Below are positions 1 through 64,000 of a DNA stretch of 64,000 nt, piece after piece. Numbering within the stretch: position 1 is the stretch's first letter; each line of letters starts with the position of its first letter. The stretch is taken from assembly GCF_016025255.1 (NCBI RefSeq), contig NZ_CP065592.1, forward strand, positions 663,122 to 727,121. The letters run 5' to 3'. Made by a program: the position numbers and the translations under genes. A model generated the notes under the pieces. It searched no databases. It was not told the origin of the DNA and saw only the letters and a program-made list of their open reading frames with translations. Source of the DNA: Sphingosinicella flava (GTDB lineage: Bacteria > Pseudomonadota > Alphaproteobacteria > Sphingomonadales > Sphingomonadaceae).

Positions 1-11
1 AAGCATTTCTT

Positions 12-377
12 GTGAGTAACAGTCGTTCCATTCTCGTCGTCGAAGACGAACCTCTCATCGCCATGATGCTCGAGGATTTTCTCGAATCCCTCGGGCACAA
101 ATGCGTCGCCATTGCCGAAAGCGTGGAGGAGGCGATGATCCGCATCGACGAGGGCGGTTTCGACGTCGCGATCATGGACGTTCATTTGAAGAATGAACGG
201 ATCTGGCCGGTCGCCGATCGCCTCGCGCAGGAAGGTCGTCCCTTCATTCTCGCGACCGGCGGCCATATCGAGCCTCCGCCCGCCGAGCATGCCGGGGCGC
301 CGGTGCTTGCCAAACCCTATACGGTTGATGCGATTGACCCGGCGATCAACGCCGCGCTCGCGGAACGTACGCTCTGA
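12..377 (+). CDS. single-domain response regulator (CheY-like receiver)
   Basis: A stand-alone receiver domain of about 121 residues with no output domain, so it probably acts by phosphorylation-dependent protein contacts or as a phosphate sink. The acidic pair is seen in VVEDEP near residue 11, the phospho-acceptor Asp in AIMDVHL near residue 56, the switch Thr in LATGG and the conserved Lys in LAKPY. A GTG at base 12 is the first start visible, but the frame is open to the window edge, so the N-terminus may lie outside. No kinase gene is adjacent; the partner is unknown. A short hairpin follows the stop. Confidence 0.8.
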   Translation: MSNSRSILVVEDEPLIAMMLEDFLESLGHKCVAIAESVEEAMIRIDEGGFDVAIMDVHLKNERIWPVADRLAQEGRPFILATGGHIEPPPAEHAGAPVLAKPYTVDAIDPAINAALAERTL

Positions 378-402
378 CCCCTCGCCGCGTGCGGGGGAAA
401 GG

Positions 403-419
403 AAGAAGGTTTCCTTCTT
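403..419 (+). terminator. small hairpin after the response regulator
   Basis: Perfect 7-bp inverted repeat (AAGAAGG at 403-409, CCTTCTT at 413-419) with a TTT loop, 26 bases after the response-regulator stop. The stem is AU-rich and no long T-run follows, so termination is only a possibility. Confidence 0.25.
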
Positions 420-434
420 GTTCTCATGGAACAA
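418..434. promoter_or_regulatory. interrupted palindrome upstream of recA, candidate operator
   Basis: Perfect inverted repeat TTGTTC-N5-GAACAA, 61 bases before the recA start codon. recA is normally LexA-controlled, and alphaproteobacterial LexA boxes are usually described as the direct repeat GTTC-N7-GTTC, which I do not find here. The GTTC and GAAC half-sites make this the best operator candidate in the gap, but the palindromic geometry differs from the usual box. Its role is inference. Confidence 0.3.
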
Positions 435-494
435 ATAGGATACACGCCTCTTCAGTGAACAGCTTTTTGCTGGCAATGAAGAGGGAGCTTGGCC

Positions 495-1568
495 ATGGTG
501 GCATCCTTGAAAATCGTCGAATCCGGCAGGAAATCAGAAGATATGGATAAGCAAAAGGCTCTCGAAGCGGCGCTGGCGCAGATCGATCGCGCGTTCGGCA
601 AGGGGTCGGCGATGAAACTGGGTTCGCGTGAGGCGATCCAGATGGAGGCGATCTCGACGGGCTCCCTGGGCCTCGACATTGCGCTAGGCATCGGTGGCTT
701 GCCCAAGGGCCGTATCGTCGAAATTTACGGGCCGGAAAGCTCGGGCAAGACCACGCTCGCTCTCCATGCCGCGGCCGAGGCGCAGCGCGGCGGGGGCACG
801 GTGGCTTTCGTCGATGCCGAGCACGCGCTCGATCCGGTCTATGCCAAGAAGCTTGGCGTCGACATTGACGAGCTGATCGTATCGCAGCCGGATACGGGCG
901 AGCAGGCGCTGGAAATCGCCGATACGCTCGTGCGCTCCAATGCCGTCGATGTGCTGATCGTGGACTCGGTCGCCGCGCTCGTTCCTCGTGCCGAAATCGA
1001 GGGTGAGATGGGCGACAGCCATGTCGGTCTTCAGGCGCGTCTCATGAGTCAGGCGCTCCGCAAGCTCACCGGCTCCATCTCCAAGTCGAAGTGCCTGGTG
1101 ATCTTCATCAATCAAGTGCGCATGAAGATCGGCGTCATGTACGGCAATCCGGAGACGACGACCGGCGGCAACGCGCTCAAATTCTACGCGTCCGTCCGCC
1201 TCGACATCCGCCGCACCGGCCAAATCAAGGATCGGGACGACATCATCGGCAACACGACCCGCGTGAAAGTGGTGAAGAACAAGGTCGCGCCGCCGTTCAA
1301 GCAGGTCGAATTCGACATCATGTATGGCGAGGGCATTTCCAAGATCGGCGAAATTCTCGATCTCGGCGTCAAGGCCGGGATTGTCGAGAAATCGGGCGCA
1401 TGGTTCAGCTATGACTCGATCCGCATCGGTCAGGGCCGTGAGAATGCCAAAACCTACCTGAAGGAAAATCCGGAGCTTGCAGCCCGGCTCGAAGGCGCCA
1501 TCCGCGGACGGACAGATGAGGTGTCGGACGCGCTGATGACTGGCCCGGACGAAGGGGACGATCTCTGA
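495..1568 (+). CDS. recA: recombinase RecA
   Basis: RecA forms ATP-dependent filaments on single-stranded DNA, drives homologous strand exchange and stimulates LexA self-cleavage in the SOS response. The protein is 357 residues, the normal length. Walker A (GPESSGKTT) lies at residues 79-87, followed by FVDAEHALD, the Walker B stretch [11 protein letters not shown] and the L2-region motif [14 protein letters not shown]. The ATG at 495 is chosen because GAGGGAG lies 7 bases upstream; a TTG at 489 would add two residues, and ATG 543 is a less likely internal start. An 11-bp hairpin follows the gene. Confidence 0.98.
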
Positions 1569-1575
1569 TCCAAAG

Positions 1576-1601
1576 ACCGGCCGGTCTCCGGACCGGCCGG
1601 T
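1576..1601 (+). terminator. strong hairpin after recA
   Basis: Perfect 11-bp stem (ACCGGCCGGTC / GACCGGCCGGT) capped by TCCG, a UNCG-type tetraloop closed by C-G. It starts 8 bases after the recA stop. No T-tract follows, so it may terminate with help from Rho or protect the recA 3' end. Confidence 0.5.
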
Positions 1602-1678
1602 GAGGCGGATGCCCATGTAAAGCGTTGAGCATCCGATCCATCCTTCGCTTACGGCGAATGGGCATGGCGGAGGGCGAG

Positions 1679-2134
1679 ATGCAGATATTCACCATCGGCT
1701 ACGAAGGCGCCACCCAGGCGGAGCTTATCGCTGCATTGCAGGACGCAGGCGTCGAGCGGGTCATCGATGTCCGGGCCGTGCCCTTGTCGCGCAGACCCGG
1801 TTTTTCAAAGAATGTGCTGGCCAACGGTCTGCGGGAAGCGGGGATCGATTATGTCAACCTCAAGGCCCTTGGCACTCCTCCGGAAGGACGGGAAGCCGCG
1901 CGAAAGGGAAAGCAGGACGTGCTGGAGCGCGTCTATGCCGCTCAACTCGACACACCCGAGGCCGGACTTGATGCCGCAAGGATGATCGCGCTGGCGGAGG
2001 AAAAACCATCCGCTTTGCTCTGCTTCGAACGCGACTATCGTGGGTGCCATCGCACGCTGCTCTGGCAATCGGTGCTGCCAGATGCCGAGGTCGTAGACCT
2101 TATGCCCAACGCCACCCGCGCCGCCGCCGGATAA
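1679..2134 (+). CDS. DUF488 family protein
   Basis: A 151-residue DUF488-family protein; the biochemical role of the family is not established. Family features are the N-terminal IFTIGYEG, VIDVRAVPLSRRPGFSK and the C-terminal CFERDYRGCHRTLL, whose Cys, Asp, Cys and His could form an active or metal site. The ATG at 1679 is preferred over ATGs at 1658 and 1664 because GGAGGG lies just upstream and family members begin at this point. It follows recA and converges on gyrA across a small hairpin. Confidence 0.85.
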   Translation: MQIFTIGYEGATQAELIAALQDAGVERVIDVRAVPLSRRPGFSKNVLANGLREAGIDYVNLKALGTPPEGREAARKGKQDVLERVYAAQLDTPEAGLDAARMIALAEEKPSALLCFERDYRGCHRTLLWQSVLPDAEVVDLMPNATRAAAG

Positions 2135-2152
2135 GCTCTTCCTGAAGCCAAT

Positions 2153-2169
2153 TTCGGCAGCTTGCCGAA
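2153..2169. terminator. bidirectional hairpin between DUF488 gene and gyrA
   Basis: Perfect 7-bp inverted repeat TTCGGCA / TGCCGAA with a 3-base loop, placed exactly between two convergent stops (2134 and 2172). Position suggests a shared terminator, although T-runs on either side are weak. Confidence 0.4.
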
Positions 2170-2171
2170 TG

Positions 2172-4895
2172 TTATTCCACGCCGTCTCCGATCACGGCGT
2201 CGCTCGCCGCCAGCGTCTGATCCTCGACGTCGACCACCGCCTCGGCCTCATCTTCGCTTTCCTCGATGCGGGCCGCGGACACGACATGCTCATTCTCGGC
2301 GACGCGGAAGATAGTGACGCCCTGAGTGTTGCGTCCCGCGATGCGGATATCGCCCACCGTGGTGCGGATCATCTTCGCCTGGTCGGTGACCAGCATCAAT
2401 TGCTCGCCATTATGCGCGGGGAAGCTCGCCACGACGCAGCCGTTGCGTTGCGAGGTTTCGATGTTGGTGATGCCCTGACCGCCGCGATTGGTGCGGCGAT
2501 ACTCATAAGCCGAAGTGCGCTTCCCGTAACCGTTGACGGTCACCGTCAGGATAAACTCTTCCGCTTCTTCGAACGCCTTCATCCGTTCCGGGTTGAGGGT
2601 AGGCGGGTTCTTATTCTCCTTCCACGGCGCGGCACGGAGATAGGCTTCCCGCTCTTCAGTGGAGGCCGCAAAGCCCTTGAGAATGGACAGCGAAATGACT
2701 TCGTCATCCTCCTTGAGCGTTATGCCGCGCACGCCCGTCGAAGTGCGGCTCTGGAATTCGCGCACCGCCGTCGCTTCGAACCGGATAGCCCGGCCGTTCT
2801 TGGTCGCGAGCAACACGTCGTCTTCCTCGGTGAGAAGGGCAACGCCGATCAATCGATCGGTCGCATCATCGTCGAAGCGCATGGCGAATTTGCCGTTCGA
2901 GGGGATGTTGGCGAAGGCATCCATGCTGTTGCGGCGTACCCCGCCATGGGCGGTCGCGAAGATGACGTGGAGGTTCTTCCACTCCTCCTCATTTTCCGGC
3001 AGCGGCAAGACGGTCGAGATGGTTTCCCCTTCCGCCAGTGGCAAAAGGTTGATCATCGGGCGGCCGCGCGCCTGCGGAGCGCCTTCGGGCAGGCGCCACA
3101 CCTTCATGCGATAGACTTTGCCGTGGGTGGAGAAGAACAGAACCGGCGTATGCGTCGATGTGACAAACAGCTTCACCACGGCGTCTTCGTCCTTGGTCGC
3201 CATGCCGGACCGGCCCTTGCCGCCGCGATTCTGGGTACGGAAGGTGTCGAGCGGTGTGCGCTTGATGTAGCCGCCATGGGTGACGGTCACGACCATGTCC
3301 TCGCGCTCGATCAGGTCTTCATCGTCGATGCTGTCGCCCGCTGGGGCGATGGTGGTGATGCGTGGCGTCGCGAATTGGCTTTCGACCGCGTCGAATTCCT
3401 CGCGCATGACGGCGTAGAGCTTCACGCGGTCGCCCAGAATGGCGAGCAGCTCCGCGATGGAAGCGGCGAGCTGCTTCAGCTCACCCTCGATCTCGTCCCG
3501 CCCGAGCGCCGTCAGGCGATGGAGACGCAGATCGAGGATGGCGCGAACCTGGGTTTCGCTCAAAGTGTAGCTGTCGCCGTCGACCTCATGCTCGACGGCT
3601 TCGACAAGCGCGATATAGGGCGCAATCTGCGCAACCGGCCATTCGCGGGCAAGGAGGGCAGCGCGGGCTTCGGCAGGTGACGCCGATCCGCGAATGATCC
3701 GCACCACCTCATCAAGATTGGTTACTGCGATAACGAGGCCGAGCAGGATGTGCGCCCGATCACGCGCCTTGTTCAATTCGAACTTGGCGCGGCGGGTGAT
3801 GACCTCTTCGCGAAACTTTACGAACGCTTCGATGATGTCGCGGAGATTGAGCGTTTCCGGACGGCCGCCGCGGATCGCCAGCATGTTGGCCGGGAAGCTC
3901 GACTGGGCAGGCGTGTGCCGCCAGAGCTGGTTCAAGACCACATCCGGCGTTGCGTCGCGCTTCAAATCGATGACGACGCGGACGCCCTCGCGGTTCGATT
4001 CGTCGCGAATGTCGGAAATGCCCTCGATCCGCTTTTCCTTGGCGGCTTCGGCGATCTTTTCGACCAGGCCGGACTTGCCGACTTGGTAGGGGATAGCGGT
4101 GAGAACGATGGACCGGCGGTCGCCGCGCCCTTCCTCGATCTCGTGGCGTGCGCGCATGATGATCGAACCGCGCCCCGTATGATAGGCGCTGCGGGCGCCG
4201 CTTTGGCCGAGGATCAGCGGACCGGTCGGGAAATCGGGGCCGGGAACGATCTCGATCAGCTCGTCCACGGTGATGGCGGGATTGTCGATATAGGCCTTAC
4301 ACGCCGCCAGCACCTCGCCGAGATTGTGCGGCGGAATATTGGTCGCCATGCCGACCGCGATGCCGCCCGCGCCGTTGACGAGCAGATTCGGAAAACGGGC
4401 GGGAAGAACCTGCGGCTCGCGTTCCGAGGCATCGTAATTGGGCTGGAAGTCGACCGTATCGCGATCGATGTCCTCAAGTAAGGCATCCGCCACCTTGGCA
4501 AGGCGCGCTTCGGTATAACGCATGGCGGCAGGCGGATCGGGATCCATCGATCCGAAGTTGCCCTGACCGTCGATCAGCGGCACGCGCATCGACCAATCCT
4601 GGGTCATGCGGGCGAGGGCATCGTAGATCGACGCGTCGCCGTGCGGGTGATATTTACCCATGACGTCGCCGACGAGACGCGCCGACTTGCGGTAGGGACG
4701 CCCCGCTACGAATCCGGCTTCATGCGCGCCGTAGAGAATGCGGCGGTGGACCGGTTTCAAGCCGTCCCGAACGTCCGGAAGGGCACGGGCGACGATCACC
4801 GACATCGCATAATCGAGGTAGGAGGTCTTCATCTCCTCGACGATGGAAATGGGGCTGATGTCGCTATTCTCGATGGTCGGCGGCGTGCTGGCCAA
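2172..4895 (-). CDS. gyrA: DNA gyrase subunit A
   Basis: GyrA supplies the breakage-reunion tyrosine and the DNA-wrapping C-terminal domain of the A2B2 gyrase that introduces negative supercoils. The protein has 907 residues, longer than the 875 of E. coli, with an extra loop in the C-terminal propeller. The catalytic Tyr is Y127 (MRYTEARL) and the GyrA box appears as QNRGGKG. In the quinolone-resistance region the position matching E. coli Ser83 is Ala88, while Asp92 matches Asp87. The start codon is TTG at 4895, with AGGA about 7 bases upstream and no ATG that fits the family start. Confidence 0.98.
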
Positions 4896-5009
4896 TGTCT
4901 TGTCCTGACGATGTGTAACGGTGGCGCGCGTCGCCGCGCATGGGATGACCGAACTCTAGCGAAGGAAAAGGGCGGACGCCACCCCGTGCGCGCACGCACG
5001 CGCGAGGGC

Positions 5010-5762
5010 TTAGCGCCGGGTGAAGCGCCAACGATCGGCGTCAGACCCCTCCGCATCGAAACGATAGCCGTCGCTGTCGAAGTTCTTAAGGCTTTCCGCG
5101 TCGGTCAGCCGGTGTTCGCAAATATAGCGGGCCATCATGCCCCGCGCCCGCTTCGCGGCGAACGTGTTGAAGCGCGGCCCATTCGGACCGTCCTCCCTGA
5201 AATCGATCTCGATCACCCGAACGTCGGACGGCAGCTTCCCGTCGACGGCCGCCCAATATTCCTTGCTGGCAAGGTTGACGATCGGCCCGCCGCCTTGGTC
5301 GAGTGCGCGGCAGAGGGCGGCGGCGATCCGGTCCTGCCAAAATCCGTACAGATTGCCGCGCGCGGGCGCCCAGCGCGTTCCCATTTCCAGCCGGTAGGGC
5401 CGGATGGCGTCGAGAGGGCGAAGCAGGCCGTACAGGCCCGACAGGATCCGCAAGTGATCCTGCGCGAAGGTTATCGCTTCGGCGTCCAGACTGTGGACCT
5501 CGAAACCGGCATAGACGTCGCCGGCGAAGGCATAGATGGCCTGGCGTTCCGGCAGGACGTCGAACGTCCGGAACCGCTCGACGTTGAGCGCGGCGAGCTT
5601 GTCGGAAATATGCATCAGCCCCGACAGTTTCTTTTTCGACAGCCGGGCGGCTGCCTTGGCGATGCGCGCGGCGTCGTCTCGGAAATCGGGATTGGTGGCG
5701 GGGAGGGGCGGAACCGGGCGCGCATAATCGAGCGTCTTGGCGGGCGAAATCACGGCAAGCAT
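5010..5762 (-). CDS. yaaA: peroxide stress protein YaaA
   Basis: A 250-residue YaaA (DUF328/UPF0246) protein. In E. coli YaaA lowers intracellular free iron and limits Fenton damage during peroxide stress. Family motifs seen are the N-terminal AVISPAKTLDY, the central ILSGLYGLLRPLDAIRPYRLEMG, and PIVNLASKEYW. It lies upstream of gyrA on the same strand with a 114-base gap, so co-transcription is possible, and is divergent from the secreted TPR gene. Confidence 0.92.
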   Translation of the reverse strand: MLAVISPAKTLDYARPVPPLPATNPDFRDDAARIAKAAARLSKKKLSGLMHISDKLAALNVERFRTFDVLPERQAIYAFAGDVYAGFEVHSLDAEAITFAQDHLRILSGLYGLLRPLDAIRPYRLEMGTRWAPARGNLYGFWQDRIAAALCRALDQGGGPIVNLASKEYWAAVDGKLPSDVRVIEIDFREDGPNGPRFNTFAAKRARGMMARYICEHRLTDAESLKNFDSDGYRFDAEGSDADRWRFTRR

Positions 5763-5928
5763 TCCGCCCGGTAGCCAGCGGCCGGGACGCGGTCAATTCG
5801 CCCTTGCGCCACCCCAATTCAACGCGGGTTCAGCCGGACGATCTAGAAAGCGTCGGGGAAAGGCAGTAAGTGCCGCATCCTTGACCGTTCAATCCGGCGT
5901 GCATGCGCGGGCCGGCAGGAGGAAATTC

Positions 5929-7167
5929 GTGAAATCCATTTCCAAATTCGCCCTTGGCATGACTTTTTTCCTGGTGGGCGTTTCCCCCGCCGCGATGGCG
6001 GCCGTCCAGCAGCAACAGGCTCCGGCTCCGGCGCGGGAGTATAAGCTCAGCAAGGAAGAACGGAATGGCCTCGCCCCGCTTCAGGCGGCGGTGAACGCCA
6101 AGGATACGGCCGCCGCGACCGCCGCCCTCCCGGCCGCTCAGGCCGCGGCAAAGGGGGCGGACGCGCAATATGTCCTCGGCCAATTGATGCTGAAGCTCGG
6201 CATCGACAGCAATAATGAGGCGATCCAGCGTCAGGCGATCGATCGCCTGCTCGCGACGGCCAGTACGCCGCAAAAGGATCTGTCCACCCTGTATCTCAAT
6301 CAGGCGGCTCTCGCGGACCGCGCGGGCGACCGCAAGACGGCGGAAAATGCGCTGACCAAAGCAGCACAGATTTCGCCGAACGATCCCGATGTTCTCCTCT
6401 CCCTCGCCGAGCTCAAGGTGGACGGCAAGAAGGGCGCTGAGGCGGTCGATCTCATCTCCCGTGCCATCGACATGCGCAAAGCCGCGGGGCAGCCGGTTCC
6501 GGACACCTGGTACAAGCGCGCCCTTTCGCTCGCCTTCCAGAACAAGATGGCGCCGCAGAGCGTGGCGCTCGGCAAGGCCCTCGTCGCCGCTTATCCCACG
6601 CCCACCAATTGGCGCGATGCCCTGCTCATCTATCGCGACAGCTCGACGCTCGACGCGCAGGCGCAGCTCGATCTTTTCCGCCTGATGCGCGCCGCCAAGG
6701 GGCTGACGGGGGAACGGGATTATTTCCGCTTCGCCGATCAATTGAAAAGCGGCGGTTTCCCGGGCGAAAGTAAAGCTGTCCTCGATGAAGGCGTCGCCGC
6801 GCGCCATGTCGATGCCGCGAAATCGCCGTTCAAGGAACTGATCGCTGCGAACACTGTCCAGATGAAGGGGGATCGCGAGTCGCTGGGCGGCCTCGAAACC
6901 AAGGCTTTGGCATCCGGCACGGGCCAGATGGCCCTCAGCACCGCCGACGCTTATTATGGTTATGGCGATTATGCGAAAGCCGCCGCCCTTTATCGGGCTG
7001 CCCTTCAGAAGGGCGGCGTGGACGCCAATCTGGTGAACACCCGCCTCGGCGCGGCGCTCGCCCAATCGGGGCAGAAAGTGGAGGCGGAAGCGGCGCTGAA
7101 AGCAGTGCAGGGTCCGCGCGCCGATATCGCCGCTTTCTGGATGGCCTGGCTCAACCAGCGCGGCTGA
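5929..7167 (+). CDS. secreted tetratricopeptide-repeat protein
   Basis: A 412-residue exported protein of unknown specific role. Residues 1 to about 26 form a signal peptide (hydrophobic FALGMTFFLVGVS, cleavage probably after AMA), followed by a Gln/Pro/Ala-rich linker. The rest is alpha-helical with TPR-like repeats, clearest at NQAALADRAGDRKTAENALTKAAQI and at DAYYGYGDYAKAAALYRAAL near the C-terminus. The start is GTG at 5929 with AGGAGG 6 bases upstream. TPR proteins of this type usually scaffold periplasmic complexes; no partner gene adjoins it. A hairpin follows the stop. Confidence 0.75.
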   Translation: MKSISKFALGMTFFLVGVSPAAMAAVQQQQAPAPAREYKLSKEERNGLAPLQAAVNAKDTAAATAALPAAQAAAKGADAQYVLGQLMLKLGIDSNNEAIQRQAIDRLLATASTPQKDLSTLYLNQAALADRAGDRKTAENALTKAAQISPNDPDVLLSLAELKVDGKKGAEAVDLISRAIDMRKAAGQPVPDTWYKRALSLAFQNKMAPQSVALGKALVAAYPTPTNWRDALLIYRDSSTLDAQAQLDLFRLMRAAKGLTGERDYFRFADQLKSGGFPGESKAVLDEGVAARHVDAAKSPFKELIAANTVQMKGDRESLGGLETKALASGTGQMALSTADAYYGYGDYAKAAALYRAALQKGGVDANLVNTRLGAALAQSGQKVEAEAALKAVQGPRADIAAFWMAWLNQRG

Positions 7168-7186
7168 TCCGATTGCATGGGTGAGG

Positions 7187-7211
7187 AAGGGCGCCGGGTC
7201 ACGGCACCCTT
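7187..7211 (+). terminator. hairpin after the TPR gene
   Basis: Imperfect stem AAGGG-C-GCCG / CGGC-A-CCCTT with one internal mismatch and a 5-base loop, 19 bases after the TPR stop and upstream of the tRNA pair. Likely terminator, without a clear T-run. Confidence 0.4.
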
Positions 7212-7276
7212 TCCGCCCCGGATGCCGCGTAAAGCCCTTGCCAATCGCCGATACGCTCCCTATCGCGGCGCCGCGT

Positions 7277-7351
7277 GGGCCTGTAGCTCAATGGTAGAGC
7301 CGGCCGCTCATAACGGCTAGGTTGCGGGTTCGAATCCTGCCGGGCCCACCA
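7277..7351 (+). tRNA. tRNA with CAU anticodon (probably tRNA-Ile2, possibly elongator tRNA-Met)
   Basis: Full cloverleaf: 7-bp acceptor stem (GGGCCTG with CGGGCCC, one G-U), D-arm, anticodon stem GGCCG/CGGCT around loop CTCATAA, 5-base variable loop, T-arm, and an encoded CCA at 7349-7351. The anticodon CAT is at 7309-7311. C4-G69 and C5-G68 in the acceptor resemble positions used by the lysidine synthetase TilS, favouring an isoleucine tRNA reading AUA after lysidine modification. Sequence alone does not settle Ile2 against Met. Confidence 0.93.
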
Positions 7352-7383
7352 TTGCCTTCGCCGCAAGGTCGGGCCGACATGAT

Positions 7384-7735
<352 letters not shown>

Positions 7736-8071
7736 GTGGGGCTCGGCCCCCGCGGCAGTGAAGTTCAGGAGCTCGGACGCCTTGCCTGTTCCTGGCGGCT
7801 CCATGCCGGTCAGGACGCCATCATCGCCGCGGATTTTTACTGCACGAAAGGCGGGGCGTCGTTGCGCAACGTCAATGGCAGCTTCTACGATTTCACCGCC
7901 CGGCACTCTACGGGGACGAGCGCCGCGACGCTATCGGAAGGTCCGGACGAATGGGGCGGCCGCGCAGCCGCCGCCTGGGCGAGCGGCCTGGCCCAATCAC
8001 CGCATTTCGATCCTTCAGCCGAGCAATTCCTGCGCCCGGCGGAAATATTGGACCTGGTGTACCGGCGATGA
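7736..8071 (+). pseudogene. C-terminal remnant of an oxidoreductase (Gfo/Idh/MocA-like)
   Basis: At most 111 codons are open, from a GTG three bases after an in-frame stop. From about residue 20 the sequence resembles, from memory, the C-terminal domain of a Gfo/Idh/MocA-family oxidoreductase: LHAGQDAIIAADFY, then LRNVNGSFYDFTA, DEWGGRAAAAWA and a final ILDLVYRR. The N-terminal NAD-binding Rossmann domain is absent and no ribosome-binding site precedes it. It sits between tRNA-Pro and convergent pyrC. The family assignment is inferred from motif pattern alone; it could instead be an unrelated small gene. Confidence 0.45.
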
Positions 8072-8129
8072 AGGAGTACGGCGCCGCTGCAAGTGCCGTC
8101 GCGCATTAAAATCGGAGCATAGCGGCCGA

Positions 8130-9197
8130 TTATCCGGCGATCCCGTCAAAGCGCCATTTCAGGGTGGCGCCGGCATGATAGGGGACGATCCGCTGGTTTC
8201 CGGTTTCGAGGAGGGCGGGCACTGCCCAATCCTGCTTAACCAGCCTGATCCATCTTTCATTGCGGGGGCGGCCGTAAAAATCGGGTCCATGTTCGGAGGC
8301 GAAACCCTCCAACCGGTCGAGGGCGTTTTCCTCTTCAAAAACGGTCGCATAGCTTTCCATCGCTACCGGCGCGTTGAAGATACCGGCGCAACCGCAGGAC
8401 GATTCCTTGGCGGAAACCTCATGCGGCGCGGAATCGGTGCCGAGGAAGAATTTGGGCGAGCCGGATGTCGCAGCCTTACGGAGCGCCAAGCGATGCCGCT
8501 CCCGTTTGGCGACGGGCAGGCAATAAGCGTGGGGCCGGATGCCTCCTGCGAACATCGCGTTGCGGTTGATCTGCAGGTGATGGGGCGTGATCGTCGCGGC
8601 GAGGTTGGGCGGCCCGCTCTCCACGAAATCGGCCGCTTCCGCTGTGGTGATATGCTCGAACACCACCTTCAGCGTCGGGAAATCCCGCATCGCCGGTTGC
8701 ATCACCCGGTCGATGAACACCTTTTCCCTGTCAAAGACATCGACGTCCGGATCGGTAACTTCGCCATGAATTAAAAGCGGCATGCCGATGCGCTGCATGC
8801 GTTCGAGAACGGGATAAATCGCATTGATGTTCGTCACGCCCTGCGCCGAATTGGTCGTCGCGTGGGCGGGATAGAGCTTGCAGGCGGTCACGATCCCGTC
8901 CGCGAAGCCCGCCTCGATGTCATCCGGATCGGAATTATCGGTGAGATAGAGGGTCATCAGCGGCTCAAACGAAAGGCCTTCCGGCACCGCAGCCAGGATC
9001 CGCGCCCGGTACGCATCGGCGGCGGATGCGGTGGTGACGGGCGGTGCCAGGTTCGGCATGATGATCGCCCGGGCGAACTGCCGCGCCGTATGGCCCGCGA
9101 CCGCATGCAGCATGCCGCCATCGCGTAGGTGGACATGCCAATCGTCCGGCTGTCTCAGGACGAGGATATCGCCCTGGGAGGCGCTGTAGACCGGCAT
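8130..9197 (-). CDS. pyrC: dihydroorotase
   Basis: Catalyses ring closure of N-carbamoyl-L-aspartate to L-dihydroorotate, the third step of pyrimidine synthesis. The 355-residue protein is of the homodimeric PyrC type: zinc ligands in DDWHVHLRDG, the carboxylated lysine in CKLYPAHATTNS, histidines in LLIHGEV and FEHITT, and the catalytic Asp in LGTDSAPHE. The ATG at 9197 fits the usual family length; an upstream extension of 24 codons is open but unlike the family. It lies downstream of the M28 peptidase gene on the same strand. Confidence 0.95.
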   Translation of the reverse strand: MPVYSASQGDILVLRQPDDWHVHLRDGGMLHAVAGHTARQFARAIIMPNLAPPVTTASAADAYRARILAAVPEGLSFEPLMTLYLTDNSDPDDIEAGFADGIVTACKLYPAHATTNSAQGVTNINAIYPVLERMQRIGMPLLIHGEVTDPDVDVFDREKVFIDRVMQPAMRDFPTLKVVFEHITTAEAADFVESGPPNLAATITPHHLQINRNAMFAGGIRPHAYCLPVAKRERHRLALRKAATSGSPKFFLGTDSAPHEVSAKESSCGCAGIFNAPVAMESYATVFEEENALDRLEGFASEHGPDFYGRPRNERWIRLVKQDWAVPALLETGNQRIVPYHAGATLKWRFDGIAG

Positions 9198-9293
9198 TAG
9201 CGGCGATGCCCCAACGGATCGATAGCGAGGAGGAAATGGCGGCGATCCTGGCGCGCGCGAAGCGGCCATTCGTCCATGCGGCCGTTCACGGGC

Positions 9294-10682
9294 TTATCGC
9301 TGCACGGGCGGCATCGGCCCGAATTCGACAGCCGCATTCGACGTCAGCGACAGCATGGCCGTCCAGGCGGCGACATTCTGGCGCAGTTGCTCCGGATCGA
9401 TCTTGTCGAGCGTATCGTCGGGCGTGTGATGAATGTCGAAATAGCGCGTACCGTCCTGTTGCAGCTCCATCGTCGGCACGCCGCTGGCCGCCATGGGGCC
9501 GATGTCGGATCCGCCCGCCTGATCGGTGAAGCCTTGGGCGATGCCGAGAGGGGCGAGGGCGCGGGCGATATCCTGCACGACCGGCTGTGCCGTCTGTGCG
9601 ACGCGACTGTCGAAACGCCAGACGCGATCCGCGCCGAAATCGCTCTCGGCGATCACCGCATGCTCGTTAGGATGCTTGCGCATATAATCCAGACCGCCGA
9701 ACAGGCCCACTTCCTCCGCACCGAACCAGACGACGCGGATCGTGCGAAGCGGCTGGCCATGGTCCATGACGCGCTTCGCCGCCGCGGCGGTAATACCGCA
9801 ACCCGCGGCATCGTCGAACGCGCCAGTCGCCAAATCCCAGCTGTCGAGGTGGCAGGCGGCAAGCACCACCGGCGCCTTGGGGTCTCGGCCCGGCACTTCG
9901 GCGATGACGTTGCCGGATTGTTGAATACCGATGTTGCGCGGCGTCAGCGTCAGATGCATCGTGACCGGCCTGTTGCCGGCCCGCTTCAAGATGCGCTGCA
10001 GCTGCTCCGCATCGGGGATGGAGAGGGCCGCGGCCGGAATCGGCGTCACGCCCTCCGCCCAGCTTTGGACGCCGGTATGCGGGTTGCGGTGATGATCGGT
10101 GCCGATCGATCGGATGACGATCGCCGCCGCCCCCTTGCGGCTGGCGATGGACGGGCCTTGCCGCCGGGCGGCGCCGTAATAGCCGTAGCCCGAGCCGTCC
10201 TGCGTCGGCACCATGCCATGGCTCACGAACACGATCTTGCCCTTGACCAGCGCGTCGTGAGCCGCCTGGAATTCCGCGAGGCTGTCGAACCCGATCACCT
10301 CGGCGCGAAGGCCCTCCGGCGGGGTGGCTCCGCTATTGCCGAGCGCCGCCAGAGTCAATTTCTGGGGGAAGGGGGCGACGATCTCCGCTTTCTCCTCGCC
10401 ACGCACCCAGACCGGCATGTCGAACGTTTCGACGCGCACATTCTTGAAGCCCAGGCTCTTCAGTTTGGCCACCGCCCAATCGCGGGCGCGGGCTTCCGCT
10501 TCGGTTCCCGCCATGCGCTGGCCGACTTCGGTAGTGAGGCCTTCGGTGATGTCGAACGCCACATCGTCCTTCAGCGCCGCGTCGCGCAGCATTTCGGCCG
10601 TCTTGAGCGGCGTCGCCGGCGTGACGGCGACCGCGGTGGAAGAGAGGAGGGCGAGGGCGGCGATGAAGATCGGTTTTTTCAT
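9294..10682 (-). CDS. secreted M28 family zinc aminopeptidase
   Basis: A 462-residue metallopeptidase exported through a signal peptide (KPIFIAALALLSSTAVA). A protease-associated (PA) insert occupies about residues 120-230. The M28 di-zinc site follows: His and Asp in CHLDSWD, Asp in GAFDDAAGC, the catalytic Glu pair in WFGAEEVGLFGG, Asp in ESDFGAD and His in DIHHTPDDT. It should release N-terminal residues from peptides in the periplasm or medium. It precedes pyrC (gap 96 bases) and is divergent from ettA. Confidence 0.92.
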   Translation of the reverse strand: MKKPIFIAALALLSSTAVAVTPATPLKTAEMLRDAALKDDVAFDITEGLTTEVGQRMAGTEAEARARDWAVAKLKSLGFKNVRVETFDMPVWVRGEEKAEIVAPFPQKLTLAALGNSGATPPEGLRAEVIGFDSLAEFQAAHDALVKGKIVFVSHGMVPTQDGSGYGYYGAARRQGPSIASRKGAAAIVIRSIGTDHHRNPHTGVQSWAEGVTPIPAAALSIPDAEQLQRILKRAGNRPVTMHLTLTPRNIGIQQSGNVIAEVPGRDPKAPVVLAACHLDSWDLATGAFDDAAGCGITAAAAKRVMDHGQPLRTIRVVWFGAEEVGLFGGLDYMRKHPNEHAVIAESDFGADRVWRFDSRVAQTAQPVVQDIARALAPLGIAQGFTDQAGGSDIGPMAASGVPTMELQQDGTRYFDIHHTPDDTLDKIDPEQLRQNVAAWTAMLSLTSNAAVEFGPMPPVQR

Positions 10683-10806
10683 GCCGTTTGCCTATCCAAC
10701 AATATCGGGGAACGAAAGCCCCTGCTTGCGTTTGCCAATGCCGCGCCGACACACTAGGTAGGCGCCCGAAACTTCCGTCCATTTCCATCCGGAGAAAGCC
10801 GCCGCC

Positions 10807-12486
10807 ATGGCCGCACAATATGCATATGTCATGAAAGGCCTGACCAAGACCTTTCCGGGCGCGCCCAAGCCCACGCTCAATAACATCAACCTGCAATTCT
10901 ATCAGGATGCGAAGATCGGAATCGTCGGCCCGAACGGCACCGGCAAATCGACCCTGATGAAGATCATGGCGGGCCGCGACACCGAATTTACCGGCGAGGC
11001 CTGGCCGGGCGAGGGGATCACCGTCGGCTATCTTGAACAGGAACCGCAGCTCGATCCGACCAAGACGGTGAAGGAAAACGTCATGGACGGCGTCCGCCCG
11101 GTCGCGGACCTCGTCGACCGCTTCAACGAAATCTCGACCCTGATGGCCGATCCGCCGGCCGATGCCGATTTCGACGCGCTGATGACGGAGATGGGCGAGC
11201 TCCAGGAAAAGATCGACGCGGTGGACGGCTGGACGCTCGACAACCAGCTTGAAATCGCGATGGACGCGCTACGTTGCCCGCCGGGCGATAGCAAAGTCGA
11301 CAATCTGTCGGGTGGTGAAAAGCGGCGCGTCGCGCTGACCCGCCTGCTCCTCGAAAAGCCGGACATCCTTCTGCTCGACGAACCGACAAACCATCTCGAT
11401 GCCGAAAGCGTCGCATGGCTGGAACGGCATCTGGTCGACTATAAGGGCAATGTCATCCTCGTCACCCACGACCGCTATTTCCTCGACAATGTCGTGAACT
11501 GGATTCTCGAATTGGATCGCGGCCGTTACTATGTCTACGAAGGAAACTATTCCACCTACTTGGAAAAGAAGGCAAAACGCCTTGAACAGGAGGAACGGGA
11601 AGACGCCGGCAAGCAAAAGGCGATTTCCGACGAACTCGAATGGATCCGGCGCAGTCCCAAGGCGCGGCAGGCCAAATCCAAGGCCCGTATCCGGGCGTTC
11701 GACGAATTGGTCGAGGCGCAGGAAAATCGCACGCCGGGCAAGGCGCAGATCCTCATTCAGGTGCCCGAGCGGCTTGGCGGCAAGGTGATCGAGGCGAAGG
11801 GTCTCACCAAGTCGTTCGGCGACAAATTGCTGTTCGAAAATCTCGACTTCACGCTGCCGCCCGGCGGGATCGTTGGGATCATCGGTCCGAACGGCGCGGG
11901 CAAGACCACCTTGTTCAAGCTCATCACGGGCGTCGAACAGCCCGATTCCGGCAGTATCGACATCGGCGACACGGTGCGCCTCGGCTATGTCGACCAGAGC
12001 CGCGACGCGCTCGATCCGGGCAAGAACGTGTGGGAGGAAGTATCGGACGGCCTCGACATCTTCAGTTTCGGCAAGCACGAAATCCCCAGCCGGGCCTATG
12101 TCGGCGCCTTCAACTTCAAGGGTTCGGACCAGCAGAAGAAAGTCGGCCAATTGTCCGGCGGCGAGCGCAATCGCGTCCACATGGCGAAGATGCTGAGGAA
12201 GGGCGGCAACGTCCTGCTGCTCGACGAGCCGACCAACGACCTCGACGTCGAAACCCTCCGCGCGCTCGAAGAGGCGCTCGAAAATTTCGCCGGCTGCGCC
12301 GTGGTCATCAGCCACGACCGCTTCTTCCTTGATCGTCTCGCGACGCACATCCTGGCATTCGAGGGCGACAGCCATGTCGAATGGTTCGAAGGAAATTTCG
12401 AAGCCTATGAGGAGGACAAGCGCCGCCGCATGGGCCCCGAAGCCGACCGGCCGCACCGGATGAGCTACAAGAAGCTGACCCGGTAA
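10807..12486 (+). CDS. ettA: energy-dependent translational throttle protein EttA (ABC-F)
   Basis: EttA binds the ribosomal E site and gates entry of 70S initiation complexes into elongation according to ATP/ADP ratio. The 559-residue protein has two ABC modules and no membrane segments: Walker A GPNGTGKST and signature LSGGEKRRVAL in the first, GPNGAGKTT and LSGGERNRVHM in the second, with LLLDEPTNHLD and LLLDEPTNDLD as Walker B motifs. Between them is the charged linker (about residues 240-320) typical of ABC-F proteins. Length and C-terminus match EttA. It converges on the dioxygenase gene with a 6-base gap. Confidence 0.96.
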   Translation: MAAQYAYVMKGLTKTFPGAPKPTLNNINLQFYQDAKIGIVGPNGTGKSTLMKIMAGRDTEFTGEAWPGEGITVGYLEQEPQLDPTKTVKENVMDGVRPVADLVDRFNEISTLMADPPADADFDALMTEMGELQEKIDAVDGWTLDNQLEIAMDALRCPPGDSKVDNLSGGEKRRVALTRLLLEKPDILLLDEPTNHLDAESVAWLERHLVDYKGNVILVTHDRYFLDNVVNWILELDRGRYYVYEGNYSTYLEKKAKRLEQEEREDAGKQKAISDELEWIRRSPKARQAKSKARIRAFDELVEAQENRTPGKAQILIQVPERLGGKVIEAKGLTKSFGDKLLFENLDFTLPPGGIVGIIGPNGAGKTTLFKLITGVEQPDSGSIDIGDTVRLGYVDQSRDALDPGKNVWEEVSDGLDIFSFGKHEIPSRAYVGAFNFKGSDQQKKVGQLSGGERNRVHMAKMLRKGGNVLLLDEPTNDLDVETLRALEEALENFAGCAVVISHDRFFLDRLATHILAFEGDSHVEWFEGNFEAYEEDKRRRMGPEADRPHRMSYKKLTR

Positions 12487-12492
12487 AGGATC

Positions 12493-13284
12493 CTACGCCC
12501 CGATTTCTCCAAAGGCGTAGACGTCCATCCTGAGAATGCCGTGAATCGTGCTGGCGTGGAGGCGCTTTGCCGCCGCGCCGCCGGCACCCATGGCGAGAAA
12601 AAGGGGAAGAAGATGCTCCTCGGTAGGGTGGTTGCGCGCCGCAGAAGGCGCGCGGCTGCGATAATCCAGGAGATCGGCCGTCCTCTGTTCTTGGATCGCC
12701 GCGTCCATCCAATGGGCGAATTCCGTTACCCAGACCGGCTCCGGCGCGTCGATGGCATGGGCATAATCGCGAAAACTCGACAAATCGTGCGTGAAGCTTC
12801 CCGATCCGACGATGAGAACGCCTTCCATGCGCAGGGGCGCAAGCAAACGGCCAAGGCGGAGATGATGCTCCGGACCAAGATGGGTCTGAACCGAAAGCTG
12901 CACCACCGGGATATCGGCATCGGGATATAACAAGCGGAGCGGAACCCAAGCGCCGTGGTCGAGGCCGCGCGTACGATCGGTGTCGACGGTGAGCCCGCCT
13001 GCCTCCAACAAAGCCCGCACGCGCGCGGCGAGATCGGCGGATCCCGGGGCAGGGTAAACGATGTCGTATAGCGCTTTGGGAAAGCCGTAAAAGTCATGGA
13101 TCGTCTCGTTCACGGTGACCTCGTTCACCGTGGGGCGACGTGTCTCCCAATGGGCGGACACGACCAGGATCGCCTTCGGCCGCATGCGGAGAGCAGCGGC
13201 CAGGTTCTCAAGGAAATGGCGGGCAGGCACGTCCGTCAAAGGAAAAGTCGGCGCGCCATGGGAAACGAACAAAGCGGGTAACAT
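12493..13284 (-). CDS. class III extradiol dioxygenase, 4,5-DOPA dioxygenase (YgiD-like)
   Basis: A 263-residue LigB-superfamily enzyme matching the DODA/YgiD family, which opens the ring of catechols such as L-DOPA using a non-haem metal. Motifs include FVSHGAPTFPL near the N-terminus (metal His), ILVVSAHWETRRP, RGLDHGAWVPLRLLYPDADIPVVQLSV and a late NHPTEEHLLPLF carrying His and Glu. The physiological substrate is unknown. An operator-like palindrome lies upstream. Confidence 0.9.
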   Translation of the reverse strand: MLPALFVSHGAPTFPLTDVPARHFLENLAAALRMRPKAILVVSAHWETRRPTVNEVTVNETIHDFYGFPKALYDIVYPAPGSADLAARVRALLEAGGLTVDTDRTRGLDHGAWVPLRLLYPDADIPVVQLSVQTHLGPEHHLRLGRLLAPLRMEGVLIVGSGSFTHDLSSFRDYAHAIDAPEPVWVTEFAHWMDAAIQEQRTADLLDYRSRAPSAARNHPTEEHLLPLFLAMGAGGAAAKRLHASTIHGILRMDVYAFGEIGA

Positions 13285-13317
13285 GATCGGGCTCCATCAG
13301 TGTTCCCATCGAGATAA

Positions 13318-13331
13318 GGTTTAAACCGGTT
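13318..13331. promoter_or_regulatory. overlapping palindromes upstream of the dioxygenase gene
   Basis: GGTTTAAACC (13318-13327) is a perfect 10-base palindrome overlapping AACCGGTT (13324-13331), also perfect. The site is 34-47 bases before the dioxygenase ATG, a usual operator position. No regulator gene is adjacent, so the binding protein is unknown. Confidence 0.3.
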
Positions 13332-13403
13332 TCATAAAGCTGAGGGAAAGGCATCGCGCCGTTTCGAAAATCGCAACGCATAATATGCGCTGGGCGCCTT
13401 GCC

Positions 13404-14636
13404 TTACGCGGCCAGGCCTTTTCGCTCGCTTGTCATCAAGGGCAGGCGAATTTCAAATGCTGCACCCTGTGCGACATGGGGATCGAGCGCGATCGAGCCG
13501 CCAAGAAGCTCGACGATGCTCTTGGTGATCGCAAGGCCGAGGCCCGTGCCCGGCTGACTGGTCTTTTCGCCTTGGGCGAAGCGCTCGAACAATCGCATGC
13601 GAAAGGCTTCGGGAATACCGGGGCCATCGTCCCGCACGACAATGCGCGCCTCACCCTCCTGCCCGCGAAGGTCGATATGAACTGTGCCGTGCGAAAATTT
13701 GGCGGCATTGGAGATCAAATTGGTGAGAGCCTGCAGCAACCTGTCGCCATCCGTTTGGATGATGACCGGGTCAGTTGGCAGGGACGGCAACAACACCGCT
13801 CCGAAACGGGTGGCGAAGGGCTCGTTCTGCGTGACCGCTTCCAGGATTAGGGCGCGAAGATCGGTTTCGGCCAGCGTGAAAGCGGCACGTCCGGAATCAA
13901 ATTTGTCAATGTCGAGGAGATCGTTCACGAGCCGGGTCAAACGCTGCGCGTTCTTGGTGGCAATGGCGACGAGCCCGTGTGCCTTTTCCGGCAATTTTCC
14001 CGCGGCGCCACTGTCGAGGAGGCCTAGCGACCCCGCGATCGCGGTAAGCGGCGTGCGCAATTCGTGGCTGACGTTCGCGACCAATTCCTCTTTCAGCTGA
14101 ATGATCGCGGCCAACTCCTTTCGCGCTCGTTCGGCGTCCGCTTCTGCGACGCTGCTGAAACCGATGGCGATCGGGCCAACCAGCAGGTGGGCGACCAGCA
14201 TATCCTCGTCGCTGAACGCAGCGGGGCGGTCGGAATAATATTTCAGGACGCCCACGGTCTGCCCGCGGTGGGGAATGGGCACGACGATCATCGACCGCAG
14301 GCCAACCTTGCGGCAGGCCGCCTGGTTGACGCGCACATCCTGTTCCGAATCCACGCAGGACAATGGAGCGCCGGTCAGGATGCTCATGCCCGAAAGGCTG
14401 GCGTTGAGGGCAAGGCGTAGCCCGACAAGCCCGGCGGATGTGCCGCTGGCGGCGGCATAATAAAGCTGGTCGCCGTCGCGTAGCTCGACCACGGTTCCAG
14501 TCGCTTGCGGCATCGCGCCTTTGGCATCGACAATCGCCTGCATGACTGCCTGCAGGTTCCCGCCCGCCGCCGTCACGGCATGCTGCACGGCAATCAGCCC
14601 TTCGAACCGATCCACATCCATTGCCGGGGCCCTCAT
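13404..14636 (-). CDS. GAF-domain sensor histidine kinase
   Basis: A cytoplasmic sensor kinase of 410 residues without membrane segments. Residues about 10-170 form a GAF domain likely to sense a small ligand or redox state. The HisKA domain carries the phospho-acceptor His in NVSHELRTPLTAI near residue 190. The ATPase domain shows the N box NLISNAAKFS, G1 VRDDGPGIP, F box LFERFAQ and G2 GTGLGLAI. No response regulator is next to it, so it is an orphan kinase. The start may be the ATG at 14636 or the one five codons in. Confidence 0.92.
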   Translation of the reverse strand: MRAPAMDVDRFEGLIAVQHAVTAAGGNLQAVMQAIVDAKGAMPQATGTVVELRDGDQLYYAAASGTSAGLVGLRLALNASLSGMSILTGAPLSCVDSEQDVRVNQAACRKVGLRSMIVVPIPHRGQTVGVLKYYSDRPAAFSDEDMLVAHLLVGPIAIGFSSVAEADAERARKELAAIIQLKEELVANVSHELRTPLTAIAGSLGLLDSGAAGKLPEKAHGLVAIATKNAQRLTRLVNDLLDIDKFDSGRAAFTLAETDLRALILEAVTQNEPFATRFGAVLLPSLPTDPVIIQTDGDRLLQALTNLISNAAKFSHGTVHIDLRGQEGEARIVVRDDGPGIPEAFRMRLFERFAQGEKTSQPGTGLGLAITKSIVELLGGSIALDPHVAQGAAFEIRLPLMTSERKGLAA

Positions 14637-14730
14637 ATCACGACAAGTCTCTTATAACCCTAACCTTCCAGCTTCCAAACCCTGCCGCCAGAGGCGGAAC
14701 TTGCAGCCCGCCTGGTTCTTTTTGCGTCGC

Positions 14731-15309
14731 ATGAGAACGAGAAACACCGTATCATTCCTTCTCGCGCTGGCCGCCTTACTTGGCGCCTGCTCGGCAGAAC
14801 GCCCGCCCTGGGCGGATGGTGCGCTGGTGACGGAGCGCATACCCGTCGGCGGCGCGCCGCAACGCCTTGATAATCTCTCCGCTCGCATTCTCGTTCTCCA
14901 CAATCGCGAACGGCAGGCTGCCGGTGTCGCGCCACTTGCGTGGGATAGGGCGCTCGCGATGTCGGCCGCCGCCTACGGGCCCAAGCTCGCTCGTATCGGG
15001 CAGCTCCGGCACTCGCCGGGTGCCGACCGGCCTGGACAAGGCGAGAATTTGTGGATGGGAACGCGCGACGCCTACTCGGTCGAGGAAATGATCGGCGGCT
15101 GGATCAACGAGAAGCGTATCTTCCGCCCGGGCCTTTTCCCGGATGACGTCAGCCGCAGCGGCAATTGGAGCGACGTCGCGCATTATACGCAAATGATCTG
15201 GCCCGCGACGACACGCATAGGCTGCGCGGTGCACAAGGCCGGGCAATGGGATTACCTTATCTGCCGTTATTCGCCTCCTGGGAACGTCGTCGGCCGCCGC
15301 GTGCCTTGA
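14731..15309 (+). CDS. CAP-domain (SCP/PR-1-like) lipoprotein or secreted protein
   Basis: A 192-residue exported CAP-superfamily protein. The N-terminus MRTRNTVSFLLALAALLGAC ends in a lipobox-like LGAC, so it may be lipidated at that Cys. CAP motifs follow: LVLHNRERQAAGVAPLAWD, LRHSPGADRPGQGENLWMGT, and HYTQMIWPATTRIGCAV with YLICRYSPPGN. Bacterial CAP proteins are of mostly unknown function, with proposed lipid or peptidoglycan binding. There is no clear ribosome-binding site; a TTG at 14722 is an alternative start. It is divergent from the histidine kinase. Confidence 0.88.
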   Translation: MRTRNTVSFLLALAALLGACSAERPPWADGALVTERIPVGGAPQRLDNLSARILVLHNRERQAAGVAPLAWDRALAMSAAAYGPKLARIGQLRHSPGADRPGQGENLWMGTRDAYSVEEMIGGWINEKRIFRPGLFPDDVSRSGNWSDVAHYTQMIWPATTRIGCAVHKAGQWDYLICRYSPPGNVVGRRVP

Positions 15310-15358
15310 TGGCGCTTTTGAGGCGGTTTAAGCGTCGAAGGAGGGGAGGGGTGCCGTC

Positions 15359-15646
15359 GTGACCACGATCATCATTATCATCATCATCGGCCTTGCCCTG
15401 CTGTTCGGGCTGTTCGCTTGGACCGGTGCCAGGTCGCAGCGCGTCTTTCGCGCGCCCGAAAAGCTCTCCGATGCCCAGCTTGAGGCGACGGTGAAACTGA
15501 CAGGCCGGATCATGGAGATGACCAAGCCAGGCGCGCCGACTTGGGCACGGGCCGCCGCCAAATATCAGGCGGCGGTCAATGAACAGCTGCGTCGCCAGGG
15601 TAAGCCGCCGCTCGATGAGATCGAAATAGACGGGCTCATCCGTTAG
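15359..15646 (+). CDS. small membrane-anchored hypothetical protein
   Basis: A 95-residue protein I do not recognise. Residues about 3-22 are a single hydrophobic segment beginning with seven consecutive isoleucines after MTT, then a positively charged patch and a soluble helical tail. The start is GTG at 15359 with GGAGGGG 7 bases upstream. It follows the CAP gene by 49 bases and converges on the carbonic anhydrase gene. Confidence 0.65.
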   Translation: MTTIIIIIIIGLALLFGLFAWTGARSQRVFRAPEKLSDAQLEATVKLTGRIMEMTKPGAPTWARAAAKYQAAVNEQLRRQGKPPLDEIEIDGLIR

Positions 15647-15663
15647 CGTTTAAGCCGATCCAA

Positions 15664-16296
15664 TCAGGCCGGGCTGAACCGTCCCGTCGTTTCATCCAGA
15701 ACATGCAGCATGCCGTCTGCGATCGCGAAATAGGCGCCATGGATGGTCAGCCGCCCGGCCGCTTCACGTTCGGGAATGAATGGAAAGGTGCGAAGGTTGG
15801 CGATGCTGACCTTTACGGTTTCCAGCTCCAGCGCGCGGATCGCCTCCGGCCCCTCGCCATGCTCAGCCGCGATCCGGTCCCGCGCTTCGTCGAGCAGGTC
15901 GATCCAGTGCGCGATAAAGCCCCCATCGCCCGGTTCGGCGCCGTCGAAGCGGCGGGAGAGGGCGGCATGAACGCCGCCGCACGATCCATGGCCCATGACG
16001 ACGATTTCTTCGACATTGAGCTGCGTCACCGCGAATTCGAGTGCCGCCGACACGCCGTGCCGTCCGCCTCCGGTCTCGAAAGGGGGTACGAGGTTCGCAA
16101 CGTTGCGGACGACGAACATTTCGCCAGGGCTAGCGTCGAACAATTGGGACGGATCAACCCGGCTGTCGGAACAGGCGATGACCATGACCTTGGGGCTCTG
16201 GCCCTCGGCCAATTCCGCCCAGCGATCCCGCTCTTCACGATAACGCCCCTCCGTGAAACGATGATAACCAGCGATGAGTGCGTTGAAGTCGGCCAT
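15664..16296 (-). CDS. beta-class carbonic anhydrase
   Basis: Interconverts CO2 and bicarbonate with a zinc ion. The 210-residue protein shows the beta-class ligands: Cys in VIACSDSRVDP, His and Cys in VMGHGSCGGVHAAL, plus the Asp-Arg dyad (SDSR). Length matches the family. No sulphate-transporter domain is fused. It probably supplies bicarbonate for carboxylases, and stands as a single gene. Confidence 0.95.
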   Translation of the reverse strand: MADFNALIAGYHRFTEGRYREERDRWAELAEGQSPKVMVIACSDSRVDPSQLFDASPGEMFVVRNVANLVPPFETGGGRHGVSAALEFAVTQLNVEEIVVMGHGSCGGVHAALSRRFDGAEPGDGGFIAHWIDLLDEARDRIAAEHGEGPEAIRALELETVKVSIANLRTFPFIPEREAAGRLTIHGAYFAIADGMLHVLDETTGRFSPA

Positions 16297-16404
16297 TATG
16301 CTCCTCTCGATCGGCCTCCCTTAGCGGCATGAACACTATTCACAAAGCATTCAGAGCCTTTCCCGCAGCAGCTTCGTTACGGGACAAGTGTATGGGAGGA
16401 CAGG

Positions 16405-16908
16405 ATGGGCGTTCGTGCGAAGGGTTGGTTATTGCTCCCCCTTCTTCTCACTGGCTGCATCAGCGGGCGAGGAATGGCGCCGAACCAGCCAGTAGCGGTA
16501 CAGAGCATTCCTTCAGGGGCGACGGCCACTACAAATTATGGCAGCAGTTGCACTACGCCCTGCAGCCTGCGTCTGCCCAATGACGATGGCGGTACGATCT
16601 GGATCGCGAAAGATGGCTATGACACCGCCACAGTGGTCGTCGGCAGCCATGTCGATGCGAATGCCGTGGCACGGTCTCTATCCGAATTCGCCGATCCCAC
16701 CGATGCGGCGATTGAGGTCGCGAGCGGCACTATATTAGGCGACGGGATGACAAGGCGCCTCGATAAGCGGGACGTGCGCGTTACCTTGACGCCGTCAGGC
16801 GCAATGGGTGCAACGAATGCTAAACCGATCGATCCCGGCGCACCCGGCACAGTTCAGCGCCTCTCGCCTGAGGAAATCGCGAAAGTGCAGTCGCCGCCGC
16901 TCGATTAA
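16405..16908 (+). CDS. lipoprotein with a PEGA-like segment
   Basis: A 167-residue predicted lipoprotein: hydrophobic LLLPLLLTGC gives a lipobox with Cys18. The following region (QSIPSGATATTNYGSSCTTP, then LRLPNDDGGTIWIAKDGY) resembles the PEGA-type surface repeat in which Gly-aromatic turns follow a Pro-Ser-Gly-Ala segment. The C-terminal third is Pro/Gly-rich. GGAGGA precedes the ATG at suitable distance. Function unknown; the next gene is lipA on the same strand. Confidence 0.75.
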   Translation: MGVRAKGWLLLPLLLTGCISGRGMAPNQPVAVQSIPSGATATTNYGSSCTTPCSLRLPNDDGGTIWIAKDGYDTATVVVGSHVDANAVARSLSEFADPTDAAIEVASGTILGDGMTRRLDKRDVRVTLTPSGAMGATNAKPIDPGAPGTVQRLSPEEIAKVQSPPLD

Positions 16909-16959
16909 GCCTGATCGACAGGGGTGGCGAATAGAACGATCAGTCGCTATTTGCACGCC

Positions 16960-17880
16960 ATGACCGAAGCGACAGCCTCCATCCGTCCGCCGCGCATTCG
17001 CAAGCCCGACTGGATCCGCGTCAAGGCGCCGACCAGCACCGGCTTCGCCGAAACGAAGAAACTGATGCGCAGCCTGAACCTCGCCACCGTGTGCGAGGAA
17101 GCGGCCTGCCCCAATATTGGCGAATGCTGGACGAAAAAGCATGCGACGGTGATGATTCTGGGCGACACTTGCACCAGGGCCTGCGCCTTCTGCAACGTGA
17201 AGACCGGCATGCCCCGCGCCGTGGATCCGCTCGAGCCGGAGCATGTCGCGACGGCCGCAGCCGAGCTTGGTCTTGAGCATATCGTCATCACCTCTGTCGA
17301 TCGCGACGACCTGCCGGACGGCGGCGCAAGGCAGTTCGTGAAGGTAATCGAAGCGCTTCGCCGGAACACGCCGTCCACGACCATCGAGATTCTGACACCC
17401 GATTTCCGCAACAAGCCGGAAGCGGCCGTGGAAGCGATCGTCGCGGCACGGCCGGACGTCTACAACCACAACCTCGAAACCGTGCCGAGGCTCTATCCGA
17501 CGATCCGTCCCGGTGCCCGTTATTATGCCTCGCTTCGCCTGCTCGAGAGCGTGAAGCGGCAGGATCCGACCATCTTCACCAAGTCCGGCGTCATGGTGGG
17601 CTTGGGCGAACAAAGGCTTGAAGTCCATCAAGTGATGGACGACATGCGCTCGGCCGACGTCGATTTCCTCACCATGGGTCAATATCTTCAGCCGACGCCG
17701 CGCCATGCGAAGGTGGAGGAGTTCGTGACGCCGCAGGCGTTCAGCGCCTATGCGGCCATCGCGCGGGCCAAGGGCTTCCTGCTCGTCGCCGCGAGCCCGC
17801 TGACCCGCTCCAGCTATCATGCGGGCGACGATTTCGCGAAGATGAAAGCGGCGCGAGAGGCGCAGCTGGCCAAGAAGTAA
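16960..17880 (+). CDS. lipA: lipoyl synthase
   Basis: Radical-SAM enzyme that inserts two sulphurs into protein-bound octanoyl groups to make lipoyl cofactors for 2-oxoacid dehydrogenases. Both iron-sulphur sites are present: [12 protein letters not shown] binds the auxiliary cluster and CTRACAFC the radical-SAM cluster; the C-terminal SSYHAGDD supplies the conserved Ser ligand region. I place the start at ATG 16960, giving 306 residues; a GTG at 16924 would add 12. The COQ10-like gene starts 5 bases after the stop, so the two are co-transcribed. Confidence 0.96.
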
Positions 17881-17884
17881 GCCG

Positions 17885-18367
17885 ATGCCTCGCCATACCG
17901 AAAAGCGGAACCTGCCCTATACGCCCGATCAGATGTTCAATCTGGTAGCGGACGTCAAAAGCTATCAGGAGTTCCTGCCTTGGGTTGCGGCGGTCCGCAT
18001 TCGATCCGACAGCGAGGCGGAGATGATCGCGGATCTCGTCGTCGGCTTTGCCGCCCTGAAGGAAACCTTCACGTCGCGGGTGCACAAGGAACGGCCCCGT
18101 GCCATAACCGTCGATTATGTCGAAGGTCCGCTCAAATTCCTGAAGAACGACTGGACCTTCACGCCGGATGGGAAGGGCGGCACGGATGTCGATTTCTGTG
18201 TCGACTTCGCTTTTAAATCCAGGATTTTCGAAACCTTGGCGGGACAGGTATTCGACCGTGCCTTGCGCCGCATGATCTTCGCGTTCGAGGAAAGGGCCGC
18301 GGCGCTTTACGGCGCGGACGGCAAGGCGCCGGGCATCAGCAGCTCCAGCGCGCACAGCGCCGCCTGA
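17885..18367 (+). CDS. COQ10/RatA-family START-like protein, ubiquinone-binding
   Basis: A 160-residue SRPBCC (START-like) protein. Its mitochondrial relative Coq10 binds ubiquinone and supports respiration; bacterial relatives are often labelled RatA. Motifs: YTPDQMFNLVADVKSYQEFLPW, FAALKETFTSRV, and a C-terminal helix FDRALRRMIFAFEERA. It is translationally close to lipA. The last 61 bases overlap the convergent cinA-type gene, so the two mRNAs are antisense at their ends. The RatA name does not mean there is a toxin-antitoxin pair here. Confidence 0.9.
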   Translation: MPRHTEKRNLPYTPDQMFNLVADVKSYQEFLPWVAAVRIRSDSEAEMIADLVVGFAALKETFTSRVHKERPRAITVDYVEGPLKFLKNDWTFTPDGKGGTDVDFCVDFAFKSRIFETLAGQVFDRALRRMIFAFEERAAALYGADGKAPGISSSSAHSAA

Positions 18368-18834
18368 AGCCGCACTCCCGCGCGGCCAAGGTCGCCAAAC
18401 TCCTGCTTGTCGGCGACCACTTCATCCGGCTCGCCGTCACGGCGGGCGCGGGCAAAGATGACGGTGCCGACCGGCTTTTTCTCGCTGCCGCCGCCCGGGC
18501 CGGCAATTCCAGTGATTGCGACCGCCGTGTCGGCGCCGCTCTTCGCCAACGCGCCCTGCGCCATGCTCCACGCCGTCGCGACCGACACGGCGCCGAACGT
18601 CGACAGCACATCTTCACTGACGCCGAGCATCTCCATCTTGGCGTCATTGGAATAGGTGACGAAGCCAGCCTGAAATATGTCGGACGATCCGGCAATTTCA
18701 GTGAGCGCCGCGCTCACCAGACCGCCGGTGCAGCTTTCAGCGACCGCGATGCGGCGGCCCGCAGCGCGGTTCGCCTCCAGCACTTTGCGGGCCATGTCGA
18801 CAAGCTCGGCCGGTAAGAGCGCGTCGCCGCTCAT
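18307..18834 (-). CDS. CinA-family nicotinamide-nucleotide amidase (PncC type)
   Basis: A 175-residue protein equal to the C-terminal CinA domain, which deamidates nicotinamide mononucleotide to nicotinate mononucleotide in NAD recycling. The catalytic serine motif VAESCTGGLVSAAL is at about residues 31-44, with FVTYSNDAKMEMLGV and AITGIAGPGGGSEKKPVGTV further on. The N-terminal molybdopterin-like domain of full CinA is absent, as is common. The ATG overlaps the stop of the preceding gene (ATGA). It overlaps the COQ10-like gene tail to tail. Confidence 0.92.
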   Translation of the reverse strand: MSGDALLPAELVDMARKVLEANRAAGRRIAVAESCTGGLVSAALTEIAGSSDIFQAGFVTYSNDAKMEMLGVSEDVLSTFGAVSVATAWSMAQGALAKSGADTAVAITGIAGPGGGSEKKPVGTVIFARARRDGEPDEVVADKQEFGDLGRAGVRLQAALCALELLMPGALPSAP

Positions 18835-19343
18835 GCCGCTCTCGGACAGATACGGAACGGCGCGCGTTCGTCATTCTTCGCGCCGATTTCGATCAGCAGC
18901 GGGAAAAGCCGCCCGAAATTTTCAGCGGGAAGGGGAGCGACGGCGCCGAGCAATTCGCTCGCCGTGCCGCAATCCTTCGCTTCGATTTCCTTAAGTGCAA
19001 TTCCGGTGACGGTCGCTTCGGCGGCCTTCCGGGTAAATTCTTCCCCGAACAGGCTCGGCAGCTTCTGCCCCTGCACCTTTTCGATCGCCGCCTTGGCGCG
19101 GGGCCAGCGCCCCTGATTGCTTTGGCGCAAGCGCTCCGAAAGCGCGCGATGGGGTCCGGCCAGGAAAGCGCCGCGCGGAAGCACGGCGCTGCATTTCCGT
19201 GCCGCGCCATCAATCAAGGCGGGCATGAAATAAGCGCCGAGGTCCGCCGCCTCGGCCTGGGCCAAGCACGGCTTGGCGGGAGGCGGCGAAAAGCCCGGCT
19301 GCTGCGTGAGCAAGGCTGCGGCGGCGATCAGCGCCTTCATCAT
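18831..19343 (-). CDS. small secreted protein of unknown function
   Basis: A 170-residue protein I cannot assign. The N-terminal MMKALIAAAALLTQQPGF suggests a signal peptide, followed by a Pro-rich stretch and three cysteines (PCLAQ, KCSAV, DCGTAS) plus one near the end (RICPRAA), which could form disulphides. The body is helical. ATGA overlaps link it to ispDF upstream and to the cinA-type gene downstream, so all three are translated from one mRNA. Confidence 0.65.
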   Translation of the reverse strand: MMKALIAAAALLTQQPGFSPPPAKPCLAQAEAADLGAYFMPALIDGAARKCSAVLPRGAFLAGPHRALSERLRQSNQGRWPRAKAAIEKVQGQKLPSLFGEEFTRKAAEATVTGIALKEIEAKDCGTASELLGAVAPLPAENFGRLFPLLIEIGAKNDERAPFRICPRAA

Positions 19344-20503
19344 CGGTCCTTTGGCATGCGAATGGTGGCCACGGCCTGGGCCGCGATGCCCTCGCCCCGG
19401 CCGGTAAAGCCCAGGCGTTCCGTGGTGGTCGCCTTGATGCTAACCCTCTGCAAGGGCAGCCGCAACAGATCTGCGACGACCCGCCGGATCCTGTCCCTGT
19501 GCGGGCCGATTTTCGGGGCTTCGCAGATGATGGTGATGTCGGCATGATCGATGATGCCGCCATTCGTCTCGATCAGGTGACGTGCATGCTCGACAAAGCG
19601 GCTGGACGCGGCGCCCTTCCATTGCGGGTCGCTCGGAGGAAAATGATCGCCGATATCCCCTTCGCCCGCAGCCCCGAGCAGGGCATCGGTCAATGCATGG
19701 AGCACGACATCGGCGTCGCTATGGCCAGCGAGACCGCGCGAATGCGGGATCACCACGCCGCCCAGCCACAATTCCTCATTTTCTGCAAAAGCATGAACAT
19801 CGAAGCCCAGGCCGGTTCGGCTCAGCATTGCGGAGGAAAGCCGGGCCTCGGCTTGCGCAAAATCGCTGGCATAAGTGAGCTTTGCCAAGCCCTCATCTCC
19901 CTCGACCGTCGCCACCCTGTAACCCGCCGCGCGTGCGACCTGGGCATCGTCCGTGGCCTCCGCGCCGGCCCAGCGGCGATGCGCATCCAGTATCGCACCG
20001 AAGCGGAACGCTTGCGGAGTCTGCACCCGCACGATCTCATCGCGATTCACCGTGTCGCCCAGATCGTGCCCGCCGCGCGCCAGCGTGTCCACGACGGGCA
20101 GGACGGGCACGGCGCCGTCGCTGTCGTCAAGCGCGGCGAGAAGGCGATCCACGACCCCTCCGGAAAGAAAGGCGCGGGCGGCGTCGTGGATCAGAACGGT
20201 ATCCACGCCGCCCTCCAGAGCCAATTGCTCCAACCCGTTGCGCACGGATTCCTGCCGCGTCGTCCCGCCGATAATCGGGGAGGGGAGGGAGCCGCTTCCT
20301 ACAGCCTGCTCAAATAGCCCTTCATGGCCCGGCGCGATGACAATGCGTATGGCGTCGATCAGCGGGTGATCGAGGTGCGCCAATGCATGATTGAGCACCG
20401 GCTTGCCGCCAATCGTGCGATACTGCTTGGGCACATCGCTCCCCACGCGGCTGCCGCTGCCGGCCGCCACGACGAGTGCGATCGTCTTGCCCCTTTTGCT
20501 CAT
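19340..20503 (-). CDS. ispDF: bifunctional IspD/IspF (MEP pathway)
   Basis: A fusion of two isoprenoid enzymes. Residues 1 to about 225 are IspD (MEP cytidylyltransferase): ALVVAAGSGSRVGSDVPKQY, VLIHDAARAFLS and VQTPQAFR. Residues about 230-387 are IspF (MEcPP synthase): RTGLGFDVHAF with metal Asp and His, HSDADVVLHALTDALLGA, and IKATTTERLGFTGRGEGI. Such fusions are usual in alphaproteobacteria. The intervening enzyme IspE is not here. With dxr at 53.4 kb it feeds UppS and quinone synthesis. It is divergent from dusB. Confidence 0.96.
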   Translation of the reverse strand: MSKRGKTIALVVAAGSGSRVGSDVPKQYRTIGGKPVLNHALAHLDHPLIDAIRIVIAPGHEGLFEQAVGSGSLPSPIIGGTTRQESVRNGLEQLALEGGVDTVLIHDAARAFLSGGVVDRLLAALDDSDGAVPVLPVVDTLARGGHDLGDTVNRDEIVRVQTPQAFRFGAILDAHRRWAGAEATDDAQVARAAGYRVATVEGDEGLAKLTYASDFAQAEARLSSAMLSRTGLGFDVHAFAENEELWLGGVVIPHSRGLAGHSDADVVLHALTDALLGAAGEGDIGDHFPPSDPQWKGAASSRFVEHARHLIETNGGIIDHADITIICEAPKIGPHRDRIRRVVADLLRLPLQRVSIKATTTERLGFTGRGEGIAAQAVATIRMPKDR

Positions 20504-20572
20504 ACCGGCGCCCTAGCCCAGCCCAGCCTTGCCCGCCAGAGCGAATAAGGGTAAGGGCCGCAGCCGCTTATT

Positions 20573-21571
20573 ATGCCCCGCCTTTCGCCCATCTCCATCG
20601 GCCCGGTCCGGATCGACGCGCCTGTTATTCTGGCGCCGATGACGGGCGTCACCGATCGCCCTTTTCGGAAGGCGGTGAAGCAATATGGCGCGGGCCTGAC
20701 CGTCACGGAAATGATCGCCAGCCAGGCGATGATTCGCGAAACGCGCCAGTCGCTGCAGAAAGCCGCCTGGGATCCGGTGGAAGATCCGGTGTCGATGCAG
20801 CTTGCCGGATGCTCTCCGGTCGAGATGGCCGAAGCCGCCAAGTTGAATGAGGATCGCGGGGCTGCGATCATCGACATCAACATGGGTTGTCCGGTGAAGA
20901 AGGTGGTGAACGGCGACGCCGGTTCCGCTCTGATGCGCGATCTGAAGCTCGCTGCTTCCATTATCGATGCCACGGTGAAGGCGGTAAAGGTGCCTGTTAC
21001 GCTCAAAATGCGCATGGGCTGGTGCCATGATAGCCTCAACGCGCCGGAACTCGCCCGGATCGCCGAGGATCTGGGCGTGAAGATGATCACCGTCCACGGT
21101 CGTACCCGCAACCAGATGTACAAGGGTTTGGCCGATTGGGCCTTCATCCGCAAGGTGAAGAACGCCGTTTCCCTACCCGTGATCGCCAATGGCGACATCA
21201 ATTCCATTGACGATGCCGAAGCCGCGCTCGCGCAATCGGGTGCCGACGGCGTGATGATCGGGCGCGGTGCTTATGGGAAGCCCTGGCTTTTGGGGCAGGT
21301 CATGCACTGGCTGGAAACCGGCGAGCGCAGGGCCGATCCGTCGATCGATGAACAATATGCTGTGATCATTCGGCAATATGACGCCATGCTGGAACTCTAT
21401 GGCGCGCAAACCGGCGCCAATGTCGCCCGCAAGCATATCGGCTGGTACACGCGCGGCCTTCATGGCTCGGCGGAATTCCGCAATGCTTTCAATAAGGAAG
21501 CAGACCCCAAAGTCGCAAAAGCGATGCTTCGCGATTTCTACGCTCCCTGGTTGACGAAGGCCGCCGCCTGA
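20573..21571 (+). CDS. dusB: tRNA-dihydrouridine synthase DusB (NifR3)
   Basis: FMN- and NADPH-dependent enzyme that reduces uridines in the tRNA D-loop. The 332-residue protein has [12 protein letters not shown] at the N-terminus, [13 protein letters not shown] with the catalytic Cys, [19 protein letters not shown] and [13 protein letters not shown] for the FMN phosphate. In alphaproteobacteria this gene (nifR3) normally heads the ntrBC-ntrYX cluster; here ntrY follows directly after 89 bases. Confidence 0.95.
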
Positions 21572-21660
21572 GCCCAAGCGCCGGCTTTCAGCGCCGAAAC
21601 GATACAGTCGCTGAAAAAGACTGTGTTCTTTCTGCCACAAGGTCGTGCTAGGCAGAAAGC

Positions 21661-23895
21661 GTGAATGCGGAATCACCGATCATGACCGATTCCAGGCCCC
21701 GGTGGCAGCGGCGTATCGCCGTCTTCTATCGGCGCACGCGATTGGTGCCGATTTTCGAAATCCTAACCTTGGTCGCATTGGTCGCGATGCTGGCCGTCAC
21801 TTATTTCGTGACGAGTGGCGGCGCTTCGGACGACTTGCTGTCTCCACCGTTGGTCGCATCCCTCCTGGTCGCGAATCTCGTTCCAGCCACGGCGCTGATG
21901 GTGCTGGTGGCGCGCCGGCTCGCAAAGGGCAGGGCGGCCCGCTCGCCGGTTGGCGGCCGCGGCCGGTTGCACGTCCGGCTTGTCGCGCTCTTCTCCGTGA
22001 TCGCCACGGTTCCGACCCTGATGGTCGTGATCTTCGCCTCGCTCCTTTTCCAAAGCGGATTTCAATTCTGGTTTTCGGACAAGGCGCGAACGATCCTCGA
22101 AAATGCGGACAATGTCGCGCAGGTCTATTCTGCGGAGAACAAAGATCGCATCTTCCGTGACGTGCAGGCGGCGTCGGGTGATGTCGTGGGCGCCATCAAT
22201 CAATATGGCCTGGATACCGTCGAGTTCGGGGATTACCTTCTTTATCAGGCCGTTGTCCGGGATTTGTCCGAGATGGCGGTCGTCACGGTGTCCAGTGCCG
22301 GCGAGCTGCAGTTGAGGGCGTTCGTCAACCTCGATGACCGTCCGCTGGAACGGCGCATACCGCCGGAAACCCTTTCCCAACTTCGCAAGGGCGGGGTTCG
22401 TGTCGTCAACAATGACGTGGGCGACCGGGTGGAAGCGGTGGTGCGGCTCGATCCCGAACAGGAAGTCTATCTTTATATCTCTCGCTTCGTGAACCAGAAA
22501 GCGATCAAGCAGATCGACGAGGCCCGTTCCGCGGCCAGTGATTACCAGGAGACATTGGCGCGGTCCCGTACCTTGCAGGTCCGCTTCAACATCCTGCTGT
22601 TCCTGATTTCCCTGCTGATCGTTGCCTTGACGATCTGGATCGCTCTCGCTCTTGCCGACAGGCTGGTCCGGCCGGTCGGGCAATTGGTCAATGCGGCGCG
22701 AAGGGTTGCGGGCGGCGATCTGTCGACCCGCGTCCCATCCGACGCCGCCGGAGACGAACTCGGAACGCTCGGTAACGCCTTCAACCGCATGACGCGGCGC
22801 CTGGAGGAGCAGACACGCGACCTGGTGTCGGCGAACAGTCAATTGGAAAGCCGCCGGGCGCTCATCGAAGCGGTGTTGTCGGGCGTGACCGCAGGCGTCA
22901 TCTCGGTCGATACGGACCGCAAGGTGCGGCTTATCAACAGCTCGGCCGAGGCATTGTTGAAGGCCCCCGTGGGCGCCGCGGTCGGCCAGCGGCTCTCGGA
23001 ATTGGCGCCCGAGCTCGACGCGCAGCTTGACAGCGAGCATCGTGAGGACATCGTCCAGCTCGCTTCCGGCGGGGAGCTGCGTACGCTGGCTGTAAAGCGC
23101 GTCCGGGTCGAAGGCGGCCATGTCATCACTTTCGACGACATTACCGAACAATTGCTCGACCAGCGCCGCGCCGCCTGGTCCGACGTTGCCCGGCGCATCG
23201 CTCATGAGATCAAGAATCCGCTCACCCCAATCCAGCTCGCCGCCGAACGTTTGCAGCGGCGCTATGGCTCGGAAGTGACGTCGGATGACGGTACGTTCGA
23301 GCGCCTGACCAGCACCATTGTTCGTCAGGTGAGCGACCTGCGCCGCATGGTTGACGAATTCTCATCCTTCGCCCGCATGCCGAAGCCCGTCTTTCATGCG
23401 GAACCGGTTGCCGACATTGCTCGCCATGCGCTGTTCCTGCACGAAGTCGCGCATCCCGACATCGACTTCGCCTTCCATGCTCCGGACCCGTCTCCAATCC
23501 TCGTCTGCGACCGCCGTCAGCTTGGTCAGGCCCTTACGAATATCGTGAAGAATGGCGTGGAAGCCATTCAACAGAAACGGGAAGATGGAGACACCAGCGC
23601 ACAGAGTGTCGCCATGACGATCAGTGAAATTGCGGGGCAGCTGCACATCGTCGTGGAAGATAGCGGCGTCGGCCTCCCAACCGAACGCAGCACGATTACC
23701 GAGCCTTATGTCACCACGCGCGTCAAGGGCACAGGGCTGGGGCTCGCGATCGTTAAGAAGATCGTCGAGGAGCATTACGGCAGCATCGAATTCGAGGATG
23801 TGGATACGGGCGGCACGCGTGTCCGGTTGGTCTTCGATATGGCTACCTTGGCCGGTATGAATACGGTACATTCAGAAGAAGCGGTAAATAACTAA
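21661..23895 (+). CDS. ntrY: membrane sensor histidine kinase NtrY
   Basis: The kinase of the NtrY/NtrX system, linked in alphaproteobacteria to nitrogen metabolism, redox and envelope control. The 744-residue protein has hydrophobic segments near residues 31-50, 63-84, 104-128 and 310-332, a periplasmic sensor of about 180 residues, HAMP, a PAS domain (LIEAVLSGVTAGVISVD), HisKA with the phospho-acceptor His515 in RIAHEIKNPLTPIQL, and an ATPase domain with NIVKNGVEAI, VEDSGVGLP and GTGLGLAI. A GTG at 21661 is used; ATG 21682 is possible. The stop overlaps the ntrX ATG by one base. Confidence 0.93.
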   Translation: MNAESPIMTDSRPRWQRRIAVFYRRTRLVPIFEILTLVALVAMLAVTYFVTSGGASDDLLSPPLVASLLVANLVPATALMVLVARRLAKGRAARSPVGGRGRLHVRLVALFSVIATVPTLMVVIFASLLFQSGFQFWFSDKARTILENADNVAQVYSAENKDRIFRDVQAASGDVVGAINQYGLDTVEFGDYLLYQAVVRDLSEMAVVTVSSAGELQLRAFVNLDDRPLERRIPPETLSQLRKGGVRVVNNDVGDRVEAVVRLDPEQEVYLYISRFVNQKAIKQIDEARSAASDYQETLARSRTLQVRFNILLFLISLLIVALTIWIALALADRLVRPVGQLVNAARRVAGGDLSTRVPSDAAGDELGTLGNAFNRMTRRLEEQTRDLVSANSQLESRRALIEAVLSGVTAGVISVDTDRKVRLINSSAEALLKAPVGAAVGQRLSELAPELDAQLDSEHREDIVQLASGGELRTLAVKRVRVEGGHVITFDDITEQLLDQRRAAWSDVARRIAHEIKNPLTPIQLAAERLQRRYGSEVTSDDGTFERLTSTIVRQVSDLRRMVDEFSSFARMPKPVFHAEPVADIARHALFLHEVAHPDIDFAFHAPDPSPILVCDRRQLGQALTNIVKNGVEAIQQKREDGDTSAQSVAMTISEIAGQLHIVVEDSGVGLPTERSTITEPYVTTRVKGTGLGLAIVKKIVEEHYGSIEFEDVDTGGTRVRLVFDMATLAGMNTVHSEEAVNN

Positions 23896-25283
23896 TGGCA
23901 TTGGATATTCTTGTTGTCGACGACGAACGGGACATCCGTGAGCTTGTCGCGGGCGTCTTGGAGGATGAAGGCTATACGACCCGCGGCGCAGCCAGCAGCA
24001 GCGAAGCGCTGGCAGCCCTGGCCGAACGGCGCCCCTCGCTCGTCCTGCTGGATGTCTGGCTGCATGGGTCGAAGCTGGATGGCCTTCAGCTCCTCGAGGA
24101 GATCAAGCGCCGTGACCCGAGCCTGCCGGTGCTGATGATTTCGGGGCATGGCAATCTCGACACAGCCGTCGCCGCCATCCGTCAGGGCGCCGCGGATTTC
24201 ATCGAGAAGCCGTTCGAGGCGGGTCACCTGCTGCATCTCGTCGCCCGCGCCACTGAAACCGATCGCTTGCGCCGCGAAAACCAGGAACTGCGCGCCCAGA
24301 TCGGGCAGGAAACCGAGCTCACCGGATCGAGCGTTGCGATCAACACGGTTCGCGCCACGCTGAAGCGTGTAGCTCCCACGGGAAGCCGGGTACTCATCAC
24401 CGGGCCGGCCGGGGTAGGGAAGGAGGTCGCGGCGCGACTGCTCCACAATTGGAGCATGCGGGCGCAAGGGCCGTTCGTCGTCGTCAGCGCCGCGCGCATG
24501 ACTCCAGAACGCGTAGAAGAGGAGCTGTTCGGTGTCGAGGAGGGTGGTGAGCTGGCTCGACCCGGCCTGCTCGAACAGGCCCATGGCGGCACGCTGTTTC
24601 TCGATGAAATCGCCGATATGCCGCTGCCGGCTCAGGCGAAGATCCTGCGCGTCCTGACGGATCAGAGCTTCACGCGGGTCGGCGGCCAGCGCGTCGTAAA
24701 AGTCGACATGCGTGTCGTTTCTTCCACCGCGCGTCAGCTGTCGGACGAAATTGCGGAAGGCCGCTTCCGCGAGGATCTCTTCTATCGGCTGAACGTGGTG
24801 CCGGTTCATTTGCCCGCTCTGGCCGAGCGGCGTGAGGATATTCCGGAGCTCGTCAACCATTTCGTCGCCCGCTACGCGGCCGATCAGCGTTTGAAGACGC
24901 CCACCGTATCCGATGACGCCATGGCGGCGCTCCAGGCTTATGACTGGCCCGGCAACGTCCGGCAGATCCGCAACGTCGTCGAGCGTACGATCATCCTGGC
25001 ACCCGGTGCACGGATCGGCCGCATCGAAATCGATATGCTGCCGCCGGAAATCATCAGCGAACAGGCCCAGCTCAACCCCAATGAAGCGGTGAAGGCGATC
25101 ATGGGCACGCCGCTGAGAGAAGCGCGCGAGACGTTCGAACGCGAATATCTGCGTATCCAGATCCGGCGTTTTTCGGGCAATATTTCCCGCACCGCCGTGT
25201 TCATCGGCATGGAGCGCTCGGCACTACACCGGAAATTGAAGGCGCTCGGCATTTCAGACGGTAAGACCGAAACTTCGGAATAG
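23895..25283 (+). CDS. ntrX: response regulator NtrX, AAA+ type lacking GAFTGA
   Basis: A 462-residue NtrC-superfamily regulator. The receiver has Asp9-Asp10 and the phospho-acceptor Asp53 (LVLLDVWL). The AAA+ domain begins near residue 145; its Walker A reads GPAGVGKE rather than the usual GESGTGKE, and Walker B is GGTLFLDEIADM. Where canonical activators carry GAFTGA for sigma-54 contact, this protein goes from EELFGVEEGG directly to LLEQAHGG, so the loop is missing. The C-terminal Fis-type helix-turn-helix ends with ISRTAVFIGMERSALHRKLK. It probably acts as a DNA-binding regulator without classical sigma-54 remodelling. Confidence 0.93.
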   Translation: MALDILVVDDERDIRELVAGVLEDEGYTTRGAASSSEALAALAERRPSLVLLDVWLHGSKLDGLQLLEEIKRRDPSLPVLMISGHGNLDTAVAAIRQGAADFIEKPFEAGHLLHLVARATETDRLRRENQELRAQIGQETELTGSSVAINTVRATLKRVAPTGSRVLITGPAGVGKEVAARLLHNWSMRAQGPFVVVSAARMTPERVEEELFGVEEGGELARPGLLEQAHGGTLFLDEIADMPLPAQAKILRVLTDQSFTRVGGQRVVKVDMRVVSSTARQLSDEIAEGRFREDLFYRLNVVPVHLPALAERREDIPELVNHFVARYAADQRLKTPTVSDDAMAALQAYDWPGNVRQIRNVVERTIILAPGARIGRIEIDMLPPEIISEQAQLNPNEAVKAIMGTPLREARETFEREYLRIQIRRFSGNISRTAVFIGMERSALHRKLKALGISDGKTETSE

Positions 25284-25292
25284 CCGCATGAA

Positions 25293-25308
25293 GCGGCTTG
25301 AAAGCCGC
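25293..25308 (+). terminator. hairpin between ntrX and hfq
   Basis: Perfect 6-bp stem GCGGCT / AGCCGC with loop TGAA, followed within 5 bases by GATTTTAT. The left arm can also pair with CCGC just upstream (25284-25287), so alternative folds exist. It could end ntrYX transcription or attenuate read-through into hfq. Confidence 0.45.
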
Positions 25309-25386
25309 GCCTGATTTTATCATTTACGACACGCGCGCACCTCCCCGGCGCACCGTTTAGCACTGGCCCCGATAAGGAGAACAAAA

Positions 25387-25875
25387 GTGGCCGATAAGCC
25401 CAACAATTTGCAGGATATGTTTCTGAACAGCCTGCGCCGCTCGAAAACGCCTGTAACGATGTTCCTCGTCAAGGGCGTGAAATTGCAGGGGATCATCACC
25501 TGGTTCGACAATTTTTCGGTTTTGCTGCGCCGCGATGGGCAGGCCCAGCTCGTCTACAAACATGCCATTTCCACCATCATGCCTTCGCAGCCGATGGAGT
25601 TGGAAGAGATTACGCGTCCCTTCATTGAGAACGCGGCGACGAAGCGGCCGACCCAGCTTCAGGAAGTGTTCCTGGGCGCGATCCGCGCCGCGGACGAACC
25701 AGTGACGATGTTCCTGGTGAACGGCGTCATGCTTCAAGGGCAGATCGCGGCTTTCGACCTGTTCTGCCTGCTCCTCCAGCGCGAGGGCATGGCACAGCTT
25801 GTCTACAAGCATGCCATCTCGACGGTTCAGCCCGAAAATCCAGTCAGCCTGATGCAGGCCGAAACGCAGGAGTAA
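25387..25875 (+). CDS. hfq: tandem-domain RNA chaperone Hfq
   Basis: Two complete Hfq (Sm-like) domains in one 162-residue chain. Domain 1 is about residues 7-66 and domain 2 about 89-149; both end in [10 protein letters not shown]. Domain 1 keeps the E. coli-type contacts: Gln9 and Asp10 (proximal face), Arg17 and Arg18 (rim), Val31, Lys32 and Gln34 (distal face). Domain 2 has Glu93 in place of Asp, Ala101 in place of the second rim Arg, and Met115 in place of distal Lys, while Gln92, Lys141 and His142 remain. A pseudo-hexamer of three chains is expected. GTG start with AAGGAGA 6 bases upstream. hflX follows, coupled. Confidence 0.96.
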
Positions 25876-25879
25876 GCGC

Positions 25880-27184
25880 CTGAGCGTCTTCAACCGCGAC
25901 GAATCTGCCGACGTTGCCCGCGGCGCCCGTGCCATCGTCGCCCTGCCTGAAATGGGCGGGGAGGGGCGGCGCGACACCGATGCGCGTTTGGCTGAGGCGG
26001 CAGGGCTGGCTGAGGCGATTGGCATCGATGTCATCGAAAAACTGGCCTTCCGTATCCGTGGGGCAAAACCCGCCACCTTGTTCGGTTCGGGCCAGGTGGA
26101 GACGATCGCTCAGTCTGCTCGCATGCACGAAGCGGAGCTTGTCATCATCGATGGCGCAGTAACTCCGATCCAGCAGAAGAATCTGGAAAAAGCGATCAAT
26201 GCCAAGATCATCGACAGGACCGGCTTAATCCTCGAAATCTTCGGGGAACGGGCCGCGACGGCGGAAGGGCGCTTGCAAGTCGAGCTTGCCCATCTCGATT
26301 ATCAAGCGGGCCGCCTCGTCCGATCCTGGACCCACCTCGAACGCCAGCGCGGTGGCTTCGGCTTTCTTGGCGGACCGGGTGAAACCCAAATCGAAGCCGA
26401 CCGCCGCCAAATCCGCGATCGCATGGCGAAGCTCCGCAAGGAACTGGAGCAGGTGACGCGCACCCGCACCCTTCATCGCGCCCGCCGCCAGCGCGCGCCT
26501 TGGCCGATCATTGCCCTTGTTGGTTATACGAACGCCGGGAAATCGACCCTTTTCAACCGTTTGACCCGCGCTGACGTGATGGCGGAGAATTTGCTCTTCG
26601 CGACGCTCGATCCCACGATGCGGGAGATTGGCCTTCCGGGGATCGACAAGACGATCCTGTCCGACACCGTGGGCTTCATTTCCGACCTTCCGACTCAGCT
26701 CGTCGCCGCCTTCCGTGCAACCTTGGAGGAGGTGATTTCGGCCGACCTCATCATCCACGTCCGCGACATTTCCCATCCTGACAGCGAAGCGCAGCGGCAG
26801 GATGTCGAGGATGTTCTAGAGGAAATCGGCGCGGCGGGAGAGGAGGGGGCTCCGATCCTGGAAGCCTGGAACAAGATCGACAGCCTCGATGAGCAGGAAG
26901 CGTCGCGGGTTCGCGAAGAAGCCCGGCGCCGTGAAAATATCGTGGCGATTTCAGCGCTTACTGGAGAAGGCCTGGACGATCTCTTGACGCTCGGCGCCGA
27001 GCGCCTGCGGGAGGGGGCATCGGTATATGACATCACTTTGCCCGTATCCGCCGGCGAAGCGATCGCTTGGCTCCACGCCAATGGCGAGGTGTTGAACCAA
27101 GTGCATGAGAATCTGGACGTCGGACTGAGCGTTCGCCTGTCCGGCGCGAATTGGGCCCGGTTTCAGGCCAATTACGCCCAGTAA
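25880..27184 (+). CDS. hflX: ribosome-splitting GTPase HflX, probable CUG start
   Basis: GTPase that binds 50S subunits and splits stalled ribosomes. The N-terminal HflX domain includes LFGSGQVETIA and LDYQAGRLVRSWTHLERQRG with GGPGETQIE; the G domain has G1 VGYTNAGKST, G3 DTVGFI, and NKID as G4. The first ATG in frame (25952) would cut off the conserved N-terminus, and no ATG, GTG or TTG lies upstream. The codon CTG at 25880 starts SVFNRDESADVARGARA and has AGGAG 7 bases before it, inside the hfq 3' end, so CTG is my preferred start (434 residues). The stop abuts convergent mazG with no gap. Confidence 0.9.
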   Translation: MSVFNRDESADVARGARAIVALPEMGGEGRRDTDARLAEAAGLAEAIGIDVIEKLAFRIRGAKPATLFGSGQVETIAQSARMHEAELVIIDGAVTPIQQKNLEKAINAKIIDRTGLILEIFGERAATAEGRLQVELAHLDYQAGRLVRSWTHLERQRGGFGFLGGPGETQIEADRRQIRDRMAKLRKELEQVTRTRTLHRARRQRAPWPIIALVGYTNAGKSTLFNRLTRADVMAENLLFATLDPTMREIGLPGIDKTILSDTVGFISDLPTQLVAAFRATLEEVISADLIIHVRDISHPDSEAQRQDVEDVLEEIGAAGEEGAPILEAWNKIDSLDEQEASRVREEARRRENIVAISALTGEGLDDLLTLGAERLREGASVYDITLPVSAGEAIAWLHANGEVLNQVHENLDVGLSVRLSGANWARFQANYAQ

Positions 27185-27949
27185 TCAGCTAGCCGCCTTC
27201 GCCTTCTGCCAAAGGGCTTCGAGCCGATCGATATTAAGGCCTGACAACGGCTTCTCTGCCATATCTTCCACTTTGCGGAAGCGCCGTTCAAAGCGTGCCG
27301 TGGCGTCCCGCAATGCAGCTTCGGGATCGATACCGAGATGGCGAGCATAGTTGACCACCGAAAAGAGCAGATCCCCGACCTCGGCAATTCTTTCATCAGC
27401 CGTTCCAGCGGCTTCGATTTCAGCCAGTTCCTCATCGATCTTGGCGCGCGGGCCGCTAGCGTCAGGCCAGTCGAAACCGACCCGCGCGGCGCGGCGCTGG
27501 ATCTTCTCGGCGCGTTTCAGAGCCGGGAGCGCAAGCGCGACGCCAGCCAGCGCACTTTTATCGTCATGACCGCCGCGCTCTTCGGCCTTCAAGGCTTCCC
27601 AACCGGGACTTTCCGCCGCATTGCCAAAGACATGCGGGTGGCGGCGGATCATCTTGTCACAGATGCCGACGATCACGTCATCCAGCGTGAAAGTGCCAGC
27701 TTCTTCGGCGATACGCGCATGGTAGACGACCTGGAGCTGGAGATCGCCGAGTTCGTCCTTGAGCGCGGCCATGTCGCGGCGATCGATGGCATCGGCGACT
27801 TCGTAGGCTTCCTCAAGCGTATAAGGCGCGATGGTTTCAAACGTCTGTTCGCGGTCCCATGCGCAGCCAGCTTCCGGATCGCGCAATCGCGCCATAATTC
27901 GTACAAGTTCCGGCAGGGAAGTTCCCCGTAATTCGTCCAATTCGTTCAT
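27185..27949 (-). CDS. mazG: nucleoside triphosphate pyrophosphohydrolase MazG
   Basis: Hydrolyses NTPs and dNTPs to monophosphates and pyrophosphate, a house-cleaning and stress-response role. The 254-residue protein carries the tandem MazG fold: the metal site is EEAYEVADAI followed by LKDELGDLQLQVVYH in the N-terminal half, and a second copy KIDEELAEIEAA and RIAEVGDLLFSVVNYAR in the C-terminal half. An AT-rich stretch at 27961-27985 with an ATAAT/ATTAT inverted repeat lies just upstream and may hold its promoter. Confidence 0.94.
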   Translation of the reverse strand: MNELDELRGTSLPELVRIMARLRDPEAGCAWDREQTFETIAPYTLEEAYEVADAIDRRDMAALKDELGDLQLQVVYHARIAEEAGTFTLDDVIVGICDKMIRRHPHVFGNAAESPGWEALKAEERGGHDDKSALAGVALALPALKRAEKIQRRAARVGFDWPDASGPRAKIDEELAEIEAAGTADERIAEVGDLLFSVVNYARHLGIDPEAALRDATARFERRFRKVEDMAEKPLSGLNIDRLEALWQKAKAAS

Positions 27950-28011
27950 TCTTTAAGTCCGATAATATACATTATGTTAAATGCTGATGTTTGAGGCAGC
28001 TGGTGTGATTA

Positions 28012-28046
28012 CGATGGCGATGCGATGGCGATGGCGGTGCGATGGT
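28012..28046. repeat. short tandem repeat, GATGGC-rich
   Basis: CGATGGCGATG occurs twice back to back (28012-28022, 28023-28033), followed by a degenerate third unit up to 28046. It lies between mazG and the aspartic-protease gene and encodes nothing credible. Confidence 0.5.
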
Positions 28047-28074
28047 GGTCGGGTGTGCCATGAGTTTTCGTCCG

Positions 28075-28665
28075 TCATGGCCGGAGGACGAGCCAGGTGC
28101 CTTCGACGCCCCAGCTGGACAGGCTCGACAGGAAGTTCATGCCGAGGACGTTGGTGTCGCCGAAGGTTTCGGAGACATGGACCGGAAAGTCCTCGCGGAC
28201 GATCTCGCCGATCTGGAGGCGTTTGACGCGGGCGCGGTCGGCGGTGACGGTGCCGTTGGCGGTTTCGACGGCGACCGGGAAGCCGCCGGACAGCTCGACA
28301 CCAGCCTGGGCGGCCGTGACGCTGTTGAGGCTGGTGATCGTGGCGCCGCTGTCGACCAGGAAGCGGACCGGCTGACCGTTGAGGCGCCCCTCGATCCAAT
28401 AATGGCCGTCGTCGGCGCGCGGGATGCGGAGCTCCTTGCCCTGCTGGACCGCGCCGCCATTCCACTCGGCGCTCAACCGATTGCCGAACGAGCGGAAATC
28501 GTCGCGAAGCGTGAAGGCCGCGAAGGCGATGAAGAAGATGATGAGCCAACCCAAAGCCATTTTGAGGCCGCTCCGCATCGGGATCTGGCGCGCGAACAAG
28601 GCGCTGCCGATCAGCATCAGCAGCAGCAGGATATAGACGGCGTTGGCGCTGTCGTTGGCGCTCAC
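28075..28665 (-). CDS. retropepsin-like (clan AA) aspartic protease, membrane-anchored
   Basis: A 196-residue protein of the bacterial clan AA family (TIGR02281-like). Two hydrophobic segments near residues 10-25 and 35-52 anchor it; the rest should face the periplasm. The single-lobe protease domain has the catalytic Asp in VRFLVDSGATITSLN, and the second psi-loop-like motif VLGMNFLSSL near the C-terminus, so it must dimerise to be active as retropepsins do. GTG start overlaps the MBL gene stop (GTGA). Substrate unknown. Confidence 0.88.
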   Translation of the reverse strand: MSANDSANAVYILLLLMLIGSALFARQIPMRSGLKMALGWLIIFFIAFAAFTLRDDFRSFGNRLSAEWNGGAVQQGKELRIPRADDGHYWIEGRLNGQPVRFLVDSGATITSLNSVTAAQAGVELSGGFPVAVETANGTVTADRARVKRLQIGEIVREDFPVHVSETFGDTNVLGMNFLSSLSSWGVEGTWLVLRP

Positions 28666-29429
28666 AAGACGATCTCCAGGCCGTCATAACCGGGCTCGAC
28701 ATTCGCGGGCAGGTCGCTGCGGAGGGTTTCGTAATCCATCGACTGATCCATGTGCGTGAGGATTGCGCGGCCGACTTTCAGCTCTTCGATCCAGCGGAGC
28801 GTCTGTTCGAGATGCGGATGGGTCGGGTGCGGATGACGGCGCAAGGCGTCGACGACCCAGAGGTCCGCGCCTTCATATAAATTGTGCATGTCATCGGTTA
28901 AGATGTTGAAATCCGTCGCATAGGCAATGGATTTTCCATCCAAGTCGAAGCGCAATCCGGCGGATGTGATTTCCCCATGCGGCTGGTCGACGACGCGGAC
29001 GTCGACACCGCCGAGGGCCAGGCGGCTGGGGAGATCGTTCGCCGTCACGACCGGGGGATAGCCCCCCTTCCCTTCGAATGCATAAGCGAAACGGTGACGG
29101 AGCGCAGCCAGCGTATCGGGCCGGGCATAGCCTTCCACCGGGGCGCCGCAGGCGTGGAAGAGCTGGCGGAGGTCGTCGATGCCGTGGCAGTGATCGGCAT
29201 GGTCGTGGGTCCAAATGACGCCCGCGACATTGTTGACCCGCGCGGCCAGCAATTGTTCGCGAAGATCGGGGCTGGTGTCGACCAGGATCGGCGGATTTCC
29301 GTCGCTTTCGACGAGGATCGAGACGCGGCTGCGGCGGTTCTTCGGATTGCCCTGATCGCAGGCGCCCCAATCATTCCCAACCCGCGGCACGCCCGAAGAG
29401 GTTCCGCAGCCCAGGATGCGGACCTTCAT
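28662..29429 (-). CDS. MBL-fold metallohydrolase (PhnP-like)
   Basis: A 255-residue metallo-beta-lactamase-fold hydrolase similar to PhnP/YycJ-type phosphodiesterases. It begins with KVRILGCGTSSGVPRVG and carries the metal motif WTHDHADHCHGIDDLR, an Asp in YATDFN, and the late His in ILTHMDQSMDY. The substrate is likely a cyclic or linear phosphodiester but is not known. It lies between tatD and the aspartic protease with 4-base overlaps at both ends, so the three form one translational unit. Confidence 0.9.
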   Translation of the reverse strand: MKVRILGCGTSSGVPRVGNDWGACDQGNPKNRRSRVSILVESDGNPPILVDTSPDLREQLLAARVNNVAGVIWTHDHADHCHGIDDLRQLFHACGAPVEGYARPDTLAALRHRFAYAFEGKGGYPPVVTANDLPSRLALGGVDVRVVDQPHGEITSAGLRFDLDGKSIAYATDFNILTDDMHNLYEGADLWVVDALRRHPHPTHPHLEQTLRWIEELKVGRAILTHMDQSMDYETLRSDLPANVEPGYDGLEIVL

Positions 29430-30202
29430 GCAGTCGCCTTGGCGAAAAGTTTGCGGAAGTTGGCGCTAGTGGCGCTGGATAGTTGCTCAAGCGTCTCTCC
29501 GCGCAACTCCGCGAGGAACTTTGCGGTGTCCGCGACGAAGGCGGGTTCGCACGGCTTTCCGCGATGCGGGACGGGCGCGAGGAAGGGCGAATCCGTCTCG
29601 ATCAGCAGCCTGTCGAGCGGGAGCCAGCGCGCGGTGTCCTGGAGATCCCTGGCATTCTTGAAGGTGACGATGCCGGAGATGGAGATGTAGAAACCGAGCT
29701 CCAGGGCCCTGCGCGCGAAATCGGCGCTGGCGGTGAAGCAGTGGATGACGCCGGTATAGGCCCCCTTCCCCATTTCTTCGCCGAGGATCGCGGCGGTATC
29801 TTCCTCCGCCTCGCGGGTGTGGACGATAAGCGGCAGGCCGGTTTCGCGGGCGGCGGCGATGTGGTTGCGGAAGCTGGCGCGCTGCCGGTCGCGGTCGGAC
29901 TTGTCGTAATAGAAATCGAGGCCGGTTTCGCCGATGCCGACGATGCGGGGATGCCGGACGCGCTCGACGAGCGTGGCGGTTTCGACGTCGGGGTGCGTGT
30001 CGGCATCGTGCGGGTGGATGCCGATTGAGGCCCAGACGTCGGGTTCGCGCTCCGCCAGGCCGACCACATCGTCCCACTCGCTGGCGCGGGTTGAGATGTT
30101 GAGCATGGTTTCGACGCCGGTCGCGCGGGCGCGGGCGAGGACGCCCTGCTGGTCTTCGACCAGGCCCTTATAATTGAGGTGGCAGTGGCTATCGATGAAC
30201 AT
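29426..30202 (-). CDS. TatD family metal-dependent deoxyribonuclease
   Basis: A 258-residue TIM-barrel hydrolase of the TatD family, with 3'-5' DNase or RNase activity in characterised members. Motifs: FIDSHCHLNY with the metal His pair, IGIHPHDAD, IGETGLDFYYDKSDR, LIVHTREAE, VIHCFTAS and the final LLIETDSPFLAP. It follows metG after a 119-base gap filled by an inverted-repeat pair, and its stop overlaps the MBL gene start (ATGA). Confidence 0.95.
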   Translation of the reverse strand: MFIDSHCHLNYKGLVEDQQGVLARARATGVETMLNISTRASEWDDVVGLAEREPDVWASIGIHPHDADTHPDVETATLVERVRHPRIVGIGETGLDFYYDKSDRDRQRASFRNHIAAARETGLPLIVHTREAEEDTAAILGEEMGKGAYTGVIHCFTASADFARRALELGFYISISGIVTFKNARDLQDTARWLPLDRLLIETDSPFLAPVPHRGKPCEPAFVADTAKFLAELRGETLEQLSSATSANFRKLFAKATA

Positions 30203-30224
30203 GTCAGCTCAGCCTACCCCTTCC

Positions 30225-30299
30225 CGTTCGCCTCGAGCGAGGTCGAGAGGCGAGTGATGGGATCGTGCCAGCGTCCCTCGACTTCGCTCGGGACGAACG
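30225..30299. repeat. paired inverted repeat, family A (CGTTCG...CGAACG)
   Basis: Two 28-base arms in opposite orientation face each other across a short spacer: one begins CGTTCGCCTCGAGCGAGG, the other ends TCGCTCGGGACGAACG. The arms match at about 22 positions. The unit fills most of the metG-tatD gap inside an otherwise tight operon. A second copy is at 32886-32966. Confidence 0.75.
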
Positions 30300-30321
30300 A
30301 ATTGGGGTGTGAGTTGTGAGG

Positions 30322-31887
30322 TCAGGCGTCGTCATCTACCGGCAGTTCCAGCCTTGGGAAGATGGGCGTGGGCGCGGCGAGGCGAAAACCCGAGGCGGCG
30401 AGGGCTTCGATGCCGCCGCGGTCGCCGATGACATCATGGGTGCGCTGTTCCGCCGGGATGCCCATCTGGTCGAGCAATTTCGCGGCCGAGGACGGGATGA
30501 CCGGCGCGATGACGATGGCGAGGTCGCGGATCGCGACGTAGAGCGTGCCGAGCACGGCGGTCATGCGGTCGGGATCGGACTTGCGGAGTGCCCAAGGCGC
30601 CTGGGCGTCGATATATTGGTTGCAGGCAAAGACCGCCTTCAGCCACGCCTCGATACCCTGGCTCAGGGCCAGCTCGCCGAAGGCGGCGCGCATTTCGGCC
30701 GCGGCTTCCGATACTTGCCCCAAGAGCGCGTCGTCGGCGGCATCCCCCTTCCCCCCGGCCGGTACCACGCCTGCGCAATTCTTGGCGATGAAGGATAAGG
30801 TGCGCTGGGCGAGATTGCCGAAGCTGTTGGCGAGATCGGCATTGACGCGGTTGACGATGGCTTCGGCGCTGTAGCTGCCGTCCTGGCCGAAGGTTACTTC
30901 GCGCAGGAGGAAGTAGCGGAGCGGGTCGACGCCGAACGCTTCGGCAATCTCCATCGGATCGACGACATTGCCGATGGACTTCGACATCTTTTCGCCGCGA
31001 TGGAGGAGGAAGCCGTGGCCGAAGACCTGTTTCGGGAGCGGCAACTTGGCGGACATCAGGAAGGCGGGCCAGTAGACCGCATGGAAACGGACGATATCCT
31101 TGCCGATGATGTGCACATCGGCTGGCCAGAACCTTTTATAAACCTCTGTTTCTTCGTCGGGAAATCCAAGACCGCTGAGATAGTTGGTGAGCGCGTCGAC
31201 CCACACATACATGACGTGCTTATCGCTGCCCGGCACCTTCACGCCCCAGTCGAAGCTGGTGCGGGAGATGGACAGATCCGAAAGGCCGCCCTCGACGAAG
31301 CGCACGACTTCGTTGCGCCGGGAATCCGGGCGGATGAAATCCGGGTTCGCGGCATAATGGGCCAGCAGGCGGTCTTGATATCGGGACAGGCGGAAGAACC
31401 AGCTTTCCTCGACCGTCCATTCGACAGGCGTGCCCTGGGGCGACAGCTTTTCGCCATCCTCGCCGAGGGTCAGCTCCTTCTCGTCATAATAAGCCTCGTC
31501 GCGAACCGAATACCAGCCTTCGTAACGATCGAGATAGATGTCGCCACTCGCTTCCATCCGGCGCCATATTTCCTGCACCGATGCGTGGTGCGCGGGCTCC
31601 GTGGTGCGGATGAAGCGATCATAGGAAATGTGAAGTTTATCGTCCATTTCTTTGAAAAGAGATGACATTTCATCCGCAAGCTCTTGCGGCGATATGCCCC
31701 GGTCGCGGGCGGCCTGGGCCATTTTCAGGCCATGTTCGTCCGTGCCGGTCATGAAGAAGACGTCGCGGCCCATCTGGCGCTGGAAGCGGGCGATAACGTC
31801 CGTCGCGATGGCTTCATAAGCGTGGCCGATATGGGGGCGGCCATTGGGATAATTGATCGCCGTGGTGATGTAGAAAGGGTCAGCCAT
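30322..31887 (-). CDS. metG: methionine--tRNA ligase
   Basis: Class I aminoacyl-tRNA synthetase charging tRNA-Met. The 521-residue protein starts MADPFYITTAINYPNGRPHIGHAY, containing the HIGH motif, and has the KMSKS motif in GEKMSKSIGNVVDP. The usual zinc-knuckle cysteines are absent: the CVRCEAFY-type stretch reads YSVRDEAYYDE, as in the short MetG type. No C-terminal tRNA-binding EMAP domain is fused. The ATG at 31887 overlaps the holB stop by 8 bases; longer in-frame extensions inside holB are not used. Confidence 0.96.
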   Translation of the reverse strand: MADPFYITTAINYPNGRPHIGHAYEAIATDVIARFQRQMGRDVFFMTGTDEHGLKMAQAARDRGISPQELADEMSSLFKEMDDKLHISYDRFIRTTEPAHHASVQEIWRRMEASGDIYLDRYEGWYSVRDEAYYDEKELTLGEDGEKLSPQGTPVEWTVEESWFFRLSRYQDRLLAHYAANPDFIRPDSRRNEVVRFVEGGLSDLSISRTSFDWGVKVPGSDKHVMYVWVDALTNYLSGLGFPDEETEVYKRFWPADVHIIGKDIVRFHAVYWPAFLMSAKLPLPKQVFGHGFLLHRGEKMSKSIGNVVDPMEIAEAFGVDPLRYFLLREVTFGQDGSYSAEAIVNRVNADLANSFGNLAQRTLSFIAKNCAGVVPAGGKGDAADDALLGQVSEAAAEMRAAFGELALSQGIEAWLKAVFACNQYIDAQAPWALRKSDPDRMTAVLGTLYVAIRDLAIVIAPVIPSSAAKLLDQMGIPAEQRTHDVIGDRGGIEALAASGFRLAAPTPIFPRLELPVDDDA

Positions 31888-32863
31888 GATCCGGTTTCGG
31901 TGCGAGGGTTGCCAGCATCCCGGCAAGCTCGAACACCACGCTTTGCGGGTCGAGGGAGAGGCGCTGCGCGCTTCCCGCCAGGTCCGCCGCCCTTTCCCAC
32001 AAGCCGAGCGCTTGAGCAAGCGCGGGACCGCGCCGTTCCTTGGCGACCCGCGCGATGAAGGACGGCGCGCGGGAGAGGAACGCCTCGTAGCGCGGCTGCG
32101 CGGATTTGAGCGAGAGGCTGGCGGCGAGCGCAACGCGCCGCGCGTTGACGGGATCGCCTTCGGTGGCAAGGGCGATCATGGCCGTATCGAGCGCGTCGAT
32201 GTCGAGACCGCGAAACGCGACGGCCCGGCCCGGGCTTCCCTCCCCCACCGCCGCAAGCGCGTCGATTTCGATGTCGTCCGCGTCCGGGAGAACCGTGCGC
32301 AAGGCTGACGTCATGGCGTCTTTTTCCAGCGGCGAAAAGCGCATCTGTCGGCAGCGCGAGCGAATGGTGGGAAGCAAACGCTCGGGCGCGTGGCTCACCA
32401 GGAAGAAGATGCTGTTGGCGGGCGGCTCTTCCAAATTCTTGAGGAGCGCGTTGGCGGCCGGGCGTTCAAGATCGTCGATGCTGTCAACGATGACGGCGCG
32501 CCAGGGGGAAAAGGAGGCGGTCGTTCCGAACAGGCGCTGCAGGCCGCGCACCTGATCCACGGTGATGCTGCGGGCGAGTTCGCCGGCATTGTCCTTGGGG
32601 AGGCGTTCGAGGCGCATCAGATCGGGATGGCTGCCCGCTTCGACGAGCCGCGCGATGGGATGGCTGTCCGGAACATCCAGGCCGGGCGCGTCGACGGGCG
32701 GACCGGCCTTTTCCGCCAGCAGGCGAAGCACCGCCTTTTCCGCGAACAGCGCCTTGCCGATGCCTTCGGGGCCGGTGAGTAGCCAGGCGTGATGGAGGCG
32801 GCCCGTGGCGAGGCCTTTACGGAAGGCTGAGACGGCTTCGGTGTGACCGTAAAGGGGGGTCAT
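31880..32863 (-). CDS. holB: DNA polymerase III subunit delta-prime
   Basis: Clamp-loader subunit of the replicative polymerase, a 327-residue AAA+ protein. It opens MTPLYGHTEAVSAFRKGL, followed by a degenerate Walker A (LLTGPEGIGKALF, with Ala where Ser/Thr normally sits, as delta-prime does not hydrolyse ATP), SITVDQVRGLQRLF, VIVDSIDDLERPAANALLKNLEEPP and FFLVSHAPERLLPTIRSRC. The zinc-module cysteines of the E. coli protein are missing. The gene lies between tmk and metG, its usual alphaproteobacterial place. Confidence 0.93.
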   Translation of the reverse strand: MTPLYGHTEAVSAFRKGLATGRLHHAWLLTGPEGIGKALFAEKAVLRLLAEKAGPPVDAPGLDVPDSHPIARLVEAGSHPDLMRLERLPKDNAGELARSITVDQVRGLQRLFGTTASFSPWRAVIVDSIDDLERPAANALLKNLEEPPANSIFFLVSHAPERLLPTIRSRCRQMRFSPLEKDAMTSALRTVLPDADDIEIDALAAVGEGSPGRAVAFRGLDIDALDTAMIALATEGDPVNARRVALAASLSLKSAQPRYEAFLSRAPSFIARVAKERRGPALAQALGLWERAADLAGSAQRLSLDPQSVVFELAGMLATLAPKPDHG

Positions 32864-32885
32864 TCTGCTTCCCCCCTCATCCCCA

Positions 32886-32966
32886 CCCGTTCGCTTCGAG
32901 CGTAGTCGAGAAGCGCGAGTGAGGTGTTGGTGACAGCGCTTTTCGACTTCGCCCGAAGCGAACGGG
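32886..32966. repeat. paired inverted repeat, family A, second copy
   Basis: Arms of 31 bases (32886-32916 and 32936-32966) are inverted copies differing at 3 positions; the left begins CCCGTTCGCTTCGAGCG and the right ends CCCGAAGCGAACGGG. They can form a near-perfect long hairpin with a 19-base loop in the tmk-holB gap. Related to the copy at 30225-30299. Confidence 0.8.
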
Positions 32967-32978
32967 ATTGGGCAAACC

Positions 32979-33608
32979 TCACAGGAGATCCTCGATCGCC
33001 GCGAGGGTGCTCGCTGCGACTTCGTCGATCGAGCCCGATGCGTCGACGATGCGGAAACGCTCGGATTCCTCCTCCGCTAGCCCGGCGAACGTACTCGCGA
33101 CTGTGGCGTGATAGGCCTCGTCCCGCGCGCCGATGCGGTCGGTGGCGCCATTGTCGCGGGCCTTGGCGCGGGCGGCGGCGGCTTCCGCCGGAAGGGTGAG
33201 GAGGATGGTGCGATCGGGCAGGAAGCCCCTGCTGCCGAAATCGTGGAGGGCGCGGATGGCGCCCTTCCCCAAACCGCCCGCGCCGCCCTGATAGGCGATC
33301 GAGCTGTCGACGAAGCGGTCGGAGAGAACCCAGGCACCGCGCGCGAGGGCGGGCTTGATGGTCTTGGCGACATGGTCGGCCCGGGCGGCAGCGAAGAGCA
33401 GGGCTTCGGCCTCCGGCGTCCACTTGTCCTCCTCGCCCTGCAGGAGGAGCGCGCGGATCGCCTCGGCGCCGGGACTGCCGCCGGGCTCGCGGGTCTCGAC
33501 GACCTCCAAGCCGCGCGCGCGGAGAGCCTCGGCGAGGCGCTTCAGCTGGGTGGATTTGCCCGCCCCCTCCCCGCCTTCCAGCGTGACGAAGCGCCCCCGC
33601 GCGCTCAC
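32979..33608 (-). CDS. tmk: thymidylate kinase
   Basis: Phosphorylates dTMP to dTDP with ATP. The 209-residue P-loop kinase has Walker A in FVTLEGGEGAGKSTQ, the dTMP-binding ETREPGGSPGAEAIR, and the catalytic DR motif in WVLSDRFVDSSIAYQG, followed by a LID region rich in Ala and Arg. The GTG start at 33608 gives the canonical N-terminus and is one base from the upstream dac stop. An inverted-repeat pair separates it from holB downstream. Confidence 0.95.
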   Translation of the reverse strand: MSARGRFVTLEGGEGAGKSTQLKRLAEALRARGLEVVETREPGGSPGAEAIRALLLQGEEDKWTPEAEALLFAAARADHVAKTIKPALARGAWVLSDRFVDSSIAYQGGAGGLGKGAIRALHDFGSRGFLPDRTILLTLPAEAAAARAKARDNGATDRIGARDEAYHATVASTFAGLAEEESERFRIVDASGSIDEVAASTLAAIEDLL

Positions 33609-33609
33609 C

Positions 33610-34779
33610 TCAGGCGAAGAGGCCGGTGAGGCCCGCCCAGAGGCGGCCGAAGAAGCCCGCTTCGCCCACTGCCTTTTCGGCGACGAGCGGCATCACCTGC
33701 GGCTGGGTATCGCCGGTTTCGACGACGAGATCGGCGATGTGCTGGCCCGCCTGGATCGGCGCCTTGACCGGGCCGTTATAGACGACCTTCACGCGCATAT
33801 TGCCGGTCATCAGGCCCGCGGGGAGCGTGACGGCGATGTCGCGCGGGGCGACGAGGCCCACCTCGCTTTCGTCGCCGAGCTGGACCTGAGCGGTCCCGAT
33901 TTTCTCATTCCTCTTGAGCAGAGGCTGGCCCTTCCAGGCGCGGAAGCCCCAGTTCATGAACTTGACGGATTCGTCGATGCGCTGGTTGAAGCTGGTAAGG
34001 CCCGCGACGACCATGACGAGGCGGCGGCCGTTCTGGAGCGCGGAGCCGGTAAAGCCGTAGCCTGCTTCCTCGGTATGGCCGGTCTTGAGGCCGTCGGCGC
34101 CCTGGACCTTGCCGAGCAAGGGGTTGCGATTGCCCTGCGTGATCGCCTGGCCGCTGCCCATCGTCTTGCCCCAGGTGAAGCTCTCCTGTTGGTAGAAGGC
34201 CTTGTAGAGATCCGGCGTCTCCTCGATCGTCGCTTCGGCGAGACGGGCGAGGTCGCGGGCGGTGGTATAGGTAACGCCCTCGTCCGGCCAGCCGTTCGAG
34301 TTGCCGAAATTGCTGTTCGTCATGCCGAGGCGCTTGGCCTCCTGGTTCATCAGCGCCGCGAAGGCGGGCTCGGTGCCGGCGATGCATTCGGCGAGGACGA
34401 CGCTGGCGTCGTTGCCGGACAGCGTGACGATGCCATGGAGGAGGTTTTGCACGCTCACCTGCTCGCCGGGCGAGAGGAACATAGTGGAGCCCGCCTGGGG
34501 GCCGTGCCATTGCTGCCAGGTTTCCGGGCGGACCTGGCACATCTGATCGAGCTTGATCTCGCCTTTCTTGATGAGATGAAAGGCGAGGTGCGTCGTCATC
34601 ATTTTCGCCATGGAGGCAGGCGGGATGCGGCGGTCGGCATCCTTGGCGTAGAGGATTGCGCCGGACGAGAGATCCTTCAGGTAAGCGACGGGCGCGGGCG
34701 TATCGAAAGGCGGCGCGGCGGCGATGGCCGGAAGGGTGAGAGCCGCAGCCGAAACAGCCAATAACAGCGCCTTACGCAT
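33610..34779 (-). CDS. D-alanyl-D-alanine carboxypeptidase (penicillin-binding protein 5/6 family)
   Basis: Periplasmic enzyme that trims the terminal D-Ala from peptidoglycan pentapeptides. The 389-residue protein has a signal peptide (RKALLLAVSAAALTLPAIAA), the serine motif PPASMAKMMT, the SxN motif in LSGNDASVVLAE and KTG in DGLKTGHTEEAG. The C-terminal domain (from about residue 275) and the last amphipathic stretch FFGRLWAGLTGLFA fit PBP5/6 membrane attachment. AAGGAG precedes the ATG. It heads the dac-tmk-holB-metG run. Confidence 0.95.
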   Translation of the reverse strand: MRKALLLAVSAAALTLPAIAAAPPFDTPAPVAYLKDLSSGAILYAKDADRRIPPASMAKMMTTHLAFHLIKKGEIKLDQMCQVRPETWQQWHGPQAGSTMFLSPGEQVSVQNLLHGIVTLSGNDASVVLAECIAGTEPAFAALMNQEAKRLGMTNSNFGNSNGWPDEGVTYTTARDLARLAEATIEETPDLYKAFYQQESFTWGKTMGSGQAITQGNRNPLLGKVQGADGLKTGHTEEAGYGFTGSALQNGRRLVMVVAGLTSFNQRIDESVKFMNWGFRAWKGQPLLKRNEKIGTAQVQLGDESEVGLVAPRDIAVTLPAGLMTGNMRVKVVYNGPVKAPIQAGQHIADLVVETGDTQPQVMPLVAEKAVGEAGFFGRLWAGLTGLFA

Positions 34780-34856
34780 CGTTCTTTACACTCCTTCTTT
34801 GCCTGACCGGCCCAGAATCTACTTTCCTTAGTCTTAACGGGTAGGATTTGGTTAGG

Positions 34857-35918
34857 CTAGCGCTTCACGGCGTCGGCGAGGAGGCCGACCGACAAGGCGT
34901 AGAAGTTCGAACAATTATAGTCGAGGATCGTGCGGTAGTTCGTGGTGAGAAGATAGGCGGTCTTGCCGGGGCCATCGGGCTCGAGCAGACTGACCAATTC
35001 ATTGTCCGCGACCGGCCAGGCGCCCGCCTGGGGCATGATGCCGCGCTGGCGCCATTCGGCGGCGGTCAGCCATTTGGTGTGGCGCTCGTGGACGCGCGGG
35101 CAACGGGGCGAGGTGAGTTCGCTCGAAAGCCCGGCGCGGCTGAAGCTCGACGGCACGTTGACCTTGAAGCCCCAGGTGAGATTGTGCTTCCACCCCGCAT
35201 TGTCGAAATAATTGGCGATGGAGGCGAGCGCGTCGAGCTGGCTCGACCAGATGTTCGCGCGCCCGTCGCCGTCGCCGTCGGCGCCGAGGCGGAGGTAGAC
35301 GGAGGGCAGGAATTGCGGATAGCCGGTGGCGCCCGCCCAGCTGCCCTTCAATTCGCCCCGCGAAAAGCCGCGGTCCATCATCTTCAGCGTGGCGATGAAT
35401 TCGTCGGTGAACAGCTCGCGGCGCCGGCCTTCATAGGCAAGGCTGGCGAGGGAATTCAAAAGGTCGAAGTCGCCGGTGACGGCGCCATAGCTGGTTTCGT
35501 GCCCCCAGATCGCGATCATCACCGACGGGTCGACGCCATAGCGATCGCCGATGGTGCGGAGCTGGGCGAGATTGGCGCGATAACGCTGCTGGCCGCGCGC
35601 GATGAGGTTGGCGCTGACATGTTTGGCCTCATAGGGCGCGAAGGCGGGAATCGCGCTGCTCCCCGCCGTGCCGCCCGGCTGAGCGCGGTCGAGCTCTACG
35701 GTGCGCGGGCTGAACTGGAGGTTCGAGAAGACGCTCGCGATCGTCGCCTGCGACACGCCCGCCGCCTGCGCCTGTGCCCGCAATTGGGGCAGATAGGCCT
35801 GGAAACCGGCCTGGCTAAGCCCCGAGGCTTGCGCCAGCGCGGCGCCCTCCCCCGCCAGATCGCTTGCCGGAGCCGCCAAGGCCAATGCCGCGACGGCCAA
35901 AGTCCCAATGATACGCAT
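34857..35918 (-). CDS. lytic murein transglycosylase (MltB family)
   Basis: Cleaves the glycan strand of peptidoglycan to 1,6-anhydro ends. The 353-residue protein has a signal peptide (RIIGTLAVAALALAAPAS), the catalytic Glu in IAIWGHETSYGAV, and the family motifs SWAGATGYPQFLPSVYLR and DGDGRANIWSSQLDALASIANYF. The C-terminal part carries the short binding region ending in NCSNFYALSVGLLAD. ATG 35918 is chosen because GAGGGAG lies 6 bases upstream; an extension of 12 codons is open. Upstream lies tRNA-Ser, divergent. Confidence 0.93.
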   Translation of the reverse strand: MRIIGTLAVAALALAAPASDLAGEGAALAQASGLSQAGFQAYLPQLRAQAQAAGVSQATIASVFSNLQFSPRTVELDRAQPGGTAGSSAIPAFAPYEAKHVSANLIARGQQRYRANLAQLRTIGDRYGVDPSVMIAIWGHETSYGAVTGDFDLLNSLASLAYEGRRRELFTDEFIATLKMMDRGFSRGELKGSWAGATGYPQFLPSVYLRLGADGDGDGRANIWSSQLDALASIANYFDNAGWKHNLTWGFKVNVPSSFSRAGLSSELTSPRCPRVHERHTKWLTAAEWRQRGIMPQAGAWPVADNELVSLLEPDGPGKTAYLLTTNYRTILDYNCSNFYALSVGLLADAVKR

Positions 35919-36030
35919 CACACGCTCCCTCGTCTTACGCCTTTTGTGTGACACAATCGCATGGGGCGCAACAGCGGTTCCGTCGCGCCGCTTGCACGCC
36001 GGGCCGCTTCGCGACTAAGGCGAGCTCAAC

Positions 36031-36120
36031 GGAGAGATGGCCGAGTGGTTTAAGGCAGCGGTCTTGAAAACCGCCGTGGGTGCAAGCTCACCGTGGGTTC
36101 GAATCCCACTCTCTCCGCCA
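36031..36120 (+). tRNA. tRNA-Ser (UGA)
   Basis: A 90-nt class II tRNA: acceptor GGAGAGA/TCTCTCC, anticodon stem GCGGT/ACCGC with loop CTTGAAA (anticodon TGA at 36065-36067), long variable arm typical of serine tRNAs, T-arm GTGGG/CCCAC, and encoded CCA at 36118-36120. Confidence 0.97.
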
Positions 36121-36183
36121 GCCCTTCCGGAAACGCGGCCGCGCCAGCGGCATGGGAATCGGGACGGCAATGAGGGGGGAAGG

Positions 36184-37353
36184 ATGATGCGCCTGGGAGG
36201 CATGGCACGATGGGCCATGATCGCGGCGGCGGCGATACTGGCGCTGGCCCTATGGCGAGGCGGCGCGGACACGATGCCGCCCGCGACCCCGAAGGCCGTC
36301 GCGGACCTCACCACCATCGATTTCGCGAACGTCGCCAATTATTCGAGGCCCGCGCTTCCCGCTTATTTCGACGGGACAGTGGCGGCGCTGGACAACAGCC
36401 CGGCGCCCAATGCCGACAACGACCGGATAGCAACGCTGGGACGCGTGCTGTTCTACGATTTGCGGCTGAGCACCAATGACAGGGCTTCCTGCGCCTCCTG
36501 CCACCAGCAGGCGCTCGGCTTCACCGATCCGATGCGGTTCAGCAACGGCATCAGCACCGCCGCCACGACCGATTTCCATGCGATGCGGCTCGGCAATCTG
36601 CGGTATTGGCAGCCCGGCTCCACCTTTTGGGACCGGCGCGCGCCGAATGTGGAGGCCCAGGCGAGCCAGCCTTTCCACAGCCTGGTCGAATTGGGCTGGG
36701 GCGGCGCGGCGGGCGGATTCGACGACCTGATCCGCAAGATGGGCGCGACGACTTATTATCCGGAGCTCTTCGCATGGGCGTTCGGCAGCCCCGAAATCAC
36801 CGAGCCGCGCATCCAGCAGGCGCTCGCCACTTTCGTGCGAGCGATGATATCGAGCACGAGCCGGTGGGACGAAGGCTATGCGCGGGTTTTCTCGCCAGCC
36901 GCGCCGAACCGGGCGCTGGATGCCGACCTGCCGAATTTCAGCCCCCAGGAAAATCGCGGCCGCCATCTGTTCATGACCGGTGCCGGACAAGGCGGCGCGG
37001 GCTGCGCCTCCTGCCACATGCCGCCGACCTTCGCCCTGGCGGCGGATGCGGGCAGCAATGGCCTCGACCCCGGTGAGACACGCCTGTTCAAGGCGCCGTC
37101 GCTCCGCAGCGCGGGGCTCACCGGGCCCTATATGCATGACGGCCGTTTCGCGACCCTGTCAGAGGTGATCGACTTTTACGATCGCGGCATTCAGGACGGT
37201 CCCGCGCTCGACAAGCGCCTGCGTGAAAACGGCAAGCCGCGCCGCTTGAACCTCAATGCGGCGGACAAGGCCGCCCTCGCCGCCTTCCTGACGACGCTGA
37301 ACGACCCCGCCCTCACAACCGATCCCCGCTTCAGCGATCCGTTCCGGCGGTAG
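36184..37353 (+). CDS. di-haem cytochrome c peroxidase family protein (MauG/CcpA-like)
   Basis: A 389-residue periplasmic protein with two haem c attachment sites, CASCHQQALGF near residue 100 and CASCHMPPTF near 278, in the layout of bacterial di-haem peroxidases and MauG. An N-terminal hydrophobic segment (ARWAMIAAAAILALALW) exports or anchors it. Likely roles are hydrogen peroxide reduction or oxidative modification of a partner protein. ATG 36184 (or 36187) follows GGGGGGAAGG. It ends 5 bases from the convergent beta-propeller lipoprotein gene. Confidence 0.92.
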   Translation: MMRLGGMARWAMIAAAAILALALWRGGADTMPPATPKAVADLTTIDFANVANYSRPALPAYFDGTVAALDNSPAPNADNDRIATLGRVLFYDLRLSTNDRASCASCHQQALGFTDPMRFSNGISTAATTDFHAMRLGNLRYWQPGSTFWDRRAPNVEAQASQPFHSLVELGWGGAAGGFDDLIRKMGATTYYPELFAWAFGSPEITEPRIQQALATFVRAMISSTSRWDEGYARVFSPAAPNRALDADLPNFSPQENRGRHLFMTGAGQGGAGCASCHMPPTFALAADAGSNGLDPGETRLFKAPSLRSAGLTGPYMHDGRFATLSEVIDFYDRGIQDGPALDKRLRENGKPRRLNLNAADKAALAAFLTTLNDPALTTDPRFSDPFRR

Positions 37354-37358
37354 AATGG

Positions 37359-39002
37359 CTAAGTCGCGCGGATCGCGTAGAGGGTCGCGTTGCTGATCGC
37401 GTAGACGCCGCCGTCGGCGCCCACCAAGGTGGGCGTATAGGCCTGGCCGAGGCCCGCATTGAGCCGCACGCTTTGCGACAGCGTGTTCGTCGCCAGATCC
37501 CAGCGGTACATCACGCCATCCTCGTTATTCGCGAGGACGGAACGGCGCTGCGGGTCCGTGGCCATCGTGTTGATGCACCATTCGCGCCGCGAATTGGCCG
37601 TGACCCCGTCCCGCGTCGGACCGAGGATCGTCATCACTTCGCGCATCACCTGCACATTCGCCACGATCGGGTCGGGCTGGCTCGCCCCCGGGTCCAGCAC
37701 GGCCATCCGGTTGAGGCCGTCACCCGTCCCCGCCCCGACATAATTATTGTATTTCTGCGCGAGCAAATAGGCCGAGGTGCCGGTATAGGACGGCACCATC
37801 GATGCCGGAATGACGCTGGGCGACACGTCCCACCCGAAGCTGCCCGGCACGCCCACCGGATTGAGCATCGCATCGAACTGCAGCAGCCAGCCACGCGCAT
37901 TGTGGGCCGGATATTGCGATTCCAGCACGCCGTAGAAAACGCGGCCGTCCGGGCCGACCACCGGCGAAGACGTGCCGTCGTCGCTGAGGCGGGCAAGGGC
38001 GTTCGTATTGGGGTCGCGCAACTCGGCCTTGGCGCGAGTCGCGAGCGTCGTGCTGTCGAGCGCGAGCAGATAGCCCCTCTGCAACGCGTTCGTCGAACCC
38101 CGGTTCACGGCGATATAAACCGTGCTGCCATCGTTCGAGAGGGCGGGCGCGCAGTTCATGACGGGCTTATGCTCAAGCCCATCGTTGGCCGCCGCGGTGG
38201 CGCCGACCCAGATGCCCGTGCCGTCGGGCGCGATCCGGGCGATGCCGCTGACGAGCCCCGCCGGATTCGCGCCGGTCACGACGAAGCCGAAGAAGATGTT
38301 GCCCTGCGCATCCGCCGTGAGCGGCGTGTTGATGAAGACGCTGTTGTTGAAGGCCGCAGGATTGGCGTTGTAGGCGGCGATGCCGTAAAAGGCCTGCGTC
38401 GCCGTCGCCGCGTTCGCCGCCTCCGCATTGTCACGGACCAGCAGCTTGCCGCCGGCGCCCGGCGCATAGAGGCGGCCCTGCTGCGTGAGAAGCAGGTTGT
38501 ACGGCGGCAGCCAGTTGCGCGGCGGCGTGGCGTAATCGCTATCTGCCTGCCACAAAAGCGCGCCGGTCGTGCCGGTGCGCGCTTCGATGCGATAGCCGCC
38601 AGTCGCCCCCGTCTTCACCGGAATCACAATGACATTGCCCGTCGTCACGACCGGCGAGCCGTAATGGGTCAGCAGGGCGCCGCCCGCCGTATATTGCGGC
38701 GCGAGATCGACCGGAGCCGTCCACGCCACCCGGGTGAGATCCTGCGACGCGATCGCGCTCGCCGCGGTATGCTGCGCGTTCCGGCCATAGCCATACCATG
38801 CCGGCCCCGGCGGAGGCGGGGGTGTTGGAGGCGGCGGTGGAGGAGGTGGCGGCGGCGGCGGCGGTGGGGGCGTGGGCGAATCCCCGCCGCATGCGGCCAG
38901 CAGAGCCGATGCCGATACCATCAACAACGCCTTGCGACGGGAAACGAGCGTGAATGAAGAGGAGGCTGGAGCAGCAGAAGATTTAGTCATCGGCAAGATC
39001 AT
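37359..39002 (-). CDS. beta-propeller (PQQ-like) lipoprotein with polyproline linker
   Basis: A 547-residue exported protein. The N-terminus has SRRKALLMVSASALLAAC, a twin-arginine-like signal ending in a lipobox (Cys38 by this start). Next comes a rigid linker of 15 prolines, Thr and five prolines at about residues 45-65. The remainder reads as repeated beta-propeller blades of the PQQ-like type, for example GGYRIEARTGTTGALLWQAD, SPVVGPDGRVFYGVLESQ and LVGADGGVYAISNATLYAIR. Catalytic PQQ-dehydrogenase residues are not evident. The start is ATG 39002 or 38990; neither has a good ribosome site. Function unknown. Confidence 0.8.
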   Translation of the reverse strand: MILPMTKSSAAPASSSFTLVSRRKALLMVSASALLAACGGDSPTPPPPPPPPPPPPPPPTPPPPPGPAWYGYGRNAQHTAASAIASQDLTRVAWTAPVDLAPQYTAGGALLTHYGSPVVTTGNVIVIPVKTGATGGYRIEARTGTTGALLWQADSDYATPPRNWLPPYNLLLTQQGRLYAPGAGGKLLVRDNAEAANAATATQAFYGIAAYNANPAAFNNSVFINTPLTADAQGNIFFGFVVTGANPAGLVSGIARIAPDGTGIWVGATAAANDGLEHKPVMNCAPALSNDGSTVYIAVNRGSTNALQRGYLLALDSTTLATRAKAELRDPNTNALARLSDDGTSSPVVGPDGRVFYGVLESQYPAHNARGWLLQFDAMLNPVGVPGSFGWDVSPSVIPASMVPSYTGTSAYLLAQKYNNYVGAGTGDGLNRMAVLDPGASQPDPIVANVQVMREVMTILGPTRDGVTANSRREWCINTMATDPQRRSVLANNEDGVMYRWDLATNTLSQSVRLNAGLGQAYTPTLVGADGGVYAISNATLYAIRAT

Positions 39003-39080
39003 ATCGTTTCGTTAAAGAAATGCACCACGATAAAATCGCTCTTTTTACCGATCCCGTGCCATTGCGTGAGAATAGGCGCT

Positions 39081-39812
39081 TCACAAGGCGAGGGCCAACG
39101 ATGCCAGAAGAGCCGGACCAGCGAGTTGACGGCCATCCGCATTCCGGACGGACAGATCAGTGTCGATATAAGTAAGGCCAATCTTGGCCGGGCCTTGATC
39201 CATTCGAAGGCCGAGGGACCAATCGGTCTTTCCGCCATTCGCCCGGTAGTCGTAGACCCCCCGTTCATAGCCCGCTTGCGCGATCAGGGTAACGGGGGCG
39301 CCCGGCAAGGCATAATCGAGCCCGGCGCTGGCGTAGAAATTGTCGCCCCTCCTTCCGTCCTCGCCGACCAGCGCGGCCTGCCTGGGTGCGTAGTTCAGCT
39401 CCAGCCTGGGCGAGAGCGGCCCGGCCGCATAAGCGAACACCGCCGTCGCTTCGGCATAGTTGAGGCCGCTGTCGGATGGATAATCGTAATAAGAAAGCGT
39501 GAAGTCGGCCGAAAAGCCGCCTGCTATTTCAGTGTAATAGCCGATATAAGGATCGGCCTCCATTTTCGCGCCGCCCTCGGTTTCGGAAAGGGTGGAACTC
39601 CACAGGCCCGCATAGAAACCGCTGTCATGCTCCAGCGCGACATCGGCCTGGAACGCGGGCTTGCGATCCGACAGGGAAATGCCGCGAAACCGGTAGTCCG
39701 AATGGAGGGTCAGCTCGGCGCTCACCGACAGAGAGGAGGCGGGCGGCTCCCCGGAAAGCGCCGCCGCCGGTGCGGATAGCCATACCAAGAGAAATGCGAG
39801 GGCGGATTTCAT
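39081..39812 (-). CDS. TorF-family outer-membrane protein
   Basis: A 243-residue predicted beta-barrel of the TorF family (TIGR02001, Gcw_chp). A signal peptide (KSALAFLLVWLSAPAAALS) precedes SVSAELTLHSDYRFRGISLSD, the characteristic opening, and alternating amphipathic strands run to a C-terminal LALAL. Family members may be porins but are poorly studied. The ATG overlaps the stop of the cyclic-di-GMP gene upstream by 4 bases, so the two are co-translated. Confidence 0.85.
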   Translation of the reverse strand: MKSALAFLLVWLSAPAAALSGEPPASSLSVSAELTLHSDYRFRGISLSDRKPAFQADVALEHDSGFYAGLWSSTLSETEGGAKMEADPYIGYYTEIAGGFSADFTLSYYDYPSDSGLNYAEATAVFAYAAGPLSPRLELNYAPRQAALVGEDGRRGDNFYASAGLDYALPGAPVTLIAQAGYERGVYDYRANGGKTDWSLGLRMDQGPAKIGLTYIDTDLSVRNADGRQLAGPALLASLALAL

Positions 39813-42010
39813 GCGGCCGCCTTGATCTTCCCCCTGGGACCGCCCCTGCTTTTCAGCAATTTCGCGACATCGCCTTCGGACAAGGCCTGAGAGAAGAAGA
39901 AGCCTTGCATTTCATTGCACCCGGCTTTGGCGAGGAAGCGCCTCTGGTCGTCGGTTTCAACACCTTCGGCGGTGACGGTGAGGCCCATGGCGTGGCCGAG
40001 ATTGACCACCGCCGAGACGATGGCGGCAGAATCCGCCGCGTGGCCGAGATGCTTCACGAAGCTGCGGTCGATCTTGATCTTGTCCACTTCGAACCGGCGA
40101 AGGTAGCGCAAGGAAGAATAGCCGGTGCCGAAATCGTCGAGCGCGATCTTGAGCCCAGCCGCCCGCAGCTTCCGGAGCGCGTCAATCACCATGGCATCTT
40201 CGCCCAGCAGGACGCCTTCGGTGATTTCCAGCTGAATATGTTGAGGGACGGCGCCCGTCTCGCGGACGATCGCCAGCACGCGATCGGCAAAGTCGGCCGC
40301 GCGAAACTGCACGGCGGACAGGTTCACAGCCACGTAGATTTTCGGCCAGAGAAGCGAGGCAAGGCAGGCCTGTTCCAGCACCCATTCGCCGAGGCGCCCG
40401 ATGAGCCCGGTTTCTTCCGCGACGCCGATAAATTGTTCCGGGGTAATGAGCCCCCGTTCCGGATGCTGCCAGCGGATCAGCGCTTCGACGCCGACGATCC
40501 GCCGGCCCGCCACTTGAGGCTGATAGGCGACGTAGAGACCCTTTCCGGTGGCGAGGGCGGAACGCAAGTCTTCCTCGATCGAGCCGCGCATCCGGACGCT
40601 TTCGTCCATGTCGCGGGTGAAGATGCGGTAGCAATCGCGCCCTTCCCCCTTGGCGCGATAGAGGGCGATGTCTGCCTTGCGCAGCAGGTCTCCCCTCTCC
40701 GTTCCATCGGCGGGCGCCATTGCGACACCGATGCTGACGCCGACATAGACTTCGCTGCCCACGACATCGAAAGGCTTCCGCACCGCATCGAGGATTCGTT
40801 CGCAGAGCGATGCCACATTCCAGTCGCTGTCGATGCCGGATAAAACGATCCCGAATTCGTCACCGCCAAGGCGCGCGACAGTGTCATGTTCACGAAGCAA
40901 TTGGGCGAGCCGGCCGGAAAATTCGCGGATGAGAGCATCGCCCGCCTGGTGGCCGAGCGTGTCGTTCACATGCTTGAACCGGTCGAGGTCGAGCAGGAGC
41001 AGCGCCACCTCCTCCCCCCGGCGCGCGCGGCCCAGGGCGATGTCGAGGCGGTCGTTGAACAAGGCGCGATTGGGCAGGCCGGTGAGCGCGTCGTGAAAAG
41101 CGAGATGCTGGGCCTGGGCCTCGCTCGCCTGCAATTCCAGCGTGCTCCTGCGGATCCGGAGGAGCAGCCAGCCCGCCAGCATCGCGATGAGCGCGAGCCC
41201 GGCGCCGAGCACGAGCAGCATGGTCGTCGCGACTTCCGCGCCGGGCGTGAAGGGCCGCCAGCAGAAATATCCGATGACCTGCCCGCTTCGCGTCCGAATG
41301 GCATGTGAGACGTAACCCGCATCCTCGGCTGGCCGCCAGCGGAATTGAGCACCGGAGAACCAGTATTCACGCTCCATTTCCTGAAGCAGGTTGCCATCGA
41401 GGTAGCGGATGCTGACATGCAGGAATTCGGCCCCTTGCCGCTGCGGCACGGCGCCCGTTTCGGACAGGATCGGCTTCACGCTGATGATGGCGGGATGTCC
41501 GTTGACGATCCCGACGTCGATCATACCGGGCGTCTGGCTGCCCGGCGCAACGGCATCGTCCCAGCCGGAACGCATCAATTCCCGGAGCCCCCCCACCATG
41601 CGCTGCGCCTGGGTCGACACGCGCGCGAAATCGTCTGGCTGCGTCCGCCGCCCCGCGCGCATGGCGTAGATGGGCATATTGCGGGCATTCAGGATGTAGG
41701 CTTCGTCATGGCCGTAATAAGTGTGGAACCAGATGCCGAGATTGTTGTCGAGCCAGTCGAGATCGGGATTGGGAGCGGTGACGTTGACGACGGCATCGTC
41801 CCAATAAGTGGATGCTTCCTGATCATGGGCGGTGGACGTCATGGCTTGATCGAGGACCAGCGAGGCGAGCTTCATCTGCCGTTCGGTCGCCAGCGCGTCC
41901 ACCCTATTGGTGGAGAGGAAAAGAACGCCGCCAACCAACAGCGCGACGAGCAGCACGACCGCTGCCGTCGGAAGCATGACGTCCCTGCTGAATGGCCTCT
42001 TCTTCGGCAT
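39809..42010 (-). CDS. CHASE4-GGDEF-EAL cyclic-di-GMP enzyme
   Basis: A 733-residue membrane protein for cyclic-di-GMP turnover. A first membrane segment is at about residues 12-32, a periplasmic CHASE4-like sensor spans about 40-240, and a second segment (LLVLGAGLALIAMLAGWLLL) precedes the catalytic part. The GGDEF domain has an intact LGGDEF motif and an upstream RxxD inhibitory site (REHD). The EAL domain keeps VEALIRW, NLSAVQF, EITEGVL, DDFGTGYSSL, KIDRSFV and AEGVET, so both activities may be present. ATG 42010 is chosen because the hydrophobic segment follows at the usual distance. It is divergent from gcdH. Confidence 0.92.
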   Translation of the reverse strand: MPKKRPFSRDVMLPTAAVVLLVALLVGGVLFLSTNRVDALATERQMKLASLVLDQAMTSTAHDQEASTYWDDAVVNVTAPNPDLDWLDNNLGIWFHTYYGHDEAYILNARNMPIYAMRAGRRTQPDDFARVSTQAQRMVGGLRELMRSGWDDAVAPGSQTPGMIDVGIVNGHPAIISVKPILSETGAVPQRQGAEFLHVSIRYLDGNLLQEMEREYWFSGAQFRWRPAEDAGYVSHAIRTRSGQVIGYFCWRPFTPGAEVATTMLLVLGAGLALIAMLAGWLLLRIRRSTLELQASEAQAQHLAFHDALTGLPNRALFNDRLDIALGRARRGEEVALLLLDLDRFKHVNDTLGHQAGDALIREFSGRLAQLLREHDTVARLGGDEFGIVLSGIDSDWNVASLCERILDAVRKPFDVVGSEVYVGVSIGVAMAPADGTERGDLLRKADIALYRAKGEGRDCYRIFTRDMDESVRMRGSIEEDLRSALATGKGLYVAYQPQVAGRRIVGVEALIRWQHPERGLITPEQFIGVAEETGLIGRLGEWVLEQACLASLLWPKIYVAVNLSAVQFRAADFADRVLAIVRETGAVPQHIQLEITEGVLLGEDAMVIDALRKLRAAGLKIALDDFGTGYSSLRYLRRFEVDKIKIDRSFVKHLGHAADSAAIVSAVVNLGHAMGLTVTAEGVETDDQRRFLAKAGCNEMQGFFFSQALSEGDVAKLLKSRGGPRGKIKAAA

Positions 42011-42204
42011 CCACCCCACTCTTGTTCCGTATATGACGGCATAGAGCCGGACGGCTTGAATAAGACTGCTTCCCGAACAAAGGGTAAATTCGCGCCGCAT
42101 AGCCGGAAGAACGGTGGATCTGGGAAGGCGGAATTAGGGTGCTCCATTTACTCTCCCTTCCCTTCGGGCTAGGCGCAAGCGCAGTGTTTTCGGGAAGAGG
42201 AACG

Positions 42205-43395
42205 ATGGCCGAAGCGAAGATCATGCCGTTCGATTGGGCGGACCCGTTCGGGCTCGACGCCCAGCTTACCGACGAAGAGCGGCTCGTCCGCGACACGGCG
42301 GAAGGTTATGCGCAGGAGAAATTGCAGCCGCGCGTGACGGAGGCCTATCTCGACGAGCATTTCGACCGCGAGATCATGCGCGAGATGGGGGAACTTGGCC
42401 TGCTCGGCGCGACGATCCCGCACGAATATGGCGGGGCGGGGCTGAATTATGTGGCTTACGGGTTGATCGGACGCGCGGTGGAGCGCGTCGACAGCGGGTA
42501 CCGGTCGGCCATGTCGGTGCAATCCTCGCTCGTCATGCACCCCATCCATGCCTACGGCTCCGAGGAACAGCGGAAGAAGTATCTGCCCAAGCTCGCCAGC
42601 GGCGAGTGGGTCGGCTGTTTCGGCCTCACCGAGCCGGATGCAGGGTCGGACCCGGGCGGCATGCGCACGCGGGCGGAGAAGATCGACGGCGGCTACCGGA
42701 TCAGCGGCACGAAGATGTGGATCACCAATTCGCCGATCGCCGACGTTTTCGTGGTGTGGGCGAAGTCCGACGCGCATGACGGCGCGATCCGGGGTTTCGT
42801 GCTGGAAAAGGGCATGAAGGGCCTCAGCGCGCCGAAGATCGGCATGAAGCTGTCGCTCCGCGCCTCGATCACCGGCGAGATCGTGATGGATGGGGTGGAG
42901 GTGCCGGAAGATGCGCTGCTGCCCAACGTCAGCGGCCTCAAGGGCCCATTCGGCTGCCTCAACCGGGCGCGTTATGGGATCGCCTGGGGCTCGATGGGCG
43001 CGGCGGAGGCCTGCTTCCATGCGGCGCGGCAATATGTGCTCGACCGCAAGCAGTTCGGGCGTCCCCTCGCCTCCAACCAGATCGTGCAGCTGAAGCTCGC
43101 CAACATGGTGACGGAGATCACGCTAGGGCTGCAGGCGGCGCTGCGCGTCGGGCGGCGGATGGATGAGGGCGAGCTGATCCCCGAGACCATCTCGATGATC
43201 AAGCGCAACAATGTCGGCAAGGCTTTGGACATCGCCCGCGTCGCGCGCGACATGCATGGCGGCAATGGGATCAGCGCCGAATTCCAGGTGATGCGCCATG
43301 CGGCGAACCTTGAGACGGTGAATACCTATGAGGGCACGCACGATGTGCATGCGCTGATCCTCGGCCGCGCGATTACGGGCATTTCGGCGTTTTGA
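42205..43395 (+). CDS. gcdH: glutaryl-CoA dehydrogenase
   Basis: FAD enzyme that oxidises and decarboxylates glutaryl-CoA to crotonyl-CoA in lysine and tryptophan breakdown. The 396-residue acyl-CoA dehydrogenase has [52 protein letters not shown] and the catalytic-base region [21 protein letters not shown], all typical of GcdH. GAAGAGG lies 4 bases before ATG 42205. The CoA-transferase gene follows, separated only by an inverted-repeat pair, and would supply its substrate. Confidence 0.95.
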
Positions 43396-43411
43396 ATTCA
43401 ACCACCCGGTC

Positions 43412-43500
43412 GTCACTTCAGCGAAAGCTGGAGTCTGGACCATGGCCGAGCGCCTCTGCGGATGGCAGCACCGCCTAGACTCCAGCTTTCGCTGGAGTGG
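43412..43500. repeat. paired inverted repeat, family B (CAGCGAAAGCTGG)
   Basis: Two 25-base arms in opposite orientation: the left contains CAGCGAAAGCTGGAGTC, the right GACTCCAGCTTTCGCTGG, with two mismatches and about 35 bases between. Each arm is itself a small palindrome around GCGAAAGC or GCTTTCGC. It fills the gap between gcdH and the CoA-transferase gene. Related copies: 48334-48424, 57487-57550 and 58508-58569. Confidence 0.8.
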
Positions 43501-43524
43501 CGAGGAAAGATAAAGGGCAAGCGA

Positions 43525-44634
43525 ATGGACAAGCCACTCCAGGGCCTGAAAATTGTCGAGCTCGCCCGCATCCTCGCGGGGCCCTGGGCGGGGCAGCTGC
43601 TCGCCGATCTTGGCGCGGAGGTGGTGAAGGTCGAGCGGCCGGGATCGGGCGATGACACGCGCGGCTGGGGCCCGCCCTTCGCGGCGGACGGCAGTGCGGC
43701 CTATTTCCATGGCTGCAATCGGGGCAAATCGTCGGTGGCGATCGACCTGGAGACGAAGGACGGCCAGGCGCGGGTCAAGGCTTTGGCGGCCGAAGCGGAC
43801 ATTCTGATCGAGAATTTCAAGGTCGGCGGCCTCGCCAAATACGGCCTCGACTTCGCGACCCTGTCGAAGGCGAACCCGCGCCTCATCTATTGTTCGATCA
43901 CCGGCTTCGGGCAGACCGGCCCCTATGCCGCGCGGGCGGGCTATGACTTCATGATCCAGGGCATGGGCGGGATCATGAGCCTGACCGGCGAAGCGGACAG
44001 GGAACCGCAGAAGATCGGGGTCGCGTTCGCGGACATCTTCACCGGGGTTTATGCCGCCAATGCAATCCTTGCCGCGGTGATCGGGCGGGAGAAGACGGGC
44101 CAGGGGTGCCATATCGACATGGCTTTGCTCGATACGCAGGTCGCGGTGCTGGCCAATCAGGCGATGAATTATCTGGTGTCGGGCGATGTGCCGCACCGCA
44201 TGGGCAACGCGCATCCCAATATCGCGCCCTACCAGACCTTCGCGGTAGCGGATGGGCACGTGATCGTCGCGGTTGGCAATGACGGGCAGTTCGCGAAATT
44301 GTGCGGGATTTTGGGGCTGGCGGCGCTTCCGGGGGATGCGCGGTTCCGGAGCAATGCCGATCGGGTGAGCAATCGGGAGGCTTTGGTGGCTGCACTCTCC
44401 CCTGCCCTTGCGCTGCGGCGGAAGGACGAGGTGCTGACGGCGCTGGCGGCGGCGGGGGTGGCTGCGGGGCCGATCAACGATGTTGGAGAGGTGTTTGCCG
44501 ATCCGCAGGTCGTGGCGCGGGGGATGCGGATCGACGTGGATGGGATGCCGGGGGTGGCTTCGCCGATCGTGATCGATGGGAAACGGCAGGTTTCCGGGAC
44601 GGGGAGTCCGGGGTTGGGATCAAACTCGATCTAA
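43525..44634 (+). CDS. CaiB/BaiF family CoA transferase (probable glutarate CoA-transferase)
   Basis: A 369-residue class III CoA transferase. It opens PLQGLKIVELARILAGPWAGQLLADLGAEVVKVERPG; the catalytic Asp of the family is in HIDMALLDTQV, and AGYDFMIQGMGGIMSLTG and AAGVAAGPINDVGEVFADPQV are family stretches. Because it follows gcdH, the likely reaction is transfer of CoA from succinyl-CoA to glutarate, comparable with human SUGCT; substrate assignment is inference from context. It converges on the GNAT gene across a repeat. Confidence 0.9.
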   Translation: MDKPLQGLKIVELARILAGPWAGQLLADLGAEVVKVERPGSGDDTRGWGPPFAADGSAAYFHGCNRGKSSVAIDLETKDGQARVKALAAEADILIENFKVGGLAKYGLDFATLSKANPRLIYCSITGFGQTGPYAARAGYDFMIQGMGGIMSLTGEADREPQKIGVAFADIFTGVYAANAILAAVIGREKTGQGCHIDMALLDTQVAVLANQAMNYLVSGDVPHRMGNAHPNIAPYQTFAVADGHVIVAVGNDGQFAKLCGILGLAALPGDARFRSNADRVSNREALVAALSPALALRRKDEVLTALAAAGVAAGPINDVGEVFADPQVVARGMRIDVDGMPGVASPIVIDGKRQVSGTGSPGLGSNSI

Positions 44635-44741
44635 CCCCTCCCCCTTGATGGGGGAGGCCGGGTGGGGTGATCTACGGCGTAGAGCTCCTTCCTTCCGGAA
44701 ACATCACCCCCACCCCAACCCTCCCCCATTAAGGGGGAAGG
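44635..44741. repeat. paired inverted repeat, family C (CCTCCCCC...GGGGGAGG)
   Basis: An element that fills the whole 109-base convergent gap between the CoA-transferase and GNAT stops. Its left half carries CCCTCCCCCTTGATGGGGGA and GGTGGGGTGATCTACG; its right half carries CATCACCCCCACCCC and CCCCCATTAAGGGGG, so inner and outer arms pair. A second, longer copy is at 62611-62777 with the same loop words (GTGATCTACG, CCTTCCGGA). It may serve as a bidirectional terminator. Confidence 0.8.
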
Positions 44742-44743
44742 AA

Positions 44744-45268
44744 TTAAGAACGAGCGGGTCTGCGGAAGAGGAGGATTGGATCCTCGCGGTAGGTCGCGTC
44801 GGACCGCTCCGTAAAGCCGAGGCGTTCGGCGACGCGGATCGAAGGGGTGTTGGCGGGGTCGATAATGGCGACGATATCCTGTCCGCGCAGGTTTTCGTCC
44901 GCCCAGGCCATCGCCGCAGTGGTGGATTCGGCGGCATAGCCCTGACCGTGTGTGTGGACGGCGAAAACCCAGCCCATTTCGGGCAAGCCTTCGATGCTCG
45001 GGTTCATGTCGCGCTTGAAGTCCGCGAAGCCGACCTGGCCGATCATTTCGCCATCGGACTTCCGCTCCACGGCCCAATAGCCGTAGCCCAGGAAATCCCA
45101 GAGCGCGAAATTGGCGAGGAGCTTGCGCCATGCTTCCTCGCGCGACGCGGTCCTGCCGCCAATGAAGCGGACGAATTCGGGATCGGCGAGCATCGCCGCC
45201 ATGGCCGGCAGGTCGCCGGGCCGGTTTTCCCGCAGGATGAGGCGCGCGGTTTCGAGGACCGGAACCAC
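44744..45268 (-). CDS. GNAT family N-acetyltransferase (RimJ-like)
   Basis: A 174-residue acetyltransferase. It begins VVPVLETARLILRENRPGD, typical of the RimJ/RimL group, continues with GYGYWAVERKSDGEMIGQVGF and EMGWVFAVHTHGQGYAAES (acetyl-CoA-binding region), and ends with NTPSIRVAERLGFTERSD. The acceptor could be a protein N-terminus or a small molecule. The start is GTG 45268, immediately after rpmE on the same strand (17-base gap), so the two are likely co-transcribed; a longer in-frame extension through rpmE is not credible. Confidence 0.9.
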   Translation of the reverse strand: MVPVLETARLILRENRPGDLPAMAAMLADPEFVRFIGGRTASREEAWRKLLANFALWDFLGYGYWAVERKSDGEMIGQVGFADFKRDMNPSIEGLPEMGWVFAVHTHGQGYAAESTTAAMAWADENLRGQDIVAIIDPANTPSIRVAERLGFTERSDATYREDPILLFRRPARS

Positions 45269-45285
45269 GCGCCCCCGCTTATCCC

Positions 45286-45516
45286 TTACTTCTTGCCGAG
45301 CGTGAGGCCGCCGAAGCGCTTGTTGAAGCGCGCGACCTGGCCACCCGAATCGAGCATCTTGCCGGTGCCGCCGGTCCAGGCCGGATGGGCGGTGGGATCG
45401 ATGTCGAGCTGCAGCGTGTCGCCTTCCTTGCCCCAGGTGGAGCGGGTTTCGAACACGGTGCCGTCGGTCATCTGCACCTTGATCATGTGATAATCGGGAT
45501 GGGTATCGGCCTTCAT
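45286..45516 (-). CDS. rpmE: 50S ribosomal protein L31 (cysteine-free type)
   Basis: A 76-residue L31: [41 protein letters not shown], and FNKRFGGL. It lacks the CxxC pairs that bind zinc in the C-plus form, so it is a zinc-independent version as usual in alphaproteobacteria. The ATG at 45516 gives the normal length. It is divergent from the cobalamin-transport operon. Confidence 0.95.
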
Positions 45517-45621
45517 GCGTATTTCCTGAAATGCGGCTGGTTCCGACCAGCCCGTGGAAGTCGCCCGCGCCTCTACAGGCTCCTCCCTGAATTGACAAGC
45601 GGCGGCGGCGTGATAGCAGGG

Positions 45622-45740
45622 CGGCGGTGAAGGTGCCCTTGCAAAAGGGTGAAAAGGGAAGCCGGGGAACGTCCGGCGCTGTGCCCGCAACTGTGAACGC
45701 CCCGGCATCGGGGCAAAGCCAGGAGACCTGCCTTCCCATG
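45622..45740 (+). promoter_or_regulatory. cobalamin (AdoCbl) riboswitch
   Basis: Conserved words occur in the right order: GGTGCCC near 45632, AGGGAAGCCGG near 45655, GCTGTGCCCGCAACTGTGA at 45678-45696, and the B12 box GCCAGGAGACCTGCC at 45718-45732. It lies about 95 bases before btuF and should shut the transporter operon off when adenosylcobalamin is plentiful. The rest of the 318-base rpmE-btuF gap holds the promoter region upstream and about 95 bases of leader downstream, in which I see no further gene. Confidence 0.95.
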
Positions 45741-45834
45741 TCGTCCGCATCGGGCCGGGTCCAGCCATGATGCGCGGCACTCCCGCTTGCGGAGTTCCTT
45801 CGAGACGGCGAACGATGTCGCGTGGAGGAAGAGG

Positions 45835-46623
45835 ATGCGGGTGCGGAGGGGAGTGATGCTGATCGCGGCGGCGCTCGCCTCGCCCGCTTTCTCCGCCCCG
45901 GCGCACGTGGCCTCGCTCAACCTCTGCACGGACGAACTGGTGATGGCGCTGGCCGATCCGGGGCAGATTGTCTCCTTATCCTATCTTTCCCGCAATCCGC
46001 ACGAGACGCCTTATTGGCGGCAGGCGCGCCGTTATGCATCCAACGACGGCAGCCTGCTGTCGGTCGTGCGCGCGCGGCCGGACATCGTCTTCAGCATGGG
46101 CGGCGGCGGGCGCGATACGGAAAGGCTCGCCAAGCGGATCGGGGCGCGGCTGGTGGCGATACCCTATATGATGTCGCTGAGCGACCTCAAGGCGGGCATC
46201 GGGACGGTGGCCGCAGCGCTGGAGCGGCCCCAAGCCGGATCGGCCTTGACCCGGCGGATCGCGGCCTTGGAGCGGACGGCGCCCAAGACGGCGCAGGACG
46301 CGATCTGGATGGGCGGCAAGGGGCTGTCCCTGCCCGCCGCGGGCCTCGGCGCGGACTGGATGCGGCTGGCGGGCCTCAAGCAGCGCGCGTTGCAGGGCGA
46401 TCGGGTGACGCTGGAGCAATTGCTGGCGCGGCCGCCCGCGATCCTGCTGCGCAGCGCCTATCGGAGCGCGCAATATTCGGGCGACCAGAGCTGGCTCTCC
46501 CATCCGCTCGCGCGGCGGGCGGGGAAGGCGAAGACCCTGACGACCGACGGACGGCGCTGGACCTGCATGGGGCCGAGCCTCGTTCCCGAGATCGAGCGCA
46601 TCCGCCGGGCGGTATCGGCATGA
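45835..46623 (+). CDS. btuF: cobalamin ABC transporter substrate-binding protein (BtuF-like)
   Basis: Periplasmic binding protein that captures vitamin B12 or a corrinoid. The 262-residue protein has a signal peptide ([19 protein letters not shown]) and the opening [19 protein letters not shown], typical of this family, followed by [16 protein letters not shown] and the Helical-backbone type lobe. The start is ATG 45835 with GGAGGAAGAGG directly before it. Control by the upstream riboswitch supports cobalamin as the ligand rather than iron-siderophore. Stop and btuC start overlap (ATGA). Confidence 0.92.
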
Positions 46624-47585
46624 CGCGGCGGCTTATCCTCCTCGCCCTTCTGGCGGCCTTCTTCTTTCTGCTGTCCATCGCCTTGCCCTGGGACATCGTC
46701 GCGAGCCTGATCGCCGAGGATCGCGGCCTTGCGGTTTCTCTGGTCGTGGAGTTGCGGCTCCCCCGCGCCTTGCTCGCCTTGATCTACGGCGCCGTGCTGG
46801 CCGCATCGGGGGCGGCGATCCAGGCCCTGTTCGCCAACCCCCTCGCCTCGCCCGATCTGACCGGGGCCAGCAGCGGCGCGGCGTTCGGGGCGGTCGTGAC
46901 CGCCTATCTGATTGGCCTCACCGCGCCCATCGCCATTTCCCTGGGCGCCGTGGCCGGAGCGCTGGCGGCGCTCGCGGCGCTGCTCCTTCTCGCCGGGCCC
47001 CGCGCCGAGACGGCGACAGTGCTGCTGGCGGGACTTGCGATCAGCGCTCTCACCGGAGCGGCAACCACGCTCGCTCTGGCGCTCGCCCCCTCCCCCTTCG
47101 CCTTTTACGACGCTTACGACTGGCTGATGGGTTCGGTCGTCGACCGCAGCCTGGCGCAGGCGGCCTTCGCGGCGGTGCCGGGCCTTTTGACCATCGCCTT
47201 GCTCACCCGCTTGTCCGGGCCGCTCGACGCGCTGGCATTGGGCGAGGAGGTCGCGCAGTCGCTGGGGCACGACATCCAGCGGCTGCGCGTCGTGACGATC
47301 AGCCTTGCCGCGATCGGCGTCGGCGCCTGCGTGGCGGTGTGCGGCGCGGTGGGCTTCGTGGGGCTGGTCGGGCCATTCTTCGCGCGCAAGCTGGTGGCGG
47401 GGCATCCGGGGCGAGCCATCCTCCCCTCGGCGCTGATCGGCGGTACGCTCCTCCTCGGCGCGGACCTGTTCACGCGGCTGGCGCCGATGGGGCGGACCCT
47501 GCCGCTCGGTGTGGTGACGGCGATCCTGGGCGCCCCCTTCTTCCTCGCGCTCGTTCTCCACATGCGCTGGAGGCTGGCGCGATGA
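46620..47585 (+). CDS. btuC: cobalamin ABC transporter permease (BtuC/FecCD family)
   Basis: Inner-membrane permease of 321 residues with about nine to ten hydrophobic helices. Family landmarks: VVELRLPRALLALIYGAVLAASGAAIQALFANPLASPDLTG near the N-terminus and AVCGAVGFVGLVGPFFARKLVAGHPGR, the ATPase-contacting loop, near residue 240. It begins with ATG 46620 overlapping the btuF stop and ends overlapping the btuD start, so the three are translationally coupled. Confidence 0.94.
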   Translation: MTRRLILLALLAAFFFLLSIALPWDIVASLIAEDRGLAVSLVVELRLPRALLALIYGAVLAASGAAIQALFANPLASPDLTGASSGAAFGAVVTAYLIGLTAPIAISLGAVAGALAALAALLLLAGPRAETATVLLAGLAISALTGAATTLALALAPSPFAFYDAYDWLMGSVVDRSLAQAAFAAVPGLLTIALLTRLSGPLDALALGEEVAQSLGHDIQRLRVVTISLAAIGVGACVAVCGAVGFVGLVGPFFARKLVAGHPGRAILPSALIGGTLLLGADLFTRLAPMGRTLPLGVVTAILGAPFFLALVLHMRWRLAR

Positions 47586-48283
47586 TCCTCACAGCACGCA
47601 CGGTTGCGCTTGCGGGGCGGCTCGAGCCGACCGATTTCCAATTGGAAGCGGGCAAGATCACCTGCCTGATCGGGCCCAATGGCAGCGGCAAGACCAGCCT
47701 GCTCCACGCCCTCGCGCGGATCGGAAAACCCGCCGGGACGGTAGAAGTCGGCGGGAAGGATGTCGACAGGCTGGCCCCGGAGCAACGGGCACGGGCGCTC
47801 ACTTATCTGCCCGCGTCGCGCGATATCGCCTGGCCGCTGCTTGCCCGCGACGTGGTCATGCTCGGCGCGGCGGGCGCGGGCGGCGGCGACCGGGAAGCCT
47901 TGTTCGCTTCGCTCGGCATGGCGGAACTCGCGGACCGGCGGATGGACCGGCTTTCGACGGGGGAACGGGCGCGCGTGCTGCTGGCCCGGGCGCTGGTCGC
48001 GCGGCCGAACGTGCTGTTGCTCGACGAACCGACGGCGAACCTCGATCCGCTGTGGAAGATCCGGATGATGGAGCGGCTGAGCGACGAAGCTGGTATCGGC
48101 AAGCGCGCGGTCATGATCGCGGTGCACGATCTGGACATGGCGGCGGCGCATGCGGACCGGCTGATCGTGATGCAGGGGGGCCGGATCGTCGCGGACGGCG
48201 ATCCGGACCTTGTTTTGGACGATCCGGTCATCCCCGCCGTGTTCGGCGTAAAGCGGACAGAGGCAGGTTGGGAAATGGCTTGA
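47582..48283 (+). CDS. btuD: cobalamin ABC transporter ATP-binding protein (BtuD)
   Basis: Cytoplasmic ATPase of 233 residues. Walker A is LIGPNGSGKTSLL near residue 31, the signature reads RLSTGERARVLLARAL (Thr replacing the first Gly of LSGGQ), Walker B is NVLLLDEPTANLDP and the switch His is in AVHDLDMAAAHADR. It completes riboswitch-btuF-btuC-btuD. No outer-membrane receptor BtuB lies in the window. Downstream is a repeat pair and then convergent fabZ. Confidence 0.94.
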   Translation: MILTARTVALAGRLEPTDFQLEAGKITCLIGPNGSGKTSLLHALARIGKPAGTVEVGGKDVDRLAPEQRARALTYLPASRDIAWPLLARDVVMLGAAGAGGGDREALFASLGMAELADRRMDRLSTGERARVLLARALVARPNVLLLDEPTANLDPLWKIRMMERLSDEAGIGKRAVMIAVHDLDMAAAHADRLIVMQGGRIVADGDPDLVLDDPVIPAVFGVKRTEAGWEMA

Positions 48284-48333
48284 GGTCTATCGGCGCTCAG
48301 CGTTCATGCCTCGGGGATCCTGCTGTCCCAAAC

Positions 48334-48424
48334 CGTCAATTCCGGCGAAAGCTGGTCCGGCGAAAGCTGGAATCCAGGTGGCGCCAAGCGGATGGGCCAG
48401 ATTCCAGCTTTCGCTGGAATGACG
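48334..48424. repeat. paired inverted repeat, family B, with an internal tandem duplication
   Basis: The left arm TCCGGCGAAAGCTGG is present twice in exact tandem (48341-48355 and 48356-48370); the right arm, ATTCCAGCTTTCGCTGGAAT (48401-48420), is inverted. It lies between convergent btuD and fabZ. Confidence 0.8.
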
Positions 48425-48478
48425 ATGAGGAGAGCCTGGAATGACGATGGCGGGGAATCGGGCGAAGGCCCGCCGCGC

Positions 48479-48958
48479 CTAGGCGGCGGGCGGGTCGGCG
48501 ATCATCGCGGTGAAATTGGCCTCGGCGGCGACCTTGCCGTCGACGAGCGCACGCCCTGCGAACTTGCAGACGCTGGTGCGCTTCTGGACGAATTCGACCT
48601 CCAGGCGGAGAAGGCAGCCCGGCTCGACCGGGGTGCGAAACTTCGCGCCGTCGATCGCCATGAAGTAGACGAGCTTGCCCGAGCCCGCGAGGCCGAGCGA
48701 TTCGACGGCGAGGACGCCCGCGGCCTGCGCCAGCGCCTCGACGATCAGCACGCCCGGCATGATCGGACGGCCCGGAAAGTGGCCGTTGAAGAAATCTTCG
48801 TTGATCGTCACCGCCTTGATCGCCGCGATCGACCGGTCGGGAATGATCTCCTCGACCCGGTCGACCAACAGCATCGGGTAGCGGTGCGGCAGCGCCGCCA
48901 TCACCCGCCGGATGTCCAGCGGGCCGATGGATGCGCCGTCATTCACCTCGGCGCTCAC
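48479..48958 (-). CDS. fabZ: 3-hydroxyacyl-ACP dehydratase FabZ
   Basis: Dehydrates 3-hydroxyacyl-ACP in fatty-acid elongation. The 159-residue hot-dog-fold protein has [20 protein letters not shown], the catalytic His in [15 protein letters not shown] and the catalytic Glu in [11 protein letters not shown]. The GTG start overlaps the skp stop (GTGA). In most Gram-negatives lpxD precedes and lpxA follows fabZ here; neither is present, and the next gene downstream is the convergent btuD. Confidence 0.95.
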
Positions 48959-49542
48959 CGGCCGGTGGGCTGGGCCGGGGCGGGTTGCTGCGGCAGCGGC
49001 GTCACGCTGACGCTCGGCAGCTGCTGGTTGAGCTGCGCGAGAACGTCGTTGGTGACGTCGAGCGATGGCGAGGAGGCAAGGGTCGCGCCCTTGTCGACGA
49101 CCAGGACCGCGCCGCGCGTCGTCATCACGCTGTTGATGATCGGGCCGAGGCGGGTGCCGAGCTGCTGCTGGACATGGGCCTGGGTCGAACGCAGATTCTG
49201 CTCGCCCTGCTGAATTTCACGGTTCGCCGTCGTTTCGCGTGTCTGAAGCGCGGTGATGCGTGCCTGGAGCGCTGCATCGGGCTGCTTGCCGTTCAGCGCA
49301 TTGACGGCGGTCTGGATCGCCTGGGCTTCGGTCTGAAGCGGCTGGCTGAGCGTATTCGCGCGCTGGCGAAGCTGGTTGAGCTGCGTCTGCAGTTGGGTAT
49401 TGGCGGCGACGCAGGCCGTGCATTCGGCCAGGATGCGCTGCGTGTCGACCACGGCGATCACCGCCGGATTGAGGCGCTGCGCCGGGGCGGCGGCGGGAAG
49501 AAGAGCGGCAACGGCAGCCGCGCCGAGAAGAAGTTTTTTCAT
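48955..49542 (-). CDS. skp: OmpH/Skp family periplasmic chaperone
   Basis: Periplasmic holdase for unfolded outer-membrane proteins on their way to BamA. The 195-residue protein has a signal peptide ([20 protein letters not shown]), the core strand [19 protein letters not shown], a long Gln-rich coiled coil (about residues 48-145) and a second core segment [21 protein letters not shown], then a Pro/Gln tail. Cys41 and Cys44 form a CxxC that E. coli Skp lacks. The ATG shares one base with the bamA stop. Confidence 0.88.
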
Positions 49543-52226
49543 TAGAATGCAGTCCCTACGTTGAATGCGAAAAGTTTGGTGTCGTCGCCCTCATATTTTA
49601 CAAGGGCCTTGGCTATATCGATCCTGAACGGACCGAACGGCGAATTCCAGTTGACGCCAAAGCCGATCGAAATGCGCGGCTTCCAGGTGTCGCCAAGGAA
49701 GGTTTCACGGAAGGCGGTGTTGGTTCGAGCCTCTAAGGTCGTCCCCGCCGGGCAACCAGCGGCATCGTTCGGAATGGTCGATAGCGTTCCGCCGCTATTG
49801 GCCCGGCATTGACGCAGCCCCGATTCGGACAGGATCGGGCGTATCAGGCGAGGATCGCCCGGCGGGAAGTCATTGACGATCGGATCCTCGATACCGAATA
49901 CCGACCCGATGTCGATGAAGGCCGATGGACGCAGGCCCATTTCCCGCGCACCCGTGCCAAGCGGAATTTCGAGCTCGACGCGGCCAAGGTAATAAGCCCT
50001 GCCGCCAAGCGCGTCGTCGGTCACCTGATCACGATCGGTATTGAGGATCGGATTGCCGTCGTCATCGACCCCGCTGTAGAAAGCGCGCTGGATGCGCGGC
50101 CCGACGCCGCGAATGTCGAAGCCGCGGATTTGCGGTTCGCCAAGGAAGAAGCGGTCGGTGAGGCGAACCGGATCGACGCCCGACCCGCGCGGCTTTTCGA
50201 AGCTGCGAATATAACCGCCCTCAAGGCTGGACGACAGGATGAAGCCGCTGCCCACCTCCCAATATTTGGCGCCGTTGAGACGCGTGCGGAGATAGTGGGT
50301 CGAGCCGCCGAGGCCGGCGAAATCCTGGCTCAAGGACACGCGTTCGCCACGCGTGGGGCGAATGCCGTTGTTGAGCGTGCTGTAAGCGAGCGTATAGCCG
50401 ATCGAGGAGGTCGTGCGGTTGCCGATGGCGTCGCAGAGATAGCGTCCGGCGCGGAGCGGATCGCATTCGAGATCGCCGTCGTTGTCGATGTCGCTATAGA
50501 AGGTCGACCGGTCCAAGCCGACTTCGTCATAGCTGAGGCTGTAGCGCAGCGCGCCGTTCAGATATTCGGTAATCGGGAAACCCAGGCGGAGCTGACCGCC
50601 GGTCGTCACCTGTTCGTAGGTGGTGTCACGCCTTTCGCCGACGAAATTGAAGTTGCGATAGTCGCGCCGGTAGATGTCGCCGCCGACCGCGATATTGCGA
50701 TCGAAGAGATAGGGCTCGGTAAAGCTCAGTTCCGCCGATTTCGAATAAGTCGAATAATTGACCGCCGCGCGCAGGATCTGGCCCTTACCCATGAAATTGC
50801 GCTGGGTGATCGAAAGGTTGACGAGGAACCGCTCCAGACTGGAGAAACCGGCCGAGACGTTCAATTCGCCGGTCGGCTTTTCCTCGACATTGGTGACGAG
50901 GACGACGCGGTCGGGCGAGGATCCCGGCTGCTGCTCGATCTCCAGATTTTCCTGGAAATAGCCAAGCGACTGGATGCGGTCGCGCGAACGCTTGACGCGG
51001 ATCGAGTTGAAGGGATCGCCCTCCGCCAGGCGGAATTCGCGGCGGATCACCTTGTCGCGGGTGATGGTATTGCCGTTGATGTCGATGCGTTCGACATAGA
51101 CGCGCGGCGCTTCGGCGACCTTGAAGGTCACGCCCATCGTCTTGGTTTCGGGATCGCGCTCGAAATCGGGCTGCACGTCGGCGAAGGCATAGCCGAACAG
51201 GCCCGCCGTCTCGTTGAGGCTGGTGACCGAATCCTCGACCTGCTTGGCATTGTACCAGTCGCCGGCCTTCATCGGCAGCGTGCGCTGCAGGGCTTCGCCG
51301 GAAAAGTCGCGAATGTCGCTTTCGACCTTCACGTCGCCGAATTTGTAGCGCTCGCCTTCCTCGACCACATAGGTGATGATGAAGTCGCTGCGGTCGGCGG
51401 TGAGTTCGGCGACGGCGGACACGACGCGGAAATCGGCATAGCCCTGCGTCAGGTAGAATTGGCGCAATTTCTGCTGGTCGAAGGCAAGGCGATCGGGATC
51501 GTAGACGTCGCTCGAGCTGAAGAAACGATAGAAGCGCGACTGCTTCGTCACCATTTCCGAACGGAGCTGGCCGTCCGAAAATTTCTCGTTGCCGAGGATG
51601 TTGATCTGCCGGATCTTCGAACGCGGGCCTTCGTCGATTTCGAACACGACGTCGACGCGGTTCTGGTCGAGCTGGACGATCTTGGGCTCCACCGTCGCGC
51701 CGAAGCGGCCCTGCCGGCGATAGAGTTCGACGATGCGGGCGACATCGGCGCGGGCCTTGGTGCGCGTGAAGATCTGGCGCGGGGCGAGGCGGATTTCCGG
51801 ATTGATCTTGTCATCCTTCAGCCGCTTGTTGCCTTCGAGAACGATGCGGTTGATGACCGGGTTTTCGCGCACCTCGATGGTGATCGCGCCCTGATTGTTG
51901 CGGATCTGCGCGTCGGCGAAGAGTTCGGTGGCATAGAGGGCGCGCAGCGCCTCGTCGCCCCGCGCCGGGGTATAAGGCTCGCCCACGCGCAGCGGCATGT
52001 AGGAGATGACGGTATCCGCCTCCAGCCGCTGGTTGCCGACCACGGTGATCGACCGGATGGTTTCGACCGGCGCGGGCGCGAGCGCCGTCACCGGCGGCAC
52101 GGCCTGCTGCGGCGCGGGCACGGCGTCCTGAGCGGCGGCGGGCATCGCGATGCCGCCGAGGGCCGTTCCGAACAAAAGCGCCGCGCAGAGCTGCCGGCGA
52201 TGAGAGATGGTCTTGATCGCTGTCAC
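49542..52226 (-). CDS. bamA: outer-membrane protein assembly factor BamA
   Basis: Central Omp85 protein of the BAM complex that inserts beta-barrels. The 894-residue protein has a signal peptide (first about 33 residues, through AMPAAAQ), five POTRA domains to about residue 460 (the first begins IRSITVVGNQRLEADTVI), and a C-terminal barrel with the Omp85 motif in DRFFLGEPQIRGFDIRGVGPR and a final IDIAKALVKYEGDDTKLFAFNVGTAF ending in Phe. GTG start at 52226. rseP lies 79 bases upstream on the same strand, skp directly downstream. Confidence 0.97.
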   Translation of the reverse strand: MTAIKTISHRRQLCAALLFGTALGGIAMPAAAQDAVPAPQQAVPPVTALAPAPVETIRSITVVGNQRLEADTVISYMPLRVGEPYTPARGDEALRALYATELFADAQIRNNQGAITIEVRENPVINRIVLEGNKRLKDDKINPEIRLAPRQIFTRTKARADVARIVELYRRQGRFGATVEPKIVQLDQNRVDVVFEIDEGPRSKIRQINILGNEKFSDGQLRSEMVTKQSRFYRFFSSSDVYDPDRLAFDQQKLRQFYLTQGYADFRVVSAVAELTADRSDFIITYVVEEGERYKFGDVKVESDIRDFSGEALQRTLPMKAGDWYNAKQVEDSVTSLNETAGLFGYAFADVQPDFERDPETKTMGVTFKVAEAPRVYVERIDINGNTITRDKVIRREFRLAEGDPFNSIRVKRSRDRIQSLGYFQENLEIEQQPGSSPDRVVLVTNVEEKPTGELNVSAGFSSLERFLVNLSITQRNFMGKGQILRAAVNYSTYSKSAELSFTEPYLFDRNIAVGGDIYRRDYRNFNFVGERRDTTYEQVTTGGQLRLGFPITEYLNGALRYSLSYDEVGLDRSTFYSDIDNDGDLECDPLRAGRYLCDAIGNRTTSSIGYTLAYSTLNNGIRPTRGERVSLSQDFAGLGGSTHYLRTRLNGAKYWEVGSGFILSSSLEGGYIRSFEKPRGSGVDPVRLTDRFFLGEPQIRGFDIRGVGPRIQRAFYSGVDDDGNPILNTDRDQVTDDALGGRAYYLGRVELEIPLGTGAREMGLRPSAFIDIGSVFGIEDPIVNDFPPGDPRLIRPILSESGLRQCRANSGGTLSTIPNDAAGCPAGTTLEARTNTAFRETFLGDTWKPRISIGFGVNWNSPFGPFRIDIAKALVKYEGDDTKLFAFNVGTAF

Positions 52227-52305
52227 GCGTCCCCGCCCTTCGGTTGCAATGTGCCGCCGCAGCGGCAGGAGAATCCCTGTTTGTCTACGCCCTGCCCCAA
52301 CATGG

Positions 52306-53427
52306 TCAGCCGATCAACCCGCGAAGATTACGGAACAGGCCGAAAGACGCCAGGTCGTTGGCCGTCACGAAGACCGTCAGCATGACGAGCGCCGCGAGGC
52401 CGATGCGAAGCGCGGTTTCCTGCACCGCGGCCGGAACCGGACGGCGCCGCAAAGCCTCGATCGCGTAGAGAACCAGATAGCCGCCATCCAAGATGGGGAC
52501 TGGCAACAGGTTCATGAATCCCAGATTAATTGAAATGAGCGCGGCGAAGACGGCGAAATTGAGCCAGCCGGCGCTCACCTGCTCGCCCGACAATTCGGCG
52601 ATCTTCAGCGGCCCGCCCATTTCGCTGGCCGGACGAGCGCCGGTCACGATCTGGCGCAGGTAGACGATCATCGTTTCGACGACATCGCCGGTTTGCCGGA
52701 AAGCCGCCTTCACCACGGCGGCGGGGCCGCCTTTTTCCCACACCATCGGCCGCGACACGACCCCAAGGGTGCCGAGCGACTGGCCCCGCTCGACGCTGCG
52801 GGATGGCGTGACGGAAAGGTCGAAGGTGCGTCCGCCGCGCTCCACCGTCAGCCGAAGGGGCTGATCGGGGCGCAGCCGCACCGTGTCGGCCAGTTCGGCG
52901 AAGGTTTCGATCCGGCCTCCGCCGATCGCGAGGATGCGGTCATTCGCCTGAAGGCCGGCCTTTTCGGCGGCCCCGCCCGGCACCGTTTGCCCCACCACGG
53001 CGGGCGTGGTGGGCAACCCCGTCATCGAAAAAAGAGCAATGAAGATCAGGATCGCGACAATGAAATTGGTGAGCGGCCCGGCGAGGACGATGAGGAAGCG
53101 CTGCCAGGCGGGCTTGGCGTCGAACCGCTCCACCCTCTCCGAAGGCGGGAGGGTGGAGAGAGGAGCGACCGTGTCCCCGCCGGGCACCATTTCGCCCTTG
53201 AACTTCACATAGCCGCCGAGCGGGAGCCAGCCCACCTTCCAGCGCGTGCCGCGCCGGTCGGTCCAGCCCGCGACTTCGCGGCCGAAACCGATCGAGAAGG
53301 TTTCCGCCTTCACCCCGAACAGGCGGCCGACGAGATAATGGCCCATTTCGTGGACGAAGACGAGCGGCCCGATAACCAGGATGAAGCTCAGGATCGTGAG
53401 CAGAAGGCCGGGGCTTGTTGGCGTCAA
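52306..53427 (-). CDS. rseP: site-2 metalloprotease RseP
   Basis: Intramembrane zinc protease that cleaves anti-sigma factors in the envelope-stress pathway. The 373-residue protein has the HExxH site in GPLVFVHEMGHYLVGRLFGVKAE, a PDZ domain (about residues 120-215, with GGAAEKAGLQANDRILAIGG) and the second metal motif in INLGFMNLLPVPILDGGYLV. Both possible starts are TTG: 53427 overlaps the dxr stop as TTGA and has GAGAG at proper spacing, so I prefer it; 53433 adds two residues. The single PDZ domain fits the shorter alphaproteobacterial type. Confidence 0.94.
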   Translation of the reverse strand: MTPTSPGLLLTILSFILVIGPLVFVHEMGHYLVGRLFGVKAETFSIGFGREVAGWTDRRGTRWKVGWLPLGGYVKFKGEMVPGGDTVAPLSTLPPSERVERFDAKPAWQRFLIVLAGPLTNFIVAILIFIALFSMTGLPTTPAVVGQTVPGGAAEKAGLQANDRILAIGGGRIETFAELADTVRLRPDQPLRLTVERGGRTFDLSVTPSRSVERGQSLGTLGVVSRPMVWEKGGPAAVVKAAFRQTGDVVETMIVYLRQIVTGARPASEMGGPLKIAELSGEQVSAGWLNFAVFAALISINLGFMNLLPVPILDGGYLVLYAIEALRRRPVPAAVQETALRIGLAALVMLTVFVTANDLASFGLFRNLRGLIG

Positions 53428-54584
53428 GGGCAATACTCTCTTGCGATGCGCGCCGCTTCCCCTCGGGCGGCCCTGTCCACCTCGAACACCGCATCCAGAT
53501 CGCTGGGCGCGGGAAGATCGAGGGCGTCCAATGTCTCCTGGACGATCGCGGCAATATCGAGGAAGCCGACCTTCCTGTCCAGAAAAGATGCGACGGCGAT
53601 TTCATTGGCCGCGTTGAGGATGGCCGGACGCGCGCCGCCCGCCTTCAGCGCGGCCATGGCGAGGCCGAGCGCCGGGAACCGGTCAAGGTCGGGCGCTTCG
53701 AAGTTCAAAGTGCCGATGCGGGTGAGGTCGAGGCGCGCGCAGGGCGTCGCCATCCGTTCCGGCCAGGCGAGCGCATAAGCGATGGGAATGCGCATGTCGG
53801 GCGCGCCGAGCTGCGCCAGCACGGATCCGTCGACATATTCGACAAGGGAGTGGACGACCGACTGCGGATGAACCACGACCTCGAAAGCCTCCGGCGGAAG
53901 CGGGAAGAGGTGATAGGCCTCGATCAATTCCAAGCCCTTGTTCATCAGGGTCGCTGAATCGACGGAAATCTTCGCGCCCATCGACCAATTGGGGTGCGCG
54001 ACCGCCTGTTCCGGCGTGACGACGGCCATCGCCTCGCGGCTCCATGTCCGGAACGGGCCGCCGCTCGCCGTCAGGATGACGCGCGACACGCCGCCGGGCC
54101 GGTCATGGTCGAAACATTGGAAGATGGCATTATGTTCGGAATCGACGGGGAGCAGCCGGGCGCCGCTGGCACGCGCCGCGTCGGTCATCAAGTCGCCGGC
54201 GGATACCAAGGCTTCCTTGTTGGCAAGCGCGACGGTCCTGCCGCCCCGGAGCGCGGCCATGACGGGCCGCAGCCCCGCGCAGCCGACGATCGCGGCCATC
54301 GTCCAATCCGCGCCCATGCCGGCCGCTTCGACGACGGCCTCCTCCCCCGCCGCGGCTTCGATGCCGGAACCGGAAAGCGCGCTTCGCAAGGCATTGAATT
54401 GGGCCGGATCGGCGATGACGGCACGTTTGGCGCCGACCCGGCGGGCGGCGGCGGCGAGGCCATCGACATCGCGATGGGCGGTCAGGGCGAGGACGTCATA
54501 GGCGCCCGGCTGCCGTTCGATCAGGTCGAGGGTCGAGGTGCCGACCGAGCCCGTTGCGCCCAATATCGTGACGGTGCGTGCCAT
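53424..54584 (-). CDS. dxr: 1-deoxy-D-xylulose 5-phosphate reductoisomerase
   Basis: Second enzyme of the MEP isoprenoid pathway, converting DXP to MEP with NADPH. The 386-residue protein begins RTVTILGATGSVGTSTLDLI (NADPH site), has ALANKEALVSAG, LLPVDSEHNAIFQC (metal Asp-x-Glu) and the MGAKISVDSATLMNKGLELIEA motif. The ATG directly abuts the cdsA stop without a gap. With ispDF at 19.3 kb it supplies IPP for UppS next door. Confidence 0.96.
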   Translation of the reverse strand: MARTVTILGATGSVGTSTLDLIERQPGAYDVLALTAHRDVDGLAAAARRVGAKRAVIADPAQFNALRSALSGSGIEAAAGEEAVVEAAGMGADWTMAAIVGCAGLRPVMAALRGGRTVALANKEALVSAGDLMTDAARASGARLLPVDSEHNAIFQCFDHDRPGGVSRVILTASGGPFRTWSREAMAVVTPEQAVAHPNWSMGAKISVDSATLMNKGLELIEAYHLFPLPPEAFEVVVHPQSVVHSLVEYVDGSVLAQLGAPDMRIPIAYALAWPERMATPCARLDLTRIGTLNFEAPDLDRFPALGLAMAALKAGGARPAILNAANEIAVASFLDRKVGFLDIAAIVQETLDALDLPAPSDLDAVFEVDRAARGEAARIAREYCP

Positions 54585-55370
54585 CTAAAGGCTCAGCGCC
54601 GCCAGCGCGAGGGTAACGACGGCCACGGGCAGCAAGCCGTCGAGGCGGTCGAGCACGCCGCCATGGCCGGGCAGGATCGACCCGCTATCCTTCACCCCCG
54701 CCCTGCGTTTCAGCCAGCTTTCGTAGAGATCGCCCATTTGCGCGATGAGGCCCAGAATAGCGCCGTTCCACAGGAAAATGGCGGGAAGGCCGAACAGGCT
54801 TGCGACGAGCGCGCCGATTGCTTCCGCCCCGGCCATGCCCCCGATCAGGCCCGCCCAGGTCTTGTTGGGGCTGATGCGCGGGGCGAGCTTCGGACCGCCG
54901 ATGGAGCGGCCCGCGAAATAAGCGAAAATGTCGGTCGCCCAGGTGACCGTCAGCGCCCAGAACACCGCTTCATAGGACAGCCAATCGAGCAGGAGCAGAG
55001 CGAAGGACGGGATGCCGATGTAGAGCAGGCCGCCCGCCAGGGTGACCCGGCGGCCCGCCAGGCCAGCGAGGAGGGCGAGACCGGCAAGGATGGCGGGCGC
55101 CGCGATCAGCATTTCGCCGGGCGGCAGCAAAAGGGTGGGCGCAAAGAGCAGGAAGCCCCCCAGCAAGGAGCAGGCGAGGTAGACCGGATTTCGCGCGATA
55201 CGGTGCATCGCGCCCCATTCCACCAGCATCAGCACGGCGGCGAGCGCGACGAGGAGGCGGAACGGCCAGCCGCCGAGATAGACGGCGGCGACGGCGACAA
55301 GGATCATGACGATGCCCGCCGCGGCGCGGACGGGAAGATCGGAATTGGGCCGGATAACCTTATCCGTCAC
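54585..55370 (-). CDS. cdsA: phosphatidate cytidylyltransferase
   Basis: Makes CDP-diacylglycerol from phosphatidate and CTP, the precursor of all phospholipids. The 261-residue polytopic protein carries WATDIFAYFAGRSIGGPKLAPRISPNKTWAGLIGG and the C-terminal signature KDSGSILPGHGGVLDRLDGLL. The GTG start at 55370 overlaps the uppS stop (GTGA); a longer reading through uppS is rejected. Its product feeds pssA at 59.8 kb. Confidence 0.95.
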   Translation of the reverse strand: MTDKVIRPNSDLPVRAAAGIVMILVAVAAVYLGGWPFRLLVALAAVLMLVEWGAMHRIARNPVYLACSLLGGFLLFAPTLLLPPGEMLIAAPAILAGLALLAGLAGRRVTLAGGLLYIGIPSFALLLLDWLSYEAVFWALTVTWATDIFAYFAGRSIGGPKLAPRISPNKTWAGLIGGMAGAEAIGALVASLFGLPAIFLWNGAILGLIAQMGDLYESWLKRRAGVKDSGSILPGHGGVLDRLDGLLPVAVVTLALAALSL

Positions 55371-56119
55371 AAGCCACCGTAACGGCGCTCCCGCCGGGCG
55401 AAGTCGTCGAGGGCGCCGCGAAAGGCCTCCCCGCCGAAATCCGGCCACAGCGTGTCGACGAACAGCATTTCCGCATAAGCGGCCTGCCAAAGCAGGAAAT
55501 TGGAAAGCCGGCATTCGCCCGAGGTGCGGATGAGCAGGTCGAGCGGCGGCAGATCGGCGGTGTAGAGCAGATTGTCGACCGCCTCCGGAGTGATCGCGTC
55601 GGCCTTCATGCTGCCTGCCGCCACCTGCCCGGCGAGGATGCGAGCGGCGCGCGCCATTTCATCGCGCGATCCATAATTGAGCGCGACGGCCAAGGTCAGG
55701 CGGTCGTTGCCCGCCGTCAGCGCCATCGCATCTTCCAGCATTTTCACAATGTCTTCCGGAAAGACCTTGTAATCGCCGATGATTTTGATCCGCACACCTT
55801 GCTTATGCAGCGCGCTCAATTCCGCCTTCAGATAGAAGCGAAGAAGCCCCATCAGGTCGCTGATTTCGGTTTCCGGACGGCGCCAATTTTCCGAGGAGAA
55901 GGCATAGAGGGTGAGGCACTGGACGCCCGCCTCGCCCGCCGCCTTCAGCACCTTGCGGACGGATTCGGCGCCCGCTTTGTGACCGGCGGCGCGGGGCAGG
56001 CCGCGCTTCTTTGCCCAGCGGCCGTTGCCGTCCATGATGATGGCGACGTGGCGCGGCACGGACGGGCTTGCGCCGCCGCTGTCCGGCCGCGACGCCGCGC
56101 TGGCCGGAATGGCGGTCAC
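55367..56119 (-). CDS. uppS: undecaprenyl diphosphate synthase
   Basis: cis-Prenyltransferase making the C55 lipid carrier for peptidoglycan and polysaccharides. The 250-residue protein shows the signature [20 protein letters not shown] with the catalytic Asp, [14 protein letters not shown], and the C-terminal [20 protein letters not shown] and LWPDF. The GTG at 56119 overlaps the frr stop (GTGA) and gives a short N-terminal extension before the conserved core. cdsA is coupled downstream. Confidence 0.96.
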
Positions 56120-56673
56120 TGGCTGAGGATTTCCTTTTCCTTGGCGGCCGCCGCGGCGTCGATGTCCTTGATCGTGTCGTCGGTCATCTTCTGGACTTCG
56201 GTTTCGAGACGCTTGCGCTCGTCTTCGCTGATCTCGCCCTTCTTCTCGTCGGTCTTGAGGCTGTCCATGCCGTCGCGGCGGACATTGCGGGCGGCGATCT
56301 TGGCCTTTTCCGCATATTGGCCGGCGAGCTTGGCGAGTTCTTTGCGGCGCTCTTCGGTCAAATCGGGGATCGGCAGGCGGATATTCTGCCCGTCGGTCAT
56401 CGGATTGAGGCCGAGCCCCGCCGAGCGGATCGCCTTTTCGACCGCGCCGACGTTGGAGCGGTCCCACACCTGCACGGACAGGAGGCGGGGCTCCGGCGCG
56501 GAGACGGTCGCGACCTGGTTGAGCGGCATGTGGGCGCCATAAACCTCGACCGTCACCGGATCGAGCAAGGTGGTCGAGGCGCGGCCGGTGCGGAGGCCGC
56601 CGAGATCGTGCTTCAGCGCCTCGACGGCGCCGGTCATGCGGCGCTGAATGTCCGATCTGTTATAGGCTGGCAT
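56116..56673 (-). CDS. frr: ribosome recycling factor
   Basis: Releases ribosomes from mRNA after termination together with EF-G. The 185-residue protein has the family pattern [66 protein letters not shown] and a C-terminal helix with [21 protein letters not shown]. It starts 3 bases after the pyrH stop and overlaps uppS. Confidence 0.97.
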
Positions 56674-56676
56674 CGC

Positions 56677-57399
56677 TCACTCCTCATTCTGGACGATCGT
56701 GGCGGTTCCTTGTCCGTCGAGCACGCGGGTGAGATTGCCCTGCTCGCGGATGTTGAACACGACGATCGGTATATTGTTGTCGCGGCAGAGCGCCACGGCG
56801 CTGGCATCCATGACCTTGAGGTCATCCGACAGCACTTGCTGGAAAGACACTCTCTCATAGCGGGTGGCGCCCGCCACCTTTTTCGGATCGGCATCGTAGA
56901 TGCCGTCGACGCTGGTGCCCTTGAAAAGGGCATTGCAGCTCATTTCGGCGGCGCGCAGGGCTGCGGCGGTGTCGGTGGTGAAGAAGGGATTGCCGGTGCC
57001 CGCGGCGAAGATCACCACGCGCCCCTTTTCCATGTGCCGCACGGCGCGGCGGCGGATATAGGGTTCGGAGACGGTCGCCATCGGGATAGCCGAGAGAACG
57101 CGGGTATCGACGCCGATATCCTCCAGCGCATTCTGCATGGCGAGGGCGTTCATGACGGTCGCGAGCATGCCCATATAATCGGCGCTGGTGCGGTCGAAGC
57201 CCTTGGCCGCCGCGGCAAGGCCCCGGAAGATGTTGCCGCCGCCGACGACGATGCAGATTTCGTGGCCCGCCTCGCGCGCGGCCTTGATCTCGCCCGCCAG
57301 GCGCGCGGTGGTGGCGGGATCGATGCCGAACGCCCCCTCGCCCATCAACGCCTCGCCGGAAAGTTTCAGGAGGATGCGGTTGAAGCGCGGGCGCGTCAT
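56677..57399 (-). CDS. pyrH: UMP kinase
   Basis: Converts UMP to UDP; bacterial PyrH is an amino-acid-kinase-fold hexamer. The 240-residue protein has [27 protein letters not shown], and [24 protein letters not shown], all family hallmarks. It is separated from tsf by a 161-base gap that holds a family B repeat pair, and is followed by frr. Confidence 0.97.
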
Positions 57400-57486
57400 G
57401 GGGTGGTCGATCCGTTTCGTAAGGTGCAGGGCGGCGCGACCTTAGAGGGGCGGCGCCACCCTGCCAAGATGTTCATAGCTCATGTG

Positions 57487-57550
57487 CTCCGGCGAAGGCC
57501 GGAGCCCAGTGGCGCGGCATGAGCGGCTGGACCCCGGCTTTCGCCGGGGT
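57487..57550. repeat. paired inverted repeat, family B, between tsf and pyrH
   Basis: CTCCGGC-GAAG-GCCGGAG (57487-57504) and CCCCGGC-TTTC-GCCGGGG (57532-57549) are two hairpins in mirrored orientation 27 bases apart. They stand between tsf and pyrH on the transcribed reverse strand. Confidence 0.8.
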
Positions 57551-57560
57551 ACGACAGGTT

Positions 57561-58484
57561 TTACGCTTTGCCCGCCGCGGCGGCGACTTCGGCGGCGAAG
57601 TCGGTTTCCTGTTTCTCGATGCCCTCGCCGAGCTGGAAGCGGACATAATTCTTGAGCGCGACCGGGGCGCCCAAAGCCTTGGCTTCGGCGGCGATCACGT
57701 CTTCGATCTTCGTCTTGTTGTCCATGACGAAGAGCTGGCTCATCAGCGCATTTTCCTTGCGGAACTTGGCGATGGCGCCGTCGACCATCTTGGCGACGAT
57801 GTCGGCGGGTTTGCCGGATTCGGCGGCCTTTTCCGCCGCGATCGCGCGCTCGCGCTCGACCATGGCGGCGTCGAGATCGTCACCGTGAAGGGCGAGCGGG
57901 TTGGCCGCGGCGATGTGCATGGCAAGCTGCTTGCCGAGCGTTTCGAGTTTCGCCTTGTCGCCGGTCGATTCGAGCGCGACGAGCACGCCGATCTTACCGA
58001 GACCCGGCGCGGCGGCATTGTGGACATAGGGCACGACGACGCCGTCGTTCACGTCGAGCACCGCGGCGCGGCGAAGCGACTGATTCTCGCCGATCGTCGC
58101 GATGTTGCTTGTGAGCTTTTCCTGCACCGTGCCGCCCTGCGGCCAGGCAGCGCCCGCCAGCGCGTCGATGTCGTTGCCGGTGCCGAGCGCCAGCGTAGCG
58201 GCGGTGCGGACGAAATCCTGGAACTGCTCGTTCTTCGCGACGAAATCGGTTTCGCTGTTCACCTCGACGGCGGCGCCCTTCGTGCCCTGGACGGCGACGC
58301 CGACCAAGCCTTCGGCGGCGGTGCGGCCGGCCTTCTTGGCGGCGGCGGCAAGGCCCTTGGTGCGCAGCCAATCGATGGCGGCTTCCATGTCGCCGCTCAC
58401 TTCGGTGAGCGCCTTCTTGCAATCCATCATGCCGGCGCCGGTGCGCTCGCGCAGTTCCTTCACGTCAGAGGCAGTGAATGCCAT
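57561..58484 (-). CDS. tsf: elongation factor Ts
   Basis: Nucleotide-exchange factor that regenerates EF-Tu-GTP. The 307-residue protein begins [25 protein letters not shown], contains [15 protein letters not shown] and a C-terminal coiled-coil-like domain, matching the family length. ATG 58484 has AGGAAAG at good spacing. It lies between rpsB and pyrH, each gap holding an inverted-repeat pair. Confidence 0.97.
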
Positions 58485-58507
58485 GTCGCTTTCCTCAAAT
58501 AAGAGTT

Positions 58508-58569
58508 CCCCGGCGCAGGCCGGGGTCCAGTTTTCATAAAAAGAGCTGGGCCCCGGCCTTCGCCGGGGC
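58508..58569. repeat. paired inverted repeat, family B, between rpsB and tsf
   Basis: Two perfect hairpins: CCCCGGC-GCAG-GCCGGGG (58508-58525) and GCCCCGGC-CTTC-GCCGGGGC (58550-58569), separated by 24 bases. Read on the transcribed reverse strand, the first hairpin reached after rpsB is followed after six bases by TTTTT, so this copy looks like a partial terminator or attenuator between rpsB and tsf. Confidence 0.8.
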
Positions 58570-58583
58570 ACAACATTTGTTTT

Positions 58584-59342
58584 TTACGCGTCGGCGAGCG
58601 CGGCTTCGGCCGGCGGTTCGTCCATCGCGCCGAGGTCGACGCCGCGCTGGGCCTGACCGCCCTGCTTGCCGGCCATCGCGGCATTGGCGATCGCGTCGCA
58701 ATAGAGGCGGATCGCGCGGCTCGCATCGTCGTTCGCCGGTACCGGGAAGGCGATGCCCTGCGGGCTGACGTTCGAATCGAGGATCGCGACGACCGGGATG
58801 CCGAGGGTGTTGGCTTCCTTGATCGCCAGCTCTTCCTTGTTGGCGTCGATCACGAACATCACGTCCGGGATGCCGCCCATGTCCTTGATGCCGCCGAGCG
58901 ACAGTTCGAGCTTGTCGCGTTCACGGGTGAGCTGGAGCACTTCCTTCTTGGTGAGGCCGTGCGTGTCGCCCGACAGCTGCTCTTCAAGGCTCTTGTAGCG
59001 CTTGATCGAGTTCGAAATCGTCTTCCAGTTGGTGAGCATGCCGCCGAGCCAACGGTGGTTGACGAAATGCTGGCCCGAACGGCGGGCAGCCTCGGCGATC
59101 GGATCCTGCGCCTGGCGCTTGGTGCCGACGAACAGCACCTTGCCGCCGGATGCCGCCGTCTGGCGCACGAAATCGAGCGCGCGGGCGAAAAGCGGAACGG
59201 TCTGCGACAGATCGATGATGTGGACCCCGTTGCGCTCGCCGAAGATATACGGCTTCATCTTGGGGTTCCAACGATGGGTCTGGTGGCCGAAATGCGCTCC
59301 GGCCTCAAGCAGTTCCTGCATGGAAACGTCGGTCGACGCCAT
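58584..59342 (-). CDS. rpsB: 30S ribosomal protein S2
   Basis: Small-subunit protein uS2, a 252-residue protein: [82 protein letters not shown] and [13 protein letters not shown] are family hallmarks. ATG 59342 is preceded by AAGGAG; a 19-codon upstream extension is not used. It is the first gene of the reverse-strand cluster. Confidence 0.97.
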
Positions 59343-59464
59343 AGATATTGTCTCCTTCCGGTTATACCTCTGCGGAGCCGAGAGACCGTTTCCGGCCACC
59401 GGTATGATGGTCCCGCATGTGGAATGCTGGCGCGCTTAAACGCGTTTCCTGCACAAATCAAGGG

Positions 59465-59493
59465 TTGACACGAGGAACAAATAGAGAACATAA
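59465..59493 (+). promoter_or_regulatory. candidate promoter for the small membrane-protein gene
   Basis: Perfect -35 hexamer TTGACA at 59465-59470 and a weak AT-rich -10 (ACATAA at 59488-59493) with a 17-base spacer. It reads toward the 72-residue gene at 59568. Confidence 0.35.
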
Positions 59494-59543
59494 ACCTTCC
59501 CACAGAAACATCATGGACCGAAAGCGACGGATTTGCGTTCGGT

Positions 59544-59552
59544 TGTGGATAA
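59544..59552 (-). promoter_or_regulatory. perfect DnaA-box consensus
   Basis: TGTGGATAA on the + strand is the complement of the 9-mer TTATCCACA, the strongest DnaA box. It lies 16 bases before a GTG start, between divergent rpsB and the small gene. One box does not make an origin; it may be a regulatory site or chance. Confidence 0.4.
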
Positions 59553-59567
59553 GTCAGGGGATAAGCT

Positions 59568-59786
59568 GTGGTTCAGATCCTTTCCGTTCTCTTCTTCCTT
59601 CTCGCCTTCGCGGGCGCCGCCGCCATGCTGCAGGTGACGGTGCGCGATTATCGCGACGAGATTCTGGCCGCCTTGCTGGGTGAAACGCCGCCGCGCCGCG
59701 CCGGCCGGTCCTGGTCCCGGACGCGCGTCAATGCCCGGCCTCGCCCCGTGGTTATCAGCGTGCGGCAGCAGCGCGCTGCCGCCTGA
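59568..59786 (+). CDS. small single-pass membrane protein
   Basis: A 72-residue protein I cannot name. Residues about 3-22 (QILSVLFFLLAFAGAAAMLQ) are one membrane segment; the rest is basic, Arg-rich and soluble. GTG start; AGGGG lies about 12 bases upstream. Its last 32 bases overlap the convergent pssA gene. The TTGACA-like promoter and DnaA box precede it. Confidence 0.6.
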   Translation: MVQILSVLFFLLAFAGAAAMLQVTVRDYRDEILAALLGETPPRRAGRSWSRTRVNARPRPVVISVRQQRAAA

Positions 59787-60522
59787 CCTTCCGGTAGCTC
59801 GCGATGCTGAAGGGGATCAGCAGCACATAGACGATGCTGATGAGGCCAAGGGTCGGCCAGGGCGCGGAGACGAGCGCCGCACCGACCAGGGCGATGGCGA
59901 CGAGGGCGCCGAGCCGCATGTGGCTGCGGAGGCGGAACGAGGTCCAGCTATAGGTCGCCAGGTTCGAAACGAGCAGGAAGGCAACGAGTGCGGTCCAGGG
60001 GGCCACGACATAGACTTCGCGCAACTCGGAAATTCCGGTCCACATCCAGAGAATGAGGGGCAGCAGGACAAGACCCGCCCCGGCCGGAGCCGGAACGCCA
60101 GTCAGGAAGCCGGCCGACTTATGCGGCTGATCTTCGACATCGATATTGGCGTTGAAGCGCGCGAGACGGAGGGCCTGACAGACGACATGGGCAAGGGCGA
60201 AGACCCATCCGAATTTCGGCAGGTGCTGCAGCGACCAGAGATAGATGACGATGGCGGGAGACACGCCGAAGGCGATGACGTCCGACAGGGAATCGAGTTC
60301 GGCGCCGAACCGGCTCTGGCCCTTCAAGGCCCGGGCGATGCGACCGTCCATGCCGTCCAACACGCCCGCGAAGATGATCGCCGCGACCGCTTGCTCCCAC
60401 TGCCCCGCGATCGCGAAGCGCACGCCGGTGAGGCCGAAGCACAAGGCCAGGGCCGTCACGGCATTGGGAATGAGGGCGCGGAGCGGAATGCCCCGGCGCG
60501 ACGGCGCGCGGGCGGGCGTCAC
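59755..60522 (-). CDS. pssA: CDP-diacylglycerol--serine O-phosphatidyltransferase
   Basis: Integral membrane CDP-alcohol phosphotransferase that makes phosphatidylserine. The 255-residue protein carries the family signature in [11 protein letters not shown] followed by [12 protein letters not shown] (Asp, Gly, Ala-Arg, Gly, Asp, Asp), and several hydrophobic helices. The GTG start overlaps the psd stop (GTGA), so psd-pssA is a coupled pair for phosphatidylethanolamine synthesis, using CDP-DAG from cdsA. Confidence 0.95.
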
Positions 60523-61259
60523 TGGCTGACACCCTCCGACGCGATATTTTCGCCGAGCTTCGCGACAATGGTCTCCCCCGCGATCATGCGCTGGCCGAGG
60601 ACGACCTTGGGCGCCGTCCCGGCGGGCAGGAACACGTCGACGCGGCTGCCGAAGCGGATGAGGCCGACGCGCTGGCCGACCGTCACGACATCGCCGGGCT
60701 TCACCCAGGGCACGATGCGGCGCGCGACGAGCCCGGCAATCTGCGTGAAGCCAATACGGGTGCCGTCCTGCGCCTCGACGAGAATGTGCTGGCGTTCATT
60801 GTCCTCGCTGGCCTTGTCGAGATCGGCGTTCAGAAACTTGCCCGGGATATAGACGACCTTCCGGATCATGCCCGCGATCGGCGCGCGGTTGATGTGGACG
60901 TCGAACACGCTCATGAAGATCGAGACGCGCGTAAAGGTCGCGCCCTCGGGAAGGCCGTCGGCGCCGATCAGCTCGCGCGGGGCGGGCACGTCGGCGATCA
61001 TCGTCACCATGCCGTCGGCGGGCGAGACGATCAGTCCCTCCCCCTTCGGCGTGGTGCGGATGGGATCGCGGAAGAAGGCGGCGACCCAGATGGTCAGCAT
61101 GACGCCGATCCAACCGAGCCAATCCCAGTCGACGATCCAGAAGAAGACCGCCGCGATGACCGCCGCGATGACGACGAACTTGCGGCCTTCGGGGTGCACG
61201 CTCGGCATGCGGTAGCGGACGGTGGTGGTGCCGATTTCCGGCTTTTCGAGTGAAGTCAT
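60519..61259 (-). CDS. psd: phosphatidylserine decarboxylase proenzyme
   Basis: Converts phosphatidylserine to phosphatidylethanolamine. The 246-residue protein is the short PSD type: one N-terminal hydrophobic stretch ([20 protein letters not shown]), [28 protein letters not shown], and the self-cleavage site in [13 protein letters not shown], where the Ser after Gly becomes the pyruvoyl group. AAGGAG precedes the ATG. It is divergent from icd. Confidence 0.96.
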
Positions 61260-61375
61260 GCCCGCTCCTTATCGAGAGTGCGCCTCCGAAACAACCGGAC
61301 CGGCCCATGGTTGATCCGGCCGCGTCCACCGCCTAGTAGCGCCTTCAACGCACAAACCAGCCAGAGGAAGCAGCA

Positions 61376-62593
61376 GTGGCCAAGATCAAAGTGAAAACGC
61401 CGGTCGTCGAGCTCGACGGCGACGAAATGACCCGCATCATCTGGCAATGGATTCGCGAGCGGCTGATCCTCCCCTATCTCGACATCGACCTCAAATATTA
61501 CGACCTCTCCGTCGAGAATCGCGACGCGACCGAGGACAAGGTAACGGTCGAGGCGGCCGAGGCGATCAAGCAGTACGGCGTCGGCGTGAAGTGCGCCACG
61601 ATCACGCCGGACGAAGCGCGGGTCGAGGAGTTCGGCCTCAAGAAGATGTGGAAGTCGCCCAACGGCACGATCCGCAACATCCTGGGCGGCGTCGTCTTCC
61701 GCGAGCCGATCGTCATCGACAACGTCCCGCGCCTCATCCCGGGCTGGACCGATCCCATCGTCGTCGGCCGTCATGCGTTCGGCGATCAATATAAAGCGAC
61801 CGATTTCAAGGTGCCCGGCCCCGGCAAGCTGCGCATGGTGTGGGAAGGCGAAAATGGCGAGCGGATCGAAGAGGAAGTATTCGACTTCCCGAGCGCCGGC
61901 GTCGCCATGGGGATGTACAATCTCGACGAGTCGATCCGCGACTTCGCCCGCGCCAGCATGAATTACGGCCTCGCGCGCGGCTGGCCGGTCTATCTGTCGA
62001 CCAAGAACACGATCCTCAAAGCCTATGACGGCCGCTTCAAGGACATCTTTCAGGAAGTTTTCGACAGCGAATTCAAGGAGAAATTCGCCGAAGCGAAGAT
62101 CGTTTATGAGCATCGCCTGATCGACGACATGGTCGCCTCCGCCTTGAAATGGAGCGGCAAGTTCGTCTGGGCCTGCAAGAATTATGACGGCGACGTGCAG
62201 TCCGACCAGGTGGCGCAAGGCTTCGGCTCGCTTGGCCTCATGACGTCGGTGCTGATGAGCCCGGACGGCAAGACCATCGAGGCGGAAGCGGCGCATGGCA
62301 CCGTCACCCGCCACTACCGCATGCACCAGCAGGGCAAGGCGACCTCGACCAACCCGATCGCGTCCATCTTCGCCTGGACCGGCGGCCTCAAATATCGCGG
62401 CAAGTTCGATGGCACGCCGGAAGTGACGCGCTTCGCTGAAACCCTCGAAAAGGTGTGCATCAAGACGGTCGAAAGCGGGCAGATGACCAAGGATCTCGCC
62501 ATCCTGATCGGCCCGGAGCAGAGCTGGATGACGACGGAGCAATTCTTCGAGGCGATCCGCGCCAATCTTGAGAAGGAAATGTCTATAGCCTAA
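61376..62593 (+). CDS. icd: isocitrate dehydrogenase (NADP-dependent)
   Basis: TCA-cycle enzyme oxidising isocitrate to 2-oxoglutarate. The 405-residue protein is the homodimeric, eukaryote-like type: [17 protein letters not shown] at the N-terminus, the substrate loop [49 protein letters not shown] with metal Asp residues, and [18 protein letters not shown] for NADP binding. GTG start, with GAGGAAG about 7 bases upstream. A large repeat element follows. Confidence 0.97.
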
Positions 62594-62610
62594 GCCTCGC
62601 GATGATGCGC

Positions 62611-62777
62611 CCCTCCCCCTCGATGGGGGAGGCTGGGTGGGGGTGATCTACGACGTAGGGCACGATCCTTCCGGATGCATCACCCCCACCCAACCAGCGC
62701 CGGGTCGGCCATGCTCCCAGCATGGCCTGAACAGCGCGGGGCGCTGTTCACCCGGCACTCCCATCAAGGGAGAAGGC
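62611..62777. repeat. family C inverted-repeat element with a nested three-way-junction insert
   Basis: A longer relative of the element at 44635-44741, in the convergent gap between icd and the monooxygenase gene. Outer words CCCTCCCCCTCGATGGGGGA, GTGATCTACG, CCTTCCGGA and CATCACCCCCACCCAACC are shared. After CCAACC, where the other copy continues directly, this copy has about 60 extra bases (62698-62758) that form the structured insert described separately. Confidence 0.8.
62700..62757. repeat. perfect three-way-junction palindrome nested in the family C element
   Basis: An outer 7-bp stem (GCCGGGT at 62700-62706 with ACCCGGC at 62751-62757) encloses two perfect 9-bp hairpins: GGCCATGCT-CCC-AGCATGGCC (62708-62728) and GAACAGCGC-GGG-GCGCTGTTC (62730-62750). 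Only one unpaired base stands between neighbouring stems. Function unknown. Confidence 0.7.
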
Positions 62778-63992
62778 TCAGGATGGCGAGCGCACATGCT
62801 CCGGGCGAATCCCAAAGCCCAGGAAGGCGGCGGGGATTCGGCGGAGCAAGGGCCAACGATCCAGCCACCGGAGCACGCGCGGCGGTTCGAACGCGCCGCC
62901 TCGATCGGCCAGCAAGGGCTGGATGATCCGTTTCTGCGCCGCGTCCTGAAATGCCTGGATCGTGCGGACCTGCAGCCTTCGCCTCTTCTCGACACGGCCA
63001 AGCAAAGGATCGACATCCTCGCCCCGCGCCATCGGCCCGGCGAGGATGTTCGCCGCCGCCACCGCATCCTGCACCGCGACGTTGATGCCGACGCCGCCAA
63101 TGGGCGACATGGCGTGGGCGGCATCGCCGATCACCAGCAACCCGGGCTTGTGCCACGTTTCCAGCCGGTCCAGCGCGACGCTCAGGAGCTTGACGTCGCC
63201 CCAACTCTGGATCGCGCCCACCGCGTCCGCCACCATCGGTGCCGCGCGTGCGACGTCGGCGCGGAAGGCGTCCAGCCCGGAAGCCTTGACCGCCGCCTCT
63301 TGGCCCTTGCCGAAGACATAGGCGCATTGCCAGTAATCGCCGCGATCGATGAGCGCCATGATCCGCCCGGCGACGAACACGCCCGTGCTGCGATTGTCCG
63401 GCGTGCGCGCCTTGGGCAGGCGGAACCAGAAGACGTCCATCGGCGCGCCCATTGAGCGAATTTTGAAACCGGCCTCCTCGCGGAGGACCGAGCGGCGGCC
63501 GTCCGCGGCGATGACGAGGCGGGCGCGTATTTCCCGTTCGGCACCGCTTTCCTCGTACCTGACGCCGGTGACGCGTCCCCCTTCAGCGATCAGTCCTGTG
63601 GCCTCGGCATGCATGATGAGCCGGAAATTGGGGTAGAGCCGGGCTTCGTCCGCGACGAAATCGAGAAAGTCCCATTGCGGCATCATCGCGATGAAATTCC
63701 AGCGCGGGTTGAAGCCGGAGAAATCCGCGATCTTCAGGTAGCGGTCGCCGATGAAGCCGCCGAGGCCATGGACCTTGTCGTGCGGGCGCCGGAGCAGCTT
63801 TTCCAGCAGGCCCATTTCGTGGAACAACCGCAACGTGGAGGGATGGACGGTGTCGCCCCGGAAGTCGCGCAGGAAATCGCCATGCTTTTCGAGGACGATG
63901 GTGCGCACCCCGGCGCGGGCGAAGAGGAGGCCCGCCACCATGCCCGCCGGACCGCCGCCGACGATGCAAAGATCGGCTTCAAGCGCTTCCAT
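62778..63992 (-). CDS. FAD-dependent monooxygenase (UbiH/PHBH-like)
   Basis: A 404-residue group A flavoprotein hydroxylase. It begins EADLCIVGGGPAGMVAGLLFARAG (dinucleotide fold), has LVIAADGRRSVLREEAG (the DG motif region) and LLVIGDAAHAMSPIGGVGINVAVQDAV, the second FAD motif with GD. Such enzymes hydroxylate aromatic rings; no neighbour indicates the substrate, and it is not obviously a ubiquinone-pathway member. Met at 63992 leaves eight bases to the window end; the gene appears complete. Confidence 0.9.
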   Translation of the reverse strand: MEALEADLCIVGGGPAGMVAGLLFARAGVRTIVLEKHGDFLRDFRGDTVHPSTLRLFHEMGLLEKLLRRPHDKVHGLGGFIGDRYLKIADFSGFNPRWNFIAMMPQWDFLDFVADEARLYPNFRLIMHAEATGLIAEGGRVTGVRYEESGAEREIRARLVIAADGRRSVLREEAGFKIRSMGAPMDVFWFRLPKARTPDNRSTGVFVAGRIMALIDRGDYWQCAYVFGKGQEAAVKASGLDAFRADVARAAPMVADAVGAIQSWGDVKLLSVALDRLETWHKPGLLVIGDAAHAMSPIGGVGINVAVQDAVAAANILAGPMARGEDVDPLLGRVEKRRRLQVRTIQAFQDAAQKRIIQPLLADRGGAFEPPRVLRWLDRWPLLRRIPAAFLGFGIRPEHVRSPS

Positions 63993-64000
63993 GGGCTGAC

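Follow-up and report, generated by a model that had tools for sequence, protein, structure and literature searches.

A Palindromic Block Within a Larger Repeat

The window (the whole 64,000-nucleotide stretch of Sphingosinicella flava DNA analyzed here) raises the question of how a compact block of paired bases came to lie inside another repeat. This host repeat is palindromic as well and is larger than the block; it consists of a hairpin, a long stem, and a second hairpin and lies between two convergent genes. A sequence-only reading had described it as a perfect three-way junction of 58 nt at 62700-62757, with a 7-bp outer stem around two 9-bp hairpins, and as a discrete insert, on the grounds that a sister repeat lacks it and is contiguous at the corresponding point. 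It could then be a small mobile palindrome, a protein-binding cruciform or an RNA 3'-end structure or, if it had neither further copies nor compensatory changes in relatives, a one-off sequence.

The three-way junction is borne out, and the whole element is 64 nt long (62696-62759; table 1), laid out as AGCGCCGGGT-C-GGCCATGCT-CCC-AGCATGGCC-T-GAACAGCGC-GGG-GCGCTGTTC-ACCCGGCACT. The fold of 7, 9, and 9 bp is present exactly as first described, although at 62699-62756, one base lower than the span given for it, and the 7-bp outer stem is real but falls 3 bp short of the true stem, which has 10 bp and one mismatch. By RNA folding, the energy of 62696-62762 is -44.8 kcal/mol compared with a shuffled mean of -27.6 (SD 3.2; z = -5.4), and 0 of 200 shuffles folded as well. 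A covariance model built from 38 copies, the window copy among them, scores 90.7 bits (E 9e-18) on one strand of the element and 48.2 bits on the other. The matches on both strands reflect the element's near two-fold symmetry, its loops and the bases around them being mutually reverse-complementary. The mobile unit is two head-to-head units, each composed, from the outside inwards, of GGGT and a 9-bp hairpin with a CCC loop. The two stand one base apart, and the outer arm that encloses them is self-complementary and measures 10 bp, or ∼20 bp in a minority of elements. No second element was found when the model was scanned across the 64-kb window, and an Rfam search at the locus matched no curated family. 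Elsewhere in the window, a Cobalamin riboswitch (Rfam RF00174, 74.8 bits) is located at 45614-45749. The host mosaic repeat (44635-44741 and 62611-62772 in the window; L099, L100, L230, and L410 elsewhere) is itself widespread and is also found in frame within genes.

Table 1. Positions of the element, its host repeats, and the adjacent genes in the window
Feature	Position	Strand	Basis
Complete three-way-junction element, 64 nt	62696..62759	.	Structure and homology to copies in own and other genomes
Outer-stem 5' arm AGCGCCGGGT	62696..62705	.	Pairs with 62750-62759, one C.A mismatch
Hairpin 1, 9 bp, loop CCC at 62716-62718	62707..62727	.	Sequence; compensatory changes in most stem pairs
Hairpin 2, 9 bp, loop GGG at 62738-62740	62729..62749	.	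Sequence; compensatory changes
Outer-stem 3' arm ACCCGGCACT	62750..62759	.	Partner of 62696-62705
Host repeat, left hairpin CCTCCCCC-TCGAT-GGGGGAGG	62612..62632	.	Inverted repeat I7; common to sister repeat
Host repeat, left arm of long stem	62631..62647	.	94% pairing with 62679-62695
Host repeat, right arm of long stem, final host bases before element	62679..62695	.	Alignment to sister repeat
Host repeat, right-hairpin remnant (CCCATCAAGGGAG)	62760..62772	.	Comparison with 44721-44737; the element takes the place of the CTCC that stands before the remnant in the empty sister
Sister host repeat, empty; CTCC at 44721-44724 is the tetranucleotide that the element replaces	44635..44741	.	
Isocitrate dehydrogenase gene (icd)	61376..62593	+	ORF; ends 102 bases before element
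FAD-dependent monooxygenase-like gene, convergent	62778..63992	-	ORF; named from reading its translation; ends 19 bases after element

Conservation of Structure Among Copies

Compensatory changes maintain the structure while the sequence drifts. Among 38 copies chosen for sequence similarity, pairing holds in 96% of cells, and both sides have changed in 19 of 28 pairs; neither value was matched in any of 500 shuffles. A larger structural set of 216 contexts representing 197 distinct elements, itself selected for pairing, agrees. The covariance that the sequence-only reading had put forward as a check is thus present.

The least variable parts are the GGT-C of the junction, the loops CCC and GGG (in hairpin 1 of 193 and hairpin 2 of 191 of the 197 distinct elements, respectively), and the loop-adjacent bases. 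Positions 1-7 of the outer arm differ among copies with pairing mostly kept, and one identical 44-nt core is found with 14 different arm pairs, most of them still complementary (for example, AGTGTTGGGT/ACCCAACACT, AGTTTCGGGT/ACCCGAAACT, and ATGATCGGGT/ACCCGATCAT). The arms form terminal inverted repeats, mostly of 10 bp and in some cases of 18-21 bp (179 unique elements). Outer stems of the long-arm class (L123, L124, L193, L194, L082, L126, and L182) amount to about two helical turns versus one in the common form, and the long arms of L123, L124, and L193 are unrelated in sequence despite the same or similar hairpins. In every stretch read except one, hairpin 2 comes immediately after hairpin 1, and single units are nearly absent.

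Copies and Distribution

The element is multicopy and, in the genomes sampled, confined to one bacterial family. BLASTN against the own genome (2.42 Mb) recovers five near-identical copies, and the hairpin pattern and covariance model together place the element at nine loci. A one-off sequence is ruled out by the copies and the covariation alike. Of 26 genomes from the genus, 8 contain the 63-base sequence, as do 31 of 401 from the family. Covariance model R1 detects the element in at least 31 of 251 family genomes and at least 17 of 96 genera, with a highest load of ∼20 copies in a single genome; these copy counts are lower bounds, with limited candidates scored per genome.

A scan of named genomes returned at least 120 contig stretches and, among the matches listed, all are from Sphingomonas, Sphingobium, or other Sphingomonadales/Sphingomonadaceae. 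Samples of the order and class yielded no match beyond the family, and phages and E. coli yielded none. Plasmid matches comprise two records, from Sphingomonas parapaucimobilis only. IMG/VR contigs with the element (L315-L321) bear phage- or GTA-like structural genes. The element is probably restricted to one bacterial family, which in named records is Sphingomonadaceae. A literature search on palindromic elements, REP, or RAYT in sphingomonads found no relevant description; a few sphingomonad CGTC repeats are included in a study of REPs (PMC3733652), but these belong to a different family. The elements of ∼64 bases seemingly form a family of mobile elements undescribed so far.

Insertion by Replacement of Target Bases

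Filled and empty sites reveal how the element is accommodated. The sister repeat reads AACC-CTCC-CCCATTAAGG and the filled site reads AACC-[64 nt]-CCCATCAAGG; four bases have been exchanged for the element. The sister does lack the block, as first described, but is not strictly contiguous at the corresponding point. Most copies sit within a hairpin of the host repeat and split one of its arms, usually at a fixed position from which GGAG (CTCC on the other strand) is missing; CAGG-[element]-GGGTTGG is found in place of the expected CAGGGGAGGGTTGG. Other repeats have lost CTGG or CGGG instead (L079 and L081). These losses are judged from the opposite hairpin arm, which is intact. Copies enter host hairpins in either orientation (142 vs. 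51).

The same exchange is seen most cleanly in genes. In trmFO, the nearest relative, G025, reads AACAAGGG-TGAA-GGGAAGG, and the own genome has 64 nt where TGAA stands. In genome G228, a second, broken rpoA carries four elements that replace 4, 4, 4, and 5 nt when aligned to the intact rpoA. This partial second copy beside an intact one (L128, G228:C1:2131500-2136500) has served as a natural insertion trap. At every site with both a filled and an empty version to compare, ∼4 bp of target is replaced, and none of the compared sites shows a target-site duplication. G-rich arms of other palindromic repeats are the preferred targets, and genes are entered as well.

The net gain of the common 64-nt form is 60 bases and the reading frame is therefore kept. 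Six genic copies are in frame, in trmFO (own genome), uvrA, a biotin-dependent carboxylase, dnaE, a phage-type terminase (on an IMG/VR contig), and cobN. The own TrmFO has a net insert of 20 residues, absent from relatives, from a diverged copy of the element (G000:C1:734853-734918; L107/L130) ∼7.7 kb beyond the window. The cobN copy is on a Sphingomonas parapaucimobilis plasmid, and the annotated gene continues through the element. In uvrA, the carboxylase gene, dnaE, and cobN, the host repeat is also within the gene. Among these copies, the element is read in two or more frames. The replacement of ∼4 bases, the in-frame genic copies, and the full length of the outer stem had all escaped the sequence-only reading.

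Presence and Absence in Relatives

Presence of the element varies between close relatives. In 1.2 Mb of G025, six of the nine own loci have recognizable orthologous positions, and the element is absent at all six. One of these sites is a host repeat without the element, one is a solo host hairpin, and one is an uninterrupted trmFO; the solo hairpin is all that lies downstream of the isocitrate dehydrogenase gene in G025. Two copies are present elsewhere on the same G025 contig. Empty sites, a further check named in the sequence-only reading, are found at orthologous positions in G025, trmFO among them, and in the sister repeat. A small mobile palindrome is supported by the many copies, the use of both orientations at one target, the empty sites, and the insertions into genes and unrelated repeats. 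The same observations uphold a discrete insert, although not a plain one, given the ∼4 target bases replaced.

We consider it likely that the block in the window is a non-autonomous mobile palindromic element of the REP/RPE kind, probably selfish and specific to one family. Counting against this explanation, neither an autonomous relative nor an enzyme was found, no transposition event within a species was seen, and orthologous copies have diverged little. Older, shared copies also exist. In six orthologous pairs between other species, 3 of 406 element bases differ, compared with 123 of 707 in the adjacent 60 bases and 344 of 2711 further out, an estimate biased by the fetching of five pairs with the exact hairpin-1 pattern and the filtering of all six for intact stems. 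With that bias, the low divergence suggests selection or correction, and being lower than in the flanks, it could mean selection for function rather than selfishness.

Comparison With Known Palindromic Elements

Rickettsia palindromic elements (RPEs) are small, geneless palindromes that are lineage-restricted and occur both between genes and in frame in conserved genes (PMC2229807, PMC10969869). The sphingomonad element is alike in all of these respects, including the in-frame insertion in conserved genes that marks RPE-like protein-coding palindromes. The two differ in that RPEs are long stem-loops of 105-150 bp with a conserved peptide, whereas the element is a 64-nt three-way junction with CCC and GGG loops that is read in two or more frames. 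The comparison with RPE families proper is by their description; a class-wide model search gave no match outside the element's own family.

A closer relationship to REPs is conceivable. The element would then be a REP/REPIN member, a head-to-head REP dimer mobilized by a RAYT (Y1) transposase. REPs are reported within DNA-repair genes, including uvrA and dnaE-type genes (PMC3733652). Like REP dimers and REPINs, the element has two GC-rich hairpins with tags outside, is multicopy and mostly intergenic, has some copies within palindromes, and has others in uvrA and dnaE-type genes. Moreover, Y1_Tnp is more common where the element is present (14 of 31 genomes) than where it is absent (23 of 220). 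However, neither a GTAG nor a CGTC tag is present; in 216 contexts, hairpin 1 is preceded by GGTC, with 96-100% conservation per base. The loops are 3 nt and the stems 9 bp, compared with loops of 4-5 nt and stems of 8-9 bp in CGTC-type REPs (PMC3733652), and the element is an obligate dimer with one base between its units. The variable outer stem that closes the three-way junction is an additional feature. Two element copies (L079 and L081) lie within repeats that resemble CGTC REPs.

Neither the own genome nor the flanks of RAYT genes elsewhere provided a cognate RAYT. The own genome, with nine copies of the element, has no match to Y1_Tnp, and no copy was near any of 17 RAYT-like genes examined, many of which sit among other repeats. 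The association of Y1_Tnp with the element may reflect lineage and genome size. RAYT genes of Sphingomonadaceae (L339-L355) are flanked by short repeats of their own, of the GGGGACACAATACTA and ATTACGGTGACAGTTTACTA types. RAYT was rejected as the cognate enzyme, the association being weak and the RAYT flanks bearing other repeats. Membership in REP/REPIN is, on this evidence, unlikely. No recurrent transposase-like gene family was seen beside copies, and among the stretches read from the named-genome scan, there was no autonomous form with the two hairpins split around a gene.

Like MITEs, the element is short and non-autonomous, has terminal inverted repeats, and has empty sites in relatives. 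In contrast to MITEs, it replaces ∼4 bp instead of duplicating its target, and no parental transposon, or autonomous transposon with ends in common, was found. IS1272 offers a partial precedent, in that it targets palindromes and removes target bases without duplicating any. But the whole IS replaces an entire stem-loop of 21-85 bp (PMC5678879), whereas the element exchanges 4 bp, also inserts outside palindromes, and has no transposase gene. Because the tests for REPs (tag, loop, and RAYT) and for MITEs (target duplication and parental transposon) fail, we file the element outside any named family.

Alternative Explanations and a Possible Mechanism

The fold may instead be kept for its transcript, as an RNA element that protects 3' ends, terminates transcription bidirectionally, or acts as a small RNA. 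The strong compensatory evolution, the fixed loops, the apparently small divergence of orthologous copies, and the location of the window copy 3' of two convergent genes are all consistent with this. Conversely, the near symmetry gives the same fold from both strands, there is no T-run, and Rfam offers no match. Presence and absence differ among near relatives. A main role at RNA 3' ends is further opposed by copies within coding sequences, on either strand, and apparently between divergent genes (L003 and L004). Judged from sequence, such an RNA role would be slightly less probable again than membership in REP/REPIN.

It is very unlikely that the element is itself immobile and travels only as a passenger within the host mosaic repeat, with recombination between mosaic copies as the means of spread. 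Several own-genome copies do have host repeat, position, and arms in common, and these may have spread simply as part of the mosaic. The mosaic also enters genes along with the element (uvrA, carboxylase, dnaE, and cobN), and at L258/L308, orthologous loci of two Sphingomonas genomes, mosaic and element are in opposite orientation. However, insertions occur without the host mosaic in trmFO, the rpoA paralog (four), and unrelated CGTC-type repeats, and the host repeat lacks the element at an orthologous site in G025. An intron-like or bypassed element removed from mRNA, an idea prompted by the four copies that break the frame of the G228 rpoA sequence, is scarcely credible and was rejected, because an intact rpoA of 410 codons ∼5 kb away makes the broken one a pseudogene and the six other genic copies, being in frame, need no removal.

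A non-autonomous mobile palindrome could spread as follows. Folded DNA, either a cruciform or single-stranded, would be recognized through the GGGT.C junction and the loops by an enzyme acting in trans. One outer arm would be kept identical to the other by copying, either self-templated or through a template switch, and the element may also spread as a single unit together with its host mosaic repeat. Arms that change in concert could arise without selection if palindromes are corrected by template switching, yet such correction does not account for the fixed loops. More speculatively, folded three-way-junction DNA may be joined to the target with a loss of 4 bp and one arm re-synthesized from the other. 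We put this undescribed chemistry forward as a rather doubtful proposal; if true, each site or lineage would bear its own self-complementary arm around a fixed core.

Implications for Sphingomonad Genomes

The rule of exchanging ∼4 bp of target with no duplication, combined with an obligate three-way junction whose arms covary, is outside the definitions of REP, RPE, and MITE that were compared. For annotation, the element calls for caution, since its copies lengthen essential proteins by ∼20 residues or more and also occur in pseudogenes. How RPEs and other protein-coding palindromes spread can now be asked of free-living sphingomonads that grow in the laboratory.
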